From Muribaculaceae bacterium (GTDB taxonomy: Bacteria > Bacteroidota > Bacteroidia > Bacteroidales > Muribaculaceae), in NCBI GenBank assembly GCA_029063895.1, contig JAIDNJ010000058.1:1-49546 (forward strand): a DNA stretch of 49,546 bases. The letters are read 5' to 3'. The position numbers and the translations under genes were made by a program. Shown here piece by piece: positions 1 to 49,546 of the stretch (the first letter of the stretch is position 1; each line of letters begins with the position of its first letter). Below the pieces are notes generated by a model that saw only the letters and a list, made by a program, of their open reading frames with translations, was not told where the DNA came from and made no database searches.

Positions 1-7
1 GCCAATT

Positions 8-1240
8 ATGGTACTAAATTACATTTGGATAGCATTTTTCCTACTTGCGTTTGTTGTTGCGATAGGAAAAACTGTTTTTGGTGGCGATATGGAAGTCTGG
101 AGCCAGATTATGTCAGCTTCTTTCTCGTCGGCAGGAACAGCCTTTGAGATTTCGATAGGCCTTACCGGTGTTCTTGCCCTGTGGATGGGTTTGATGAAAA
201 TCGGTGAGCAGGCCGGAGTTGTCCGTTTTTTCGGTCGTATCATCAGTCCGCTTTTTTGTAGACTGTTTCCCGGCGTTCCCAAAGATCATCCGGCGATGGG
301 TTCTATATTTATGAATGTGTCGGCCAATATGCTCGGGTTGGATAATGCCGCCACACCGCTCGGACTCCAGGCGATGAAAGAACTCCAGGAGTTGAATCCA
401 AAAAAAGACACGGCTACCGATGCTATGATTATGTTTCTTGTCCTGAATGCGTCGGGTCTTTGTTTTATTCCGATTGGTATAATGATGTATCGCGTGCAGG
501 CGGGAGCGGCAAATCCGACCGATGTGTTCCTCCCTATTTTGCTGGCGACATTTATTGCTACGCTTGTAGGAATTATTGCCCTGTGCATAAAACAGCGTAT
601 AAAGCTTCTTGACCCGGTTCTGCTGGCATGGCTTGCCGGAATGTCGATTGTGATTGGCGCAATTGTGTGGACATTCAGTCAAATGAGCGAAACCGAAGTG
701 CAGCTTTACTCGGGCTTTGTTGCTAATGTTTTGTTGTTCAGCGTTATTATTGCATTTATTGTTGCGGGCCTCATAAAGCATATAAATATGTATGATGCTT
801 TTATAGAAGGAGCTAAAGACGGGTTCCGGACCGCCGTTATGATTATACCTTATCTTGTGGCTATTCTTGTAGCGATAGGTATGTTTCGCGCGTCGGGAGC
901 GATGGACGTGGTGACCGGTGCGATGGAGAGCGTTGTAAGTTTCTTTGGGTTTGATACAGAGTGGGTTGCGGCATTGCCGACCGCTCTTATGAAGCCTTTG
1001 AGTGGTAGCGGTTCGCGAGGAATGATGGTCGACTTGATGAATACTTATGGTGTAGATTCGTTTGTGGCCAGGGTGTCGGCATCGATTCAGGGTAGTACCG
1101 ATACGATGTTCTATGTGCTCGCCGTTTATTTTGGCAGCGTTGGAGTGAAAAAGACAAGATATGCTGTGAGCTACGCGCTTCTTGCCGATATATGTGGTTC
1201 TATAGCAGGTATTTTTGCGGCTTATATATTCTTTAAGTAA
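8..1240 (+). CDS. Spore maturation protein A/B-like fused membrane protein (nucleoside recognition/Gate domains)
   Basis: 410 aa polytopic ORF; NVSANMLGLDNAATPLGLQAM motif typical of SpmA, SpmB-like second half (GSGSRGMMVDLMNTYG, QGSTDTMFYVLAVYFGSVG). Confidence 0.88.
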   Translation: MVLNYIWIAFFLLAFVVAIGKTVFGGDMEVWSQIMSASFSSAGTAFEISIGLTGVLALWMGLMKIGEQAGVVRFFGRIISPLFCRLFPGVPKDHPAMGSIFMNVSANMLGLDNAATPLGLQAMKELQELNPKKDTATDAMIMFLVLNASGLCFIPIGIMMYRVQAGAANPTDVFLPILLATFIATLVGIIALCIKQRIKLLDPVLLAWLAGMSIVIGAIVWTFSQMSETEVQLYSGFVANVLLFSVIIAFIVAGLIKHINMYDAFIEGAKDGFRTAVMIIPYLVAILVAIGMFRASGAMDVVTGAMESVVSFFGFDTEWVAALPTALMKPLSGSGSRGMMVDLMNTYGVDSFVARVSASIQGSTDTMFYVLAVYFGSVGVKKTRYAVSYALLADICGSIAGIFAAYIFFK

Positions 1241-1263
1241 ACAACTGTAAATCAAATAAATAA

Positions 1264-1298
1264 AATCGGTTTAACTTCTTGTTGAACCGATTTTTTTT
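1264..1298 (+). terminator. Rho-independent terminator after the spmAB-like gene
   Basis: AATCGGTTTAAC-TTCTT-GTTGAACCGATT (12 bp stem, one G·T) followed by a T run. Confidence 0.85.
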
Positions 1299-1320
1299 GA
1301 TTTTGTTTACGCACGCGGTG

Positions 1321-1351
1321 TTGATTAAAAACATAATTATTTGTATCTTTG
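1321..1351 (+). promoter_or_regulatory. Bacteroidales-type promoter for ybeY (TTG-N20-TATCTTTG)
   Basis: -33 TTG at 1321-1323, 20 nt spacer, -7 TAnnTTTG at 1344-1351. Confidence 0.7.
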
Positions 1352-1373
1352 TAGGTTAAATCATTTGTTTGTG

Positions 1374-1820
1374 ATGAATATATCATTTCAATGGCTCACT
1401 CAAGGCAATGTCGGTATGCCCGCTCTCGATTTTCCTCTTGTCCAGCGATGGATAGGCGAGGTTGCCGTGCGTCACGGTTTTGCAGCTCGCGAGTTGACAT
1501 ATATTTTTTGTGACGACTCAACTATCATTGATGTCAACCGTCGCTTCCTGAGCCACGATTATTACACGGATATTATTACGTTTGATTATACCCGAGGCAA
1601 GTTGCTTAGAGGTGATATGTATATATCGCTTGATACAGTGCTTACAAATGCCGATCTTGTTGGACAGGCCTACGACCGCGAATTACTGAGAGTTGTCATT
1701 CACGGCATACTTCATCTTTGCGGAATAAACGATAAAGGTCCCGGTGAGAGAGAGATAATGGAGGCACACGAAAACGAGGCGCTTGCCCTTTATGATGAAT
1801 TAGCCCTGACTGACTTATGA
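1374..1820 (+). CDS. ybeY: Endoribonuclease YbeY (rRNA maturation)
   Basis: [13 protein letters not shown] matches the YbeY H-G-x-L-H-L-x-G-x-D metal site; start set at ATG 1374 because the ORF-track start (1341) overlaps the predicted -7 box. Confidence 0.92.
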
Positions 1821-3697
1821 AATTTGAATATGATGTTATTGTGATTGGAGCCGGGCATGCCGGATGTGAGGCGGCCTCGGCGGCAGCACGCATGGGAAGT
1901 CGCACGCTCCTTGTCACTCTTGATATGAATAAAATTGCCCAGATGAGCTGCAATCCGGCTGTCGGTGGTATCGCCAAGGGGCAGATTGTACGCGAGATTG
2001 ATGCTCTCGGCGGTCAGATGGGTATTATTACCGACCGTTCGGCGATACAGTTCAGAATGTTGAACCGGTCCAAAGGCCCGGCTATGTGGAGTCCGCGTGC
2101 CCAGAGTGATCGAATGTGTTTCAGTCAGCTATGGCGTCATACTCTTGAACACACTCCCAACCTGTCGATGTGGCAGGATGATGTTGTCGATGTTCTTGTC
2201 GGAGAGGGTGGGGCAGTGGCCGGTGTGAAGACCGCGCTCGGTGTCACTTTCAAAGCTAAAGCTGTTATCCTTACTGCTGGAACATTTTTGAACGGATTGA
2301 TGCACATCGGGCGTACTCAGCTTAAAGGCGGACGCATCTCCGAACCCGCTTCGGTTGGGTTGACGGCACGTTTGCGTGATCTCGGGTTTGTTACCGATCG
2401 TATGAAAACGGGTACGCCGGTACGAATTGATGCGCGTAGTGTCGATTTTTCAATGACCACGCCTCAGCCAGGTGATAATGATAATCACAAATTTTCTTAT
2501 CTTCCCGATGTAAAACGAGAATTGCCCCAGCGCGACTGTTATATCCTTTATACAAACAACACCACTCACGAGGTTTTGCGTCGCGGGTTACCTGATTCGC
2601 CGCTTTACAATGGTCAGATCCAGAGTATAGGCCCTCGCTATTGTCCGAGTATCGAAACAAAGATTGTGACGTTTGCCGATAAAACCGAGCACCAGCTTTT
2701 TCTTGAGCCTGAAGGTGTCGATACAACTGAATTTTATCTTAACGGTTTTTCGTCATCGCTTCCGCTTGACATTCAGCTCGAAGCTCTTGAAACAATCCCG
2801 GCTTTACGCGATGTCGAGATATTCCGTCCCGGGTATGCGATAGAATATGATTTTTTTGACCCGACTCAGCTCAAGCACACTCTCGAGACCAAACTTGTTA
2901 CCGGTCTCTACTTTGCCGGACAGGTTAATGGGACCACCGGTTATGAAGAGGCGGCGGGGCAGGGGCTTATTGCCGGCATGAATGCTCATCTTGCTATAAA
3001 CGGCAAGCAGCCGTTTGTACTTGCTCGTGACGAGGCTTATATCGGGGTGCTCATTGACGACCTGGTTACCAAAGGTGTCGATGAACCGTACCGAATGTTC
3101 ACATCGCGTGCCGAATACCGTATATTGCTCCGTCAGGACGATGCCGATGTGAGACTCACTCCCAAGTCCTATCAGGCCGGACTTGCCGATGAAGCCCGCA
3201 TGAATCTTTTGCGTTCAAAAATAGAGCAGCGCGACGCCCTGATTGAGTTCTGCCGAAACTTCTCGGTTAAAACTTCAATCATCAATCCGCTCCTTGAGGA
3301 GAGGGGCCTGCAGCCGCTTAAACAGGGTTTGAAATTGATCGATCTCATCCTCCGCCCTGAACTTGACATTAAGATTTTGGCTGAAATGATAAAACCGCTG
3401 GCCGATAAGATTGAGGAAATCGAGCAGGTTCGTCGCGATGAAATCGTTGAGGCTGCCGAGATATTGATAAAATATCAAGGATACATCGATCGGGAGCGCA
3501 TGACGGCCGACAAACTGCGCCGACTTGAAGAACTCAAGATTGAAGGTCGGTTTGACTATGGGTCGATAGCCGCTCTTTCGACCGAGGCCCGTCAAAAGCT
3601 TTCAAAAATCAATCCTGAGACAATAGGGCAGGCCAGGCGCATTCCGGGTGTGTCGCCAAGCGACATCAATGTGCTGCTCCTGCTTCTTGGACGGTAA
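1817..3697 (+). CDS. mnmG: tRNA uridine-5-carboxymethylaminomethyl modification enzyme MnmG (GidA)
   Basis: 626 aa; [18 protein letters not shown] motif, [22 protein letters not shown]. Confidence 0.98.
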
Positions 3698-3698
3698 A

Positions 3699-3714
3699 TG
3701 TTCCACGTGAAACA
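3699..3714. promoter_or_regulatory. parS-like ParB-binding site
   Basis: TGTTCCACGTGAAACA, exact match to the TGTTNCACGTGAAACA parS consensus, 1 nt after the mnmG stop codon. Confidence 0.85.
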
Positions 3715-3756
3715 ATTTAATAATAACTTCCTATAAACCAGTTTGCTTTATTAAGT

Positions 3757-4275
3757 ATGGAATACATTAAATCTAAAATCCGCGACGTTGTCGACTTTCC
3801 TCAGAAAGGTGTTGTCTTCAAAGACCTGACAACTGTTTTTAAAGACCCTCGTGCCATTCACATCATTGGGTGGGATCTTTCACAGCTCTATCGCGACAAA
3901 GGTGTGACCAAAGTCGTCGGTATTGAATCGAGAGGTTTTATTGGTGGCTCTATCCTGGCGTTTGAGCTTGGAGCCGGATTTGTTCCCGTGCGCAAGCCCG
4001 GAAAACTTCCTGCCGATACAATTTCGGCTTCTTATCAAAAGGAATATGGTGTCGATACAATCGAGATACATCGCGATGCCATCACCGAGGATGATATCGT
4101 GGTGCTTCACGATGACGTGCTCGCGACCGGTGGAACTATGCTGGCTGCCTATAATCTCGTCAAGAGCATGAATCCTAAAAAGATTTACATCAATTTTATT
4201 ATTGAACTTTCGGCTCTCGGTGGACGTAATCTTCTCCCCGATGATGTCGAGGTTACATCGCTGATTAAATATTGA
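3757..4275 (+). CDS. apt: Adenine phosphoribosyltransferase
   Basis: 172 aa; VVGIESRGFIGGS and DDVLATGGTMLAA PRPP loop. Confidence 0.96.
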   Translation: MEYIKSKIRDVVDFPQKGVVFKDLTTVFKDPRAIHIIGWDLSQLYRDKGVTKVVGIESRGFIGGSILAFELGAGFVPVRKPGKLPADTISASYQKEYGVDTIEIHRDAITEDDIVVLHDDVLATGGTMLAAYNLVKSMNPKKIYINFIIELSALGGRNLLPDDVEVTSLIKY

Positions 4276-4290
4276 TTTTAGCCACACTAT

Positions 4291-6120
4291 ATGGCCAAAC
4301 ACGATAAGGATAAATCTCCGCAGCTAAAAGAGAAAATATCTATTTTGCCCGATACCCCCGGAGTCTATATGTATTTTGACTCCGAGGGTAAGGTTATTTA
4401 TGTGGGTAAGGCCAAAAATCTGAAGCGTCGCGTATCGTCTTATTTCAACCGTACTCACGACTCGCTCCGCACCAATCTGCTCGTCCGTGCTATCGCCGAT
4501 ATGAAATATATTGTCGTCCCGACCGAGCAAGATGCGCTTAATCTCGAGTCGTCGATGATTAAGGAATATCAGCCCCGCTACAATGTGTTGCTAAAGGACG
4601 ATAAAAGCTATCCATGGATTGTGGTCACCAACGAGACCTATCCTCGCGTCTTCATGACTCGCCAGCACATCAAGGACGGTTCAAAATATTTTGGCCCCTA
4701 CACAGATGTCGGAGTTGCAAGAACGGTTCTTGACCTTATAAGGCAACTATACCCTATACGAACCTGCCGGTTGCCCATCACTCCTGAATTTGTCAAGCGG
4801 GGAAAGGGCAGGCTGTGTCTCGAATATCACATGAAAAAGTGTATGGGATGTTGCAAGGGACTCATTTCACCTGAAGATTACAAACTGTACATTGACCGTG
4901 TAAAACAAATATTGCGCGGAGAGACAGGCGAGCTTATGGAATATCTCAGGGACGAGATGGAACGCTATGCCTCGCAACTCAAATTTGAACAGGCCCAGGA
5001 GGTGAAGGAACGATATAAACTTGTGGAGCGATACCGCGCCAAGAGTGTTATCGTGTCGACCACTATCAACGAGATTGATGTGTTTGGTATCGATGACGAT
5101 GGATCAAATGATGTGTATATAAACTATATGCACGTGCGCCGCGGGGCGGTGGTCAAGAGTGTGACTCTACATTACCGACGTCGTCTCGACGAGTCGGCAA
5201 CCGAGCTTCTCACGCTGGCTATGCGCGAGATTGCCACTTCGCTCGATGTCACTTTTGGCGAGGTTGTGGTAGCCGAGGCTCCCGACATTGACCTTGACGG
5301 GGTGACGTTCACAATCCCGTCGCGCGGAGACAAAGCCCATCTTCTTGAGGTGTCACAGCGAAATGCCCGACAAAGCAAACTCGATTTTCTCAAGCACATC
5401 GAGCGAACCGATCCCGAGCAGCGCACCCAGAAGATTCTCGAGCGCATGAAGCAAGATTTTCATTTGTCCGAACTGCCTCGTCACATCGAGTGCTTTGACA
5501 ACTCAAATATACAGGGTACAAATCCGGTAGCATCGTGCGTGGTGTTTCGTGATGCAAAGCCGTCAAAAAAAGACTATCGTCATTTCAACATCAAGACCGT
5601 TGTCGGTCCCGACGATTTCGCGTCGATGAAAGAGGTGCTGACACGGCGATACACACGATTGATGGAAGAAGGGCAAGAGTTGCCACAGCTCGTCATTGTC
5701 GATGGTGGCAAGGGACAGCTTAGTGCGGCTGTCGAGGCTCTCGAAGCGATAGGACTCCGAGGTAAAATCGCACTTGTCGGCATTGCAAAACGACTCGAAG
5801 AAATATATTTTCCGGGCGACTCGGTGCCACTCTATATAAACAAAAACAGTGATTCGCTTCGTGTGGTCCAGCATCTCCGTGACGAGGCTCACCGGTTCGG
5901 TATCACACACCATCGTGACCGCCGCTCAAAATCCCAGACCGTGAGTCGTCTCGATTCTATCAAAGGGGTAGGGGAGGCCACGCGTACGGCATTGCTGAAA
6001 AAATTTAAAAGCGTCCGTCAGATTGAACTCGCTTCGACCGATGCTATTGCTGAAGTTGTCGGGCCGGCCAAGGCTCGTCTCATCAAGGATGCTTTATCAG
6101 GTAATAACAATAATCAATGA
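4291..6120 (+). CDS. uvrC: Excinuclease ABC subunit UvrC
   Basis: 609 aa; N-terminal GIY-YIG domain (GVYMYFDSEGKVIYVGKAKNLKRRV), IECFDNSNIQGTNPVAS, C-terminal HhH. Confidence 0.98.
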   Translation: MAKHDKDKSPQLKEKISILPDTPGVYMYFDSEGKVIYVGKAKNLKRRVSSYFNRTHDSLRTNLLVRAIADMKYIVVPTEQDALNLESSMIKEYQPRYNVLLKDDKSYPWIVVTNETYPRVFMTRQHIKDGSKYFGPYTDVGVARTVLDLIRQLYPIRTCRLPITPEFVKRGKGRLCLEYHMKKCMGCCKGLISPEDYKLYIDRVKQILRGETGELMEYLRDEMERYASQLKFEQAQEVKERYKLVERYRAKSVIVSTTINEIDVFGIDDDGSNDVYINYMHVRRGAVVKSVTLHYRRRLDESATELLTLAMREIATSLDVTFGEVVVAEAPDIDLDGVTFTIPSRGDKAHLLEVSQRNARQSKLDFLKHIERTDPEQRTQKILERMKQDFHLSELPRHIECFDNSNIQGTNPVASCVVFRDAKPSKKDYRHFNIKTVVGPDDFASMKEVLTRRYTRLMEEGQELPQLVIVDGGKGQLSAAVEALEAIGLRGKIALVGIAKRLEEIYFPGDSVPLYINKNSDSLRVVQHLRDEAHRFGITHHRDRRSKSQTVSRLDSIKGVGEATRTALLKKFKSVRQIELASTDAIAEVVGPAKARLIKDALSGNNNNQ

Positions 6121-6905
6121 ATTCCACTCTCCGACATCAAAACGTTACACGCTACATAGCTCCGCTACGTGAAGGTGGATCCCTGCCGGCTCTTGCCGAG
6201 GCCGACGACGGGTTCAAATATGTAGTTAAATTCCGTGGGGCCGGTCATGGCTCCAAAGCGCTTGTTTCAGAACTCATCGGCGGCGAAATAGCACGTCTGG
6301 CCGGGCTCCGTGTGCCCGAACTTGTCTTCCTTGACGTCGATGAAGACTTCGGACGCACCGAACCCGATGAAGAAATTCAGGACTTGCTCAAGGCTTCGCG
6401 AGGTCTCAATCTCGGACTGCATTTTCTTTCCGGTGCGATGACTCTTGACCCCTATGCCAACCCTGTATCGGCTGCCGAGGCGTCTAAAATTCTATGGGTC
6501 GACGCATTTCTGACCAATATTGACCGCACGGTAAAGAATACCAATATGCTGCTGTGGCACGGCGAAACATGGCTCATAGATCATGGCGCATCATTGTATT
6601 TCCATCATTCGTGGGGCGACCACATCAAGGCCGCCATGTCGCCGTTCCCCTACAGTCAGAACCACGCCATGCTGTCTCGTGCATCCATGCTCAACGAGGT
6701 TGACGCCGAGATGCATCGTTTCATTACACCCGAGGCAATTGACCGTATCGTAGCCATGTTGCCCGACGAGTGGCTCGACTATTCACCCGACATTACACCC
6801 GCGGCGGTGCGACAGGTTTATGCCGAATTTCTCAAAATTCGTTTGGATAATTCTCAATTATTTGTAAATCAAGCTAATGAGTTCCGTTCAAAACTTCCTT
6901 TATGA
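6117..6905 (+). CDS. HipA-like kinase family protein
   Basis: 262 aa; WVDAFLTNIDRTVKNTNMLLWHGETWLIDHGASL resembles the HipA kinase catalytic core; ATGA overlap with the uvrC stop. Confidence 0.8.
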   Translation: MNSTLRHQNVTRYIAPLREGGSLPALAEADDGFKYVVKFRGAGHGSKALVSELIGGEIARLAGLRVPELVFLDVDEDFGRTEPDEEIQDLLKASRGLNLGLHFLSGAMTLDPYANPVSAAEASKILWVDAFLTNIDRTVKNTNMLLWHGETWLIDHGASLYFHHSWGDHIKAAMSPFPYSQNHAMLSRASMLNEVDAEMHRFITPEAIDRIVAMLPDEWLDYSPDITPAAVRQVYAEFLKIRLDNSQLFVNQANEFRSKLPL

Positions 6906-7272
6906 ATATGCCGTAGTCAGATTCATGCCCGACATTTCCCGTCAGGAGTTTGTCAATATCGGCTTGATTATGATGTGTAAACGGCAAAAGTGGATAAAAT
7001 TCCGCCATTATATTGATAGTCAAAGGATTAGTTCACTGAGAAATGTCGAGGTGGCCGCCGATGCCATTACCCGTCAGCTCGCGTCGTTTGTAGAGCTGAG
7101 CAAACCCTCACCCGACCCGGCTACCTGCATGTCCGATTTCCCCGTTGAGGAACGTTTCCGATGGCTCACTGCTGTAAGGTCGGCATGTATTAGAACATCA
7201 GAGGTCCATCCCGGCAAGACCGGTGACCTTGACGGCGAATTTGACCGATTGTTTGCCGAACTTGTCCTGTAA
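6877..7272 (+). CDS. DUF3037 domain-containing protein
   Basis: 131 aa; YEYAVVRFMPDISRQEFVNIGLIMMC is DUF3037-like; 29-nt overlap with the HipA-like gene. Confidence 0.78.
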   Translation: MSSVQNFLYEYAVVRFMPDISRQEFVNIGLIMMCKRQKWIKFRHYIDSQRISSLRNVEVAADAITRQLASFVELSKPSPDPATCMSDFPVEERFRWLTAVRSACIRTSEVHPGKTGDLDGEFDRLFAELVL

Positions 7273-7300
7273 ATTATTAACTAATATAAATTCCCACCCA

Positions 7301-8608
7301 ATGCAAAACGACGAGGCTCAGTTACCCGCCATATCTTTTAGAAAAGGGTTTTTGGCAATATCACCGATTTTGGTGTTCATGTTATTTTATCTTGTTGTCT
7401 CGATTGTTATCGGTGACTTTTACAAGATGCCGCTTGCCGTCGCTTTTCTGGTAGCTACAATTTGGGCGGTTCTCACGACACCCGGCGGTCTGCAGGACCG
7501 TATCAAGATTTTTTCAAAAGCGGCCGGCTCGACCAATATCCTTTACATGATATGGATTTTTATTCTTGCCGGAGCGTTTGCCAATCTGGCTAAGGAAATA
7601 GGGGCGGTCGATACTACCGTCAATTTTGCGCTGTGTTATCTGCCTCCTCATTTCATTTTGCCGGGACTTTTTGTGGCTGCATGTTTCATCTCCTTTTCGA
7701 TAGGTACATCGGTCGGGACGGTTGTCGCTTTGACGCCGCTTGCCGTCGACATGGCTACCGCCGGACACGCGTCAGTCCCGCTTTTCGTTGCCTCGATTCT
7801 TGGCGGTGCATTTTTTGGCGACAATCTTTCGTTTATTTCCGACACGACCATAGCGGCCACGCGTACTCAAGGATGTCGCATGGGTGACAAGTTCAAGGCC
7901 AATATCTGGATTGCGCTTCCGGCGGCTATAATTACTCTTGCGGTCTATATCGCCATGGGCGGTGTCGTGGAGAATGTGACCGTTAATGAGGTCGGCAACC
8001 TGTGGCTGCTGTGTCCCTATCTGGTTGTAATCGCCCTTGCGGTTGCCGGTATCAATGTTGTCATCGTGCTGCTCGGAGGTATTCTTGTCGCTTTTACAGT
8101 TGCTGCTGCCGACGGCACCGACATCATGTCGATGTTCGGCTTTATGGGCAACGGCATTGATTCTATGGGCAACCTGATAATTGTGACACTGCTTGCAACA
8201 GGTATGCTCGGTCTCATCCAGTTTAACGGAGGTATCGATTACCTTCTTCAGATTCTGACTCGGGGAATACGAGGACCGCGTGGAGCTCAGGCTGTAATCG
8301 GTATTCTTGTGATGCTTGTCAATTTCTGCACGGCCAACAATACCGTAGCCATCATCACCGTGGGGGCGTTGTCACGAAAACTTGCAACGCGATTTGGAGT
8401 GTCGCCGCTTAAAAGCGCGAGCTTGCTCGACACATGTTCCTGCATAGCGCAATGCATTATCCCCTATGGAGCGCAAACGTTGTTGTGTACCGCTCTGGCA
8501 GGCATATCACCGATGGAGCCATGGACATTCCTGTATTACCCCTGGGCGCTTGCGTTTGTAGTAATTCTGTCGATTATTTTCCGTTTCCCGCGGTTGAAGT
8601 CGGTTTAG
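7301..8608 (+). CDS. NhaC-family Na+/H+ antiporter
   Basis: Polytopic ORF; SIGTSVGTVVALTPLAVDMA, GGAFFGDNLSFISDTTIAATRTQGC; start refined from 7223 to ATG 7301. Confidence 0.88.
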   Translation: MQNDEAQLPAISFRKGFLAISPILVFMLFYLVVSIVIGDFYKMPLAVAFLVATIWAVLTTPGGLQDRIKIFSKAAGSTNILYMIWIFILAGAFANLAKEIGAVDTTVNFALCYLPPHFILPGLFVAACFISFSIGTSVGTVVALTPLAVDMATAGHASVPLFVASILGGAFFGDNLSFISDTTIAATRTQGCRMGDKFKANIWIALPAAIITLAVYIAMGGVVENVTVNEVGNLWLLCPYLVVIALAVAGINVVIVLLGGILVAFTVAAADGTDIMSMFGFMGNGIDSMGNLIIVTLLATGMLGLIQFNGGIDYLLQILTRGIRGPRGAQAVIGILVMLVNFCTANNTVAIITVGALSRKLATRFGVSPLKSASLLDTCSCIAQCIIPYGAQTLLCTALAGISPMEPWTFLYYPWALAFVVILSIIFRFPRLKSV

Positions 8609-9587
8609 TCTCGTGACTTTTTGCCAGGTTGGTGAGAATCATACCGGCGACAATTACCACCATTGCCGCTACCTGAACCCAGTGGAGCTTGTCAATACCC
8701 ATCAGCACCGCTGTGAGGGTTGCAAATACCGGAAGCAGATACTGGTAGATTGAAACCAGTTCCGAACCGATTCGCTTGACGGCCGGTTGCACAAGGAAGT
8801 AGGCAAAAAATGTAGGGCAAAGAAGTATAAAGCCAATCTCAACCCATGGACGGGCATTGGTAGTGGCCAAAATCGGCATTTTATCCATACCGGGGATAAG
8901 GCAAATCGCCGGAATCGCTGCAAACAGGAATACCCAACGGAGCATGTTGGACGGCCGATATTTCTTTGTCGGCCCTTCAAGAATCACCAGATAGAACGCA
9001 TAACATATTGTCGATGCTACGGCAAGCAGGTCTCCCAAAAGTTTGTCGCTGCCCGAACTGCTGCCCGAACCGCTCGACGCGATAACAACGATAGCGCCGC
9101 CAAACGACACGATAATACCGATATATTCCATCAGTGACGGACGTCGTTTTAAAAACAATATCTCCATTACGATGACAAATACCGGGGGCAAGGTCATGAT
9201 TATCGAGATGTCGATGGCACTTCCAAAACGGAGCGATGTCACAAACAGGTATATAAACGCAAACAAGCCTATTGCGCCGCCAAGGAACAGTTTTATCCAA
9301 TCGTGATGCTCGATTGGCTTGTCTTTTACAAACAGGGATACAATCCACATCAGGGCAGCTCCCCCGATAAGACGTACGGCTGTAATGCCATCGGCAGTCA
9401 TCCACTCGGGAATCAGCGCTTTTGTCACTGCGACATTCATGCCCCAGAAAATAGTGGCTATGAGGATGCACGCATTACCAACGAGCGCGCCCGATACATT
9501 TTTCTTTTCTACCGGAGACGATGTGAGCTTTCCTCCGGGATTGCTATTTGAAATATTTTCGTTCATATTACAACATGTATTTAGCAA
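8574..9587 (-). CDS. EamA-family DMT transporter
   Basis: About 10 TM ORF with two EamA repeats; the ATG at 9566 (MNENISN) may be the true start; 3' end overlaps the NhaC gene tail-to-tail by 35 bp. Confidence 0.88.
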   Translation of the reverse strand: MLNTCCNMNENISNSNPGGKLTSSPVEKKNVSGALVGNACILIATIFWGMNVAVTKALIPEWMTADGITAVRLIGGAALMWIVSLFVKDKPIEHHDWIKLFLGGAIGLFAFIYLFVTSLRFGSAIDISIIMTLPPVFVIVMEILFLKRRPSLMEYIGIIVSFGGAIVVIASSGSGSSSGSDKLLGDLLAVASTICYAFYLVILEGPTKKYRPSNMLRWVFLFAAIPAICLIPGMDKMPILATTNARPWVEIGFILLCPTFFAYFLVQPAVKRIGSELVSIYQYLLPVFATLTAVLMGIDKLHWVQVAAMVVIVAGMILTNLAKSHETKPTSTAGNGK

Positions 9588-9623
9588 ACCAACAATATTA
9601 AGTCGGTTTTGGTTTTATCATAT

Positions 9624-10430
9624 TCACTCGTCGCCGTCATCTTCATCGTCATTGTCATCGTTGTCCTTGACGTGCCGCTCCTTTTTGAGCTGCCCGAGAT
9701 AGGCTCCGGTGATGACACCTGACGGGAGGGCGATTATAGCGACACCAAAGAGTGCCGATAGCATCGATACGATTCGTCCGGCGGTAGTCACCGGCACTAT
9801 GTCGCCATATCCTACCGTGGTCAATGTTGTCGTCGACCAGTAGAGTGCGTCAAAAAATGTCTTGAACGTCGGTTGGCCGGTAGCCGGATTGATAACTGGC
9901 TCGACGTTAAACATGATGATAGCGGTGATAAAGATATAGACAATCGCCAGTACCAGCACTGAAAGCAATACGTCTTTCTGCTTTTTCAGGATAGAGAGAA
10001 AAGACTCTATTTTGTGAGAGTATCTGAAGATGCGGAGTACTCTGAACAGCCGGAATATGCGTGTGAGCCTGAACAGTTTGAACGAGCGGTCGAGAACATT
10101 CAGTCCCGGCAAAATCGACAGCAGGTCGATAATTGCCATCGGCGTGAACGGATAAATCAAAAACGATTTGAATCCTCGCTTCAAAAGCAGGTCGGCTGTT
10201 GACCACCTGATGATGTAATCGACGATGAACGCGATTGTCGACACATAGTCAAACGCAGTGAACACCGGATACTGGTCCCTGAATACCAGCGGAAGGATAC
10301 TTATCGCAATCATCGACAGCATGAAAACGTCATAGCAGTGACTTATCCGAGGATATTTTTGTCCCCGGCCCACAATTTGAAAGGCTGTCTTTCTTATCTT
10401 GTTTAATAATGTTGCACTCATAATCGTCAA
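9624..10430 (-). CDS. Voltage-gated potassium channel-like ion transporter
   Basis: 268 aa; TTLTTVGYGDIVPVT selectivity filter, S4-like RLTRIFRLFRVLRIFRYSHK, acidic C-terminus. Confidence 0.93.
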   Translation of the reverse strand: MTIMSATLLNKIRKTAFQIVGRGQKYPRISHCYDVFMLSMIAISILPLVFRDQYPVFTAFDYVSTIAFIVDYIIRWSTADLLLKRGFKSFLIYPFTPMAIIDLLSILPGLNVLDRSFKLFRLTRIFRLFRVLRIFRYSHKIESFLSILKKQKDVLLSVLVLAIVYIFITAIIMFNVEPVINPATGQPTFKTFFDALYWSTTTLTTVGYGDIVPVTTAGRIVSMLSALFGVAIIALPSGVITGAYLGQLKKERHVKDNDDNDDEDDGDE

Positions 10431-10528
10431 GTTGAAACCGACGGCATGCTTAAGGCATGTCTTTTAGAAAGTAACAATCTCTAATGGCTGTCAGATTCTT
10501 AAAATTGTATAATAAACATTATCTAATC

Positions 10529-10559
10529 TTGACTATTGGAAAAAATCATGCTAACTTTG
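10529..10559 (+). promoter_or_regulatory. Bacteroidales-type promoter for thyA (TTG-N20-TAACTTTG)
   Basis: -33 TTG 10529-10531, N20, -7 TAACTTTG 10552-10559, ending 4 nt before the thyA ATG. Confidence 0.72.
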
Positions 10560-10563
10560 GGGC

Positions 10564-11361
10564 ATGAAACAATATCTCGACCTGTTACGGCACATAATGG
10601 ACAACGGTGTGGACAAAGGTGACCGCACCGGTACCGGCACGCGCAGTGTCTTTGGCTATCAGATGAGGTTTGACCTTTCTCAAGGTTTTCCGTTGTTAAC
10701 GACCAAGAAGCTTCACCTCAAATCAATAATATATGAACTGCTGTGGTTTCTCAAGGGCGATACAAACGTGCGTTATCTCCAGGACCACGGCGTGCGCATC
10801 TGGAATGAATGGGCCGACCCCGTTACCGGCGATCTCGGTCACATCTATGGCTACCAGTGGCGTTCATGGCCCGACTATAACGGTGGCACAATCGACCAGA
10901 TAACTCAAGCTGTCGAAACCATCAAAAATAATCCCGAGTCGCGCCGCATCATTGTCAGTGCATGGAATGTCGGCGATCTCGAAAACATGAATCTGCCCCC
11001 TTGTCACGCCTTTTTCCAGTTTTATGTGGCCGACGGCAAGCTGAGTCTGCAACTTTACCAGCGTAGTGCCGACTCGTTTTTGGGTGTGCCGTTCAATATT
11101 GCTTCCTATGCGTTGCTCACCATGATGATGGCTCAGGTCACCGGCTTGAAACCGGGCGAGTTTATCCACACCCTCGGTGACACCCACATCTACCATAATC
11201 ACTTTGACCAGGTCAACCTGCAGCTCACCCGCACCCCCGGGCCGTTGCCGCGCATGGTTATCAACCCCGGGGTCAAGGATATTTTTGATTTCAAGTTTGA
11301 TGACTTCAAACTTGAAGATTACAACCCTCAGCCCCACATTCCGGCTCCGGTCGCCGTTTGA
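10564..11361 (+). CDS. thyA: Thymidylate synthase
   Basis: 265 aa; [27 protein letters not shown] active site. Confidence 0.98.
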
Positions 11362-11409
11362 AACTAACCCTATTTTGCAATTTATAAAACCAATCAACCA
11401 AACTATCCC

Positions 11410-12882
11410 ATGAGTCCATTAGCTGTCATCCTGACAATCGCAGCCTATTTTGCGTTGCTGCTCACGATATCTTATGTAGTGTCGCGCAAGAGCGACAACT
11501 CGACTTTCTTCTCGGGAGGCCGACGCACCCCCTGGCCACTTGTAGCCTTTGCCATGATTGGCGCGGCTATCTCGGGTGTTACCTTTGTGTCGGTGCCCGG
11601 TATGGTGGTCAACAACGGCTATGCCTACCTTCAGATGGTGCTCGGCTTTATTGTCGGTTACTTCCTCATTGCCGGCGTGCTTGTCCCCATCTTTTACAAA
11701 CGCAACCTTGTGTCGATTTACGGCTATCTTGAAGATCGTTTCGGTCGCAAGACCTATCGCACAGGTGCCTGGTTTTTCTTCGTTTCAAAAATGCTCGGGG
11801 CAGCCGTCCGCTTCTTTGTGGTTTGTGTCGTGTTGCAGACTCTTGTTTGTGAGCCGCTTCACATTCCGTTTATTCTTAACGTTATTGTCACCATCGCTCT
11901 CATCTGGCTCTATACCGTGCAGGGCGGTGTGAAAACACTCATCTATACCGACACCCTCAAGAGCTTCTGCCTCATCATGTCGGTTATACTCTGTATCTAC
12001 TTTGTGGCCCGCAACCTCGGTTACTCTATGGGTGACATGGTTGGCGCCGTGAAAGCCCACGAAACATCGCGTATGTTCTTCTTTGATGATCCCAAATCGG
12101 GTTCATACTTCTGGAAACAGTTCCTTGCCGGTATATTCATGGCCATCGCCACCAATGGTCTCGACCAGGACATGATGCAGCGCAACCTCGCCTGCCGTGA
12201 CTCGCGAGAGAGCCAAAAAAATATGATTGTCAGCGGTATTCTCCAGTTCTTTGTCGTGGCTCTTTTCCTTGTGCTCGGAACAATGCTCGTCATCTTCCTT
12301 GACCGCAACGGTATCGCCATTCCTCACAAAACCGACGAAATCTTCTCGATGGTCGCTTCTCACCCCGACATGCCTCTGATTGTCGGCATTCTTTTCATCA
12401 TCGGTCTTATCGCGGCTGCCTATTCGGCTGCCGGGTCGGCTCTGACATCTCTCACCACCTCGTTTACAGTCGATGTACTTGACGGTCAGAAAAAATACAA
12501 GGAAGAGCATCTCACCAAGGTGCGCAAACGTGTTCACGTGCTCATGTCGTTTATTATGGGTCTCGTTATCGTCGGTTTCTACTACATCAGTGATCAGGAT
12601 GCAATTTCGGCTGTCTATACCCTCGCTTCCTATACCTATGGCCCGATTCTCGGTTTGTTTGTATTCGGTTTGATGCACAAACGCCCCGTGCGCGATCACC
12701 TCGTGCCTGTTGTCTGTATTGCCGCTCCCGCTATCTCGTGGTGCATTCAGTATGGCCTCAAGGAAGCCTTTGACTATCACACAAGCTTTGAGTTGCTGCT
12801 CATCAACGCCGCTGTCACCATGCTCGGTCTGTGGCTGCTTTCGATCAACCATAATCCCGCGCCCAAGACCGACGCGGCCTGA
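11410..12882 (+). CDS. Sodium:solute symporter (SSF family)
   Basis: 490 aa polytopic; FFSGGRRTPWPLVAFAMIGAAISGVTFVSVPG. Confidence 0.9.
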   Translation: MSPLAVILTIAAYFALLLTISYVVSRKSDNSTFFSGGRRTPWPLVAFAMIGAAISGVTFVSVPGMVVNNGYAYLQMVLGFIVGYFLIAGVLVPIFYKRNLVSIYGYLEDRFGRKTYRTGAWFFFVSKMLGAAVRFFVVCVVLQTLVCEPLHIPFILNVIVTIALIWLYTVQGGVKTLIYTDTLKSFCLIMSVILCIYFVARNLGYSMGDMVGAVKAHETSRMFFFDDPKSGSYFWKQFLAGIFMAIATNGLDQDMMQRNLACRDSRESQKNMIVSGILQFFVVALFLVLGTMLVIFLDRNGIAIPHKTDEIFSMVASHPDMPLIVGILFIIGLIAAAYSAAGSALTSLTTSFTVDVLDGQKKYKEEHLTKVRKRVHVLMSFIMGLVIVGFYYISDQDAISAVYTLASYTYGPILGLFVFGLMHKRPVRDHLVPVVCIAAPAISWCIQYGLKEAFDYHTSFELLLINAAVTMLGLWLLSINHNPAPKTDAA

Positions 12883-12897
12883 TAAATCCCTATTGCC

Positions 12898-13830
12898 GTG
12901 GCTCACGACCTTTTTGCCCGCTACGTGTGGCTGATGGATACCATCCGCCGCTATGGCCGCATCACCGGCCGTGAGCTCAACCGGCGCTGGGTCGAGTCAC
13001 CGTTTGGCGACGGTCGTCCGTTGCCACGGCGCACATTCTACAACTACCGTCAGGCGCTTCAGCAACTATTCAATGTCAATATCGAGTATGACCCGGTAAC
13101 ATATGAGTACTTTATCGAGAACAACGATGACCACAATGACTCGGTGACCGACTGGCTCCTAAACACGACAGCCACAAGCAATGTTCTTTCGGGAGCGCGC
13201 GACATTTCGGACCGCATCTTTCTTGAAGACGTCCCCTCGGCCCGTGACTACCTGCATGTGGTGATCGATGCTTTGAAGATGAGCCGCGCCATCCGCTTTG
13301 ACTATCATCCCTATACCCGCTCACAGCCAACTCCCGGAATTGTGCTTGAGCCTTATTTCCTCAAGATTTTTCGTCAGCGATGGTATATCACCGGCCGCAA
13401 TATTGCCGATTCAAAGGTCAAGACCTATGCTCTCGACCGCATGACTCAGGCAGTGATGCTCGACACCACGTTTGTCATTCCGGGCGATTTTGATGCCGAG
13501 GCCTATTGCAGCGCGTCGTTTGGCGTTGTCTTCAACATGGGACAGGTCGAGCACGTCGTTATCCGTGTGGAGCCTCGTCAGGCTAAATATTTCAGGGCTT
13601 TGCCGTTACATCAGTCCCAGCGCGAAACAATTTATGATTCATTTTCCCTCTTCCACTTTGATATCCGCGTAACTCCCGACTTTGTCGAGGAACTGTTGTC
13701 CCATGGCCCCAAGATAACAGTCATCGAACCCCGTTCACTGCGCCTGACTATGATCGAGAAACTCCGAGCCACTCTCGCCGGATATGATGATCTTGAAAAT
13801 GGATCCGGACCCACCCCACCGGTTTATTGA
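12898..13830 (+). CDS. WYL domain-containing transcriptional regulator (GTG start)
   Basis: 310 aa; FDYHPYTRSQPTPGIVLEPYFLKIFRQRWYITGRN WYL-type domain. Confidence 0.88.
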   Translation: MAHDLFARYVWLMDTIRRYGRITGRELNRRWVESPFGDGRPLPRRTFYNYRQALQQLFNVNIEYDPVTYEYFIENNDDHNDSVTDWLLNTTATSNVLSGARDISDRIFLEDVPSARDYLHVVIDALKMSRAIRFDYHPYTRSQPTPGIVLEPYFLKIFRQRWYITGRNIADSKVKTYALDRMTQAVMLDTTFVIPGDFDAEAYCSASFGVVFNMGQVEHVVIRVEPRQAKYFRALPLHQSQRETIYDSFSLFHFDIRVTPDFVEELLSHGPKITVIEPRSLRLTMIEKLRATLAGYDDLENGSGPTPPVY

Positions 13831-13842
13831 TAAGATTGAAAT

Positions 13843-14931
13843 ATGAAAACATTAGGTACTCGCTCGTTGAGACACTGTCGGTTCCCCCGATTTTTTGTCA
13901 TGTTGCTGCTGCTTTTGATTTTTAAGACAGCCGGCTCCGCTAATATTTCCACCTTTGTGGTTGTCGACAGTGTTGTTGATGCATCATCCGATAAACTGGA
14001 AATTCAGTTTAAAGAAGTGTCAAACAGCGAGGATCTTACAACTCTCAAGTTCAATATAATTTCGTCAAACACACCGTTTTCAATCTATAAAATCGAATGG
14101 ATAAACAAAGATAATGTTCTTGTTCCGTTAGAGCCGTTTTCGTTGACTGTAAACGATGAGGTAGAGGGTAAGAAAGCACTGTGGCGAATAGTTACCGAGT
14201 TTCCCTACACAAACCGTTTTACTGTTGATGATGTGCTCCTGCTGTATACCGACCGGGGAACTATCAGATGTCGTACTTCATATGAAGGAGCTCTGATAGA
14301 GACCATTGACATGCTTCAGGCCGACTATGAGAAACAACTTGAGACCTCGACACAAAACACCCGAAGGGCATGGACTATCCTCGGTATAATACTGATGGCG
14401 GTCGTCCTGATTTCCCTGATTGTTTTTATTATTGTCAGGCAACGTTTCATACAAAAGCGCAGGGAAATTGAAAATCTTTCATTTTTGATTGCCGAGCGCA
14501 CCGAACACAATCTCGAACTCAAGCAGCGAGTCGATGCCTTGTATGGCAGCCGACTCGACACACTAAACATGCTGTGTAACGAGTTTTTTGAAAAAAGCGG
14601 CTCGGAAAAAGTAAAGCTGACGATTTATAATGATGTCGAGAAACATATCCTTGCACTCAGAGACAGTAAAAGTATTGCTGAACTTGAAGGAATCGTCAAT
14701 ACTTATCTCGACAATATAATGAGCCGGGTAAAAGAACAGATTCCCGAGTTGACGCGAAATGACCTGATTTTCCTCACATATCTCTATGCCGGATTTTCTC
14801 CTCGTGCCATCTGCATTTTCACCGATATAAAAATCAAGAACTTTTACAATCGCCGAAGCCGTCTCAAGGACCGCATTCTCGCTTCTGACGCCCCCGACCG
14901 GGAGTTCTTTGTGTCTAAAATGTCGCTGTAA
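13843..14931 (+). CDS. Membrane-anchored putative transcriptional regulator (periplasmic domain, one TM, coiled coil, C-terminal HTH-like region)
   Basis: Signal/TM at N-terminus, TM WTILGIILMAVVLISLIVFIIV, coiled coil, C-terminal NDLIFLTYLYAGFSPRAICIFTDIKIKNFYNRRSRLKDRI resembling DNA-binding ends of Bacteroidetes TM regulators. Confidence 0.6.
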   Translation: MKTLGTRSLRHCRFPRFFVMLLLLLIFKTAGSANISTFVVVDSVVDASSDKLEIQFKEVSNSEDLTTLKFNIISSNTPFSIYKIEWINKDNVLVPLEPFSLTVNDEVEGKKALWRIVTEFPYTNRFTVDDVLLLYTDRGTIRCRTSYEGALIETIDMLQADYEKQLETSTQNTRRAWTILGIILMAVVLISLIVFIIVRQRFIQKRREIENLSFLIAERTEHNLELKQRVDALYGSRLDTLNMLCNEFFEKSGSEKVKLTIYNDVEKHILALRDSKSIAELEGIVNTYLDNIMSRVKEQIPELTRNDLIFLTYLYAGFSPRAICIFTDIKIKNFYNRRSRLKDRILASDAPDREFFVSKMSL

Positions 14932-14985
14932 CCGGCTGATTTTCAGGATGAGGAATTTTGAATTATTCCTCCGGCTGATTATCAG
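14932..14985. repeat. Tandem imperfect direct repeat CCGGCTGATT(T/A)TCAG flanking a small hairpin
   Basis: 14932-14946 and 14971-14985 match 14/15; GAGGAAT/ATTCCTC stem between them. Confidence 0.7.
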
Positions 14986-15028
14986 TGAGTTAGCTATGTG
15001 AATGAGGACTATTATAAGCCATTTTTTC

Positions 15029-15059
15029 TTGGGTAGCCATGCTGTTGTGCCTAATTTTG
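15029..15059 (+). promoter_or_regulatory. Bacteroidales-type promoter for the outer membrane protein gene (TTG-N20-TAATTTTG)
   Basis: -33 TTG 15029-15031, N20, -7 TAATTTTG 15052-15059. Confidence 0.68.
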
Positions 15060-15087
15060 CAGCATGAATCACAAAAACAGCTACACA

Positions 15088-17187
15088 ATGAAAAATTTAC
15101 TTTTAGTGACTTTAATCGGTCTTGTCTCAAATTCTTTAAGCGCTCAGAAAGAAACTTCTGACAGCATTGTTGCGTTAAAAGAGGTTGTGGTCTCGGCCAC
15201 CCTTCCCCAGGTAAAAAACGTCGGTTCGGTATCGGTCGTGAGAGTCCGCGGTACGATATTGTCAAAAATGGGAAACGCGTCATCGGTTCTTGAAAATACT
15301 CCCGGTTTGCATAAAGGGTCATCGGGTATCGAGGTAAACGGCCTCGGTAAGCCTGTTTTTATATTGAATGACCGCGAAATTGATCCTGACAAGATTCTTG
15401 ACATGCTCCGTGCCAATACGATCAAGGAAATCCGGATTGATCGTAATCCCGATGTAACTTACTCGGCGACAGGACGTCCGGTAGTCGAGATTGTTCCATA
15501 TAAACCGCTTGATGATTACATCTCCCTTTCGGTTGGTGATGATATGGCTATACTCCGCAAATACTCAAATGCCGCTAATGTGAATGTCGGCGGACAGTTT
15601 GGCAAGATTACCACCACCCTGAATTATACGGGCGGTGTGCTTCGTTTTCAAAATCATGAGACATATTTCCGCGATATTTACCATGATTCATATACTTCGG
15701 TTTTTAATCAGCACCGCATTGACAACAACAAAGACCTTCCTCACCGTGTGAGATGGGCGTTGGACTATAACATCGGCAAGAAACATCGGTTGGGAGTGGA
15801 ATACTATTACCAGCACAGCGACCGTGAGCAACGGGTGACAGGACTCGATTATTATTCAGGTCTTGACAATACTTCGGAAAATGATTATGAGAGCTCAAAC
15901 AACCGGTTGGCCAATCTTCACAATATTTCGGCCCAATACAATTATAAGAATGGTAAAAATTCGTTTCAAATCATTCAGGACTATGGTTATAACACGTCTC
16001 ACGGTACGGTATACTCACAGGAAGGTTTTAATCTCTCACCGGTAGGATCATATTCTGACGGCAAATACAACACCGCGACTACAAGCGTGAAATTCGGAAC
16101 TCAGCTTCCTATGAAAATTTCGTTGATGTCAGGTCTCAAGTACAACTATGTCGACAACCATGCTACATCCCGATATGAAAACCTCCCGTCACATATAAAC
16201 GGATATGCTTCGACCACGGCTGTTACCGAGCATAATCCCCAGGCCTATGTCTCGCTCAGTCGTAAAATATCCCGTTTCACGTTAAACGCCGGCGTCAGAT
16301 ATCAGTATGTTCACCGTCATATTGTCAACGGATTGTCGGGCGGCAGCGAGCGTATATACAATCAGAACCTGTCATCATTTTTCCCATTGGTTTCCCTTAA
16401 ATATTTGGGTAGCGGCACGTCTTTTTATGTCAGATATAACCGTTCGATCGAGCAGCCCGGATTTGCCTCATTGAATTCAGGCCTTGTCTATAATGACTCG
16501 CTGACCTATTCGGTGGGAAATCCCGATCTTAAGTCGGCTCTGACCGATGCTGTGTCGGGCGAGGTAAACTGGCGCAATTTTACATTTTCGACCTCATATT
16601 CTCATACCTCAAACCCGATTGTCAATGTATCGGACCCTAATTCTTCCGAAACCGATATCGTGACCCAGCACGACATAAACTTTAAATCGTACAACCGTCT
16701 GCGCTTGGCTCTGTCCTATTCAAAAACCATTTCGCGGCTTAATCTTTATGTCGAGGGGGCGGTGGTCATTCCTCATGGAAGATATACATTCCGTGGAAGC
16801 GATTTAAATGCCAACCGCGTGTCGTTCAACGGCAATTTTAATGCCAATTACATGATTAATTCATGTTTAGGCATTTTCACTTCGTTCAATTATCAGGGCT
16901 ACAATACTTACCTCACCTGTGCCCAGAAACCGGTTAACAATCTCACGGCCGGCTTGGTGGCTTCATTACTTAAAAACCGGCTCCAGATTAACGTAGCATT
17001 CTCCGACCTGTTGAACGGTGCAAACTATAACAATATGACTTTCAGATATAAAAATGTTGCTAACGGAACCTATGGATCAAATGACCAGCGCGGCCTGATG
17101 ATAAAACTCAGTTATGCAATCTTTACCAAAAAGATAAACGCACGCGCGTCCCGCTCAAACGACGATACGATTGGCCGTATACTTTGA
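15088..17187 (+). CDS. TonB-dependent receptor plug / outer membrane beta-barrel family protein
   Basis: Signal peptide MKNLLLVTLIGLVSNSLSAQ, plug-like ALKEVVVSATLP...IEVNGLGKPVFILNDREI, beta-barrel; start refined from 15064 to the signal-peptide Met at 15088. Confidence 0.85.
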   Translation: MKNLLLVTLIGLVSNSLSAQKETSDSIVALKEVVVSATLPQVKNVGSVSVVRVRGTILSKMGNASSVLENTPGLHKGSSGIEVNGLGKPVFILNDREIDPDKILDMLRANTIKEIRIDRNPDVTYSATGRPVVEIVPYKPLDDYISLSVGDDMAILRKYSNAANVNVGGQFGKITTTLNYTGGVLRFQNHETYFRDIYHDSYTSVFNQHRIDNNKDLPHRVRWALDYNIGKKHRLGVEYYYQHSDREQRVTGLDYYSGLDNTSENDYESSNNRLANLHNISAQYNYKNGKNSFQIIQDYGYNTSHGTVYSQEGFNLSPVGSYSDGKYNTATTSVKFGTQLPMKISLMSGLKYNYVDNHATSRYENLPSHINGYASTTAVTEHNPQAYVSLSRKISRFTLNAGVRYQYVHRHIVNGLSGGSERIYNQNLSSFFPLVSLKYLGSGTSFYVRYNRSIEQPGFASLNSGLVYNDSLTYSVGNPDLKSALTDAVSGEVNWRNFTFSTSYSHTSNPIVNVSDPNSSETDIVTQHDINFKSYNRLRLALSYSKTISRLNLYVEGAVVIPHGRYTFRGSDLNANRVSFNGNFNANYMINSCLGIFTSFNYQGYNTYLTCAQKPVNNLTAGLVASLLKNRLQINVAFSDLLNGANYNNMTFRYKNVANGTYGSNDQRGLMIKLSYAIFTKKINARASRSNDDTIGRIL

Positions 17188-17204
17188 GATATCTTCCGAT
17201 TCAG

Positions 17205-17235
17205 TTGCACATATCGGCGATTTGACGTAATTTTG
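17205..17235 (+). promoter_or_regulatory. Bacteroidales-type promoter (TTG-N20-TAATTTTG)
   Basis: -33 TTG 17205-17207, N20, -7 17228-17235. Confidence 0.62.
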
Positions 17236-17253
17236 CGCGGTTAATTATGCCCT

Positions 17254-17682
17254 ATGAATCTGAAATCAATTATATATCCCTTGCTGTCGATTGTCATTGC
17301 CATGATAATCTCGGCGATATTGATCGAGTTGACACGTATAGGTTTTACCTCGGTTCTTACCCTTGAATGGGGGTGGGGAGTGGTGACTATTGTCGTGGCT
17401 GCCGTCGTGCTGATGATATTGAGCGGATTGTCGGCGCTCCCGACGCTATTTTTCGCCCGCCGGCTCAGGCAGGGGAGTGTCGGCCGGCGGTTGGCTTTCA
17501 ACATGCCCGCTCTGATCTATTTTATAGGCGCGGTATGGTGCTTTGTCACTATCTTCTCGGTCGACTTCAGTTTCGGGGTATCACAATGGATCGAGGCGCT
17601 TCTGGCTGCCGGAGCCGTGCTCGCTTTCAGTCTGAGAGTCTCGTTTCTCCCTATAATAGTCATCACATCAAATCGTCAATAA
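17254..17682 (+). CDS. Hypothetical small integral membrane protein (about 4 TM)
   Basis: 142 aa, hydrophobic segments, promoter upstream. Confidence 0.65.
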   Translation: MNLKSIIYPLLSIVIAMIISAILIELTRIGFTSVLTLEWGWGVVTIVVAAVVLMILSGLSALPTLFFARRLRQGSVGRRLAFNMPALIYFIGAVWCFVTIFSVDFSFGVSQWIEALLAAGAVLAFSLRVSFLPIIVITSNRQ

Positions 17683-17703
17683 CAGTTTAAATTTTCACGT
17701 AAA

Positions 17704-18525
17704 ATGTCAACTAACACTACTGACAACCAGCGCAAAGTCACTACCCGCCGTTTTATAGAGATGAAACAACGCGGCGAAAAAATAGCAATGCTCACCGCCT
17801 ATGATTACACCATGGCCACCATCGTCGACAACGCCGGCATGGATGCAATTCTCGTTGGTGACTCGGCTTCTAACGTCATGGCCGGTAACGCCACTACGCT
17901 CCCCATCACTCTCGACGAGATGATCAACTACACCAAGAGTGTGGTCAAGGGTGTCAAACGCGCCCTCGTGGTCACCGATATGCCTTTCGGTTCATATCAG
18001 GGCAACTCAAAAGAGGCGCTTGCGTCGGCAATACGCATCATGAAAGAGAGCGGAGCCGAGGCAGTTAAAATTGAGGGTGGATCGGAAATCCGCGAATCGA
18101 TCGAGCGCATTCTTTCGGCCGGAATCCCCGTTATGGGACATCTGGGCCTCACGCCCCAGTCAATCAACAAATTCGGAACCTATGCCGTTCGTGCCCGCGA
18201 GGAAGCCGAAGCTCAGAAACTTATCGAGGACGCCAAGATGCTTGAGGAAATAGGCTGTTTTGCAGTTGTTCTTGAAAAAATTCCTGCTGAGCTTGCTACC
18301 CGCGTGAGCCGTGAGCTCACCATCCCCACTATCGGCATCGGTGCCGGCAATGGCTGTGACGGCCAGGTGCTTGTCTATCAGGACATGCTCGGTCTCAATT
18401 CAGGCTTTTCTCCCAAATTCCTCCGCCGTTATGCCGACCTTGCCCGCGTCATCAACGACGCTCTCGGCCGCTACATCGAGGATGTCAAGAGCGGTGATTT
18501 CCCCAACAAGGATGAGCAATATTAA
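17704..18525 (+). CDS. panB: 3-methyl-2-oxobutanoate hydroxymethyltransferase
   Basis: 273 aa; [65 protein letters not shown]. Confidence 0.98.
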
Positions 18526-18537
18526 GTATTGAGGGTT

Positions 18538-18843
18538 CATCGTCTTTTGACGATGTGCGTTCATATATTCATTTCATAACCCCACCAAATGGTGGGGTTT
18601 AAGTTTGTGTATGGTTTTCTATCAAAAGGTTGCGGCTTGTCAAGGGATAAAATAAACCGCAGATTACGGGGATTGGTGAGATGAGATGCGTCCACTATCA
18701 CGTTTCATCGTCGGAGATGATGAACAGGTCATTATGTGTGGGTTTATCGTCTTCGATGATGTGGCGTCTTTAGTCATGCCATACCCACCAAGTCGCTTTG
18801 GCTCCATGGTGGGGTTTAAGGCTGTTAATGGTCTTCGACCATT
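18538..18843. repeat. Array of short-loop hairpins in two related modules
   Basis: Hairpins 18538-18555, 18578-18599, 18707-18721, 18746-18760, 18784-18813, 18827-18843; the modules share ATCGTC..GA(C/T)GATGTG and CCACCAA..TGGTGGGGTTTAAG. Confidence 0.8.
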
Positions 18844-18933
18844 TTTGAATTTTGCCGTTGTAGAATCGGTTTTGGGGATGTTAAATTTTTTAAGAAAAAC
18901 ACAAATCGAAATCTGTTAACAAAGATTAACAAT

Positions 18934-18969
18934 GGGGGGGGGTAATTCGTAAAATAATGTTTAATTTTG
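18934..18969 (+). promoter_or_regulatory. Predicted pilus operon promoter with a G9 tract in place of the -33 box
   Basis: -7 TAATTTTG 18962-18969; G9 at 18934-18942 covers the expected -33 position. Confidence 0.5.
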
Positions 18970-19102
18970 CGGCAGATAAAGCGCCTCCATTTTATCGGAA
19001 TCAATGTGACTTGACCCTAATGAATCCGATTTTTACTCTTTTTTTGCCTGCGTTAGTACATCTAAGATATAAACCATATCAGCATTTCGATGCTTTACAT
19101 TT

Positions 19103-20728
19103 ATGAATAAACTATTGTCAACGTGCTTGATAGCAGTAGCAGCTTTTTGTGGAGCGGTAGCTCAGAACCCTGCCGACTCCGCAAAAATCTACTTTCGCAT
19201 CAACCACCGTCAGTTTGACCCCTCGATTGGCGATAACGCGGCGACCATGGCCCGTTTCGTCAACTCAGTGCGTGCCGCCCGCGATTCAGACGACATCTAT
19301 CGTCTTGTCGTGCGCTCTTATGCGTCGCCCGACGGCAGCGACAACGCCAATACCCGACTCACTGCCAACCGTTGTGCCGAGATTGTGAAACACATCGTTT
19401 CAAACACCGGTATCAGTGCCGAACTTATGGAATCGGTGCCTGAGGGTGGGGCGTGGGACGAGCTGCGTCGCATTGTTGCCGAGACTCCCGAGGTGCCGGG
19501 CCGCGATCAGGTTCTTGATATTCTCGACAATACCCCGCTGTGGGTCTATGACGATGCCGGACGCATTGTCGACGGCCGCAAAAAGCAGCTCATGATAGTT
19601 GACGGCGGCAACTCCTACCGGTGGATGTTTGACAACATCTTCCCGCGCTTGCGCAACGCTGTGGCCGTGTCACTGTTCCTCAAATCGGATGTACGCGCGG
19701 CCAAGGACGCTGCGGCCAATGCCGCCCGTGCCGCGTCTGACGCTGCAAATGCCGCCGCTGTAGCCGCGCGTGCTGCCGCTGTTGCTTCAAAAGCCGCTGC
19801 CGACGCCGCCCGTGGCACTGCCGCTGCTGTACGCGCCGCCGAGGAAGCTGCTCAGGCTGCCGCTAAAGCTGCCGCCGATGCTCAGGTAGCCGCCACCCAG
19901 GCCACTCAGGCCGCTGCCGAGGCTACTGCTGCCGCCGATGCCGCCCAAACAGCCGATGATGTTGCCGGTGCCCGCGCCAAAGCCGCCGAAGCTCAGGCCG
20001 CCCAGGCTGCCGCTGAAGCCGCACGTGCCGCTGCCGAAGCCTCTCAATCGGCCGCCGAGGCTGCCCGTGCCGCCGCCGAGGCGATTGCCGCTCAGGTTGC
20101 TGCTGCCAATGGCGGTGACTCCAAAGATTCCCAAGCCCTCAATGACTCTAAGAACCTTGACGGCTCCAAAGTGGCTAAATCTGTTGAGGAGAAGGGTGAC
20201 CCCCTCCATCGATTCGCTCTCAAAACCAACCTTCTATATTATGCCGCTCTGATGCCCAACTTCGAGCTTCAGTGGCGCATGAACGAACTGTGGACCCTGT
20301 CGCTTGATGCCAACATCGCGTGGTGGAGCAGCGAGGCTAAGCATAAATACTACCAGATAGCGATGATTTCGCCCGAGCTGCGCCGCTGGATCAATCCCCG
20401 CGGACCGTGGCACGGAATGTATGCCGGCGTCTTTGTGGGCGGCGGATGGTATGACCTTGAGAACGGCAAGACCGGATACAAGGGCGAGGGCGGATTGGCC
20501 GGCGTATCGTTCGGCTACATGTGGCCCGTGAGCCGTTGCATCTCGCTTGAGGCCGGCCTCGGTGTGGGTTATCTCTATACCCGTCACCGCGAGTATATCC
20601 CCTATGACGGTCACTACCTTTACCAGCGTAAATCGACCTTTAACTATGTTGGTCCTCTCAAACTCAAATTCTCGATAGCATGGCGCTTTGACGACATCAA
20701 AAAAAAGAAAGGAGTCCGTGCCCTATGA
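19103..20728 (+). CDS. OmpA-like / DUF3575 outer membrane protein with long Ala-rich central region
   Basis: 541 aa; N-terminal OmpA-like (ASPDGSDNANTRLTANRCAEIVKHI), about 140 aa Ala-rich region, C-terminal DUF3575-like barrel (ALKTNLLYYAALMPNFELQWRMNELWTLSLDA). Confidence 0.85.
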   Translation: MNKLLSTCLIAVAAFCGAVAQNPADSAKIYFRINHRQFDPSIGDNAATMARFVNSVRAARDSDDIYRLVVRSYASPDGSDNANTRLTANRCAEIVKHIVSNTGISAELMESVPEGGAWDELRRIVAETPEVPGRDQVLDILDNTPLWVYDDAGRIVDGRKKQLMIVDGGNSYRWMFDNIFPRLRNAVAVSLFLKSDVRAAKDAAANAARAASDAANAAAVAARAAAVASKAAADAARGTAAAVRAAEEAAQAAAKAAADAQVAATQATQAAAEATAAADAAQTADDVAGARAKAAEAQAAQAAAEAARAAAEASQSAAEAARAAAEAIAAQVAAANGGDSKDSQALNDSKNLDGSKVAKSVEEKGDPLHRFALKTNLLYYAALMPNFELQWRMNELWTLSLDANIAWWSSEAKHKYYQIAMISPELRRWINPRGPWHGMYAGVFVGGGWYDLENGKTGYKGEGGLAGVSFGYMWPVSRCISLEAGLGVGYLYTRHREYIPYDGHYLYQRKSTFNYVGPLKLKFSIAWRFDDIKKKKGVRAL

Positions 20729-21783
20729 TAATGATGAAGATGATTAAACTCTCTAAAATGCTTGCTGTTACCGTGGCAGTCGCCATGACAGCCACTCTAT
20801 CGTCGTGTCGCAAGGATTTGTGCTATAACCACTTCCGCACAGCCTCGGTCGCTCTCTCGTGGGAACACGAGTGGGAGCGCGACTACGGTATGGCCCACGC
20901 CACAACCTGGGACGCCGCTTTTCACGGCCGCGAATATGGCGACCTGCGCCCCACGCTCCCCGAGGGTGTTACTATGATTACTTACTCGAGTGAGGCCAAT
21001 CCGCGCGAAACGTTCATGTCAAATGCCGGTCAGGACATCAACCTTGGCGAGCCGGGTGAACACTCCCTGCTCTTCTACAACAATGACACCGAGTATATTG
21101 TCTTCTCGGACATGGCGTCGCTCACCGAGGCCCGCGCGTCGACAACCTCGCGATCGCGATCGACCCTCGCCTACATCACCAGCCTCTACCCCGAGGTGCG
21201 CTCGTCCAATCCCCCTGACATCCTCTATGCCGCCTATACCGACGAACTCCCCGCTATCGGTCTCCACGAGTCGACCCCGATGCCCGTCAAGATGCAACCG
21301 CTGGTCTACACCTACGTTATCCGCTATGAATTTGAGCACGGACTCAATAACGTGGCTCTCGCCCGCGGAGCGTTGGCCGGTATGGCCGAGTCGGTCTATC
21401 TGCGCACCGGTGTGACATCTGAGGAATCAGCCATTATTCTCTATGACTGTGATAAGACGGCATACGGCTGCGAGGCGTTGGTCCGCTCGTTTGGTGTGCC
21501 GGGCTTCCCCGACGAATATTATGGCCGTGCGCCCATGGCACGTGCCGACCGTCCTTATACCCTCAATCTCGAGGTGCGACTCACCAATGGCAAAATCATA
21601 GAGTTCAACTATGACATCGCCGACCAGATTGAGAAGCAGCCCCGCGGCGGTGTAATCCGCATCACCGGCATACGTATCGAGGACGAGGAGAGCGCCATCA
21701 CGCCCGGTTCGGCCTTTGACGTCACCGTCGATGACTGGGGCGAGCACGAAGACATCGACCTGCCTGTCGGAGTAAAGAAATAA
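20725..21783 (+). CDS. DUF5119-like lipoprotein (pilus operon)
   Basis: 352 aa; lipobox TLSSC, RKDLCYNHF, overlaps the upstream CDS by 4 nt; position after DUF3575 is typical. Confidence 0.75.
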   Translation: MIMMKMIKLSKMLAVTVAVAMTATLSSCRKDLCYNHFRTASVALSWEHEWERDYGMAHATTWDAAFHGREYGDLRPTLPEGVTMITYSSEANPRETFMSNAGQDINLGEPGEHSLLFYNNDTEYIVFSDMASLTEARASTTSRSRSTLAYITSLYPEVRSSNPPDILYAAYTDELPAIGLHESTPMPVKMQPLVYTYVIRYEFEHGLNNVALARGALAGMAESVYLRTGVTSEESAIILYDCDKTAYGCEALVRSFGVPGFPDEYYGRAPMARADRPYTLNLEVRLTNGKIIEFNYDIADQIEKQPRGGVIRITGIRIEDEESAITPGSAFDVTVDDWGEHEDIDLPVGVKK

Positions 21784-21848
21784 CGATAATCATCTGAAAA
21801 ATTAAACATATAAATAAACTATAATTTTAACAAAATCCTATTTCAAAA

Positions 21849-22913
21849 ATGAAGAAATCAATCCTTTTCATCGCTGCAGGCGCTCTCGCGCTGTCAGCAT
21901 GTACCTCTTCAGAAGTTATTGAAGAAGGTGTACAGAGCAACGCTATCGGATTCCAGAATGTAGTCAGCAAGGAATCGCGTGCATTGACAAGTGCCGATCT
22001 TAAATTCTTCAGTGTCTACGGTTACTATGTTACCGAGAATGATAACACCCCTGTAGTAGTATTTAACGGGCAGGACGTAGCGCGTACTGATGTATCAAAA
22101 AATGAGTGGACATATACTCCTACTCGCTATTGGGTTCCCGGTGCTACTTATCGTTTTTATGCTTATAGCTGCGAAGGAACTGAATTTACCGCTGCTACCG
22201 GTCAGGCCAGTTTAGGAAGTGGTAATGATGTAGCCGGACGTGCTCTACGTCTTCGCAATGTAATTTGTGATGGTTCTCACCAACATGACCTGATTTTTGC
22301 CTCAAATGATGAAGGAATAAAGGGTGCAGGAGAGGAAACTAATACTAACGCACCCGTTGCTTTCACATTCAAGCACATCCTTTCAAAAATTAATGTGGTA
22401 TTTTCAAGTGGTTTCCCTGTTGGCTATGAAATTACTGTTTCAGATGTGAAAATTAAGAACTTTAATGATAAAGCTAACTATCATCCTACTAACGGATGGA
22501 CCAACCAGGATGAGTCAAATCAAAATAACTCGGCAGAAATAGCACTTGCTGTTGAAGAAACTGCAAATATCGCTTCTTCAGCTGCAGAGGAAGCTAATGC
22601 TAAGAAAGTAACAACCGGTATCGGTTATGTGATTCCCTATCTTTATTCAGATGCCGAGACAAGCGATGATGAGGCTGTTGAACTGGAATTTAAGGTTATA
22701 GTTAAGAATAATAATGGCGAATCAATTCTTACTAATACACTTACAGGTACTTGGTATCCTAAGTGGCAGGCAGGCTTTACTTACACTTACAACGTAACAA
22801 TCGATGGTGATGCTACAGCTCTTTGGCCGATAGTATTTGAGACTGCTCAGAACATTGACGATTGGACAAATGGTTCAACCGGAGCTGTTGACATGAAATT
22901 CTCAGCCAACTAA
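21849..22913 (+). CDS. Fimbrillin-family lipoprotein (major pilin-like)
   Basis: 354 aa; lipobox LSAC (Cys18), WTYTPTRYWVPGATYRFYAYS fimbrillin-like motif. Confidence 0.85.
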   Translation: MKKSILFIAAGALALSACTSSEVIEEGVQSNAIGFQNVVSKESRALTSADLKFFSVYGYYVTENDNTPVVVFNGQDVARTDVSKNEWTYTPTRYWVPGATYRFYAYSCEGTEFTAATGQASLGSGNDVAGRALRLRNVICDGSHQHDLIFASNDEGIKGAGEETNTNAPVAFTFKHILSKINVVFSSGFPVGYEITVSDVKIKNFNDKANYHPTNGWTNQDESNQNNSAEIALAVEETANIASSAAEEANAKKVTTGIGYVIPYLYSDAETSDDEAVELEFKVIVKNNNGESILTNTLTGTWYPKWQAGFTYTYNVTIDGDATALWPIVFETAQNIDDWTNGSTGAVDMKFSAN

Positions 22914-22966
22914 TCACAACCTAATTAACAACTCAATGGGGTGAAATGACACCCTGTCGAGATTGT

Positions 22967-23046
22967 AGGGACGTGCCTTTGGCACGTAAGCAACGTAAAA
23001 TTTCATTATGAATTAATGCATTATGAATTGCCAAAGGCGCGTCCCT
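22967..23046. repeat. Intergenic inverted repeat element (18-bp arms, one mismatch)
   Basis: AGGGACGTGCCTTTGGCA (22967-22984) vs TGCCAAAGGCGCGTCCCT (23029-23046). Confidence 0.85.
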
Positions 23047-23132
23047 TCATTTTAATTTAAAATATTCCTCTTTCCCCTCTCCCCAAACCTCGCCTTGAAT
23101 AGGCACAAACAATCATTATCTCAAATAGAACG

Positions 23133-24146
23133 ATGTTTGAAAAGTTTTTTTATACAACAATTACAATAGCAGCAAGTAGCTTGATGGCGGCCTGCTCTTC
23201 AACCGCATCTGAGGCCGATGAATTGGAATCGGGTCTTGAAGTGAGGTTTACTGCCGCCGATGCATCTCGTTCTGCTCTTGTAACGATTGATGACCTGGCT
23301 AAATTTGAAGTTTACGGTAATATGGTCAGCTCATCCTCTACGACATCTACTCCTTCAGAAGTTTTCAAGGCCACTCCTGTTACCAAAACTGACGGAAAAT
23401 GGGTTTATGAGAACACCCAGTATTGGATGCCCGGTCAAACGTATTCGTTTGTCGCCATCAGTACCCCCTCCACTGAAAATATCACAAATCTATCATATAG
23501 TGCCGATAAGCTGACATTCAACTATACAGCTCCGGCCGATTATACTACTGTTCCCGACATTCTTACTGCTGCACATCGCCGCAAGTATGAAAAGCCGGCG
23601 ACTCCGGTTGCCTTTAATTTCGGTCATATTATGGCCCGAATCAACTTTGTGGCTAAAGTTGACCCTTCAATACCTAATCAGACCCTTTCAATAGACAAAA
23701 TTGAGGTTAAAGGTATCGCTTCAAGAGCCACTTATTCGTTGCAGCCCGCTCCGCTTGGCACAGCCAGCCAAACAAGTGACTTTGTGGCTCCCACATGGAC
23801 GATTTCAGGCACTCCTGCCCGAATTTCATATACAAAGAATCCCGGAGAAACGATCACTACCGGAGGGTCGACCGAACTTTTCCCCTCAAACGACGCTCTG
23901 TTGATAATTCCTCAGAACGTTACAAGTGACATCGAAGTTGAGTTGACATATTCTCGCGGCGGCACACCAACAACCGTAAGCGGACATCTCCGAATTGCCT
24001 CATCAACTCACGGATATGCATGGGCTGCCGGACGCTCTTATTCCTATTCTTTCACTCTTGGAGCAGACGATTATCTCATCTTCGAAGAACCTGCAATCAA
24101 GGCGTGGGACGAGGATGAAGGCGGAAACTATATCGTTGTTGACTAA
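23133..24146 (+). CDS. Fimbrillin-family lipoprotein
   Basis: 337 aa; lipobox LMAAC (Cys21), WVYENTQYWMPGQTYSFVAIS, C-terminal IKAWDEDEGG. Confidence 0.85.
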   Translation: MFEKFFYTTITIAASSLMAACSSTASEADELESGLEVRFTAADASRSALVTIDDLAKFEVYGNMVSSSSTTSTPSEVFKATPVTKTDGKWVYENTQYWMPGQTYSFVAISTPSTENITNLSYSADKLTFNYTAPADYTTVPDILTAAHRRKYEKPATPVAFNFGHIMARINFVAKVDPSIPNQTLSIDKIEVKGIASRATYSLQPAPLGTASQTSDFVAPTWTISGTPARISYTKNPGETITTGGSTELFPSNDALLIIPQNVTSDIEVELTYSRGGTPTTVSGHLRIASSTHGYAWAAGRSYSYSFTLGADDYLIFEEPAIKAWDEDEGGNYIVVD

Positions 24147-24181
24147 TCTCTCTACTTTCTAATGAAATTTTAGAATTTGAT

Positions 24182-25378
24182 ATGACAGACAAATTATTAA
24201 ATATTGCACTTTGCGGAGTTATGTGCTCGCTGGCTGCCTGTGGCGATGTCAACGACATCCCTGCCCCCGACCCGCAAAAATATATTACGTTCAGCGTGCC
24301 GACTATCGCTTTTGACTATAATGAAACGCCTTTTTCGCGAGCTGAACTTGTTGATGCGATTGAAGAATTCAAGGTGTGGGGGTATTGTATCCCTAATGAC
24401 CTATACGGTAATCAAAATAAGGGTCAGGCAACTGCTGTATGGGATAACAAGTCGGAATTCTTTACCACCGGTCCCGATGTGCTGAATGGATTTACAGTAA
24501 AGGTTACCGGAGGTGAGACATCTTATGACAAGGATAACGCTGCCGGTGGAATCTCTAATCCTATGCCGTGGTATAGTGGTTCCGAGCATCTTAATGCCAA
24601 TGATTACAACTATGGATTTATAGCCGGGTCGGCCACTCAGGGCACTTTTACAATGACTACAACAGGTATTGCAGCATCGGCTCATCCGGTTTTGAAATTT
24701 GAGTTGCCTCACACGAGTACCAATATCAATACCGAGCTTGATTATTCTCTGCAACCCGATGCTCTTGTCGGGACAAAGTTTGACCAGTCAAATAATTCAA
24801 AGGTAGGATTGTCGTTTCAACATATCATGACCGGTCTCCGTTTTCGTTTCCACAATCAGTGTACTGCGACGGAAAGCGATAGAAAAGATCTCGTTATTCA
24901 CCGAGTGACATTCAGCGGCGAGTTTTATAAGACGGCTGAATTTTCGTTTGCCAAAGAGACAATGCAAGGAAGTGTTACAGGAGATACCTATGCCGGTACA
25001 TTTGTGCTTCTTGATAAAGACCAGACCATCGAGGCCGGTTCATCTGATCTGATGCGTCATGACGGAGATCGGAATGGGCGCTCTGTTAAACTACTGCTTT
25101 TGCCTAATCCTAACGCGACACTTGAAAAGAGTCCCGATGAAATTGATGACTGGGCATTGGGTCGTCAAAAACAGATAACGATTGAGTATTCTATCAGTGG
25201 TGGAGTGCATAGAACATTCTCGACGGACAAAGACTTTCGTTTAAGCTATATACCTGACCCCAACACACTTCACACCGCCAATTTCCATTTTGTCGGCGAT
25301 GAATTTGTGGTAACATTTCAGGCCGATAACGATACAAACTGGGGGAATGGCTCAGACAGCAATCTTGAAATCCATTAA
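24182..25378 (+). CDS. Fimbrillin-like lipoprotein
   Basis: 398 aa; lipobox SLAAC (Cys20), EEFKVWGYCIPNDLYGN, MPWYSGSEHLN, GLSFQHIMTGLRFRF. Confidence 0.78.
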   Translation: MTDKLLNIALCGVMCSLAACGDVNDIPAPDPQKYITFSVPTIAFDYNETPFSRAELVDAIEEFKVWGYCIPNDLYGNQNKGQATAVWDNKSEFFTTGPDVLNGFTVKVTGGETSYDKDNAAGGISNPMPWYSGSEHLNANDYNYGFIAGSATQGTFTMTTTGIAASAHPVLKFELPHTSTNINTELDYSLQPDALVGTKFDQSNNSKVGLSFQHIMTGLRFRFHNQCTATESDRKDLVIHRVTFSGEFYKTAEFSFAKETMQGSVTGDTYAGTFVLLDKDQTIEAGSSDLMRHDGDRNGRSVKLLLLPNPNATLEKSPDEIDDWALGRQKQITIEYSISGGVHRTFSTDKDFRLSYIPDPNTLHTANFHFVGDEFVVTFQADNDTNWGNGSDSNLEIH

Positions 25379-25399
25379 TAACGCCTATTCTTTATTCCA

Positions 25400-28033
25400 A
25401 TGAATATAACCGATATATTTTCAGTCAAACGGATGATGCATGCCGGGGTTACGCTGGCTATGTGCTTTGCTTTGGCTGCATGTCAGGACGAGACTTTTAC
25501 GCCTGACGAGCCTGTAAACGAAACCTCTGACGGAATTGTGTTCCGTTGCACCGATATGGCCGAGGCCTATCATGGCAAGGATAATATTGCCTCTCGGGCA
25601 AGTTCGCCAAAAGATGAATTTGAAAAACAGATTAATACCCTTCATGTTTTCTTCTTCAATCAGACAACCGGAGAGTTGATGAAAACTACCAACTATGACA
25701 ACTTTCAGGCCTACATGAAGAAAAACAACGGGTTTCTTAAAATTCCTACGCCACCTGCGGGCCAGTCACTTTTTGAAGGTGGAGATGATGTAGCAGTGCG
25801 TATTGTTGCTATTGCAAACATTGATGCTACTGAAGAAGCTGCTGATGCTACTGACAACAGCAATATGTTTTACACCGATTATTCGGAGACCGGCAAAATC
25901 GCTAAAGCATCTCGTGAAAAGGGTGCGGATCCTTATAAAATTACGAAATATGATGATATTCGAGCCTGGACATACTATCCCCGTCTCCGAATCGACGAAG
26001 AGACCGGTCTCGGTGACATCCGCAATCTCCCGGCTGCAGGTATGCCTATGATCGGTGAGCTTGAAAATGTTAAGCTAAACGTTAAAAGCCCCTATATTGT
26101 TAATATGAAGGCTTTGATGGCTAAAATCAGAGTTTCGGTTAAATTGGATCCCGACCAGTTTGATGATGACCGAGGTCTCCCCGAGTTAATTATTGACGAG
26201 ATTGGTGTGCTTAATATGCCTGTTGCTGTTCCTTATGTACCGCCAACAGGAGAGAAACCTGCATCCAAACCGAAGGACTATGCCGAGTATATGGAAAAAT
26301 GTAGTGTCACAAAGGTTTCGATGGTTCATCCCGGTACCGATCGCGATGACGAGGGGTGTGCTCCCGAGTTGCATGAATATACGACTAAACTGTCTACACC
26401 TATTGTTGTTACCCGCAAAACCGACCCAGCCATCATTACCTATTATACTTACGAAAATATTCAGCTTCCCGATTATAATGCGAAACGTACAAACGGGTCT
26501 GATGCTTTTAATGCTGCGCTTGAGCCCCAATATCCTGCCGGTGTGACCGATTCTGACAAGCAGCGTTGGAAATCGACTCTTGCTTATAAAAACCGTGCGT
26601 CGGCAATCATCCTCAAAGGTACATTTACAACACATCAGGAGATGGACTATCGCGCCCAGTTCACCGCATTTATGGGTCAGAACGAGAATGATGATTTTCG
26701 TGTAATGCGCAACTACCAGTATGACAACAATATCACTGTCTATGGACTTGAGTATATACGAAACTCAGATGATGGTGTGTATATTTTTGACGGACGTGTC
26801 AATGTAGTGTCGGATAACCCGCTTTATCTTGCCATTGTCAATGAGCGCAAAGTAGATGCCCATGCAACTGCACTCCCGTTGTCGGTATGGCTCATGATGT
26901 GGGAGGACGCTAACAATCAGGTTGAAGGCGACCCAGATGTAAACTGGCGCAGCGAGGTGAAGCTTTCTATTCGTGAGCCTGAAACTCATACATGGATACG
27001 TATGGATCGTGTGATTCCGCGTGCCGAAATGGCAGCAGGTAATTGGGCCGCGGGAACCGGAGCTCGTGACTACTTCACTACCGATTTGGTGACCAATGAA
27101 TTGGCTACTGAAGGTATTACTCGAACTATCAGCAGTGAGGATGGTTCACGTTCGCGCGTGTACTTTTACATCGACGAGAATGTGCCTGCAAGTAATGATG
27201 TGAATACCACTGACCCCACCGCCACCAATTATTACGGCGATCGATATGCAACGGTTGATGTAAATTACAAGCGTTACAGCAAAACAACCGGTGAATTGGT
27301 GGAGGAGCGTGACTATACCCTTGATATTGAGCAAAGAGGTTTATTATTCGTTAAAAGTTGGACGGCAGATGAACCTGATAATAATGGGACATATCCTACT
27401 GCTGAAATTAATGGTTGGATGGAAGTGTATGAGGAGTATCTTGATCATAATGACCCGCTTGACAAGCATGAAATGCCAGGTGAATTATATTCAGGACTTC
27501 GTTGGGGTTTAACCAATAATGTAAATTGCTATGGTCGTGATAATATCTATTATAGTAGCGAAGCCTTGGATATGACAAAATGGGCAATTGGCCAAAGTGG
27601 TTCTGCTATATCTACTGTCCATTTGTTTAATACAACAGAACCTGCATCAGCTTTCCACTATTGTTATGGAAAAAACAAGCGCGCGAGTGATGGCTCTGTT
27701 TCAGATACATCAACCGGGTGGTATATGCCGGGTATTCGTGAACTCGAGGCTGCCTTGGTACAGTATTATACTGATTTCACAGAATTTCGTAATAATTACT
27801 ATTGGTCTGCTGCTGCGTCTGCGAGATCGCAGACTGATGGTATTTTTAGGAATCGAGATTACGCAAATGAACGGGCACGCGCAACTCAAGTATCTTTATC
27901 GGAGAATAGAATTTCCTATGCTAAAAGTGGCTGGGTTAATCCAAGCCCTGGTGTTTATACTACTCCTCAGGAGGGTTGTCAATACAGAACTGCAACTCTA
28001 CGTATCCGTGCATTTTATAAGGCTGCTCAATAA
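25400..28033 (+). CDS. Large fimbrillin/DUF4906-like lipoprotein, probable pilus tip/adhesin, with C-terminal lectin-like domain
   Basis: 877 aa; lipobox ALAAC (Cys28), INTLHVFFFNQTTGEL, C-terminal GWYMPGIRELEAAL...YWSAAASARS resembling the DUF1566/FGE-like C-type lectin fold. Confidence 0.72.
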   Translation: MNITDIFSVKRMMHAGVTLAMCFALAACQDETFTPDEPVNETSDGIVFRCTDMAEAYHGKDNIASRASSPKDEFEKQINTLHVFFFNQTTGELMKTTNYDNFQAYMKKNNGFLKIPTPPAGQSLFEGGDDVAVRIVAIANIDATEEAADATDNSNMFYTDYSETGKIAKASREKGADPYKITKYDDIRAWTYYPRLRIDEETGLGDIRNLPAAGMPMIGELENVKLNVKSPYIVNMKALMAKIRVSVKLDPDQFDDDRGLPELIIDEIGVLNMPVAVPYVPPTGEKPASKPKDYAEYMEKCSVTKVSMVHPGTDRDDEGCAPELHEYTTKLSTPIVVTRKTDPAIITYYTYENIQLPDYNAKRTNGSDAFNAALEPQYPAGVTDSDKQRWKSTLAYKNRASAIILKGTFTTHQEMDYRAQFTAFMGQNENDDFRVMRNYQYDNNITVYGLEYIRNSDDGVYIFDGRVNVVSDNPLYLAIVNERKVDAHATALPLSVWLMMWEDANNQVEGDPDVNWRSEVKLSIREPETHTWIRMDRVIPRAEMAAGNWAAGTGARDYFTTDLVTNELATEGITRTISSEDGSRSRVYFYIDENVPASNDVNTTDPTATNYYGDRYATVDVNYKRYSKTTGELVEERDYTLDIEQRGLLFVKSWTADEPDNNGTYPTAEINGWMEVYEEYLDHNDPLDKHEMPGELYSGLRWGLTNNVNCYGRDNIYYSSEALDMTKWAIGQSGSAISTVHLFNTTEPASAFHYCYGKNKRASDGSVSDTSTGWYMPGIRELEAALVQYYTDFTEFRNNYYWSAAASARSQTDGIFRNRDYANERARATQVSLSENRISYAKSGWVNPSPGVYTTPQEGCQYRTATLRIRAFYKAAQ

Positions 28034-28084
28034 GGAATGGCATAAAGGATTTACTTAGCAAAAACACACAATAACAACAAGTGG

Positions 28085-28124
28085 TGTCACGCAGCCCTGT
28101 GATGGGGTTTGCGTGACATTTTTT
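28085..28124 (+). terminator. Terminator of the pilus operon
   Basis: TGTCACGCA ... TGCGTGACA 9-bp stem (28085-28093 / 28110-28118) followed by TTTTTT. Confidence 0.85.
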
Positions 28125-28579
28125 GTTATATTTAACCGCAGATTGCGCGGATTAATTTTTGACAGGGGGGTAATACATCGTCGGCGCGAGGCCGACTCTT
28201 CGGGTCGAGAGGGTGGTGTTTCCGACAGCTCGCTAAGGCTCGCAATCGGTTAACTATAAATCGTCTGTTTCACCGACTCTATTGCGGGCGCCGGTTGTTA
28301 GGTGGATGTATCGTTGGAGACGATAAACCGGTCATGCAGGGGAGGTAACCCTAATTGATAATTTGAAAGCGCGGAGAGTCAGGAAAGTCTCAACATTAGA
28401 GTCGGGGTTATCACGATTGTATTATGAGGTCGGGCCTGAGCGACTTTGGGAATGAAATAAGGTGGTTAATACATCGTGGGTTTCACCGACTCTATGCCTA
28501 AATCTGGCCGGGTTAAATGTTGAGGCTATTTGAGATAAATATTAATTAAATATTGTATGAAATACTATGTTTAGAAATA

Positions 28580-28600
28580 AAATCTCTTTGTAAGAGATAT
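28580..28600 (+). repeat. Left arm of 21-bp perfect inverted repeat (candidate inversion site)
   Basis: AAATCTCTTTGTAAGAGATAT; itself contains the palindrome ATCTCTT-TGT-AAGAGAT. Confidence 0.95.
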
Positions 28601-28911
28601 TACTGGCTATCCAAATGGTTGATTGATGGATATTTATCATTAATTCAATTCACAATTTTTTAAACAAAAAAAGATTAAAGCAAAATTACTGATTATCAGG
28701 GTAGTGTTAAATAAATTAAGTTAAAGGTTTAAAACCGGTTACTGACATTCTCCGATTCATTTTTAACATTCCCTTGACGAGAGATTTTATTAACATTATA
28801 ATTGCTTTATAGTTAATGGATTAGTAACTATATAATAGAAATTTTGTAAAACAGAACCGGTAAATTTCTAAAAAATCTGAAATAGAGGCCTTAAATTAGT
28901 GGCCTATTTTG

Positions 28912-28942
28912 TTGCATATTAAGAATGGAATACCTATATTTG
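28912..28942 (+). promoter_or_regulatory. Promoter for susC inside the inverted-repeat-bounded segment (TTG-N20-TATATTTG)
   Basis: -33 TTG 28912-28914, N20, -7 TATATTTG 28935-28942, 11 nt before the right arm. Confidence 0.75.
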
Positions 28943-28953
28943 CAAAAGTTTAC

Positions 28954-28974
28954 ATATCTCTTACAAAGAGATTT
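28954..28974 (-). repeat. Right arm of 21-bp perfect inverted repeat (candidate inversion site)
   Basis: ATATCTCTTACAAAGAGATTT, exact reverse complement of 28580-28600. Confidence 0.95.
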
Positions 28975-29210
28975 GAATTCGACCTGCCTTTTCAGGCGCT
29001 CTAATTAACTGACTATTAACCCTTTTTTAAACAATCATTTTAACAACCCTGCTCTGTGTCCCGGTTTTTTGGACCTGATCTGATTCCCTAATTCATTTTA
29101 ATTTCAACGAAGGGGACACATTGCAAACAATTTTTATAAACCCTGAAAACGTAATTTCAGAAATCATCTAAATTACCATAATTATTAACAACCAACCATT
29201 CTCATTTCTT

Positions 29211-32200
29211 ATGAAAAAGCAATTTGCATTGTTAGCAGCGCTTGCCTTGACTTGTGGAGCTCCCGCTTTCTCGGGCAGTATCCTCGGCCAGACAGGATTT
29301 ACCGCTGCCGCACAGGCGCAGAAAGCGACCGGTACAGTCGTTGACGAAGCCGGCGAACCGCTGCCCGGTGTATCAATCATTGTCAAAGGCAGTCAAGGTG
29401 GTGTTGCCTCGGATATCGACGGTAAGTTCACCCTCAATGCCAAACCGGGCGATGTGCTTAAATTTACTTACATCGGTTACAAACCCGTAGAAGTGAAATT
29501 TAACGGTCAGCCCCTTAATGTTACTATGAATCCCGATGTGGAAACTCTCGACGAAATCGTGGTTGTAGGTTACGGTTCGCAGCGTCGCGAACACCTCACC
29601 GGTGCCGTTTCGAGCGTTGACGTTTCTAAAACTCTCCAGGGCCGTCAGATTGCCGACGTCGGCCGTGGTCTTCAGGGTACCACTCCCGGTCTTAACGTTG
29701 TTCTCCCCAACGGTGAAATCGGTTCTGACCCCACTATCAAAATCCGCGGTCAGGTTGCATCGCTCAACGGTTCGGCCAACCCGCTCATCCTTCTCGACAA
29801 CGTTGAAATCCCCTCGATTCAGCTCGTAAACCCCGACGATATCGAACAGATTTCAGTACTTAAAGACGCCGCTGCAGCTTCAATCTACGGTTCAAAGGCT
29901 GCATTTGGTGTTATCCTTATCAAAACAAAACAGGGCGCCAAAACCGACCGTGTTGATGTGACCTACTCGGGTAACTTCGCATGGCAGCGCATCTCTAAAA
30001 ACATGGAGATGGGTACAATCGACGCTACTCAGTATCGTGTAGACGCTCTCGAACGTTCCGGTGGTACTTATGCCGGTGCATTCTGGTATGTTAACCGGGA
30101 AGCTCTCGAGCGTCAGCGCGAATGGCTCGCCAACTATGACGGTGTTATCGGCATGAATGATCCCTTTACCTACGGTCGTGACTGGTATGTCGACAATAAC
30201 AACCGCAAAATCTATATCCGTCCCTACGATCCGTACGATTACATGATCCGTGACTGGGCTCCCTCAATGACCCACAACGTTTCGGTTAACGGTAAATCGG
30301 GCAAGACTTCGTTCAATATCGGTCTCGGCTATCTCGATCAGAACGGTCTTATCAAACCCGCCAAAAATGATGACTACCGTCGTTACAATGCTTCGGCCCG
30401 CGTAACAACCGAATTCAACAAATATCTTACTATACGCGGCGGTCTCAACTACTCGCTCCGTAACAAACGTTATGCCTACGCTACCAACTCGACTACTGCC
30501 GACCCCTGGTTGTATCTCTATCGTTGGGACGCATATGCACCTCACGGCGAGGATGAAAACGGTCACCTGATGCAGTCACCCTCAACCGAAATGAAGTTGG
30601 CCAACACTGCCAACCGCGAGGATGCTTATCTTAGCGTTAACGTAGGTTTCACCATCAACTTTACCAACAACTGGCGCTATAACCTCGACTATACATACGC
30701 TTCTGAAAACCAGACCATCAACAAGCCCGGTACCAAATTTACCTATGCTACAACCTGGTATTCGCCTGTTGCACGCTATGACGAAAACGGCGACCGCGTG
30801 TATGTCAACAAGGCCGGTCAGGTCGTTCCTTCAACCGACCCCGAAGCGATGGCAGCCTATGACCTGAACTACTATCAGTATACTGCCGATGGCGCTAACC
30901 CCGACCACATCCGTCGTGAATCGACCAATGCCAAACGTCACACTCTCAACATGACTATGGACTACAACTGGGATATCAACGACGACAACAACCTCAAGGC
31001 CATGATCGGTATGAACCGCACCGACTGGGAATCAAAACAGCACTGGTCGCAGATCACTAACCTCACCGACATCGTTTCTCCCTCGTTTGACAAGACCAAC
31101 GGCACTCAGACTTCATCGGGTAACGACTACTGGGATGGTCAGCTCGGTTTCTTCGGCCGTATCAACTATGCCCTCTATGGCCGCTATCTTCTCGAAGCCA
31201 ACTACCGCTATGACGGTTCTTCTAAATTCCCCAAAGGAATGAAATGGCGCTCGTTCCCCTCGGTTTCAATCGGTTGGCGTGTTGATCAGGAAAAATTCAT
31301 GAACTGGGCCAAACCTACTCTCGATTCATTCAAGCTCCGCGCTTCTTGGGGTCGCATCGGTGACCAGTCGGTAAGCTCGTCACTCTATATCCCCACCCTT
31401 TCACAGAGCCAGATCAACTGGATTAATTCTGCAGGCTCTAAATTTGTAGGTGTAGGTACTCCCTCGGCTGTCGCAGGCGACATCACCTGGCAGGATATCG
31501 AGACAACCAACATCGGTCTTGACGCCCGTCTCTTCAATGAACTCGGCATCGTCTTTGACTGGTATCAGCGTGACACCAAAAACATGATTGTTCCCTCGGC
31601 CGGTATTCCTACCACTTTTGGTGCGGCTGCTCCCTCGGGTAACTACGGTAACCTCCGCACCCGCGGTTGGGAACTTGCTATCGACTACAACCACTCGTTC
31701 AATAAAGACCTCTCGATCAATGCTGTCTTCACTATCTCGGATGCACGTACCAAAATCACCAAATACAATCCCGCTGTAGGTGACCAGGCTACAATCACCA
31801 ACTGGTATGACGGTAAGGAATATGGTGAAATCTGGGGTTACAAAGTTGATCGCCTCTATCAGAAAGATGACTTCCTCTACAATGCCGACGGTTCGTTCCA
31901 GACTGTATGGGTTGCCAACGGTAAAATCGTTGAAGAAGGTACTGTAGGTGCCAAACTCATGAACAAACTCTCTGACCCCAACGGTGTATATCAGGATTAC
32001 TTCCAGCCCAGCGACAACCTCCGCTTTGGCCCCGGTGATATCAAATATGTCGATGTTGACGGTGACGGCGAAATCAGAGATAGAGCCAACACTCTTGAAA
32101 ATCATGGCGACAAAGTTAAAATCGGTAACTCTACTCCCCGCTTTGAATATGGTATCCGCCTCGGCGTAAACTACAAGGACTTTGACTTCTCAATCTTTGG

Positions 32201-32669
32201 TCAGGGTATCGGTTCTCGCAAGATCTGGGGTGCCGGCTTCCTCGCTATCCCCGGTTACAACACCGGTGACGGTGCGATTCCCCAGGCAATCGCCGGTGAC
32301 TACTGGCGTGAAGACCGCACCGATGCATTCTATCCCCGCCCCTATAACCTTGGCGGTAACAACTCGGGCGGCCTCTTCCAGCAGAGCGACCGCTACTTGC
32401 TCAACATGGCATATTTCCGTATCAAGAACATCACACTCGGTTATACCATTCCGCAGAATATCACCCGCAAGGCTTATATCCAGAAGGCTCGCTTCTATCT
32501 CGCTTGTGAGAACTTCTTCACCTTTGACAAACTTCACGGACTCCCCATCGATCCTGAAGTTATCTCGGGTGTGTCGATGTGGAACTCTTCAAACTATAAC
32601 TCGGGCCGTACCGGTGTAGGTACTCCCGCTATGAAGAATATCAACTTCGGTATTCAGTTAAATTTCTAA
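29211..32669 (+). CDS. SusC/RagA-family TonB-linked outer membrane protein
   Basis: 1152 aa; N-terminal carboxypeptidase-like repeat (ATGTVVDEAGEPLPGVSIIVKG), TonB box region EIVVVGYGSQRREHLTGAVSSV. Confidence 0.97.
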   Translation: MKKQFALLAALALTCGAPAFSGSILGQTGFTAAAQAQKATGTVVDEAGEPLPGVSIIVKGSQGGVASDIDGKFTLNAKPGDVLKFTYIGYKPVEVKFNGQPLNVTMNPDVETLDEIVVVGYGSQRREHLTGAVSSVDVSKTLQGRQIADVGRGLQGTTPGLNVVLPNGEIGSDPTIKIRGQVASLNGSANPLILLDNVEIPSIQLVNPDDIEQISVLKDAAAASIYGSKAAFGVILIKTKQGAKTDRVDVTYSGNFAWQRISKNMEMGTIDATQYRVDALERSGGTYAGAFWYVNREALERQREWLANYDGVIGMNDPFTYGRDWYVDNNNRKIYIRPYDPYDYMIRDWAPSMTHNVSVNGKSGKTSFNIGLGYLDQNGLIKPAKNDDYRRYNASARVTTEFNKYLTIRGGLNYSLRNKRYAYATNSTTADPWLYLYRWDAYAPHGEDENGHLMQSPSTEMKLANTANREDAYLSVNVGFTINFTNNWRYNLDYTYASENQTINKPGTKFTYATTWYSPVARYDENGDRVYVNKAGQVVPSTDPEAMAAYDLNYYQYTADGANPDHIRRESTNAKRHTLNMTMDYNWDINDDNNLKAMIGMNRTDWESKQHWSQITNLTDIVSPSFDKTNGTQTSSGNDYWDGQLGFFGRINYALYGRYLLEANYRYDGSSKFPKGMKWRSFPSVSIGWRVDQEKFMNWAKPTLDSFKLRASWGRIGDQSVSSSLYIPTLSQSQINWINSAGSKFVGVGTPSAVAGDITWQDIETTNIGLDARLFNELGIVFDWYQRDTKNMIVPSAGIPTTFGAAAPSGNYGNLRTRGWELAIDYNHSFNKDLSINAVFTISDARTKITKYNPAVGDQATITNWYDGKEYGEIWGYKVDRLYQKDDFLYNADGSFQTVWVANGKIVEEGTVGAKLMNKLSDPNGVYQDYFQPSDNLRFGPGDIKYVDVDGDGEIRDRANTLENHGDKVKIGNSTPRFEYGIRLGVNYKDFDFSIFGQGIGSRKIWGAGFLAIPGYNTGDGAIPQAIAGDYWREDRTDAFYPRPYNLGGNNSGGLFQQSDRYLLNMAYFRIKNITLGYTIPQNITRKAYIQKARFYLACENFFTFDKLHGLPIDPEVISGVSMWNSSNYNSGRTGVGTPAMKNINFGIQLNF

Positions 32670-32688
32670 AATCTTAGGAACAATCATT

Positions 32689-34494
32689 ATGAAAAAATAT
32701 ATAATTCTTTCAGCACTCGCGCTCGGAATGTCACTTGCATCTTGCAATGACATTCTCGACCGTCCGCAATTGAATACTCCGACCGACGAGAGCTTCTGGA
32801 ATTCAGAGAGCGACGTGCGTCTCTATGCCAACAGCTTCTATACTACATATTTTGTAGGTTACAGCTCGGGTTGGACAAGCACATATACTCCGGTGCGCGG
32901 CATGACTTTTGCCGATGACTTCACTACCACCGGTCAGCAGACAAACTTCATCTCAACCATCCCGTCTTCACTTTCCTCGACTACGGGTACCAGCAACCTG
33001 AGTCAGACTTGCGGTCAAACATGGGACTTCTCAAACGTGCGTAAAGCCAACGTCATGCTTGACCGTCTTGAAAGCCGCATGCAGAATGTTCTTTCAACCG
33101 AGCAGTACAACCACTGGAAAGCCGTGGGTGAGTTCTTCAAAGCTTTTGAATACACTCTTCTCGTGACTTCGTTTGGTGACGTTCCCTATTTTGAACATGA
33201 AGTATCGTCAAGCGATACCGAGGAACTCTATAAAGACCGTGATTCACGCGACTTGGTAATGGGTAAAGTTTATGACCTTTGCAAAGACGTAATGGCCAAT
33301 ATGCGCGAAAACGACGGCTCAAACGTTCTTAACCGTTACGTTGCCGCCGGTTTCATCAGCCGTTGGATGCTCTTCGAGGGTACCTGGCAAAAGTATCACT
33401 TCGGTAACACTACCCTTGCCAACAAATATCTTGAGTTTGCAGTAGAAGCCGCTGACTATGTCATCAACAGTGGTAATTATGCCATCCAGACTGCTATGCC
33501 CGAGCTCTTTGGTTCATATGACCTCTCTACAAACAAAGAATGTCTCATCTATCGCAAATATAGCGATGCTCAGGCCGTTCGCCACTGTATCGCCTCTTAT
33601 TGCAACGGTAAAGAATCTCAGCCCGCTGTAGTAAACCTCGCGTTCCTGAAATCAATCATCTGTAACGACGGTAAACCCTACAAGACTTCAAGTGTTGAAG
33701 GTGCCGATAACTTCAAGCTCTCTAACCTTGCCGTTACCCGCGACCCCCGTTTCGAGTCTTGCTTCTCTGATCAGGCAAACATCAACTCGGCTACCCGCGT
33801 TTATGGCCGTAAGTTTATCGACCGTTATGCATGGACCCGTCCTGCCGGTGACACCAACCCCCTCTATGAGAGTGTAACCAACGTCAACGACGCTCCCGTT
33901 ATGCGCTATGGTGAGGTTCTCCTCAACTGGATCGAGGCAAAAGCTGAGCTTGGTAACGTTTCTCAGGCCGATATCGACAAATCGATCAACGCCCTCCGCG
34001 CCCGTCCCCTCGACGCAACCGCTGTCGAGAAAGGTGTTAAACAGACCGCTCCCATGGTTCTCGCTGACATCAACGCCGGTTTTGACCCCGACCGTGATGC
34101 CGATGTTGAGCCCCTTATCTGGGAAATCCGTCGTGAACGTCGTCTTGAGCTCGTTTATGAGTACAGCCGCCTTGTTGACATCCGCCGTTGGAAAAAACTC
34201 GACTACATGGATAACAACAAGAACCCCGACACTATGCTCGGTCCCTGGATTGACTTCAACGAAGAACTTACTACCTCTCTTACCGAGGGTAGCACCCAGG
34301 TTCAGAAACTTGATGGTACCGTTGTTACCTATGATGGCAAGAACGCTGCCGACATGGTTGGTTTCTACGTTCCCCTCAAAATCGTTGCACGTAGTGCCTT
34401 CAGCGACCGTTCTTATCTCTATCCTGTAGGAACAGCACAGATTTCTCAATATCAGGAGGTCGGTAAGACTCTTTCACAGACTACCGGCTGGTAA
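32689..34494 (+). CDS. SusD/RagB-family nutrient-binding lipoprotein
   Basis: 601 aa; lipobox LASC, FWNSESDVRLYANSFY, EIRRERRLELVYEYSRLVDIRRWKKL. Confidence 0.96.
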   Translation: MKKYIILSALALGMSLASCNDILDRPQLNTPTDESFWNSESDVRLYANSFYTTYFVGYSSGWTSTYTPVRGMTFADDFTTTGQQTNFISTIPSSLSSTTGTSNLSQTCGQTWDFSNVRKANVMLDRLESRMQNVLSTEQYNHWKAVGEFFKAFEYTLLVTSFGDVPYFEHEVSSSDTEELYKDRDSRDLVMGKVYDLCKDVMANMRENDGSNVLNRYVAAGFISRWMLFEGTWQKYHFGNTTLANKYLEFAVEAADYVINSGNYAIQTAMPELFGSYDLSTNKECLIYRKYSDAQAVRHCIASYCNGKESQPAVVNLAFLKSIICNDGKPYKTSSVEGADNFKLSNLAVTRDPRFESCFSDQANINSATRVYGRKFIDRYAWTRPAGDTNPLYESVTNVNDAPVMRYGEVLLNWIEAKAELGNVSQADIDKSINALRARPLDATAVEKGVKQTAPMVLADINAGFDPDRDADVEPLIWEIRRERRLELVYEYSRLVDIRRWKKLDYMDNNKNPDTMLGPWIDFNEELTTSLTEGSTQVQKLDGTVVTYDGKNAADMVGFYVPLKIVARSAFSDRSYLYPVGTAQISQYQEVGKTLSQTTGW

Positions 34495-34602
34495 TTAAGA
34501 CTTTTCATATTAAAACAAATACTACTTACCAATTATTTATATCCAATCTGGAAATTCTTTTAAATCAATTATAAGGAATCAGTAGATTAGATACCCTGAA
34601 CT

Positions 34603-34642
34603 GGAGGTCCGTCATTGTAGAAATGATGGACCTCCCTTTTTT
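34603..34642 (+). terminator. Terminator after susD-like gene
   Basis: GGAGGTCCGTCATT / AATGATGGACCTCC stem (14 bp, one G·T) followed by T6. Confidence 0.88.
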
Positions 34643-34692
34643 GTGACTCTTAAACACGTCCCTACATCAAATGCTGAAAAATCGCCGTAGTC

Positions 34693-35205
34693 TTATTCCA
34701 TCTCCGCGCGGACAATGTCGGTCCAGCCGCGCAGACGAAGGGCTGTGGCTTCGGGATGATTGACTTCGTCGAGAATGAGACCGCGGATAACACCGTCGAC
34801 CTCGGCGGGGGTGTGTTTGTATTCATAGCCGACGCCGTCATATGGCGCGATAAACTCACACTCGGTTGGAATCAGGCGACGGTAAATTTCACCGACAGCA
34901 GCACAAAAAGTATCGTCCATTGTTTCGTCGCCACACCCAAATATCGCTACCTTCTTACCCTTGAGATAGAGTGCTTCGAGCCCGTCGATGAAGTCATACC
35001 AGTCTTTCTGGAGCTGACCTTTACCCCATGTGCTCGAGCCGAAAATAAGTAAGTCATATGCGCCGACATCCGACGGCTTTGAGTCGGCGACATTGTGAAT
35101 ATCTTTTTCGTCAATATCGAGAAGTTTGCCTATCTTCAGGGCTACTTCTTTGGTGGTTCCGGTTGTCGAACCATAGAAAATACCTGTCTTTTTCATTTCA
35201 GTCAT
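34693..35205 (-). CDS. fldA: Flavodoxin
   Basis: 170 aa; KTGIFYGSTTGTTKEVA FMN-binding loop, FGSSTWGKGQLQKDWYDF. Confidence 0.95.
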   Translation of the reverse strand: MTEMKKTGIFYGSTTGTTKEVALKIGKLLDIDEKDIHNVADSKPSDVGAYDLLIFGSSTWGKGQLQKDWYDFIDGLEALYLKGKKVAIFGCGDETMDDTFCAAVGEIYRRLIPTECEFIAPYDGVGYEYKHTPAEVDGVIRGLILDEVNHPEATALRLRGWTDIVRAEME

Positions 35206-35297
35206 GAGTTTAAAGTTTAGTATTTCAACATTAATGTAATGTAAAAAGTTTTGTAAAACTCATTTTTCAGTCTTTTAAAGAAAATTACAGCGCTTTT

Positions 35298-35329
35298 TTT
35301 GTGGTTTTGGCTAATTATCGGTAATTTTG
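35298..35329 (+). promoter_or_regulatory. Bacteroidales-type promoter for purH (TTTG-N20-TAATTTTG)
   Basis: -33 TTTG 35298-35301, N20, -7 35322-35329. Confidence 0.72.
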
Positions 35330-35379
35330 CAACCTAATTTACATTAAACTTTGTAATAAAGTCACTAAACTCGGAAATA

Positions 35380-36909
35380 ATGTCAGACATCAGGAAAATC
35401 AAGACCGCTTTAATCTCGGTCTTTCATAAGGAGGGGCTCAACGAAATCATCGAGCTTCTTAATAAAAACGGAGTTAAAATGCTTTCAACCGGCGGCACCC
35501 GCGATTTTATCATTTCGCTCGGCTACGAATGTGACGCCGTGGAAGATTTGACCGGCTATCCCTCGATTTTGGGCGGACGTGTCAAGACTCTCCACCCCAA
35601 AGTTTTCGGTGGCATTCTTAACCGTCGTGACAACGAAGGTGACCGTAGCCAAATTGCCCAATATGATATTCCTGAAATCGACCTTGTAATCGTTGACCTC
35701 TATCCCTTCTCGGCAACCGTAGCATCGGGAGCTTCAAAAGAGGCCATCATCGAGAAAATCGACATAGGCGGCATTTCGCTCATTCGCGGCGCTGCCAAAA
35801 ACTTTAATGACGTTGTGATCGTTGCCTCAAAGCAACAGTACACCGCGCTCTATAAAATGCTTCTTGAACAAGGCGCCGAGTCAACTCTTGACCAGCGTTA
35901 TTGGTTTGCCAAGGAAGCTTTTGCCGTGTCGTCGGAATATGACTCGGCAATCTTCAATTATTTTGATTCGACTTTTGAATCTCCGTCGGCACTTCGCATC
36001 GCTATCGACGGCGAGACTCCCATGCGCTATGGCGAGAACCCTCATCAGCAGGGTGTGTTCTTCGGCGACCTCGACCGCATGTTTGACAAGCTTCACGGCA
36101 AGGATGTTTCATATAACAACCTGCTCGATATCGATGCCGCCGTGTCGCTCATCAGCGAGTTTGACGAGCCCACTTTCGCGGTGCTGAAACATAATAATGC
36201 CTGTGGTGTCGCTACCCGCCCCACTATCCTCGAAGCATGGCGCGACGCGCTTGCCGGCGACCCCGTGTCGGCATTTGGAGGCGTGCTCATCGCCAACCGC
36301 GAGATTGACAAGGCTGCCGCCGAGGAAATCAACAAAATTTTCTTTGAGGTAATCATCGCGCCCTCATATACTCCCGAGGCTATTACAATTCTTTTCTCAA
36401 AGAAAAACCGTATTGTCCTGCTCCAGAAGGAGCCGCTCCGCACCACCCGCCAGTTCCGCTCGGTGCTCAACGGCGCTCTTGTCCAGGACCGCGACCTCAA
36501 ACGCGAAACACCCGAAGACCTCCGTCAGGTTACCAATCAGGGTGCCGATGCCGCCGCTATCGATGACCTGCTCTTTGCCAATATCATCGTGAAGCATTCA
36601 AAGAGCAACGCTATCGTCCTTGCCAAAAACCGTCAGCTGCTCGGTAGCGGTGTGGGACAGACATCACGTGTCGACGCGCTCCGTCATGCCATCGAAAAAG
36701 CCCGCAGCTTTGAATTTGACCTCAACGGCGCTGTGATGGCTTCAGATGCATTCTTCCCCTTTGCCGACTGTGTCGAGATTGCTTCTCAAGCCGGTGTTAC
36801 CGCCGTGATTCAACCCGGAGGCTCGATTCGCGACAATGACTCGGTTGAGTATTGCAACGCTCACGACATCGCCATGTTCATGACCGGTACCCGTCACTTC
36901 AAACATTAA
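35380..36909 (+). CDS. purH: Bifunctional AICAR transformylase/IMP cyclohydrolase
   Basis: 509 aa; ALISVFHKEGLNEI, STGGTRDFI, MRYGENPHQ, NNACGVA. Confidence 0.98.
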   Translation: MSDIRKIKTALISVFHKEGLNEIIELLNKNGVKMLSTGGTRDFIISLGYECDAVEDLTGYPSILGGRVKTLHPKVFGGILNRRDNEGDRSQIAQYDIPEIDLVIVDLYPFSATVASGASKEAIIEKIDIGGISLIRGAAKNFNDVVIVASKQQYTALYKMLLEQGAESTLDQRYWFAKEAFAVSSEYDSAIFNYFDSTFESPSALRIAIDGETPMRYGENPHQQGVFFGDLDRMFDKLHGKDVSYNNLLDIDAAVSLISEFDEPTFAVLKHNNACGVATRPTILEAWRDALAGDPVSAFGGVLIANREIDKAAAEEINKIFFEVIIAPSYTPEAITILFSKKNRIVLLQKEPLRTTRQFRSVLNGALVQDRDLKRETPEDLRQVTNQGADAAAIDDLLFANIIVKHSKSNAIVLAKNRQLLGSGVGQTSRVDALRHAIEKARSFEFDLNGAVMASDAFFPFADCVEIASQAGVTAVIQPGGSIRDNDSVEYCNAHDIAMFMTGTRHFKH

Positions 36910-36947
36910 CCAAAAATATTTTTTAACCTTTTTCCCCGATTAAACTA

Positions 36948-37967
36948 ATGGGATTTTTCTCTCTGACAAAAGAAATCGCCATCGACCTCGGCACCGCCAA
37001 CACCGTCATTATCCACAATGACAAAATCGTGATTGACGAGCCCTCGATCGTGGCTCTTGACAAACGAACCGACAAGCTCATCGCCGTTGGTAAGGAAGCA
37101 CAGCTCATGGAGGGTAAGGAACCGAACGAAATCCGAACGGTCCGTCCTCTTAAAAAAGGCGTTATCGCCGACTTCCAGGCCGCCGAGCTCATGATACGCG
37201 GCCTTGTGAAAAAGGCCAATTCAAATAGCCGATGGTTCTCCCCGTCGCTACGTATGGTTGTGGGTATTCCCTCAGGCTCGACCGAGGTCGAGATCCGTGC
37301 CGTGCGCGACTCGTCGGAACATGCCAACGGACAGGATGTATACATGATTTACGAGCCGATGGCTGCCGCTCTCGGCATCGGTCTCGACGTGCTCGCCGCC
37401 GAGGGTAACATGATTGTCGATATCGGTGGCGGTACTACCGAAATCGCCGTTATCTCGCTCGGCGGTATCGTTTCTAACAAGAGTATCCAGGTGGCCGGCG
37501 ACGACCTCACTGACGATATCATCGGACACATGCGCCGTGCCCACAATGTCCGTGTTGGTGTCCGTACCGCCGAACAGATTAAAATCAAGGTCGGATCAGC
37601 TCTCACCGAGCTTGAGAATCCCCCCGAAGACTATATCGTTCACGGCCCCAACCAAATCACCGCCCTCCCTATGGAGATTCCGGTGAGCTATCAGGAAATT
37701 TCACACTGTATCGAGAAGACTATATCAAAAATCGAGGCAGCCGTTCTTGGAGCTCTCGAACAGACTCCCCCCGAGTTGTATGCCGACATCGTTCACAACG
37801 GTATCTGGCTTGCCGGCGGAGGCGCTCTCATCCGTGGTCTTGACAAACGTCTCACCGACAAAATCGGTATTCAGTTCCACATTGCCGAAGACCCCTTGCT
37901 CGCTGTTGCAAAAGGTACAGGTGTAGCCTTGCGCAACATCCACAACTTCTCGTTCCTTATCAAGTAA
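36948..37967 (+). CDS. mreB: Rod shape-determining protein MreB
   Basis: 339 aa; IAIDLGTANTVI, GGGTTEIAVISLGGIV. Confidence 0.98.
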   Translation: MGFFSLTKEIAIDLGTANTVIIHNDKIVIDEPSIVALDKRTDKLIAVGKEAQLMEGKEPNEIRTVRPLKKGVIADFQAAELMIRGLVKKANSNSRWFSPSLRMVVGIPSGSTEVEIRAVRDSSEHANGQDVYMIYEPMAAALGIGLDVLAAEGNMIVDIGGGTTEIAVISLGGIVSNKSIQVAGDDLTDDIIGHMRRAHNVRVGVRTAEQIKIKVGSALTELENPPEDYIVHGPNQITALPMEIPVSYQEISHCIEKTISKIEAAVLGALEQTPPELYADIVHNGIWLAGGGALIRGLDKRLTDKIGIQFHIAEDPLLAVAKGTGVALRNIHNFSFLIK

Positions 37968-37979
37968 ATTATGACGGTG

Positions 37980-38002
37980 GGGGCGTGCCATCGGCACGCC
38001 CC
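37980..38002. repeat. GGGGCGTGCC-ATC-GGCACGCCCC palindrome between mreB and mreC
   Basis: Perfect 10-bp stem, 3-nt loop; related to the arms at 22967-23046. Confidence 0.85.
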
Positions 38003-38022
38003 TGCAACGCTATTTTTGACCG

Positions 38023-38880
38023 ATGAGAAATCTTCTTCATTTCATATTGAAGTATATGTCATGGTTCGTATTTACGTTCTATGTCACGGTTTCCATGGTC
38101 CTGCTGGTAAAAAACAACCCTTATCAGCATCATGTCGTGATGACCTCGGCCGGCACCGTGACCGCATCGGTCTACTATGCCACCAACAGCGTCACTTCAT
38201 ATTTTAACCTGCACGATATCAACGAAGACCTTCAGCGCCGCAACGCCGACCTCGAGGCCGAGGCTATTGCCCTGCGCACCCAGATACGCGGGCTGCGCGA
38301 ACAGGTCTATGCCGACACGATGACTGTCGTTGAGCCTTTGTCTCCCTACAGCTTTATCATTGGCAGCGTCATCAACAACTCTATTTACCGTCCATATAAC
38401 TACATCACTGTCGACAAAGGAGAGCTTGACGGTGTGAAACCAGAGATGGGGGTTGTTGACCAGAACGGTGTAGTCGGTATCGTCAATATAGTAGGACCTC
38501 ATTTTTCGCGCATCATTTCGCTGCTCAATCCCAATTTCCGCCTGTCGTGTAAGCTGAGAGGAAGCGATGTGTTTGGTTCGCTTGTATGGGACGGTAAGTC
38601 GCCCGAGACCGCTCTCCTTGAGGAACTCCCCAAGCACACTGTCTATCAGCGCGGTGACACTGTCGTCACCAGCGGTTACTCGGCTGTATTTCCCGAGGGA
38701 ATCCCTGTAGGGACGGTGGTGAGTGCCCACAAGGGTGCCGATGACAACTTCTTTACCCTCCGCATAAGACTGCTGACCGATTTTGCACGACTCTCGACCG
38801 TGCGTATCATAGCCACCCCGCTTATCGAGGAGATTCAGGAAGTCGAAAAAGATATAGAGGAACCAAAGACAAAATACTGA
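38023..38880 (+). CDS. mreC: Rod shape-determining protein MreC
   Basis: 285 aa; one TM plus coiled coil, GVVDQNGVVGIVNIVGPHFSRIISLLNPNF; follows mreB. Confidence 0.95.
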   Translation: MRNLLHFILKYMSWFVFTFYVTVSMVLLVKNNPYQHHVVMTSAGTVTASVYYATNSVTSYFNLHDINEDLQRRNADLEAEAIALRTQIRGLREQVYADTMTVVEPLSPYSFIIGSVINNSIYRPYNYITVDKGELDGVKPEMGVVDQNGVVGIVNIVGPHFSRIISLLNPNFRLSCKLRGSDVFGSLVWDGKSPETALLEELPKHTVYQRGDTVVTSGYSAVFPEGIPVGTVVSAHKGADDNFFTLRIRLLTDFARLSTVRIIATPLIEEIQEVEKDIEEPKTKY

Positions 38881-38951
38881 AACCGGCGACCGAAACCGGG
38901 CGCCCGGGCCACCCGACAAATTAAACAATAAACCGGTCACAATAAACCGCA

Positions 38952-39473
38952 ATGACAAAAATTATCATCAAATTTGCCATCTCTTTCGTGATCATCGTTC
39001 TGCTTCAGGTAACGGTGTTCAACCATCTTGTACTGTTTGGAGTGGCTGTTCCGATGGTTTTTATATGCTGGTTGCTCCGACTCCCGGTGACGCTGAATGT
39101 CAACTGGGTTCTGACCTGTGGTTTTGTACTTGGACTGACCGTCGATATATTTTCCGACACGCTGGGTATGAACGCGCTGACGTGTACGGTAGCGGCAGTG
39201 TTGCGTCAGCCTGTGCTCAGGCTCTATTTCCCGCGCGAAGAAGACCTTACCGACCCCGAGCCGACAATCAAGTCTCTCGGCCCGGCAATTTATCTTAAAT
39301 ATCTGATGACAATGACCGTGATTTATTGTACGGTCTATTTCCTTGTTGAAGCAATGAGCTTCTTCAATCCTTTGAGACTTTTAATGTGTATTACAGGAAG
39401 CTCGGTTCTGACATTTGTTCTAATCGCGGCTATTGACAGTATAACCGGAAAACAACGTGAGAAAAGACTATAA
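38952..39473 (+). CDS. mreD: Rod shape-determining protein MreD
   Basis: 173 aa polytopic, between mreC and mrdA. Confidence 0.88.
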   Translation: MTKIIIKFAISFVIIVLLQVTVFNHLVLFGVAVPMVFICWLLRLPVTLNVNWVLTCGFVLGLTVDIFSDTLGMNALTCTVAAVLRQPVLRLYFPREEDLTDPEPTIKSLGPAIYLKYLMTMTVIYCTVYFLVEAMSFFNPLRLLMCITGSSVLTFVLIAAIDSITGKQREKRL

Positions 39474-41310
39474 ACTTGAAAAACGCAAATATGTCATCGG
39501 CGGCTTTATCGTTGTAGTGGCGCTGATTTATGTATTCAGGCTGTTTGACCTCCAGCTCAGCGATGCAAAATATAAAAAATATGCCGATAACAATGCGTTT
39601 TTAAATAAAACGATATACCCCTCGCGAGGGCTCATTTATGACCGCAACGGCGAGCTGATAGTTTACAATCAGCCGGCCTATGATGTCATGATGATTCCGC
39701 GCGACGTGCAGCATTTTGACACTCTCGACTTTTGTCATACGCTTGACATCACACCCGAACAGCTGCGCAAACGGTTTGACGACATGCGCAAGACTGCCGG
39801 CTACTCGTCCTATACCCCTCAGAAACTTATAACACATCTGTCGGCCCAGGACTACGGCCGTCTTCAGGAGAAACTGTACCGTTTTCCCGGATTCTTTATC
39901 CAGAAACGAATCCTGAGACAATATAACCATCGTGCCGGAGCAAACGTGCTCGGCAATCTGCGCGAGGTAAACCCCAAGGATATCGAGCGCGACCCCTATT
40001 ATCAGCGTGGCGACTACTGCGGTGACCTCGGCGTCGAGAAATCATATGACGAGTATCTGCGTGGAGTCAAGGGTGTCGAGATACTTATACGCGACGCTCA
40101 CGGGCGCATCCAGGGTCGATATGACGATGGCTCGCGTGACATCGCTCCCGAGTCGGGCCGCAATCTCAAACTTAGCATTGACATCAATCTGCAGCAATAT
40201 GCCGAGTCGCTGATGGTTAACAAAATCGGAGCGGTCGTGGCTATCGAGCCGCGCACCGGCGAGATTCTCGCTATGGTTTCGTCACCGACCTACGACCCTA
40301 CACTGCTCGTGGGACGTCAACGCGGTGAAAACTATCAGAAACTTGTTCAGAATGAGTTCAAGCCCCTTTATGACCGCTCTTACAAGGCATCCTATCCGCC
40401 GGGTTCGACATTCAAGCCTACACAGGGTCTCATACTCCTTCAGGAAAATATAGTAAACCTGCAAACCATGTACCCTTGCAGTCACGGTTTTATTTCGGGC
40501 GGACTGAGGGTCGGATGTCACGGCCACGGATCGCCCATCAACCTCAAGCCGGCACTCCAGACATCGTGTAACGCCTATTTTTGCTGGGGATTCAAGGCGA
40601 TGGTCGACAAGCGGTCAAAATACGGAACATCGGCCGATGCGTTTGAGGTATGGAAAAAACACCTCGTGTCGATGGGCTACGGATATCCTCTCGGTACCGA
40701 CCTTCCCGGCGAGAGCCGAGGATTCATTCCCAATGCCAAGTTTTACAATAATGTCTATGGCGAGGGGCGGTGGAGTGCCAATACTGTTATCTCGGTTGCT
40801 ATCGGCCAGGGTGAGATTATGGCTACCCCGCTTCAGATTGCCAACCTGTGTGCTACGGTAGCCAATCGCGGATGGTTCATTACCCCTCATGTTGTCAAGG
40901 AAATCCAGGACACCGTGATGCCCGAGGAGCTGTTGCGCCGGCGAGTACCTACTGTTGACGAGCGATATTATCATGACGTGGCCGAGGGAATGCGCATGGC
41001 CGTTTTGGGCGGTACCTGCCGACTCGCGGCTCTCCCCGGTATCGATGTTGCCGGCAAGACCGGTACGGCTCAGAATCCCCACGGCAAGGACCATTCGGCG
41101 TTTATCGGTTTTGCTCCATATGACGACCCCAAAATTGCTGTCTGTGTCTATGTTGAGAATGCCGGTTTCGGGGCCACATTCGGTGTGCCCATCGGTAGTC
41201 TTGTCATCGAGCGTTATTTGAAGGGCAAGATATCGGACGAGCGCAAATATCTCGAGCAACGAATGCTTGAATCAAATACAATAATCTATAGTGGAGTTAA
41301 GAAACACTAA
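39457..41310 (+). CDS. mrdA: Penicillin-binding protein 2 (peptidoglycan transpeptidase)
   Basis: 617 aa; YPPGSTFKP active-site SxxK, SCN-like TSCNAYF, KTGTAQNPHG. Confidence 0.97.
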   Translation: MRKDYKLEKRKYVIGGFIVVVALIYVFRLFDLQLSDAKYKKYADNNAFLNKTIYPSRGLIYDRNGELIVYNQPAYDVMMIPRDVQHFDTLDFCHTLDITPEQLRKRFDDMRKTAGYSSYTPQKLITHLSAQDYGRLQEKLYRFPGFFIQKRILRQYNHRAGANVLGNLREVNPKDIERDPYYQRGDYCGDLGVEKSYDEYLRGVKGVEILIRDAHGRIQGRYDDGSRDIAPESGRNLKLSIDINLQQYAESLMVNKIGAVVAIEPRTGEILAMVSSPTYDPTLLVGRQRGENYQKLVQNEFKPLYDRSYKASYPPGSTFKPTQGLILLQENIVNLQTMYPCSHGFISGGLRVGCHGHGSPINLKPALQTSCNAYFCWGFKAMVDKRSKYGTSADAFEVWKKHLVSMGYGYPLGTDLPGESRGFIPNAKFYNNVYGEGRWSANTVISVAIGQGEIMATPLQIANLCATVANRGWFITPHVVKEIQDTVMPEELLRRRVPTVDERYYHDVAEGMRMAVLGGTCRLAALPGIDVAGKTGTAQNPHGKDHSAFIGFAPYDDPKIAVCVYVENAGFGATFGVPIGSLVIERYLKGKISDERKYLEQRMLESNTIIYSGVKKH

Positions 41311-42757
41311 TACACCGCCGTCGCTATTCCGTGGTCTTGACTGGTTCACGGTTGTGCTCTATCTCCTGCTCGTGATAGCGGGAGTAGTGAGTATATATGC
41401 CGCCAGCTATGATTTTGACGAGGCCAATATGCTGTCATTTGACGAGTTCTCGGGCAAGCAGGTGCGATGGATTTTGCTGTCGGTGATTATAGGTTTTTTA
41501 TTGCTTGTAGTTGACAGGCGCATATACGAGACCTATGCCTATCCGGTTTATTTCGGCATGCTTTTGTTGCTTGCTGTCACGATTGTGATTGCTCCCGATA
41601 TCAAGGGTTCGCGATCATGGCTCGTGCTCGGTCCAATGAGTCTTCAGCCGGCCGAGTTTGCCAAGTTTGCAACGGCATTGGCGCTGGCAAAACTGTTCAG
41701 CGGGTACAACTTCGTGCTCAATGCCCGTCCGTCCAATTATGTCAGGGCGCTTGCGATTATATTTGTTCCTATTCTGCTGATTCTGGCACAGCGCGAAACG
41801 GGGTCGGCTCTTGTCTATCTCTCGTTGTTTTTTGTGCTTTATCGCGAAGGTATGAGCGGTCTCGTGCTGTTTGCCGCTTTCTTTGCCGTCGTTATTTTCG
41901 TGCTGACGGTAAAGTTTTCCGAAACGATGATTATGGGAATACCGTCGGGCGAGTTTGCCGTCTTTATTCTCATCATGATACTTATCGTGGTGCTGTTGGC
42001 GGCCTATGCCCGTCACGTTACAGCGGCGCGTAATGTCGGACTGTGGTTTGTCGGCACCGGAATCATTGTGGGTATTCTTGTAGCCTGTGGAGTTGAGGTG
42101 CCAGGACTGCCATATTTCCTCGGAGTAATCGGAGTGGCGTGTGCCTATATTCTTTTTGAACTGCTCAGACTCAGGTTAAGAGCGTTGTGGATTATCGTCG
42201 GTTCGGCTTTAGTGTCGGTAGCATTCCTGTTTTCGGTCAACTATGTTTTTGGCAACGTGCTTGAACCCCATCAGCAAATGCGTATCAAAGTTGCTCTCGG
42301 TATCGAGGAAGACCTCCGTGGCGCCGGTTACAATGTCAATCAGTCAAAAATTGCCATCGGGTCAGGTGGAATGTTTGGTAAGGGATTTCTCAAAGGAACC
42401 CAGACCAAGCTCAAATATGTACCCGAACAGCACACCGACTTTATATTCTGCACTATTGGAGAAGAAGAAGGATTTGTCGGAACGGTGACGGTGCTTTCGC
42501 TATTCCTTATTCTCATTTTACGAATAATAGCTATCGCCGAGCGTCAGCCAACAACATTCTCGCGTGTGTATGCCTATTGTGTCGCGGGTTATTTCATCTT
42601 CCATTTCTGTATCAACATAGGAATGGTTATAGGGCTGTGTCCGGTCATAGGTATTCCATTGCCGTTCTTCTCTTATGGCGGCTCGTCGCTGTGGGGATTT
42701 ACATTCCTGCTGTTCATCCTTCTCAGGCTCGATGCCGCCCGTCGAGACCGCCATTAA
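41291..42757 (+). CDS. rodA: Rod shape-determining protein RodA (SEDS glycosyltransferase)
   Basis: 488 aa; KGSRSWLVLGPMSLQPAEFAK, GIPLPFFSYGGSSLW. Confidence 0.97.
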   Translation: MELRNTNTPPSLFRGLDWFTVVLYLLLVIAGVVSIYAASYDFDEANMLSFDEFSGKQVRWILLSVIIGFLLLVVDRRIYETYAYPVYFGMLLLLAVTIVIAPDIKGSRSWLVLGPMSLQPAEFAKFATALALAKLFSGYNFVLNARPSNYVRALAIIFVPILLILAQRETGSALVYLSLFFVLYREGMSGLVLFAAFFAVVIFVLTVKFSETMIMGIPSGEFAVFILIMILIVVLLAAYARHVTAARNVGLWFVGTGIIVGILVACGVEVPGLPYFLGVIGVACAYILFELLRLRLRALWIIVGSALVSVAFLFSVNYVFGNVLEPHQQMRIKVALGIEEDLRGAGYNVNQSKIAIGSGGMFGKGFLKGTQTKLKYVPEQHTDFIFCTIGEEEGFVGTVTVLSLFLILILRIIAIAERQPTTFSRVYAYCVAGYFIFHFCINIGMVIGLCPVIGIPLPFFSYGGSSLWGFTFLLFILLRLDAARRDRH

Positions 42758-42842
42758 TCGGTTTTAGACCGATATTTTAGGTTCGTGACGATTTATTTCG
42801 TACCTTTGCGCCTATATATTTCCATTCTCAACTTTTTGCTTA

Positions 42843-43682
42843 ATGAAAATAATTGCCGAAAGCAGTTCAACCCGCACCCATTGGTCGCTTGTCGATGGTA
42901 CCGAAGTGGTGGCCAAGGCTTTGACCGGCGGTTTGAATCCCTACTTTCAGTCAAGGCGTGAAATCAGTCATCGCATCCGTCTCGAGCTTCCCGAAGCCTT
43001 CTTCCGTCGTCGTTGGGAGCACGTGTATTATTATGGCGCCGGATGTGCCAATATCGAGAAATGCAAGCTGATGGAGTCATCGCTTGTGGCTCAGTTCAAG
43101 ACTCCGGTGACTGTCGAGAGTGACCTGCTGGGGGCTGCCCGCGGACTCCTTGTCCATGAACCGGGGCTGGCCTGTATCATAGGAACAGGTTCAAACTCAT
43201 GTGTATATGACGGCGAGCACATCGTCAGCAACGTGCGTTCGCTGGGATATGTGCTCGGTGACGAGGGGAGCGGCGCCTACATCGGTAAAATGTTTGTGAG
43301 TGACTGTCTCAAAGGGCTTGCACCCGAAGAAATCAGTTCCCGCTTTTTTGAGGAATACAACATACGTCCAGATGCCGTGATGGATGCGATCTATACGGCA
43401 CCTCTTGCCGGCGTGCTGTTGTCAAGCTATTCCAATTTTCTGGTACATCATCTTGACAATGAATATGTCGACAAACTCATTTATGACGGGTTTATAAAGT
43501 TTTTCACGCGAAACATCGCACCCTACAACTATCCCGGCGATTCAATTTGTGTAGTGGGCAGCGTTGCCTGCCGTTTTGACAAGATTTTTATCAGAGCCGC
43601 CAGGGACTTCGGTATAAAAGTATCTAAAATCATACCGGCCTCGATGCCCGGTCTAATCCAGTTTCACGCCGAAGACATCTGA
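42843..43682 (+). CDS. BadF/BadG/BcrA/BcrD ATPase family, N-acetylglucosamine kinase-like
   Basis: 279 aa; IIAESSSTRTHWSLVDG, CIIGTGSNSCVYDG, LGYVLGDEGSGAYIGK. Confidence 0.88.
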   Translation: MKIIAESSSTRTHWSLVDGTEVVAKALTGGLNPYFQSRREISHRIRLELPEAFFRRRWEHVYYYGAGCANIEKCKLMESSLVAQFKTPVTVESDLLGAARGLLVHEPGLACIIGTGSNSCVYDGEHIVSNVRSLGYVLGDEGSGAYIGKMFVSDCLKGLAPEEISSRFFEEYNIRPDAVMDAIYTAPLAGVLLSSYSNFLVHHLDNEYVDKLIYDGFIKFFTRNIAPYNYPGDSICVVGSVACRFDKIFIRAARDFGIKVSKIIPASMPGLIQFHAEDI

Positions 43683-43712
43683 TAACAATTTATACAGGTA
43701 CTTATCCGGGAA

Positions 43713-44777
43713 ATGATGACTCAATTCCGAAATATTGTCATAGCCATAATTGCTCTGGTCGCGATTGGTTCCGGGCAAAAAATGTCGGCAATATCTTTGA
43801 ACCTCGACTCAATAGCGTCCTGGGGTAAATTTCCTCATTTATGCATTGACGTATATCGGTGGGGCGACAAGTTTTTCAACAGCTATGACTCTACCTATGT
43901 AGTCGGTACCGGTAAACGTTTTAATGTGAAGTATCGCGCCGAGTCGTGGATGGACTATTATGGCTTCGTGCTTGAAAACCGTGCGCGCATGGCAATGATT
44001 TCAGACCCCTGTACATCTATGGGTTTTTATCTCACCTACATGGCCGTGTCGCTCGGATATGATATCAACGTGTCAAAATATTTCGGTGGGTCGGCCAAGG
44101 CTCGGCGACGGTTCAATTTCGGGTTTAGCTGTTCGCTTCTGGCGGCCGATTTCTATTTTATTTCAAACGATGTTGGCACCCGCATAACAAAGTTTGAGAC
44201 TCCAGACGGCATAGTTCATCCCAAACTTGATTTTAACGGGATAAATACGAGCTCGTGGGGTTTTGACGCATATTATTTTTTCAATCATTCACATTACAGT
44301 CAGGGGGCGGCTTTCAGTTTCTCAAAGATTCAGCGTAAGTCGGGCGGCTCGCCGTTTGCCGGCTTCTCGTTTTTTACCCAGGACTATAACTTTGACTTCT
44401 CCTCGGTTCCACAATATATAAAAAACGAGCTTCCCAAGTCGTGGATCGACTATAAATATGCCGTGAGCAACAAAAACTATGCGGTGCGCATCGGTTATGC
44501 CTACAATTTCGCGCTACCTCACAACTGGACCGTATGTTTTTCCGAGGCTCCCACACTCGGCATCAGAAAAGGCTTTATCAACAATCATGAGGATATAAAG
44601 ACATCGTTCTCGCTCAGCAACCGCTTCAAAGCTTCGGGTGTGTATAATCACGGCAACTGGTTTGTCGGTATAATCGGTGACCTTGATGCCGGTCTCATCT
44701 ATGATAAAGAACACACGTTGCTCAACATGATGTGGAGCGTTAACGCATCGGTGGGCTATCGTTTCAATCTTTGGTGA
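43713..44777 (+). CDS. DUF4421-like outer membrane protein
   Basis: 354 aa; signal sequence, beta-rich sequence ending ASVGYRFNLW. Confidence 0.78.
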   Translation: MMTQFRNIVIAIIALVAIGSGQKMSAISLNLDSIASWGKFPHLCIDVYRWGDKFFNSYDSTYVVGTGKRFNVKYRAESWMDYYGFVLENRARMAMISDPCTSMGFYLTYMAVSLGYDINVSKYFGGSAKARRRFNFGFSCSLLAADFYFISNDVGTRITKFETPDGIVHPKLDFNGINTSSWGFDAYYFFNHSHYSQGAAFSFSKIQRKSGGSPFAGFSFFTQDYNFDFSSVPQYIKNELPKSWIDYKYAVSNKNYAVRIGYAYNFALPHNWTVCFSEAPTLGIRKGFINNHEDIKTSFSLSNRFKASGVYNHGNWFVGIIGDLDAGLIYDKEHTLLNMMWSVNASVGYRFNLW

Positions 44778-46636
44778 GTCGCTGTAACGTCGGTCACGCT
44801 CATCAGGCAGCGTTTACAGTCAAAATCGAGACGATAGAGACGGTTTCCGCACGATTGTCTCAACATGAGGTCTCGGGGAAGACGTGAACCCGACGGAGTT
44901 TTCAGACAAGCTCCGAGTTCTCGGCGTATACAGTAACGGCACTCCATCACTTTTATCTCTTTTTTATTGTCGGGAATCGACACTTCAAGTGCCGGTTCGA
45001 TTGAGTGTGAGCCGTGTTCGGTATAAAATTCACGGGCAAGCGAGTTGGCTATATTTTCGTGAAAGTCAACAGTTGACGGCGTCTCAAAAGATGTTGAGGC
45101 TTGTCGTCGAGTCGAGCGTTTATAGCCGGCTTTTACCGATGTCAGCAACATTGCGGCACATCGGCGTCTAAGTTCGGTCAGAACCGAGGCTGCCACAAAG
45201 TCGTCGTCATCAAGAAGATCGTCAGTATCGGTGGCCGTGAATATTGTGTCACCGAGCTTCTCAATTATTTTAAGACGATTTTCGTGCTGTGGAGTGCGGG
45301 CGGTCTGCCTCGGTGTATCGGCGATGACGGTCGCGCGGGCGTCGCCGGCAATCATGGTCATTGATATGCGGTCATTATCGATGCGTATCAGTTTGACCGA
45401 TATCTCGAGTCGGCGCTGTCGTGTGGCACGTTTTGATGCAATGCGAGCCTGGCGGTCGCTGTTACAGTATATTTCGGTACCGGGAGCGATGTCGGGCGCT
45501 TTGTCGCGGGTGAAGATAAGATTACCATCCACGCGATTGGCACGGAAGCCCGTAAAACGGCCGCTACGGTCAAAGTAACCGAGTCCGTCACCATTGTCAA
45601 GGCCGGGGGCTTTGTCGAGCGTTATGCAGTTCTTACGCACGTTTTTCACCCGTCCTATCACCCTTCCTGTCGATTTTGGAGTGTTGAGAGATGCAAGAGA
45701 GTGGGGTGTGGGACGTGAAAGAAAGTAATTGGTGAATCCGCGGTTGAAAACCGAGTGGGCCGACGGCTCAAAATCAATATCGGTGACGCCTTGTGACGCG
45801 CGTCGGTATTGACCGGGACAGCGTGCTATTATTTCGTCAATCCGGCGGCTATAAAGAGCGGTGATATTCTTGACATAACCGGCATCTTTCAGGCGACCCT
45901 CAATTTTAAACGACGATGCACCTGCCCGTAGCAGTTCCTCAATATTGTCGAGCCGGTTCATATCCTTGAGCGACAGAAAGTGGCGGTCGGCAGCTATAAC
46001 ATTTCCTTTTGAGTCGATGAGGTCATAGGGGAGACGGCACATCTGGGCACACTCGCCGCGGTTGGCACTACGCCCTGTCGCGAGAAGCGATGCGCGGCAG
46101 TCACCGCTATAGCTCACACACAGCGCTCCGTGGACAAACACCTCGACCGGCACGTCGACCGAGTCGGCAATTGATTTTATTTCGGCGGCATTCAGTTCAC
46201 GTGCTACGACAATCTGGGAAAATCCCGCGTTTTGGAGTCGCAGGGCTTTGTCGGGTGTGCGTGTGTCACATTGCGTGCTGGCGTGAAGTTCGATAGGAGG
46301 AATATCCATTTTCAGCAGCGACATGTCCTGGACTATGAGTGCGTCGACGCCGGCCATGTAAAGCTCTCTGACCAATTCTTTTACTCCCTCTATTTCGTCT
46401 TCATAGACAAGAGTGTTGAGAGTGACATATATCTTGACGCCAAATGGATGAGCGTAGTCGACGAGTTTCTTGATGTCGTCGATTGAATTTGATGCCGATG
46501 CACGCGCTCCGTGGTCAGGACCCCCTATATAGACGGCATCAGCTCCGCAGTCGATGGCGGCGATGGCTGTCGCGAGGTCTCGGGCAGGAGCCAGCAACTC
46601 TATAAGGCGGGGTGATGCAATGATTTTGTCCATCAT
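44756..46636 (-). CDS. U32 family peptidase / rRNA-tRNA hydroxylation protein (RlhA/TrhP-like)
   Basis: 626 aa; ELLAPARDLATAIAAIDCGADAVYIGG, HGALCVSYSGDCRASLLATGRSANRGECAQMCR. Confidence 0.92.
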   Translation of the reverse strand: MMDKIIASPRLIELLAPARDLATAIAAIDCGADAVYIGGPDHGARASASNSIDDIKKLVDYAHPFGVKIYVTLNTLVYEDEIEGVKELVRELYMAGVDALIVQDMSLLKMDIPPIELHASTQCDTRTPDKALRLQNAGFSQIVVARELNAAEIKSIADSVDVPVEVFVHGALCVSYSGDCRASLLATGRSANRGECAQMCRLPYDLIDSKGNVIAADRHFLSLKDMNRLDNIEELLRAGASSFKIEGRLKDAGYVKNITALYSRRIDEIIARCPGQYRRASQGVTDIDFEPSAHSVFNRGFTNYFLSRPTPHSLASLNTPKSTGRVIGRVKNVRKNCITLDKAPGLDNGDGLGYFDRSGRFTGFRANRVDGNLIFTRDKAPDIAPGTEIYCNSDRQARIASKRATRQRRLEISVKLIRIDNDRISMTMIAGDARATVIADTPRQTARTPQHENRLKIIEKLGDTIFTATDTDDLLDDDDFVAASVLTELRRRCAAMLLTSVKAGYKRSTRRQASTSFETPSTVDFHENIANSLAREFYTEHGSHSIEPALEVSIPDNKKEIKVMECRYCIRRELGACLKTPSGSRLPRDLMLRQSCGNRLYRLDFDCKRCLMSVTDVTATHQRLKR

Positions 46637-47493
46637 CAGACCTGTTTTTTCTCAATTAAAGAATCGAGCCAGTTTTTATAGAAAATTTGTCCCGGTTCCA
46701 TCCATGTCGCGCGATATTCCTCTCCGGTTTTATCGGGCAGATAATAATTGACCGGAGGCGCGGGGTTGAGTCCGCGCGACATGTCGCGTGTATATTCCAT
46801 GTGGAGTGTGTCAGGGTTATATTCCCAGTGCCCGAGAAAATAAAATACCGGCCGATTTTTGTCGGCAAGCATATGATAGTCGTCAAAACGGGTTGTTATG
46901 ACCGGTTCTACATCGGCTTGTGAAAGCGTATCGGGGTCGAGAGTCGTGTTACGGCTTTGGGGTACGTTTATCTCCGTGGCAAGCCCTCGGGTGAGCCGAT
47001 GAGGTTTCACGTCATGAATATAGGCACCGGATATCTTGGCCGGTAACACAATTTTTTTAACTCCGTGGAGGTGATATAGAGCGGCAAATGCTCCCCAGCA
47101 AATGTAAATGGTATCTATACCGGTGCGGTCGGCGCGGTCCATAAGCATGGTCAGCTCGTCCCAGTAGTCGATTGACTCGAAGTCGAGGAGCTCGACCGGT
47201 GCTCCGGTCACAATCAGGCCGTCATAAATGCCCAGGTCCAGTTTATCGGCCGGCAGGTAACAATCGTTGATGCGTTCCCGGTCGTCCCCTTTGGTTACAT
47301 GGGTCGACATCCTCACAAAGTCAACGGCGACATTGAGCGGATAGTGATTGAGGAGACTAATGAAGTCATCTTCAGTGCGCTGTTTGAGTGGCATAAGATT
47401 AACGATGGCAATCCTCAGGTCGGGGTTGCCATCGTGTTGGTTATATCGTCCGCCCGAAAGCTGACAGAATTTTTTGCTGAGTATGACAGGCAT
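46636..47493 (-). CDS. metA: Homoserine O-acyltransferase (MetA family, predicted acetyl-CoA type)
   Basis: 285 aa; RIAIVNLMPLKQRTEDDF, GLIVTGAPVELLDFESIDYWDEL, YICWGAFAALYHLHGV. Confidence 0.95.
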   Translation of the reverse strand: MPVILSKKFCQLSGGRYNQHDGNPDLRIAIVNLMPLKQRTEDDFISLLNHYPLNVAVDFVRMSTHVTKGDDRERINDCYLPADKLDLGIYDGLIVTGAPVELLDFESIDYWDELTMLMDRADRTGIDTIYICWGAFAALYHLHGVKKIVLPAKISGAYIHDVKPHRLTRGLATEINVPQSRNTTLDPDTLSQADVEPVITTRFDDYHMLADKNRPVFYFLGHWEYNPDTLHMEYTRDMSRGLNPAPPVNYYLPDKTGEEYRATWMEPGQIFYKNWLDSLIEKKQV

Positions 47494-49546
47494 TACTCTA
47501 CTGATTTGTCGGTTTTGTTGTCGGTAACAGGTTTATCGTCTGATGCATTATTGTCGTCCTGATTGTTTTCAGGCTCGGTTTTATCCACGGGTCCTTCGGT
47601 TTTTACCTCGGTGGGTTCGACATCAATAACTCCGGGAATTGGCGGCGGAACGGGCTCTCCTTCATTTTTACCGGTGAGTTTCTGCTGCTCGCGGGCGGCA
47701 AGAATCTCGTCGGTGCGGGAAATCCATTTACGTTCGCCAAATATCTTGACCATGTCGTCTGCAAAGATTACCTCGCGTGTAATGAGTGTATCGGCGAGTT
47801 TGCCATGACCCTCGGCATAGTCGCGCAAGATTGACTTGGCTCGCTCATACTGCTCGTTGATGATGCGCGATACTTCCTCGTCGATCATTTTAGCACGGTC
47901 GTCACTGTATGGCTTTGAGAATCCGTAGCTCTGACCGGTTGAGTCATAATAGCTTAGGTTGGGCAGGCGATCGCTCATACCGTAGTAAACGACCATGGCA
48001 TAGGCCTGTTTGGTTACGCGCTCAAGGTCATTGGCGGCTCCGGTCGAGATGTGACCGAGGAATAATTCTTCGGCTGCACGGCCACCAAGAGTGGCACACA
48101 TCTCGTCAAGCAATGCCTGGGTCGGGGTGATCTGACGTTCTTCAGGCAGGTACCATGCCGCCCCGAGAGCTTTGCCGCGCGGCACGATGGTAACCTTGAT
48201 GAGCGGGTTGGCATATTTGAGATTCCACGATACGGTCGCATGGCCGGCTTCATGGATGGCGATAGCTTTTTTCTCCTCGTCGGTAGTTATTTTGGAACGC
48301 TTCTCAAGACCACCGATAATGCGGTCGACAGCGTCGATAAAGTCCTGTTTCTGTACGGTTGTCTTGTTGTTGCGGGCAGCGATAAGCGCGGCCTCGTTGC
48401 AGACGTTGGCTATATCGGCACCCGAAAATCCGGGAGTTTGACGCGCGAGGAGTTCCACATCGACCGAGTCATCGATTTTGATGTTTTTGAGGTGTACTTT
48501 AAAGATAGCCACACGGTCGTTGAGCTCGGGGAGGTCTACGTAAATCTGTCGGTCAAAACGTCCGGCACGGAGCAACGCTTTGTCAAGAATGTCGGCACGG
48601 TTGGTCGCGGCAAGAATGATGACACCGCTGTTTGAACCGAAACCGTCCATCTCGGTGAGCAGCTGGTTGAGGGTGTTTTCGCGTTCGTCATTGGCTCCCA
48701 TGTTCGGATTTTTTCCGCGGGCACGACCCACGGCATCGATTTCGTCGATAAACACGATACAGGGGGCTTTTTCTTTGGCCTGACGGAAGAGGTCACGCAC
48801 ACGTGAGGCTCCCACGCCGACAAACATCTCCACAAAGTCAGATCCCGACATGGAGAAGAACGGAACGTTGGCCTCGCCCGCTACAGCTTTGGCAAGGAGG
48901 GTCTTACCGGTTCCCGGAGGGCCTACAAGAAGGGCTCCCTTAGGAATTTTACCACCGAGGTCGGTGTAACGCTGCGGATTTTTGAGAAACTCGACAATCT
49001 CCTCGATTTCGGTTTTGGCTTCCGAGAGTCCGGCGACATCCTTGAATGTTACTTTTACGGGGCCGTCTTTGTCAAAAATCTGGGCTTTTGACTTGCCGAC
49101 GCTGAACACGCCGCCGGCACCGCCATCCTTGCCCGACATACGTTTCATCAGGAAGAACCAGAAGGCGATGAGAAGGATTACCGGACCAAAAGTCCACAGA
49201 ATCGACATGAAGTCACTGCTTTTTTCATATTTTACTTCGCCTGTAAAAGCGCCGGTCTGCTGCCAAAGGTCAATTTTGTCCTGAAGTTTGTCGGCCGATG
49301 GAATTTCGGTGAAGATACGCGCGTGTTCGCCCGACCCCGGTTTGTATTGTGACTCGTGGAATATTTTTGAGGCGAGAGAGTCGCTCAAAACAGCTTCGGC
49401 TTCACGTTTGTTGGTAAACACGACGATTTCGGTGACACCGCCTTCGCTCACATACTGCTCAAACTTTGAGAAGCTCACATCTTTGGTCACTGTATTGTCG
49501 TCAAGGTAAAAAATTCCGCATAGAAAGAGGAAGATTAAAGCATACA
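47493..49546 (-). CDS. ftsH: ATP-dependent zinc metalloprotease FtsH (5' end beyond the window edge)
   Basis: [18 protein letters not shown] Walker [13 protein letters not shown] zinc motif; the frame continues upstream of 49490 as [19 protein letters not shown] (TM helix), so the GTG at 49490 is not the start. Confidence 0.97.

Follow-up and report, generated by a model that had tools for sequence, protein, structure and literature searches.

A candidate invertible promoter upstream of susC/susD in a Muribaculaceae genome and a class of ATCTC-N7-GAGAT sites in Bacteroidales

Background

Invertons with palindromic arms of the GTTAC-GTAAC or GCTAC type, accompanied by an adjacent tyrosine recombinase, have been described in B. 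thetaiotaomicron and B. xylanisolvens, with GCTAC arms in P. distasonis (PMC12118408). At resistance and glycan loci, an invertase gene is followed by an invertible promoter (-33 TTTG, -7 TANNTTTG) and then by upxY or glycan genes (PMC8748976), and invertible SusC/SusD regions have been documented in Bacteroidales of the human gut (PMC10939037). In B. fragilis, Tsr0667 is the invertase of the SusC/SusD shufflon regions and of nine others, and Tsr19 (BF2766) acts on a local as well as a distant promoter (PMC4747536).

Here we analyze a stretch of 49,546 nucleotides (the window; contig JAIDNJ010000058.1, designated C216) from the genome of a Muribaculaceae bacterium (GCA_029063895.1, designated G000), a draft that is about 89% complete and consists of 261 contigs. 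The segment at positions 28601-28953 is very probably a phase-variable invertible promoter of the downstream susC/susD pair that would be flipped by a tyrosine recombinase acting in trans. Considering that both the invertase-promoter-upxY layout and SusC/SusD invertible regions are already known, the switch proposed here joins a known kind. For its arm, or recognition, sequence, a search of the open-licence literature yielded nothing relevant.

A promoter bracketed by a perfect inverted repeat

The segment (353 bp, not assigned to a strand, with no ORF longer than 34 codons) lies between the left arm AAATCTCTTTGTAAGAGATAT (28580-28600, plus strand, core 28582-28598), a site of the form ATCTC-TTTGTAA-GAGAT, and the right arm ATATCTCTTACAAAGAGATTT (28954-28974, minus strand, core 28956-28972), an inverted copy of this site; the arms are mutually complementary over all 21 bp and are spaced 353 bp apart. 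All seven overlapping 15-mer inverted matches found within 1 kb in the window come from the arm pair, whereas 100 first-order random sequences with the dinucleotide make-up of the window average 0.04 such matches and never exceed 1, and the pair is the sole inverted repeat listed in the window with 14-mer seeds and distances up to 1.5 kb. Only two sites in the window fall within 3 mismatches of the arm, and the 17-mer arm core has no further copy in the 2.58-Mb assembly at one mismatch or fewer. Both arms are 7+3+7 palindromes, centred on TGT or ACA, that can equally be written as 5-N7-5, the half-site ATCTC and the 7-nt centre TTTGTAA being exact in both arms.

Within the segment, a predicted promoter TTG-N20-TATATTTG (28912-28942, plus strand, with TATATTTG at 28935-28942) faces susC, and the inverted repeats bracket this intergenic promoter as they do in invertons. 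The perfect repeat around 353 bp, the asymmetric centres of the palindromes and the TTG-N20 promoter facing susC had all been proposed in the initial annotation, and they hold as described. The same annotation saw no TAnnTTTG element at the other end that could replace this promoter after a flip, a remark that needs qualification. A second such element, TAATTTTG, with TTTA-N19, lies on the minus strand at 28688-28681, in mid-segment, some 82 nt away from the left arm core; after inversion it would point at susC, but it is outside the fixed arm distance that is typical of related segments (see below), and may have arisen by chance. With TAATTTTG in mid-segment, the flipped state need not be fully silent.

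A decayed third site at 28765-28797, considered because relatives have three-site arrays, was rejected given that 46% of shuffled sequences match equally well. The segment has no DNA similarity to phages, and no known RNA element from Rfam was matched in the window. Upstream, at 28140-28520, there are two copies, 213 bp apart, of an interspersed repeat of the genus (GTTTCACCGACTCTAT and neighbouring sequence), other copies of which are present on contigs C45, C98, C44 and C180 of the same genome, with 14 matches in the related genome G002.

On the upstream side, a terminator-like hairpin followed by a T-run (28076-28127, plus strand, TTTTTT after the stem) is located 3' of a fimbrial operon with fimbrillin-like genes. 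On the downstream side, a leader of 236 nt (28975-29210, plus strand) separates the putative switch from susC; its last stretch is conserved with the leaders of susC genes of the same genus, with 88-90% nucleotide identity around the start codon to the orthologs in G002 and G004. The susC gene (29211-32669, plus strand) encodes a SusC/RagA-family TonB-dependent outer membrane transporter of 1152 aa (PF13715, PF07715, PF00593) that scores 806.6 bits against TIGR04056, above the curated cut-off of 368.25, and has orthologs with about 88% amino acid identity in G002 (on contigs C12 and C16) and G004 (C172). The susD gene (32689-34494, plus strand), presumably co-transcribed with susC, encodes the lipoprotein partner (601 aa; PF07980, PF14322), with orthologs in G002 and G004 at 84-86% amino acid identity.

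Comparison with described inversion systems

The closest parallel is the GTTAC class, with which the locus shares palindromic 5-N7-5 arms, a promoter of the invertible -33/-7 type, a related tyrosine recombinase (see below) and the C-TTNNNAA-G centre, as in the GTTAC copies GTTACTTTAGAAGTAAC and others. It differs from that class in the half-site, which is ATCTC, in having no recombinase adjoining the segment, and in the controlled genes, which are susC/susD as opposed to a capsule operon in the GTTAC examples. That the arms do not contain GTTAC-N7-GTAAC had been pointed out before and is borne out; given that the TTNNNAA centre is common to both classes and only the outer bases differ, the missing GTTAC is no objection to the inverton interpretation. 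The proposed switch would work like the GTTAC invertons, yet by its half-site it is not a member of the GTTAC class.

Like Tsr0667, the proposed enzyme would be an invertase acting in trans on SusC/SusD outer membrane protein loci; judged by description, the window locus is set apart by consisting of one simple promoter segment with two sites only, as opposed to a shufflon. With Tsr19, also compared by description, it would share a tyrosine recombinase, promoter inversion and action at a distance, and three sites are likewise present at some loci of the window's genus; the targets of Tsr19 are EPS and lipoprotein loci. The layout reported in PMC8748976 is matched by a locus on the B. fragilis plasmid NZ_CP069564.1 (L320), where a recombinase of the family discussed below is encoded upstream of UpxY and polysaccharide genes, with TTCTC-type arms; no invertase adjoins the window locus, whose predicted targets are susC/susD. 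The same recombinase family and TTCTC-type arms are also present in the phage record MT835494.1 (L322). Finally, the Mpi-controlled capsule promoters of B. fragilis resemble the proposed switch in that promoter inversion is controlled globally and in trans (PMC4747536), but Mpi is a serine recombinase, and no small serine invertase was found in the window genome at its completeness of about 89%.

A class of ATCTC-N7-GAGAT sites with matching centres

The 17-mer arm core is present, at one mismatch or fewer, in 70 of the 397 genomes of the family, in most cases as inverted pairs with a spacing of 166-374 bp, and a pattern scan of GTDB identified at least 113 stretches, with Phocaeicola, Mediterranea, Dysgonomonas, Prevotella-like bacteria and Muribaculaceae among the matches listed. 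Five perfect pairs were detected in P. vulgatus ATCC 8482 and nine in P. massiliensis, where the reversed control pattern had zero matches. The window genome itself encompasses two further site pairs. Relative to this class, the window segment is long (353 bp; measured between 15-mer cores, the class has a median of about 171 bp and a range of 141-447).

The promoter geometry is shared across the class. An outward-facing TAnnTTTG is located at exactly one inner end in 117 of 127 non-redundant segments, compared with about 0.1 ends per segment in shuffled sequences, and the 114 promoters that could be aligned lie 9-16 nt from the arm core, with a mode at 14 nt and a weaker TTG/TTTG at N20. In the window, the distance from the promoter to the right arm core is 14 nt, the modal value (53 of the 114).

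With pairs defined by the outer letters alone, 148 non-redundant pairs were obtained. In 129 of them, including that of the window, the two 7-nt centres are exact reverse complements, and 37 different centres occur; when the right arms were permuted among loci 10,000 times, identity was found in 5.3 pairs on average and in 17 at most. Centres that are identical within a pair but variable between loci are what is expected of crossover cores, because strand exchange needs this identity and an operator does not. The arms could alternatively be operators for a dimeric repressor or activator, with no inversion and an arrangement that just permits looping over the promoter; each arm is a palindrome, as operators are, and the predicted start of transcription is located just ahead of the right arm. 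We consider this very unlikely, as it requires no identity of the centre within pairs that differ between loci and is at odds with the association of the sites with a tyrosine recombinase and with the occurrence of one segment of the class in both orientations, which are described below.

The three exact direct pairs that were detected are neighbours within three-site arrays of the window's genus. Three-site arrays at L025, L030 and L031 consist of two direct sites and one inverted site, which allows excision as well as inversion. Several assemblies break at the arms (for example G254:C186:4210-4226, G254:C35:1-17, G124:C157:1-17, G003:C25:30-46), which fits the coexistence of orientations, though short repeats alone could cause such breaks.

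Orientation of the segment at related loci

One SusC-linked segment occurs in opposite orientations in two related genomes. The left flanks of L160 (a MAG labelled Bacteroides sp. S18_Bin4) and L201 (G063:C1) are 97% identical (97/101), and 178 of the 190 positions of the segment align (94%) solely when it is inverted; in L201 the promoter faces the SusC gene. Some candidates for opposite orientation were discarded, their flanks being inverted repeats in their own right or cut by contig ends, and all comparisons employ assemblies, in which the orientation represents the majority or an arbitrary path. Orientations differ also between the paralogous loci on contigs C66 and C107 of G260. Among loci of the same layout, the promoter points toward UpxY in 6 and to the other side in 15, and toward SusC in 7 and away from it in 8, some of these loci having SusC on both sides. 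Some paralogous segments of Phocaeicola show one orientation throughout, so inversion may be infrequent or favour one direction.

Within the window's genus, site pairs persist at orthologous susC loci, where the promoter may point in either direction. On contig C12 of G002, which carries an ortholog of the window susC, the promoters point away from this gene and toward another SusC operon, and on C16 of the same genome one segment is located between two divergent copies that are 98% identical. An exact mirror artefact of assembly is an unlikely source of the latter arrangement because 79 bases and 38 gap positions distinguish the two halves, which are 98.2% identical; strain mixing may be its source. 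Segments between two divergent SusC/SusD operons are present on contig C223 of the window genome (L032:7367-7566), on C12, C16, C14 and C4 of G002 and on C52 of G004, and a flip at such segments would be predicted to swap the expressed SusC/SusD operon. At one of these loci (L186, G002:C14:173000-192000), there is a third TTTGTAA-centred site on the far side of the left SusD, such that a whole SusC/SusD operon could invert.

The window locus is represented by a single orientation, from one draft assembly. This fact, together with the lack of a local recombinase and a segment that is among the longest of the class, would fit a former switch that has become locked, with intact sites but no more inversion in this species, for want of a competent enzyme or due to the long spacer. 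We regard such decay as improbable considering that the arms are perfect, including the centre, that the candidate recombinases on contigs C60 and C56 (see below) are intact, that the genome has two further site pairs, and that the orthologous susC loci of the genus keep their site pairs with the promoter in either direction. The window segment thus probably still flips.

Candidate recombinases

As the initial annotation had stated for the window, no recombinase is encoded there: a profile search of contig C216 found no match to the tyrosine (PF00589) or serine (PF00239) recombinase domains. Two tyrosine recombinases of the site-associated family are encoded elsewhere in the genome. An ORF aimed at segments of the class, and near them in 22 cases, encodes a tyrosine recombinase (about 400 aa); about half of the recombinases that were retrieved by protein match alone (L222-L271) also have a site pair on the 3' side. 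A recombinase of this kind is encoded in 35 of the 40 family genomes with an inverted pair and in 190 of the 357 others (Fisher p = 1.2e-5, ignoring relatedness). The first of the two proteins, P0001 (C60:9540-10766, 408 aa; PF13102, PF00589, PF17293), clusters with copies from G002, G004 and G006 (support 100/99) inside the ATCTC-associated clade. The second is a 405-aa protein on contig C56 with a local variant pair, ACTC-TTCCTAA-GAGT (G000:C56:2690-2923, L218), that has a promoter inside. In P. vulgatus and its relatives, recombinases 29-35% identical to P0001 adjoin GTTAC-TTNNNAA-GTAAC pairs and form a clade of their own. Proteins of the P0001 family have a serine where arginine I is usually found, along with YxxR in place of HxxR, which we take to be features of IntDOT-like enzymes; NCBIfam offers no specific name for the recombinase.

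No site was detected within 2 mismatches beside the C60 gene, and the orthologs of P0001 in G002, G004 and G006 have no convincing local pair. In the genus, the five genomes with sites (G000, G002, G003, G004 and G006) all encode the recombinase; G001 and G007 lack sites as well as a recombinase match at E 1e-60, and G005 has a weaker recombinase match and no site. The C60 gene, which has orthologs in three related species and no site pair beside it, is likely to encode the enzyme that acts in trans at the window locus. The C56 recombinase might instead act both on its own pair and on the window locus, a variant that is compatible with the switch itself: its ACTC half-site is close to that of the window, it belongs to the same recombinase family, and Tsr19 of B. 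fragilis works both locally and at a distance (PMC4747536). This assignment appears doubtful, given that local sites are absent throughout the genus clade of the C60 gene, that the presence of the recombinase in the genus tracks that of the sites, and that the C56 protein is on a long, weakly placed branch. An Mpi-type serine invertase, by analogy with the enzyme that inverts many B. fragilis promoters (PMC4747536), is a very improbable agent, since the only serine recombinase found in the window genome (about 89% complete) is a large one of 551 aa (L216) and the sites go with tyrosine recombinases.

Proposed switch and its implications

The suggestion that the segment is a recombinase-driven invertible promoter controlled in trans gains support from the class-level evidence, namely the centres, the promoter geometry, the recombinases adjoining the sites, the occurrence of both orientations and the two recombinases encoded in the genome. 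In the model that we propose, the ATCTC-N7-GAGAT arms would serve as crossover sites for a tyrosine recombinase, and strand exchange within the 7-nt centre TTTGTAA would invert the segment. In the sequenced orientation, the promoter at the right end is predicted to drive susC/susD (ON); after inversion, it would face the terminator of the upstream fimbrial operon, and expression would be off or low (OFF). The enzyme would act in trans, the best candidate being the 408-aa recombinase of C60 and the second its 405-aa homolog of C56.

More broadly, promoter invertons with ATCTC-N7-GAGAT arms might form a recognition class of their own across the order, served by a distinct recombinase clade, and in the window's genus one solitary recombinase without sites of its own would serve several scattered SusC/SusD switches in trans; these would be mostly either/or toggles between divergent operons, differing 3-nt centres would keep some loci apart, and the window locus would represent a one-sided, on/off version. 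We judge this generalization to be about evenly balanced between right and wrong.

The range of glycans that a gut bacterium takes up depends on its SusC/SusD proteins, and if their promoter flips heritably, a clonal population would be able to hedge. The immune system can also recognize these proteins (PMC10939037). Switches of this kind are found in many related gut bacteria, and the combination of the site consensus, the fixed promoter distance and a matching recombinase provides a rule for finding such switches in Muribaculaceae and other Bacteroidales, which could also predict the state of a switch from metagenomes. The contrasting ATCTC and GTTAC half-sites, which accompany related enzymes, make recombinase specificity testable.
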